DNA from: Saprospiraceae bacterium
Lineage (GTDB): Bacteria > Bacteroidota > Bacteroidia > Chitinophagales > Saprospiraceae
Assembly (NCBI GenBank): GCA_013002475.1
Contig: JABDJM010000402.1
Span: forward strand, 1-11,314
Length of the DNA stretch: 11,314 bases
Direction: 5' to 3'
The notes below the pieces were generated by a model, which ran no database searches, was not told the origin of the DNA, and saw only the letters and a list, made by a program, of their open reading frames with translations. Position numbers and translations under genes: made by a program. How positions within the stretch are numbered: the stretch's first letter is position 1; every line of letters begins with the position of its first letter. Of this stretch, positions 1 through 11,314 are shown one piece after another.

Positions 1-1
1 G

Positions 2-448
2 ACAAAGGAATCAGCTTCCATCATCAGGACCTCAAAGGCACCGCTGGTAAATTTTTCTGAACTGGAGCCCCTTCTTTCCCCAAAGAATGACACAACCTAT
101 CTATTCAACTTTTGGGCGACCTGGTGCAAACCATGTGTAGAAGAATTGCCATTTTTTGAAGAACTATACAAGGAAAAAGCTGGCGAACCGTTTAAAATGT
201 ATCTGATCAGTCTTGACTTTCCGAAACAGATCGAAAAAAAGCTGATCCCTTTTATGGACAAACACCAACTCACAGGAGAGGTCATGGTTATCAATGATCC
301 TGACGCCAATACCTGGATAGACAAAGTTAGCCCTGAATGGTCTGGTGCTATACCAGCCACGCTTATTGTTCGCGGAGATCAGCGAACATTTCATGAGGGA
401 AAGTTGTCTTCTAAGGAGGAAATAGAAAATTTAATCTCGCAACTCTAA
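2..448 (+). CDS. TlpA-like thioredoxin-fold protein, 5' end outside window
   Basis: The reading frame is open from the first bases of the window, so this is the C-terminal part (148 codons) of a longer gene. The visible sequence begins inside a thioredoxin-like fold. It shows the strand-turn motif FNFWATWCKPC, with a CxxC redox site at visible residues 42-45, followed by the active-site helix. Later comes the cis-proline loop GAIPATLIV that faces the active site in this fold. These are standard marks of TlpA/ResA-type thiol-disulfide oxidoreductases, which usually act outside the cytoplasm in Bacteroidota; the export signal would lie upstream and cannot be seen. The TTG at 146 is internal and cannot be the start, because the active site lies before it. 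The stop is 11 bases from the next gene, also a redoxin, so the two are probably co-transcribed. The family is confident; substrate and location are inference. Confidence 0.88.
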   Translation, partial: TKESASIIRTSKAPLVNFSELEPLLSPKNDTTYLFNFWATWCKPCVEELPFFEELYKEKAGEPFKMYLISLDFPKQIEKKLIPFMDKHQLTGEVMVINDPDANTWIDKVSPEWSGAIPATLIVRGDQRTFHEGKLSSKEEIENLISQL

Positions 449-459
449 AATCTTTAATA

Positions 460-1164
460 ATGAAACTGAACCTCACAAGCATTTTCATGGTAGCCTTGAT
501 GGGACTTTCTCTGGTGGCTTGCCAAAATAATACAGCACAGGTAGCTGAAGATGGCTCCACTGAGACATCTGAAAAAATGGTCAACAAATCTCCTAAAGCT
601 GTAAAAGCCGCTTTGGAAACAAAGGGACCGGGCTATTCAGTGGGAGATATTGCCACAGACTTCAACCTCAAGGGAATTGATGGAGAAATGTACTCTTTAA
701 AAGGCCTGGAGGAAGCCAAGGGTTATATCGTGACCTTTACTTGCAACCATTGCCCATATGCGGTAATGTATGAAGACCGACTAATCGATCTACACAACAA
801 ATACGCTCCAATGGGTTACCCTGTGGTAGCAATAAACCCTAACGATCCTGCTGTTCAAGCAGAGGATTCTTTTGAGAAGATGCAGGTTAGAGCAGAAGAG
901 AAGTCATTTCCCTTTGTCTATCTTTTTGATGAGGGACAAAAGATCTATCCGCAATATGGAGCTACAAGAACTCCTCACGTATTTCTTTTGGACGAGGGGT
1001 TAAAAGTCCGGTACATTGGTGCCATCGATGACAATCCACGAGACGCTTCGGCGGTTCAAAAAGAATACCTGGCAGAGGCTATTAATGCAGTAATGAAAGG
1101 TGGAGAGCCTGAACCAGATTTTACTAAGGCAATTGGGTGCTCGATAAAGACAAAAAAGAGCTAA
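460..1164 (+). CDS. Lipoprotein thioredoxin/AhpC-TSA-like redoxin with CNHC active site
   Basis: This 234-residue protein starts with a lipoprotein signal peptide: positive MK, a hydrophobic stretch, and the lipobox LVAC with the lipidated Cys at residue 21. A low-complexity acidic/Ser/Thr linker of about 25 residues follows. The redoxin domain starts near residue 59 (YSVGDIATDFNL, typical of AhpC/TSA-type redoxins). The redox motif is CNHCP at 95-99, and the cis-proline loop TRTPHVFLL has Pro172. A third Cys lies near the C-terminus (Cys227, in GCSIK), in a segment that I recall as conserved in this subfamily; it might act as a resolving cysteine, which is inference. The protein should sit on a membrane facing the periplasm and either reduce disulfides or act as a thiol peroxidase. 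It follows a TlpA-like gene by 11 bases and is closed by a strong terminator. The physiological substrate is unknown. Confidence 0.85.
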   Translation: MKLNLTSIFMVALMGLSLVACQNNTAQVAEDGSTETSEKMVNKSPKAVKAALETKGPGYSVGDIATDFNLKGIDGEMYSLKGLEEAKGYIVTFTCNHCPYAVMYEDRLIDLHNKYAPMGYPVVAINPNDPAVQAEDSFEKMQVRAEEKSFPFVYLFDEGQKIYPQYGATRTPHVFLLDEGLKVRYIGAIDDNPRDASAVQKEYLAEAINAVMKGGEPEPDFTKAIGCSIKTKKS

Positions 1165-1179
1165 GATTGGTTTCCTTTG

Positions 1180-1212
1180 AAAAAGGCTGATCCTTTTGGG
1201 TCAGCCTTTTTT
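1180..1212 (+). terminator. Rho-independent terminator after the redoxin pair
   Basis: Arms at 1180-1193 and 1198-1211 pair over 14 positions (AAAAAGGCTGATCC with GGGTCAGCCTTTTT, one T-G wobble) around a TTTT loop. The right arm runs into a T tract. It begins 16 bases after the redoxin stop, so it ends the two-gene redox unit and separates it from the following lipoprotein gene. Confidence 0.9.
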
Positions 1213-1214
1213 AT

Positions 1215-1243
1215 TTGTTGACCAGTCAAAAACTGTATCTTTT
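1215..1243 (+). promoter_or_regulatory. Candidate Bacteroidota promoter of the small lipoprotein gene
   Basis: A TTG at 1215-1217 is followed after 18 bases by TATCTTTT (1236-1243), matching seven of eight positions of the Bacteroidota -7 consensus TAnnTTTG. The spacing lies within the usual range. It sits between the upstream terminator and the ATG at 1262, giving a leader of roughly 10-15 bases. Confidence 0.5.
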
Positions 1244-1261
1244 CCCCTACAAACAAGCTTC

Positions 1262-1735
1262 ATGCGAAAAGTCCTCATTCTTGCTCTGATCTTTGGTTTT
1301 TTTTCCTGTGCATCTGATAGCCCGGAAGACCTGGTCTCTCTGGACCTACTTAAATATGGCGTTCCAATCACTATTATGGCACCAGACAGCGCAGAGGTGA
1401 AAACAATGGACCTGGTTGTGCAGAAGGATGTGTCTATTCGTAAGGGAGATGATTTTTATGTTCAACTTTTCATGTCAGAAGCTTCTTCAACTCAGTCGTC
1501 GGTAATTGCAGCCCGATTAAAAGGAGAGATAAAAAGCAATCCTTATTTTTCAAAAATGATCTCGGAAGAAGAAAGTGGTTTCATCTTTGAGAATGCGATT
1601 GACAGCCTTAAACCAAGTTATGATTTCAGATTCGTAAAAGTTCAAGGTGATAAAGAGTATGAATTTCGAACTGGGCTAATAGGGACTTTTAGTCTTGATG
1701 AAGTAGAACAAATGTATAAAGCAATAAAGAATTAA
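1262..1735 (+). CDS. Small lipoprotein of unknown function
   Basis: The protein has 157 residues. I chose the ATG at 1262 because it opens directly into a signal peptide: MRK, a hydrophobic core, and Cys16 in FFSC. The acceptor Cys is followed by Ser/Asp/Glu-rich residues (ASDSPED), resembling the signal that sends Bacteroidota lipoproteins to the outer surface. A longer frame from TTG 1196 would start inside the upstream terminator and bury the signal peptide. The mature part is soluble, mixed alpha/beta-looking and acidic, with no motif I recognise; Cys16 is its only cysteine. It has its own candidate promoter and a following hairpin, so it seems to be a single-gene unit. I cannot assign a function. 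Confidence 0.8.
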   Translation: MRKVLILALIFGFFSCASDSPEDLVSLDLLKYGVPITIMAPDSAEVKTMDLVVQKDVSIRKGDDFYVQLFMSEASSTQSSVIAARLKGEIKSNPYFSKMISEEESGFIFENAIDSLKPSYDFRFVKVQGDKEYEFRTGLIGTFSLDEVEQMYKAIKN

Positions 1736-1756
1736 TTTCCCCGATACCCATAAAAG

Positions 1757-1791
1757 GGAAAAGGCTTCTCGAATTTCGAGAAGCCTTTTCT
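1757..1791. terminator. Bidirectional hairpin terminator after the small lipoprotein gene
   Basis: AAAAGGCTTCTCGAA (1759-1773) is the exact reverse complement of 1775-1789, giving a stem of at least 12 pairs with an AATTT-type loop. T-rich sequence follows on the plus strand (TTTTCTTTTCC) and A-rich sequence precedes it, so it can work in both directions. It lies 23 bases after the lipoprotein stop and also beyond the end of a possible small minus-strand ORF. Confidence 0.88.
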
Positions 1792-1812
1792 TTTCCATGG
1801 GATTTGTTGTAG

Positions 1813-1881
1813 TTAGGCTTCTTGTAGAAGCTCCGTACTGATTATTCCCAGGATTAATAAGAAAATCCCTAAAATGATCAT
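1813..1881 (-). CDS. Possible 22-residue single-span membrane peptide
   Basis: On the minus strand an ATG at 1881 opens MIILGIFLLILGIISTELLQEA and stops at 1813. It is a near-ideal transmembrane helix of about 15 hydrophobic residues followed by a short polar tail. It sits alone in a 336-base gap between two bidirectional terminators (1757-1791 and 2013-2041), in the same direction as the sod gene but beyond that gene's terminator. There is no clear ribosome binding site. The only promoter-like sequence is a weak TACTTTTT about 35 bases upstream. Small hydrophobic peptides of this size are real in many bacteria but also arise by chance. The rest of the gap (about 1882-2012) holds a short direct repeat of GCGGGTT and nothing else I can support. 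Confidence 0.3.
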   Translation of the reverse strand: MIILGIFLLILGIISTELLQEA

Positions 1882-2012
1882 ACGCGGGTTTTTTGTCGCG
1901 CTAAAGCGGGTTAAAAAAGTAAGTTGACAGCTTCCTTCAGTATTTTCCAGAAACTATGTAAGTATCAGCTTTTTTTCCAACGCCTAATATCCGGAAAAAG
2001 TTTCCAAAAGAG

Positions 2013-2041
2013 AAAGGGCAAACCCAATGGGTTTGCCCTTT
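2013..2041. terminator. Bidirectional terminator beyond the sod-tail gene
   Basis: AAAGGGCAAACCC (2013-2025) and GGGTTTGCCCTTT (2029-2041) form a perfect 13-pair stem with a three-base loop. On the minus strand it lies about 30 bases past the stop of the superoxide dismutase gene and is followed by CTCTTTT. On the plus strand a short T run follows. Confidence 0.9.
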
Positions 2042-2071
2042 TAACATTTTATACAAGAAGCTTACGTATTT

Positions 2072-2683
2072 CTACTTACGCTTTCTGCTTGTTGCCTTTC
2101 TTAGGCTCGCTTTTGCGCGCGTAGGCTTACGCTTAGCTGTAGTACGCTTTCTTGTCGTAGCCCGCTTCTTAGGAGCAGCTTTACGAGTTGTCCGCTTTCG
2201 CGTCGTAGTCCGCTTCTTAGGAGCAGCTTTACGAGTTGTTCGCTTCCGCGTCGTAGTCTTCTTCCGAGTCGTAGCCCGCTTCTTAGGAGCAGCTTTACGA
2301 GTTGTCCGCTTCCGCGTCGTAGTCTTCTTTCGAGTCGTAGTCTTCTTAGCGGCGGCCCGTTTTCTGGTAGTAGTCCGCTTCTTAGGAGCAGCTTTTTTCG
2401 TTGTGCGTTTCCTAGTGGTGGTTTTCTTAGCGGCGGCTTTTTTTCTAGTCGTAGTCCGCTTCTTAGGAGCGGCCTTTTTAGTTGTACGCTTCTTAGCAGC
2501 TGTACGCTTCTTAGGAGCGGCCTTCTTTGCTGTAGTTTTCCGTCTTGTAGTAGTCTTCTTTTTTGCAGGAGACTTCTTTGCTGTAGTCCGCTTTTTAGCG
2601 GTTGTACGTTTTTTGGTCGTACGCTTTTTGGCTGCTGGCTTTCTTTTAGCAGCCTTTTTAGTAGTGGTCTTCTTAGTAGCCAT
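2072..2683 (-). other. Lys/Arg-rich H1-like tail region, possible internal translation start at Met222
   Basis: Met222 of the fused frame (ATG at 2683-2681) begins MATKKTTTKK, which reads like the natural N-terminus of a stand-alone histone H1-like protein. The 25 or so bases before it are AT-rich (TATAATTTAACAAAATC, then AAAA), like A-rich Bacteroidota leaders and unlike the coding sequence around them. Two readings fit: one fused protein, or a fused protein plus a separate 203-residue basic protein started internally. No stop or frameshift separates the two parts in this sequence. Confidence 0.5.
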
Positions 2684-3346
2684 TTTTGATTTTGTTAAAT
2701 TATAAGAAGAATTCCCTGCGGCTGCATTTGCAGAAACCGCAGATTTAAAGTTCTTTTCTACCTGCGCCCAATTGATTAGGTTAAAAAAGGCGGCGATATA
2801 ATCTGGTCTTCGATTTTGATATTTTAAATAGTAAGCATGCTCCCAAACATCCAGGCCTAAAATTGGGATGCCCCTATCTTCTGCAACATCCATAAGTGGG
2901 TTGTCCTGATTAGGAGTAGAGCTGATAAATAGATTCCCTGATTTATTTACTGAAACCCAAGCCCATCCCGATCCGAATCGGGTGCCTGCTGCCTTGGCAA
3001 ACTCTTCCTTAAAACTGGCAACACTTTTAAAGGCTCTATAAAATGCTCTTCCAAAGTTTGATCGCTTACTAGGCAACCCTCCCCCGGTAGGAGAAAGTAT
3101 CTTCCAAAAAAGATCATGGTTGTAATATCCACCTCCGTTGTTGCGAACACCATTTCCATGCTTTCCTGCATTGGCCAGAATTTCTTCAATAGAAAGAGAT
3201 TCAAGTTTGGTCCCTGCAATTGCCGCATTTAGTTTCTTGGTATAACCAGCATGGTGTTTGCCGTGGTGGATGGTCATCGTACGCTCATCAAAGTGTGGTT
3301 CAAGGGCGTTTGCTGCGTACGGTAAATTAGGTAAGGTGAATGTCAT
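2072..3346 (-). CDS. Mn-type superoxide dismutase fused to a histone H1-like basic tail
   Basis: The ORF encodes 424 residues, about twice the usual 200 or so of this enzyme. Residues 1 to about 204 are a complete Fe/Mn superoxide dismutase, which turns superoxide into peroxide and oxygen. The metal ligands are all present: His27, His77, Asp166 and His170 (the last two in DVWEHAYY), plus the gateway Tyr35. Gln147 in the STPNQD segment, with Gly at the alternative position in GGGYYNH, is the pattern of Mn-type enzymes. There is no signal peptide, so it is probably cytoplasmic. A short Ala/Ser/Asn linker (205-221) leads to residues 222-424: of these 203 residues only five are not Lys, Arg, Thr, Ala or Pro, and none is acidic or aromatic. 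AAPKKR occurs six times (276, 292, 319, 352, 374, 390). This resembles bacterial histone H1-like proteins that bind DNA. The tail opens with MATKK after an AT-rich stretch, as a separate gene would. SOD assignment is firm; the tail's role is inference. Confidence 0.9.
   Translation of the reverse strand: MTFTLPNLPYAANALEPHFDERTMTIHHGKHHAGYTKKLNAAIAGTKLESLSIEEILANAGKHGNGVRNNGGGYYNHDLFWKILSPTGGGLPSKRSNFGRAFYRAFKSVASFKEEFAKAAGTRFGSGWAWVSVNKSGNLFISSTPNQDNPLMDVAEDRGIPILGLDVWEHAYYLKYQNRRPDYIAAFFNLINWAQVEKNFKSAVSANAAAGNSSYNLTKSKMATKKTTTKKAAKRKPAAKKRTTKKRTTAKKRTTAKKSPAKKKTTTRRKTTAKKAAPKKRTAAKKRTTKKAAPKKRTTTRKKAAAKKTTTRKRTTKKAAPKKRTTTRKRAAAKKTTTRKKTTTRKRTTRKAAPKKRATTRKKTTTRKRTTRKAAPKKRTTTRKRTTRKAAPKKRATTRKRTTAKRKPTRAKASLRKATSRKRK
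2160..2540 (-). repeat. Degenerate tandem repeats coding the basic tail
   Basis: Within the tail the coding strand carries six near-identical copies of GCTGCTCCTAAGAAGCG (AAPKKR; third-base variants only), interleaved with repeated Thr-Thr-Thr-Arg-Lys and Lys-Arg-Thr-Thr-Arg-Lys blocks. Spacing between the AAPKKR copies varies (16, 27, 33, 22 and 16 residues). Because even the synonymous positions are largely kept, the array probably grew by DNA duplication rather than by protein-level selection alone, and its length may vary between strains. Confidence 0.8.
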
Positions 3347-3432
3347 TTGACATGGGATTTTGTTAGGTATTAAAAGTCAAAAAAAAAGTCATCTTTTAAA
3401 TAGCTAAACATAAATCTTCGAAAGCGTTGAGT

Positions 3433-3440
3433 CAAATATA
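3433..3440 (-). promoter_or_regulatory. Candidate -7 element for the sod-tail gene
   Basis: On the minus strand this reads TATATTTG, a complete match to the Bacteroidota TAnnTTTG element. It would give a transcript leader of about 80 bases. No TTG is found 17-23 bases upstream, so the call is tentative. Confidence 0.35.
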
Positions 3441-3617
3441 AAAATGTTCTTTAAAGTATACTAGGCAGATACACAAATGTTACCTACGGAAAATCTGTAC
3501 TTGAGACTCAAAAATGATGCCCAGGTAACAAGTTGATAAAAACCACATCTTAAATTAATGCAAACTCAAAATTGAATTAGATCTTTTTGAAAAGTGCAAT
3601 AATGAAAATTTTATAGA

Positions 3618-3663
3618 CACTTTTCAGGCTCGTTAGTGCTTACAAAGCATGCATAGAAAAGTG
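3618..3663. repeat. Nested inverted repeats in the sod-fumC spacer
   Basis: The outer arms CACTTTTC (3618-3625) and GAAAAGTG (3656-3663) are exact complements. Inside them TGCTT (3637-3641) and AAGCA (3645-3649) form a second short hairpin around ACA. Together they could fold as a stem with an internal bulge in RNA. No T tract follows, so it is not a terminator. Confidence 0.4.
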
Positions 3664-3722
3664 ATAATGTCTTTAACCTTTTTGATGTCATTGATTGGTT
3701 TTGTTTTTACACTACTTTCAGT

Positions 3723-3745
3723 AAACCCTTTCCCTATAAGGGTTT
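3723..3745. repeat. Perfect 8-bp inverted repeat in the sod-fumC spacer
   Basis: AAACCCTT (3723-3730) and AAGGGTTT (3738-3745) pair perfectly around a seven-base loop TCCCTAT. There is no T run on either side, so a terminator role is unlikely. It may be a protein-binding site or an RNA hairpin in a long fumC leader. Confidence 0.45.
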
Positions 3746-3851
3746 GCACGTTAAAGACAATTAAACCTTAAGTTTTCCTTTAACCAGAAACAATAAAACA
3801 ATACTCAACAAGAAGCAAAATCTTTGATACAAATACGCTAATCAAAAACAC

Positions 3852-3867
3852 TTGAAGTAAACTTCAA
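3852..3867. promoter_or_regulatory. 16-bp palindrome, candidate operator upstream of fumC
   Basis: TTGAAGTAAACTTCAA is a perfect 7-2-7 inverted repeat, 108 bases before the fumC start. The size and symmetry are those of a site for a dimeric helix-turn-helix regulator. No regulator is encoded in the window and I do not recognise the motif as a known family's site. Confidence 0.45.
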
Positions 3868-3975
3868 CTAGAACTCGAATTAGTGCATAAAAAAAGCACA
3901 AAAATTTATTTGTAATGATGCAAAAGAAAGAGCCAAAATTCATTTTATCGGTACCTTTATGACCTAAAAAAAAAT

Positions 3976-5373
3976 ATGAGTTTTAGGAAAGAAAAAGATA
4001 GTATTGGGATAATTGAGGTGCCATCGAAGGCATATTGGGGAGCGCAAACCCAAAGAAGTTCTCAAAACTTTAAGATCGCGAATCAGACAATGCCGATAGA
4101 AGTAATACAAGCTTATGCGATACTTAAGAAAGCCGCTGCGATAACTAATGCGGAGTTAGGTGTACTAACAAAAAAGAAAGCCACCCTTATTAGCAAAGTT
4201 TGCAATGAGATTGGATCAGGATTATTAGACGACCAATTCCCTCTAGTTGTTTGGCAGACTGGGTCTGGTACCCAAACGAATATGAATGTCAATGAAGTCA
4301 TTGCAAACAGAGGTCATGTCTTACAAGGTGGAAGATTGCGAGACAAGAACAAAGTGTTGCATCCAAACGACGATGTTAACAAGTCGCAATCATCCAATGA
4401 CACCTTTCCTACGGCAATGCACATAGCAGCCTATGATATGCTTGAAAAAACCACCTTGCCAGGACTCAGAAAACTGAAAAAGACACTGGACAGAAAGGCA
4501 AAGTCTTTTTCAAAAATCGTTAAGATTGGCCGAACCCATTTAATGGATGCCACACCCGTCACACTTGGCCAGGAATTGAGCGGTTATGCATCTCAATTAG
4601 AACATGGAATCCAGGCCATAAAGAATACTCAGGGGCACCTTAGAGAATTAGCACTTGGCGGGACTGCAGTTGGAACCGGGCTGAATACTCCCAAGGGATA
4701 TGATAGAAAAGTTGCCCGCCATATTGCAAAGATCAGTGGTCACCCCTTCGTAAGTGCAAAGAACAAATTTGAGGCCCTTGCGGCTCATGATGCCCTTGTC
4801 GAAGCACATGGAGCATTAAAAACGGTTGCGGTATCACTGATGAAGATCGCAAATGACATAAGGATGCTGGCCTCAGGGCCCCGTTGCGGCATAGGCGAGA
4901 TCACCATTCCCGCAAATGAACCCGGATCCAGCATAATGCCAGGAAAAGTTAATCCTACCCAGTCCGAAGCAGTAACAATGGTCTGTGCCCAGGTCCTTGG
5001 AAACGATGTAGCCATAAATGTTGGAGGGGCAACCGGCCATTTTGAATTAAACGTTTTTAAGCCGATGATGATCACAAATTTCCTTCACTCAGCCCGAATG
5101 CTTGGAGACGCGGCAAGCTCATTTAATGACCACTGTGCTGTTGGAATTCAACCAAACAAGAAGGTTATCAAAGAAAAGCTGGAAAACAGCCTCATGCTTG
5201 TAACCGCCTTGAACACTAAGATAGGCTATGACAAGTCTGCTGAAATCGCAAAGAAGGCCTACAAGGAAGATACTACCCTTAAAGAGGCAGCAATGGCTTT
5301 GGGTTACCTGACAGCAAAAGAGTTCGATGCCTGGGTAAGGCCTGAAGCAATGGTTGGAACGATAAAAAAATAA
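3976..5373 (+). CDS. fumC: Class II fumarate hydratase
   Basis: This 465-residue protein has the usual length of class II fumarase and interconverts fumarate and L-malate in the TCA cycle, as a cytoplasmic homotetramer without an iron-sulfur cluster. The three conserved regions of the fumarase/aspartase superfamily are present in order: [18 protein letters not shown] near 95-112, [16 protein letters not shown] with the catalytic His188, and the flexible catalytic loop [13 protein letters not shown] with Ser318. [14 protein letters not shown] (129-142) is the substrate B-site/active-site region of fumarases rather than aspartases. The start MSFRKEKDS fits the family; the leader before it is A-rich without a Shine-Dalgarno. 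It is divergent from superoxide dismutase and is followed directly by a hairpin that overlaps the stop codon. Class II fumarase resists superoxide, so the pairing with sod suggests a shared oxidative or iron-limited response (inference). Confidence 0.96.
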
Positions 5374-5402
5374 AGGGAAGCAAGCGAGGCTTACTTCCCT
5401 TT
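5372..5402. terminator. Shared bidirectional terminator between convergent fumC and the T9SS protein gene
   Basis: Arms 5372-5385 (AAAGGGAAGCAAGC) and 5389-5402 (GCTTACTTCCCTTT) pair over 14 positions with one mismatch and a GAG loop. The left arm overlaps the fumC TAA. On the minus strand the hairpin runs into TATTTTTTTATC, a strong T tract, so it ends the secreted-protein gene well. On the plus strand the tract is only TTT, so fumC termination may be weaker. Confidence 0.88.
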
Positions 5403-5422
5403 GGGCTTTGAGGCTGTGGAGC

Positions 5423-6973
5423 TTAGTACATTCCTATTTTCTGAAACCTTGTGGCTGATTTACCAATCGTCACATAATAGGTTCCAGTGGCAAGCACATC
5501 TGTGTTTATTTCAAGGATATTTCTGCCTTCCAGAAGATCTAACTGGTAAGAGTCAACCACGACTCCCAATGAGTTAGAAATAATTACGGTTTTATTATCC
5601 GAATCCAAAGCTTCATAGATCACGTTGATCTCCCCGCTTCCTATTGGATTAGGGAAGGCCTTTGTGATGCCAATGTCAAAGCCGTTTGAAGCACAGGGTA
5701 CATCATGTACCAAGGTTTCGCTGTAATCGAATTGCCCGTTAAAGTCAACTTGCTTAAGGCGGTAGTAATTTTTACCTAAAGGTGAACTGTCGACAAATTT
5801 GTAAGAATTCACTTTGTCAGTTGTTCCTTGACCTTCAACCTTTGCAATGGCTTCAAAAGACACTCCGTCTCGGCTCCTTTGAATCTCGAAGTAATCGTTG
5901 TTTTCCTCACTGGCGGTTACCCACTCCAGCTCTGCCGTACATGCTTTTGCTGTGATAATAAAATCTACCAGCTCAACAGGCAATGCAAATTGAATATCAA
6001 CGATCACTTCCGCTGCATCATATCCTCCTTTTCTATCTGTAGTTGTGTATGTGAATTTATCTTTACCAACGTAATCTGCTGGCGGCGTATAATCGATAAA
6101 ATCATCAGTTGGGTTTGTTGGCGTTCCATTACGGTTAATGGTCACAGTACCTCCCTTTTCAGTGGCATTATCATTCGTACTATTCAGTCCGGCGGTCATG
6201 ATCAATATCTGATCCCCCGGGTTTGGATCATAATCAGGTATTCCCATATTCAAAACGTCAACAGGAATTGACTGATTTACTTCTGTACTTGTCGCATCGT
6301 CCAGGGCAACTATGCTGTTGTTTCCTTTTCCATTTTGGATAAAAACTGAACATAATCCCTGTACAGATCCTCTGTAAACTCCAACTTCCTTGCAAACCTG
6401 CTTGTCTGTGGCTCCATTTTTCAAAGTGAAATGGTTGATACTAGGTGTTACCCCTATCGATACATTTCCTGTTCCACATAATGTGGCATATTGGCTCTCA
6501 ATGACGAAGTCATCATCGACCTCAACACAAATGCCATGGACCACAGTTTCAGATTTTCCTGAAAGTCTCCAATCGTCAGAGATGAAGATCTCAGCTCCAT
6601 CATGTCCCCAGAAGAGTGCGCCTTCTCCCACTCGAAGATCCTTAACAGGGAAAGGCATAGTGAGTTTCCCAAATACATGGGTTGTTCCGTGTTTCAGGAT
6701 CAATCCATCATGGTAGGTACCCATATTTGCAACGAACTCTCCAAGGGGCTTAATCAGTAGGTTACCGGTATGCGTGTAAGCGGACCCGGTTAAAGTCACT
6801 ATGTGATTATCATCGATAGTCACATCATCTGTAGATGTTGGCACTTGATTGCCAATCCAGGTGCCTGGATTATTCCAGTCACCAGACTGGGCTGAAACGA
6901 TTGAATCAGCCCGCAGGCTTGAAATGCTCAAAAGAGCCAACATAAGTAAGCTTAAAAGTTTAAAAAACTTCAT
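5423..6973 (-). CDS. Secreted multidomain protein with T9SS type A sorting domain
   Basis: I chose the ATG at 6973 (516 residues) because it opens into a clean signal peptide (MKFF, hydrophobic core, likely cleavage after Ala22). The longer frame from 7039 puts 22 polar residues before it. The mature N-terminus SGDWNNPGTWIGNQVPTSTD (about 30-49) followed by VTI repeats resembles the G8-like/beta-helix start seen in Bacteroidota surface proteins. Residues about 225-327 look like a cadherin-like/Ig-like repeat (ending IDYTPPADYVGKDKFTYTTTD), and about 330-425 like a fibronectin III-type sandwich. The C-terminus from FPNP (440-443) to GTYYVTIG and KIGMY is a T9SS type A sorting domain, which sends the protein through the outer membrane for release or anchoring. 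No catalytic motif is visible; adhesion or carbohydrate binding is likely but unproven. It converges on fumC over a shared terminator. Confidence 0.85.
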   Translation of the reverse strand: MKFFKLLSLLMLALLSISSLRADSIVSAQSGDWNNPGTWIGNQVPTSTDDVTIDDNHIVTLTGSAYTHTGNLLIKPLGEFVANMGTYHDGLILKHGTTHVFGKLTMPFPVKDLRVGEGALFWGHDGAEIFISDDWRLSGKSETVVHGICVEVDDDFVIESQYATLCGTGNVSIGVTPSINHFTLKNGATDKQVCKEVGVYRGSVQGLCSVFIQNGKGNNSIVALDDATSTEVNQSIPVDVLNMGIPDYDPNPGDQILIMTAGLNSTNDNATEKGGTVTINRNGTPTNPTDDFIDYTPPADYVGKDKFTYTTTDRKGGYDAAEVIVDIQFALPVELVDFIITAKACTAELEWVTASEENNDYFEIQRSRDGVSFEAIAKVEGQGTTDKVNSYKFVDSSPLGKNYYRLKQVDFNGQFDYSETLVHDVPCASNGFDIGITKAFPNPIGSGEINVIYEALDSDNKTVIISNSLGVVVDSYQLDLLEGRNILEINTDVLATGTYYVTIGKSATRFQKIGMY

Positions 6974-7212
6974 GGTAGTAAGTATTGGTGTAAGAAATTG
7001 ATTCAACAATTCAGCTGCAATTATTTGACCACGGGCCAAATTTTTTCTGGTATTTCAGATCTTAGGAAACAGCGATATATACTGCCAGCTGAAAAAGAAG
7101 GGCTTACATATAGGCCAAAAAGTCGATTTCAGGAGAATACACGATTGAGGGTATTGAGAGATCTTTGAAAAATGAGGGTGGAAGAGTGCTTCCATATTAG
7201 GCTAATTTCTCC

Positions 7213-7220
7213 TATCTTTG
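7213..7220 (+). promoter_or_regulatory. -7 promoter element of the DUF177-rpmF operon
   Basis: TATCTTTG matches the Bacteroidota consensus TAnnTTTG at every fixed position and is followed by C-rich bases, as is common. It lies 28 bases before the ATG at 7249, giving a leader of about 20 bases. The -33 region is degenerate (TTC at 7190-7192, 20 bases upstream). The 275 bases between the divergent starts at 6973 and 7249 show no other gene. Confidence 0.6.
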
Positions 7221-7248
7221 CCCCGCTAAATTCAGAAGTTCTTTGTAA

Positions 7249-7767
7249 ATGAAAACTCTAGATGCCTTTAAACTCCCTATTAAGGGGCTAAAGGACGGAA
7301 TTCACGATTTTGAATTCTCTGTGGATCAAACCTTTCTGGAGCAGTTTGAAGCATCTCCTGTTAAGGAGGGAAAAGTCGCTTGCCAGGTAAAGCTGGATAA
7401 ACGACCAAATATGATGGTTCTGGACTTTGATATTACCGGAACGGTCAAAACTCTTTGCGACAGGTGCCTGGCGAATATTGACCTTCCAATTGGAGGCAAT
7501 CAGGAGCTAATAGTAAAATATGAGGAGGAAGGAGCCAGGGAAAACCCGGACTATGTCCTGATCGAACCTGACAGTAGCCATCTTGATGTTTCTTCATTTG
7601 TTTATGAATTTGTGTGTCTCGCTATCCCTTTGACAAAAACCTATGATTGTCAATCGGAGGAAGAACCACCTTGTGACTTTAAATCCCTGGCCTTATTGGA
7701 GAATAATTCCGATGAGAATACTGATGAGAATAATCCCATTTGGGACGTTTTAAAAGATTTGAAATAA
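7249..7767 (+). CDS. DUF177 (YceD-like) protein
   Basis: This 172-residue acidic protein belongs to the DUF177/YceD family. It is recognised by its place directly before rpmF and by its central CxxC-like motif LCDRC (Cys70, Cys73) after a beta-rich segment, followed by YEEE and DVSSFVYEFVCLAIPL, which match the family's conserved C-terminal half. Members are widely linked to 23S rRNA and large-subunit accumulation in bacteria and plastids; the exact biochemical role is not settled. The C-terminus is Asn/Glu/Asp-rich and ends in IWDVLKDLK, typical of Bacteroidota members. It is separated from rpmF by 12 bases and driven by a good -7 element, so the pair should be expressed with ribosomal genes. 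Confidence 0.9.
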   Translation: MKTLDAFKLPIKGLKDGIHDFEFSVDQTFLEQFEASPVKEGKVACQVKLDKRPNMMVLDFDITGTVKTLCDRCLANIDLPIGGNQELIVKYEEEGARENPDYVLIEPDSSHLDVSSFVYEFVCLAIPLTKTYDCQSEEEPPCDFKSLALLENNSDENTDENNPIWDVLKDLK

Positions 7768-7779
7768 AAAGAATTAATC

Positions 7780-7977
7780 ATGGCACATCCTAAAAGCAAA
7801 ATCTCCAAGCAGCGGAAGCGCAAACGCCGTACACATTATAAGGCTAGCTCACCCCAACTTGGCACTTGCCAGACTACAGGAGAGGTACACCAGTACCACC
7901 GGGCTTATACAGTAGATGGTAATATGTACTACCGAGGGAGATTGGTGATAAAAGCCGATGAAGACATTGAAGATTAG
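7780..7977 (+). CDS. rpmF: 50S ribosomal protein L32
   Basis: The 65-residue product is ribosomal protein L32. It starts MAHPKSKISKQRKRKRRTHYKA, the conserved basic N-terminal arm that threads into 23S rRNA. It continues with GTCQTTGEVHQYHRAY and a beta-hairpin MYYRGRLVI. Only one cysteine (Cys30) remains, so this is the zinc-free form rather than the four-Cys zinc ribbon. The C-terminal EDIED is acidic. It is the second gene of a DUF177-rpmF operon and is closed by a terminator. In several bacteria fatty-acid genes (plsX, fabH) follow rpmF; here they do not. Confidence 0.95.
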   Translation: MAHPKSKISKQRKRKRRTHYKASSPQLGTCQTTGEVHQYHRAYTVDGNMYYRGRLVIKADEDIED

Positions 7978-7996
7978 TAGCACAAAAAGCTATTCC

Positions 7997-8026
7997 AAAG
8001 GGCTCCGAATTTTCGGGGCTTTTTTT
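7997..8026 (+). terminator. Terminator after rpmF
   Basis: GCTCCGAA (8002-8009) pairs with TTCGGGGC (8012-8019) with one G-T wobble, extended by weaker G-T and A-T pairs. A run of seven T follows from 8020. It starts 20 bases past the rpmF stop and isolates the ribosomal pair from ridA. Confidence 0.85.
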
Positions 8027-8040
8027 GTTTATAAACCCCT

Positions 8041-8053
8041 TAATTTTGCGGCA
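8041..8053 (+). promoter_or_regulatory. Promoter element abutting the ridA start codon
   Basis: TAATTTTG (8041-8048) is a full match to TAnnTTTG, followed by CGGC and then the ATG at 8053. The same 13 bases (TAATTTTGCGGCA) occur before metK. With the usual distance to the start point, transcription would begin at or within a few bases of the A of the ATG, implying a leaderless or almost leaderless mRNA. The TTG at 8025-8027 is closer than usual (13 bases). Confidence 0.5.
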
Positions 8054-8439
8054 TGAAAAAGATCATCAATTCAAGTCATGCGCCGGCGCCTGTTGGCCCC
8101 TATAATCACTCGGCAGCATTTAACGGTATCCTGTTTGTAAGTGGTCAGATAGCATTAAATCCTTCAACCGGGGAGATGGTGCAAGAATCCATCGAGGCTG
8201 AAACGCATCTGGTCATGAAGAATATCGAAGCGATCCTAAAAGAAGCCGGAATTGGATTTTCAGATATCCTGAAATGTTCAGTGTTTGTAACTGATATCCA
8301 GAATTATGGATCGATCAATGGCGTTTACGCCGAATACTTCAATGAAGACACTGCACCTGCTCGTGAATTGGTAGATGTTTGTGCCTTACCAAAAGGGGCA
8401 AATGTTGAGATCTCTGTAATCGCAAGTATCCCAAATTAA
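8053..8439 (+). CDS. ridA: RidA family enamine/imine deaminase
   Basis: The 128-residue product is a RidA (YjgF/YER057c/UK114) family member, a small cytoplasmic trimer. Such proteins hydrolyse reactive enamine/imine intermediates such as 2-aminoacrylate, made by PLP enzymes like threonine dehydratase, and release ammonia. Family marks are APAPVGPYNHS near the start (Tyr17), FVSGQIALNP, a central helix, and TAPARELVDVCALPKGANVEISVIA, where Arg104 is the key carboxylate-binding arginine of active RidA enzymes and Glu119 is the usual acidic residue. The length is typical. It heads a plus-strand run with trpS (5 bases away) and an FAH-family gene. Active-site residues are present, so deaminase activity is likely. 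Confidence 0.93.
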   Translation: MKKIINSSHAPAPVGPYNHSAAFNGILFVSGQIALNPSTGEMVQESIEAETHLVMKNIEAILKEAGIGFSDILKCSVFVTDIQNYGSINGVYAEYFNEDTAPARELVDVCALPKGANVEISVIASIPN

Positions 8440-8444
8440 TCACA

Positions 8445-9455
8445 ATGGAAGAGAAAAAAACAGTCCTTTCCTGTATCCAGCCCACTGGCGACATGCACTT
8501 TGGAAATTACTTTGGTGCGGTTCAGAACTGGGTCCATCTGCAGGATACCTACGATTGCTATTATGGGGTGGTGGATTACCATGCGATGACCATGCCCTAT
8601 AACCCAAAAAAGCTTAGAAGTAACACCTGGGACCTGATCATTAACCTGATGTCTGCAGGCGTCGATCCAAAAAACCTGTTCATTCAGAGCATGGTTCCGG
8701 AACATGCCGAGCTTTCCTGGATTTTCAATTGTTTTTGCAGTTTTGGGCAGCTAACCAGAATGACACAGTTCAAAGACAAATCCAGCCAATCCAATCAAAG
8801 TTCGGAGGATGGATTTATTGCTGCGGGGCTGTTAACCTATCCAATTCTCCAGGCAGCAGATATTCTTGTGTACAGGGCTGATTTTGTCCCTGTCGGGAAA
8901 GACCAGGAACAGCATTTAGAACTCAGCAGAAATATCGCCCAGCGATTTAATAACCAGATGGGTAAGGAATATTTTAAACTTCCGGAATGCCTTTTCACAG
9001 AAACTCCCAAGGTGATGTCTCCTGCTGACCCAACAAGAAAAATGAGCAAGAGCGCCGGGGAAAAGCACGCCATATCCATTTTTGCTGACCCGGACCGGAT
9101 CAGAAAACAGATCAAGTCAGCTGTTACAGATACAGGTGAAAGCAGTGGAGAAATGAGCCCGGGAGTAGCCAACTTATTTAGCTTACTAAAAGCTTCAAAT
9201 GAGATGGACTCCTATAATAGCTTAATGGAGGACTATAAAAAAGGAAGTCTGAAATATTCTGAGCTTAAAGAGGTGGTAGCCGAAGCCCTGGTAAAAGTAT
9301 CTGACCCCTTCCGTGAAAAAAGGGCAAAGCTTGTGGCCAATAAAAAAGACGTTAAATACCAGATCAAACAAGCTTCCATCCGAATAAGAGGAAGGGCTCA
9401 GGAAACGCTAAGGGAGGTTAAGGAATTGGCAGGTTTGCTAAATGCAAAAATGTAA
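8445..9455 (+). CDS. trpS: Tryptophan--tRNA ligase
   Basis: This 336-residue class I aminoacyl-tRNA synthetase charges tRNA-Trp with tryptophan in the cytoplasm using ATP. The HIGH signature appears as HFGN (18-21) in PTGDMHFGNYFGA, and the KMSKS loop is present exactly (199-203). The TrpRS-specific segments GQLTRMTQFKDKS (101-113), Asp139 in AADILVY, and VPVGKDQEQHLELSRNIAQRFN (148-169) are in place. Length and start fit the family. It begins five bases after the ridA stop, and its stop is one base before the next gene's preferred start, so it is almost certainly co-transcribed and perhaps translationally coupled. No leader peptide or T-box-like attenuator is seen. Confidence 0.96.
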   Translation: MEEKKTVLSCIQPTGDMHFGNYFGAVQNWVHLQDTYDCYYGVVDYHAMTMPYNPKKLRSNTWDLIINLMSAGVDPKNLFIQSMVPEHAELSWIFNCFCSFGQLTRMTQFKDKSSQSNQSSEDGFIAAGLLTYPILQAADILVYRADFVPVGKDQEQHLELSRNIAQRFNNQMGKEYFKLPECLFTETPKVMSPADPTRKMSKSAGEKHAISIFADPDRIRKQIKSAVTDTGESSGEMSPGVANLFSLLKASNEMDSYNSLMEDYKKGSLKYSELKEVVAEALVKVSDPFREKRAKLVANKKDVKYQIKQASIRIRGRAQETLREVKELAGLLNAKM

Positions 9456-9456
9456 C

Positions 9457-10077
9457 ATGAAGATCATTTGTATAGGCCGAAATTACCGGGATCATGCTAA
9501 GGAACTTAACAATCCGGTTCCTAAGAAACCACTGGTTTTCATGAAACCTCCCTCTGCTCTACTTATCAATAAAAAGCCTTTTTACTACCCGGATTTTTCT
9601 AGCAATATCCATTACGAAGCTGAAGTGGTTTTAAAGATCACTAAAAACGGGAAGTATGTCCAACCTGCATTTGCCAAAGATTACTTTGCAGAAGTAGCCC
9701 TGGGTATCGACTTTACCGCCCGTGATCTTCAGTCTCAGTGTAAGGAAAAGGGTCACCCTTGGGAGATTGCTAAGGGCTTCGATGGCTCGGCGGTACTAAG
9801 TGAATTTGTTCCCTTCGATAAGGTGGATCAAAATGGTATTGAGTTCACTTTTTCCAAAAATGGGGAGATTGTCCAAAGAGGTAATACAAATGATCTCATA
9901 TTCCCATTTGAGTACCTAATCCAGTACGTTTCTCAATTTTTCAAGCTCCAGATGGGGGATCTCATTTTTACAGGCACACCTGCTGGTGTGGGGCCTGTTA
10001 AGCCGGGAGATATCCTGAGAGGGGATTTTAACCAGTTAAAGGAAGAAGAGCCCCTGCTCTATTGCGAAGTCAAATAG
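9457..10077 (+). CDS. Fumarylacetoacetate hydrolase (FAH) superfamily protein
   Basis: I chose the ATG at 9457 (206 residues) because MKIICIGRNYRDHAKEL is the typical start of this family. An ATG at 9442 would add five residues and overlap trpS by 14 bases. The FAHD1/YcgM-like fold shows its metal-site residues Glu54 and Glu56 in HYEAEVVLKI and Asp85 in GIDFTARDLQ, then KGFDGSAVLSEF and the closing GDLIFTGTPAGVGPV loop near 168-182. Members bind Mg2+ or Mn2+ and cleave or decarboxylate 2-oxo acids such as oxaloacetate or acylpyruvates; which substrate applies here cannot be told. It follows trpS with one base between stop and start. There is no obvious terminator after it before the metK promoter. 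Confidence 0.9.
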   Translation: MKIICIGRNYRDHAKELNNPVPKKPLVFMKPPSALLINKKPFYYPDFSSNIHYEAEVVLKITKNGKYVQPAFAKDYFAEVALGIDFTARDLQSQCKEKGHPWEIAKGFDGSAVLSEFVPFDKVDQNGIEFTFSKNGEIVQRGNTNDLIFPFEYLIQYVSQFFKLQMGDLIFTGTPAGVGPVKPGDILRGDFNQLKEEEPLLYCEVK

Positions 10078-10085
10078 CAAAAGAC

Positions 10086-10117
10086 TTGATATTATCTAAT
10101 AAGTATTAGTAATTTTG
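10086..10117 (+). promoter_or_regulatory. metK promoter
   Basis: TTG at 10086-10088, a 21-base spacer, and TAATTTTG at 10110-10117 make a good Bacteroidota promoter. The expected start is near 10122, leaving a leader of about 40 bases. That is too short for a SAM riboswitch, and none is visible. Confidence 0.6.
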
Positions 10118-10160
10118 CGGCACCCAAACACGCTTTTTCATAACTGATTAACACACACCG

Positions 10161-11314
10161 ATGCCATATCTTTTCACCTCCGAATCTGTCAGCGAGGGAC
10201 ACCCCGACAAAGTTGCCGACCAAATATCTGATTCCATTCTGGATGCTTTTCTTTCTCAGGATCCCAATTCAAAAGTTGCCTGTGAAACATTAGTAACAAC
10301 CGGCCTTGCGGTTATCTCCGGGGAGGTCAGGTCTAAAGCCTATGTTGACATTCAAACCATTGTGCGGGACGTGATCCGCAGGATAGGATATAACAAATCG
10401 GAATACCAGTTTGACGCTGAATCCTGTGGAGTAATTTCCGCTATTCACGATCAGTCGGCAGATATTGCTCAGGGAGTTGATGTTGGGAAATCAGAGATTG
10501 ATCAAGGAGCAGGTGACCAAGGTATGATGTTTGGCTATGCAACCAATGAAACTGCAAATTACATGCCTCTGGGTCTGGAGATCTCACATCTGATCCTTGA
10601 AGAGTTGGCAGACATTCGAAAGAAGGGCCGTAAAATGACTTACCTACGCCCGGATTCAAAAGCACAGGTTACAATTGAATACTCTGACGACAATAGACCT
10701 CAAAGAATTGACACGGTGGTTCTGTCGACACAGCATGATGATTTTGGCTCCGAGGCCAAAATGCTCCGAAAGATCAAAAAAGATGTGCAGGACATCTTGC
10801 TACCAAGAGTGATCAAAAGATTGCCGGCGCGAGCAAGAAGACTATTTGACAAAAAATATAAGCTGTTTGTAAATCCAACCGGCAAATTTGTGATCGGTGG
10901 ACCCCACGGAGATACGGGACTTACCGGACGTAAGATCATCGTGGACACTTATGGCGGAAAGGGTGCTCATGGAGGAGGAGCCTTCTCTGGTAAGGATTCC
11001 TCAAAAGTTGACCGCTCTGCCGCTTATGCCACCAGGCATATTGCTAAGAACCTGGTCGCCGCCGGCCTTGCCGACCAATGCCTCGTTCAGGTCGCCTATG
11101 CCATTGGAGTTGCAGAACCAGTAGGATTATATGTGCATACATATGGAACTTGTAAAATTGATGGGCTTTCAGATCCTGAAATTTCTGAAAACCTAAGTTC
11201 AATTTTTGATCTCCGTCCGGCAGCCATAGTCAAGAAGTTTGGATTGAAAAATCCGATCTTCTCTGAAACAGCGGCATACGGGCATATGGGAAGAAAGCCA
11301 GGGAAGAAAAAGAT
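10161..11314 (+). CDS. metK: S-adenosylmethionine synthase, 3' end outside window
   Basis: The frame from ATG 10161 is open to the window end (384 codons), so roughly the last 30-45 residues are missing relative to Bacteroidota homologues. The enzyme makes S-adenosylmethionine from methionine and ATP as a cytoplasmic tetramer. All main motifs are visible: SEGHPDK with His14 (ATP binding), the hexapeptide GAGDQG at 116-121, and the phosphate-binding glycine-rich GGGAFSGKD at 271-279, followed by [17 protein letters not shown]. Near the C-terminal edge [12 protein letters not shown] is also family-typical. It has its own promoter, sharing a 13-base motif with that of ridA. No riboswitch is seen in the short leader. 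Confidence 0.96.

What the first reader, a model, noticed from the sequence alone, without database searches (positions are those of the whole stretch)
2072..3346. Superoxide dismutase with a 203-residue histone H1-like C-terminal tail
Seen: one uninterrupted frame joins a full Mn-type SOD (all four metal ligands, Gln147, Tyr35) to a tail in which 198 of 203 residues are Lys, Arg, Thr, Ala or Pro. Known: the SOD family is normally about 200 residues; H1-like tails of this composition bind DNA or other polyanions, and mammalian extracellular SOD3 uses a much shorter basic tail to bind heparan sulfate. Inference: the enzyme may be held on the nucleoid, giving local superoxide protection of DNA, or on an anionic polymer, or the tail may compact DNA under oxidative stress.
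Basis: partly seen in the sequence, partly recalled or inferred. Interest (0 to 1): 0.82.

Follow-up and report, generated by a model that had tools for sequence, protein, structure and literature searches.

The report
Superoxide dismutase with histone-like tail
A group of uncultured bacteria make their superoxide-removing enzyme with a long, positively charged, histone-like tail that probably ties the enzyme to DNA or another charged polymer inside the cell.

Summary
One frame (2072-3346, minus, 424 aa) joins a complete Fe/Mn superoxide dismutase to an 18-residue linker and a 203-residue tail: 198 residues are K/T/R/A/P, net charge +99, none acidic. It is not a chimera or frameshift. Both other genomes held for the genus carry the same fusion at the same place beside fumC, with tails of 260 and 141 residues. 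Repeats inside each tail lie multiples of three apart and differ mostly at third codon positions, so the tail is maintained as protein. In the relative rated 100% complete it is the only SOD found. Three other genera of the family have shorter basic tails. Ten tails of 20+ residues do not form one clade (AU p 0.015); one origin for the seven of 40+ is not rejected (p 0.29). Most likely the tail is a disordered polyanion tether that keeps the main SOD on the nucleoid, a built-in form of the published 'tethered antioxidant' idea. Polyphosphate or RNA binding, and an H1-like packing role, are live rivals. No binding was tested.

The parts
2072..3346 (-). Whole gene: SOD + linker + tail, 424 codons and stop TAG
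   Evidence: orthologues L032 (481 aa) and L033 (364 aa)
2738..3346 (-). Fe/Mn superoxide dismutase domain, residues 1-203
   Evidence: Pfam PF00081 and PF02777; solved relatives match query residues from 1-5 to 194-207 in the 60 listed; SOD-like order of helices and strands in the model
2684..2737 (-). Linker, residues 204-221, poorly conserved
2075..2683 (-). H1-like polycation tail, residues 222-424, K/T/R/A/P, net +99, in-frame repeats
   Evidence: predicted without structure, pLDDT below 50 apart from single residues
2681..2683 (-). Met codon at the first residue of the tail, present in 3 of 3 genus members (222, 222, 224): relic or possible internal start
   Evidence: initiation not tested
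2075..2134 (-). C-terminal end KRKPTRAKASLRKATSRKRK; RKPxRxKxSLR shared by the three genus members
3432..3449 (-). Likely promoter element: block GAACATTTTTATATTTGA shared by the three orthologues; resembles the Bacteroidota -7 motif TAnnTTTG (motif recalled)
   Evidence: seen by eye
2013..2041 (-). Terminator-like hairpin after the tail
   Evidence: 13 pairs; similar hairpin with T run after the stop in L032 and L033, seen by eye
3976..5373 (+). fumC (class II fumarase), divergent neighbour; context, not part of the protein
   Evidence: Pfam Lyase_1 and FumaraseC_C; divergent in 28 of 29 loci that reach fumC (23 of 24 distinct genes)

Best explanation
The main superoxide dismutase of this bacterium (the only one found in the complete relative) carries a long disordered polycation at its C-terminus. 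Shown: a single in-frame gene, an intact SOD domain, a tail kept as protein, conservation in the genus. Inferred: the folded part pairs into the usual SOD dimer, so two tails of about +99 each leave it; they bind the DNA backbone without sequence preference, as H1-like tails do, and keep the enzyme on the nucleoid. Superoxide would be removed beside the DNA and its bound iron: the 'tethered antioxidant' idea made permanent by a covalent tail. Tails grew by in-frame repeat expansion, probably from the short Lys-rich ends seen on many related SODs.
For: Intact SOD domain and invariant ligands. Same fusion in 3 of 3 genus genomes, in synteny. Tail repeats keep the frame and vary mostly at third positions. 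Tail +99, +111, +65 with no acidic residue. Only Fe/Mn SOD found in G001, rated 100% complete, and no Cu/Zn SOD there, so the tail is on the general SOD. Divergent fumC neighbour. Weak matches of the tail to H1-like models: NCBIfam hist_H1_lk_Burk 29.1 bits for the window's protein (cut-off 80), Pfam HC2 63.7 bits for G001 (cut-off 40). Related tails on HU proteins. Basic ends of 20+ residues arose more than once. Literature: tethered antioxidant / armour hypothesis (PMC3784963), AlgP and MDP1 tails.
Against: No binding, location or activity data. A polycation does not single out DNA; AlgP's tail protein also associates with polyphosphate granules. Many family members with untailed SOD evidently do without. 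The window's own protein has no Pfam HC2 hit at E 0.001. The genome is a fragmented assembly, 81.6% complete.
Confidence: 0.5

Rival explanations
1. The tail targets another polyanion: polyphosphate granules, or RNA and ribosomes. The SOD then sits there, for example with Mn-loaded polyphosphate, rather than on DNA.
For: The tail is pure positive charge; AlgP, with a Lys-rich tail, was identified as associated with polyP granules (PMC9239181, passages).
Against: The same paper reports DNA binding by AlgP tail peptides; no polyP gene was looked for here.
Confidence: 0.2
2. The protein is mainly a DNA-packing protein: the tail is the cell's H1-like protein, fused to SOD, perhaps also made alone from the internal Met at residue 222.
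For: In G001 the Pfam HC2 model matched only this gene, three overlapping places; no Hc1 in G000, G001 or G002. The Met is at the tail start in 3 of 3 genus members although the linkers differ; in the window it follows an A/T-rich stretch.
Against: The HC2 model missed the window's own tail, so it can miss others. No promoter was recognised inside the gene, but the scan covers sigma-70 type only. The internal start was judged by eye, not tested. Short-tailed relatives lack the Met (P0006, P0007, P0128).
Confidence: 0.14
3. The tail has no selected role: repeat slippage at the gene's end is tolerated because the tail is disordered and soluble.
For: Tail lengths differ widely (203, 260, 141) and repeats are present; relatives do without a tail.
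Against: Third-position bias of repeat differences in three genomes, no acidic residues over 141-260 residues, shared C-terminal motif, more than one gain. Codon-level bias could in part reflect rejection of harmful residues only.
Confidence: 0.12
4. Assembly chimera, lost stop or frameshift: two neighbouring genes read as one.
For: The window is a whole contig of a fragmented genome (593 contigs), and a Met stands at the tail start.
Against: Same join in two other assemblies, one of 80 contigs rated 100% complete; ends and frame conserved; no Lys/Arg-rich gene next to sod in 24 untailed loci within the 0.5-1.5 kb held.
Confidence: 0.02

Closest known systems
Bacterial Fe/Mn superoxide dismutase (E. 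coli MnSOD, SodA)
   Same: Same fold family and catalytic residues; [quoted passage not shown]
   Different: About 205 residues with no tail; its DNA association comes from the folded protein, here a polycation about as long as the enzyme is added
AlgP / PhaF KPAA-repeat tails (Pseudomonas)
   Same: Long Lys-rich, low-complexity disordered C-terminal tail; DNA binding and polyP granule association reported (PMC9239181, passages)
   Different: Carried on a helical or phasin domain, not on an enzyme; KPAA repeats rather than K/R/T-rich repeats
MDP1/HupB and HupS (HU with Lys-rich tail)
   Same: Disordered basic C-terminal tail on a folded domain; the MDP1 tail is needed for compaction (PMC5974015, abstract); HupS-like proteins are among the nearest tails
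   Different: The folded part is itself a DNA-binding HU domain
Hc1/Hc2 and Burkholderia/Bordetella-type H1-like proteins
   Same: Composition; weak model matches
   Different: Free-standing; curated cut-offs not reached by the window's protein
Adenylate kinase with H1-like tail (P0239, P0291, P0339, P0353)
   Same: Metabolic enzyme with a 160-220-residue basic tail
   Different: Different enzyme; function of the tail unknown to me
Mammalian extracellular SOD3 (recalled)
   Same: Basic C-terminal tail that holds a SOD on a polyanion
   Different: Cu/Zn fold, short tail, secreted; no common descent

Membership tests
Fe/Mn superoxide dismutase | Both Pfam domains over their cut-offs | tested here: met
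   98.7 (cut-off 27) and 124 bits (cut-off 20.9)
Fe/Mn superoxide dismutase | Four metal ligands and second-sphere Tyr and Gln | tested here: met
   H27, H77, D166, H170, Y35, Q147 invariant in six tailed SODs
Mn-specific rather than Fe SOD | Metal specificity | tested here: inconclusive
   Mn model 212.8 bits above Fe model 182.2, both under their cut-offs 363 and 348; metal needs an assay
Fe/Mn superoxide dismutase | Dismutase activity | not testable with these tools
   needs enzyme assay
Bacterial histone H1-like proteins (Hc2, Burkholderia type) | Curated model over cut-off | tested here: not met
   Window protein: no Pfam HC2 hit, NCBIfam hist_H1_lk_Burk 29.1 of 80 bits. G001's tail does pass Pfam HC2 (63.7 of 40 bits). 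Works like, not filed as a member
Bacterial histone H1-like proteins (Hc2, Burkholderia type) | Long Lys/Arg/Ala/Thr/Pro-rich disordered tail | tested here: met
   198 of 203 residues, no acidic residue; predicted without structure (six aligned sequences only)
Tethered antioxidant / nucleoid-associated protein | Binds DNA and is located on the nucleoid | not testable with these tools
   composition and literature parallels only

The most novel reading that the evidence does not exclude
In this genus the superoxide dismutase has become the cell's H1-like chromatin protein: one gene makes an antioxidant enzyme whose two disordered tails bridge and compact DNA and, from the conserved Met at the tail start, perhaps a free H1-like protein as a second product, so DNA packing and superoxide defence are set by one promoter.
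Probability: 0.13. Interest if true: 0.85.

Novelty: new variant of a known kind. Interest (0 to 1): 0.62.

Why it matters
Whether SODs protect DNA by sitting on it has been argued from the loose association of E. coli MnSOD with DNA and from nucleoid proteomics. A SOD with a covalent polycation of 65 to 111 net charges, maintained as protein in three genomes and sitting on the only SOD found in a complete one, is a natural experiment: removing the tail separates dismutation from location. It also suggests that H1-like tails can be grafted onto metabolic enzymes by repeat growth at a gene's end (adenylate kinase shows the same). Ten searches of the open library (titles and abstract starts seen; eight named superoxide dismutase) showed no description of such a SOD; most subscription journals are not in that library.

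Tried and rejected
Fusion with a neighbouring H1-like gene: in 30 loci at the sod place (24 untailed) no Lys/Arg-rich gene lies next to sod in the 0.5-1.5 kb held; one 60-aa frame of 32% K+R lies 1286 bases away in L089. A free ancestor of the genus tail was not identified. The end of a free H1-like protein in G011 (RPSLSRRRTTVKKK, L064) resembles the genus motif, which is only suggestive.

The tail searched as a protein in 12 relatives found nothing, but it also missed G001 and G002, where the tail is known, so it is void. A codon pattern of period four did not match the known tails either and says nothing.

Rate of evolution: tailed SODs lie slightly farther from an untailed group (median 1.00 against 0.94, n 10 and 73, Mann-Whitney p 0.024), but the rows are not independent and tail length does not correlate (rho 0.13, p 0.24). 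fumC identities do not set the genus apart. No rate claim is made.

Number of origins: the ten tails of 20+ residues are rejected as one clade (p 0.015), the seven of 40+ are not (p 0.29), the groups having been named after the tree was seen.

Limits of the counts: print only the best-scoring matches; the rest were not looked at for tails. The tree used 107 of the 150 SOD domains that passed my end and length filter, from 237 proteins. Comparison of the model with solved folds was not run: machine busy. A genome-wide census of basic tails was not possible.

Full report
What is there. On the minus strand, 3346-2072 is one frame of 424 codons. Residues 1-203 are a complete Fe/Mn SOD: Sod_Fe_N 98.7 bits, Sod_Fe_C 124 bits; H27, H77, D166, H170, Y35 and Q147 are invariant in six tailed SODs (their roles are recalled). 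Matches to the 60 listed solved relatives end at query residue 194-207. Then follow 18 linker residues and a 203-residue tail of K63 T55 R36 A35 P9 (198 of 203), net +99, with no D or E. The AlphaFold model has a SOD-like order of helices and strands with mixed confidence (block means 58-95 up to residue 210) and no structure in the tail (pLDDT under 50 from 212 on, bar single residues); only six sequences were aligned and pTM is 0.50.

It is real. Two other genomes of the genus are held. Both have the same protein: G001, 481 aa, tail 260, genome rated 100% complete in 80 contigs; G002, 364 aa, tail 141, also seen as P0002. The neighbours agree: fumC divergent on one side; the unnamed lipoprotein-like gene, the redoxin-like gene and a thioredoxin-like gene on the other (lipoprotein-like and thioredoxin-like judged by eye). 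Inside each tail, self-similar stretches are a multiple of three apart in 746 of 746, 3835 of 3835 and 622 of 622 aligned bases, and mismatches fall on codon positions 1/2/3 as 45/22/85, 150/86/382 and 41/22/64. A codon-wise count agrees: 94 synonymous and 61 other differences in the SOD frame of the window's tail, against 21/136 and 3/144 in the two other frames of that strand. So the tail grows and shrinks in the SOD frame with its amino acids held. A block GAACATTTTTATATTTGA upstream of the gene is shared by the three, and the one minus-strand terminator-like hairpin in 1900-4000 lies after the tail. One promoter, one gene and one product is the simplest reading.

One oddity. In all three, the tail's only Met stands at its first residue (222, 222, 224), though the linkers differ. 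In the window it follows an A/T-rich stretch. It may be a relic of a once separate gene or an internal start; I could not test this.

How common. Of the SOD ends I read in 51 loci from a sample of 60 relatives and the window's genome (one gene appears twice), 3 have a basic tail, all of this genus. In 398 family genomes 377 had a match; among the listed matches the tailed ones are the three of this genus and G074, G132 and G098 of three other genera. In 298 genomes of the order, the window's family included, the listed matches gave no tailed one beyond G000 and G001, judging by open-frame length and by how far the match reaches along the profile. Of 236 proteins (the window's plus 235 listed by two searches, each scoring about 8000 candidates), an end was found in 232, and 9 have a basic extension of 20+ residues, the window's included; P0003's 59 residues are not basic, and P0015's 30 end in DEEE with net +4. 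Named genome loci: 0 of 79 readable. The family is probably Saprospiraceae in the wide sense: the contig of G022 has the length (21390) of the longest contig of P0226, named Phaeodactylibacter (inference).

How it arose. Many related SODs end in one to four Lys, others in RKPRAKKK, RKPAKKKK or basic ends of 17-23 residues. On a tree of 107 SOD domains without the tails, ten basic tails of 20+ residues (G001 added) need seven changes, at least four forced by well-supported branches. Nine lie in a group of 76 rows (support 86/93) that end in Lys, a Lys stub or a tail; P0176 lies elsewhere, beside P0175 with a 17-residue basic end. The genus is a clade (100/100) in a nine-row group (95/87) with P0140, which ends KPKKKK. 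Holding the ten together is rejected (p 0.015); holding the seven of 40+ residues together is not (p 0.29). Short basic ends thus lengthened more than once; whether the very long ones share an origin is open.

What it does. In G001 this is the only Fe/Mn SOD found, and no Cu/Zn SOD was found in eight genomes, the three of the genus included. It is divergent from fumC in 28 of 29 loci that reach fumC (23 of 24 distinct genes; 92 SOD loci looked at). In E. coli, sodA and fumC both belong to the superoxide response (recalled). So the tail is on the general SOD. AlgP tail peptides bind DNA and AlgP associates with polyphosphate granules (PMC9239181, passages); the MDP1 tail is needed for nucleoid compaction (PMC5974015, abstract). 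E. coli MnSOD associates non-specifically with DNA and SODs appear in nucleoid preparations, the 'armour hypothesis'; the same section reports heavy unavoidable contamination of such preparations (PMC3784963, section 3.4 read; PMC3211030, passages). I infer that the tail is a permanent form of that tether. Binding of polyphosphate or RNA, and a primary role in DNA packing, remain open. G001 shows HC2-like matches only in this gene and no Hc1, which fits packing, but the HC2 model missed the window's own tail, so the test is weak; G002 has a second HC2-like match in a 442-residue frame and a third in a broken frame.

Known or new. The SOD fold is known. H1-like tails are known on HU and are seen here on adenylate kinase and others. 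Their union on the main SOD at this length was not found in ten searches of the open literature. I file it as a new variant of a known kind.

Noticed in passing
L034 1538-2581, L036, L192: Second SODs in G033, G004 and a Flavobacterium assembly carry a different, roughly 110-residue C-terminal extension, not Lys/Arg-rich, ending in or near LHDTFHxIxGLCxH; it may be a separate SOD fusion.
   Followed up: no
P0239, P0291, P0339, P0353: Adenylate kinases with H1-like basic C-terminal tails of about 160-220 residues.
   Followed up: partly
L064 (genome G011): Free-standing 394-residue frame made almost wholly of AKRKTTAKK-type repeats in the same family, ending SLSRRRTTVKKK.
   Followed up: partly
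L057, L059, L080: Proteins with a basic Lys-rich N-terminal half and a C-terminal DDLTKIEGIGP-type end (looks like a helix-hairpin-helix) in G021, G034 and G002.
   Followed up: no
window 2403-2705 (+): A 100-residue frame antisense to the tail, with counterparts in L032 and L033; it follows from the tail's codon make-up and looks spurious.
   Followed up: yes
window 3347-3975 with 3976-5373: The divergent sod-fumC pair is kept in the family: 28 of 29 loci that reach fumC, which may mean shared regulation of two superoxide-response genes.
   Followed up: partly
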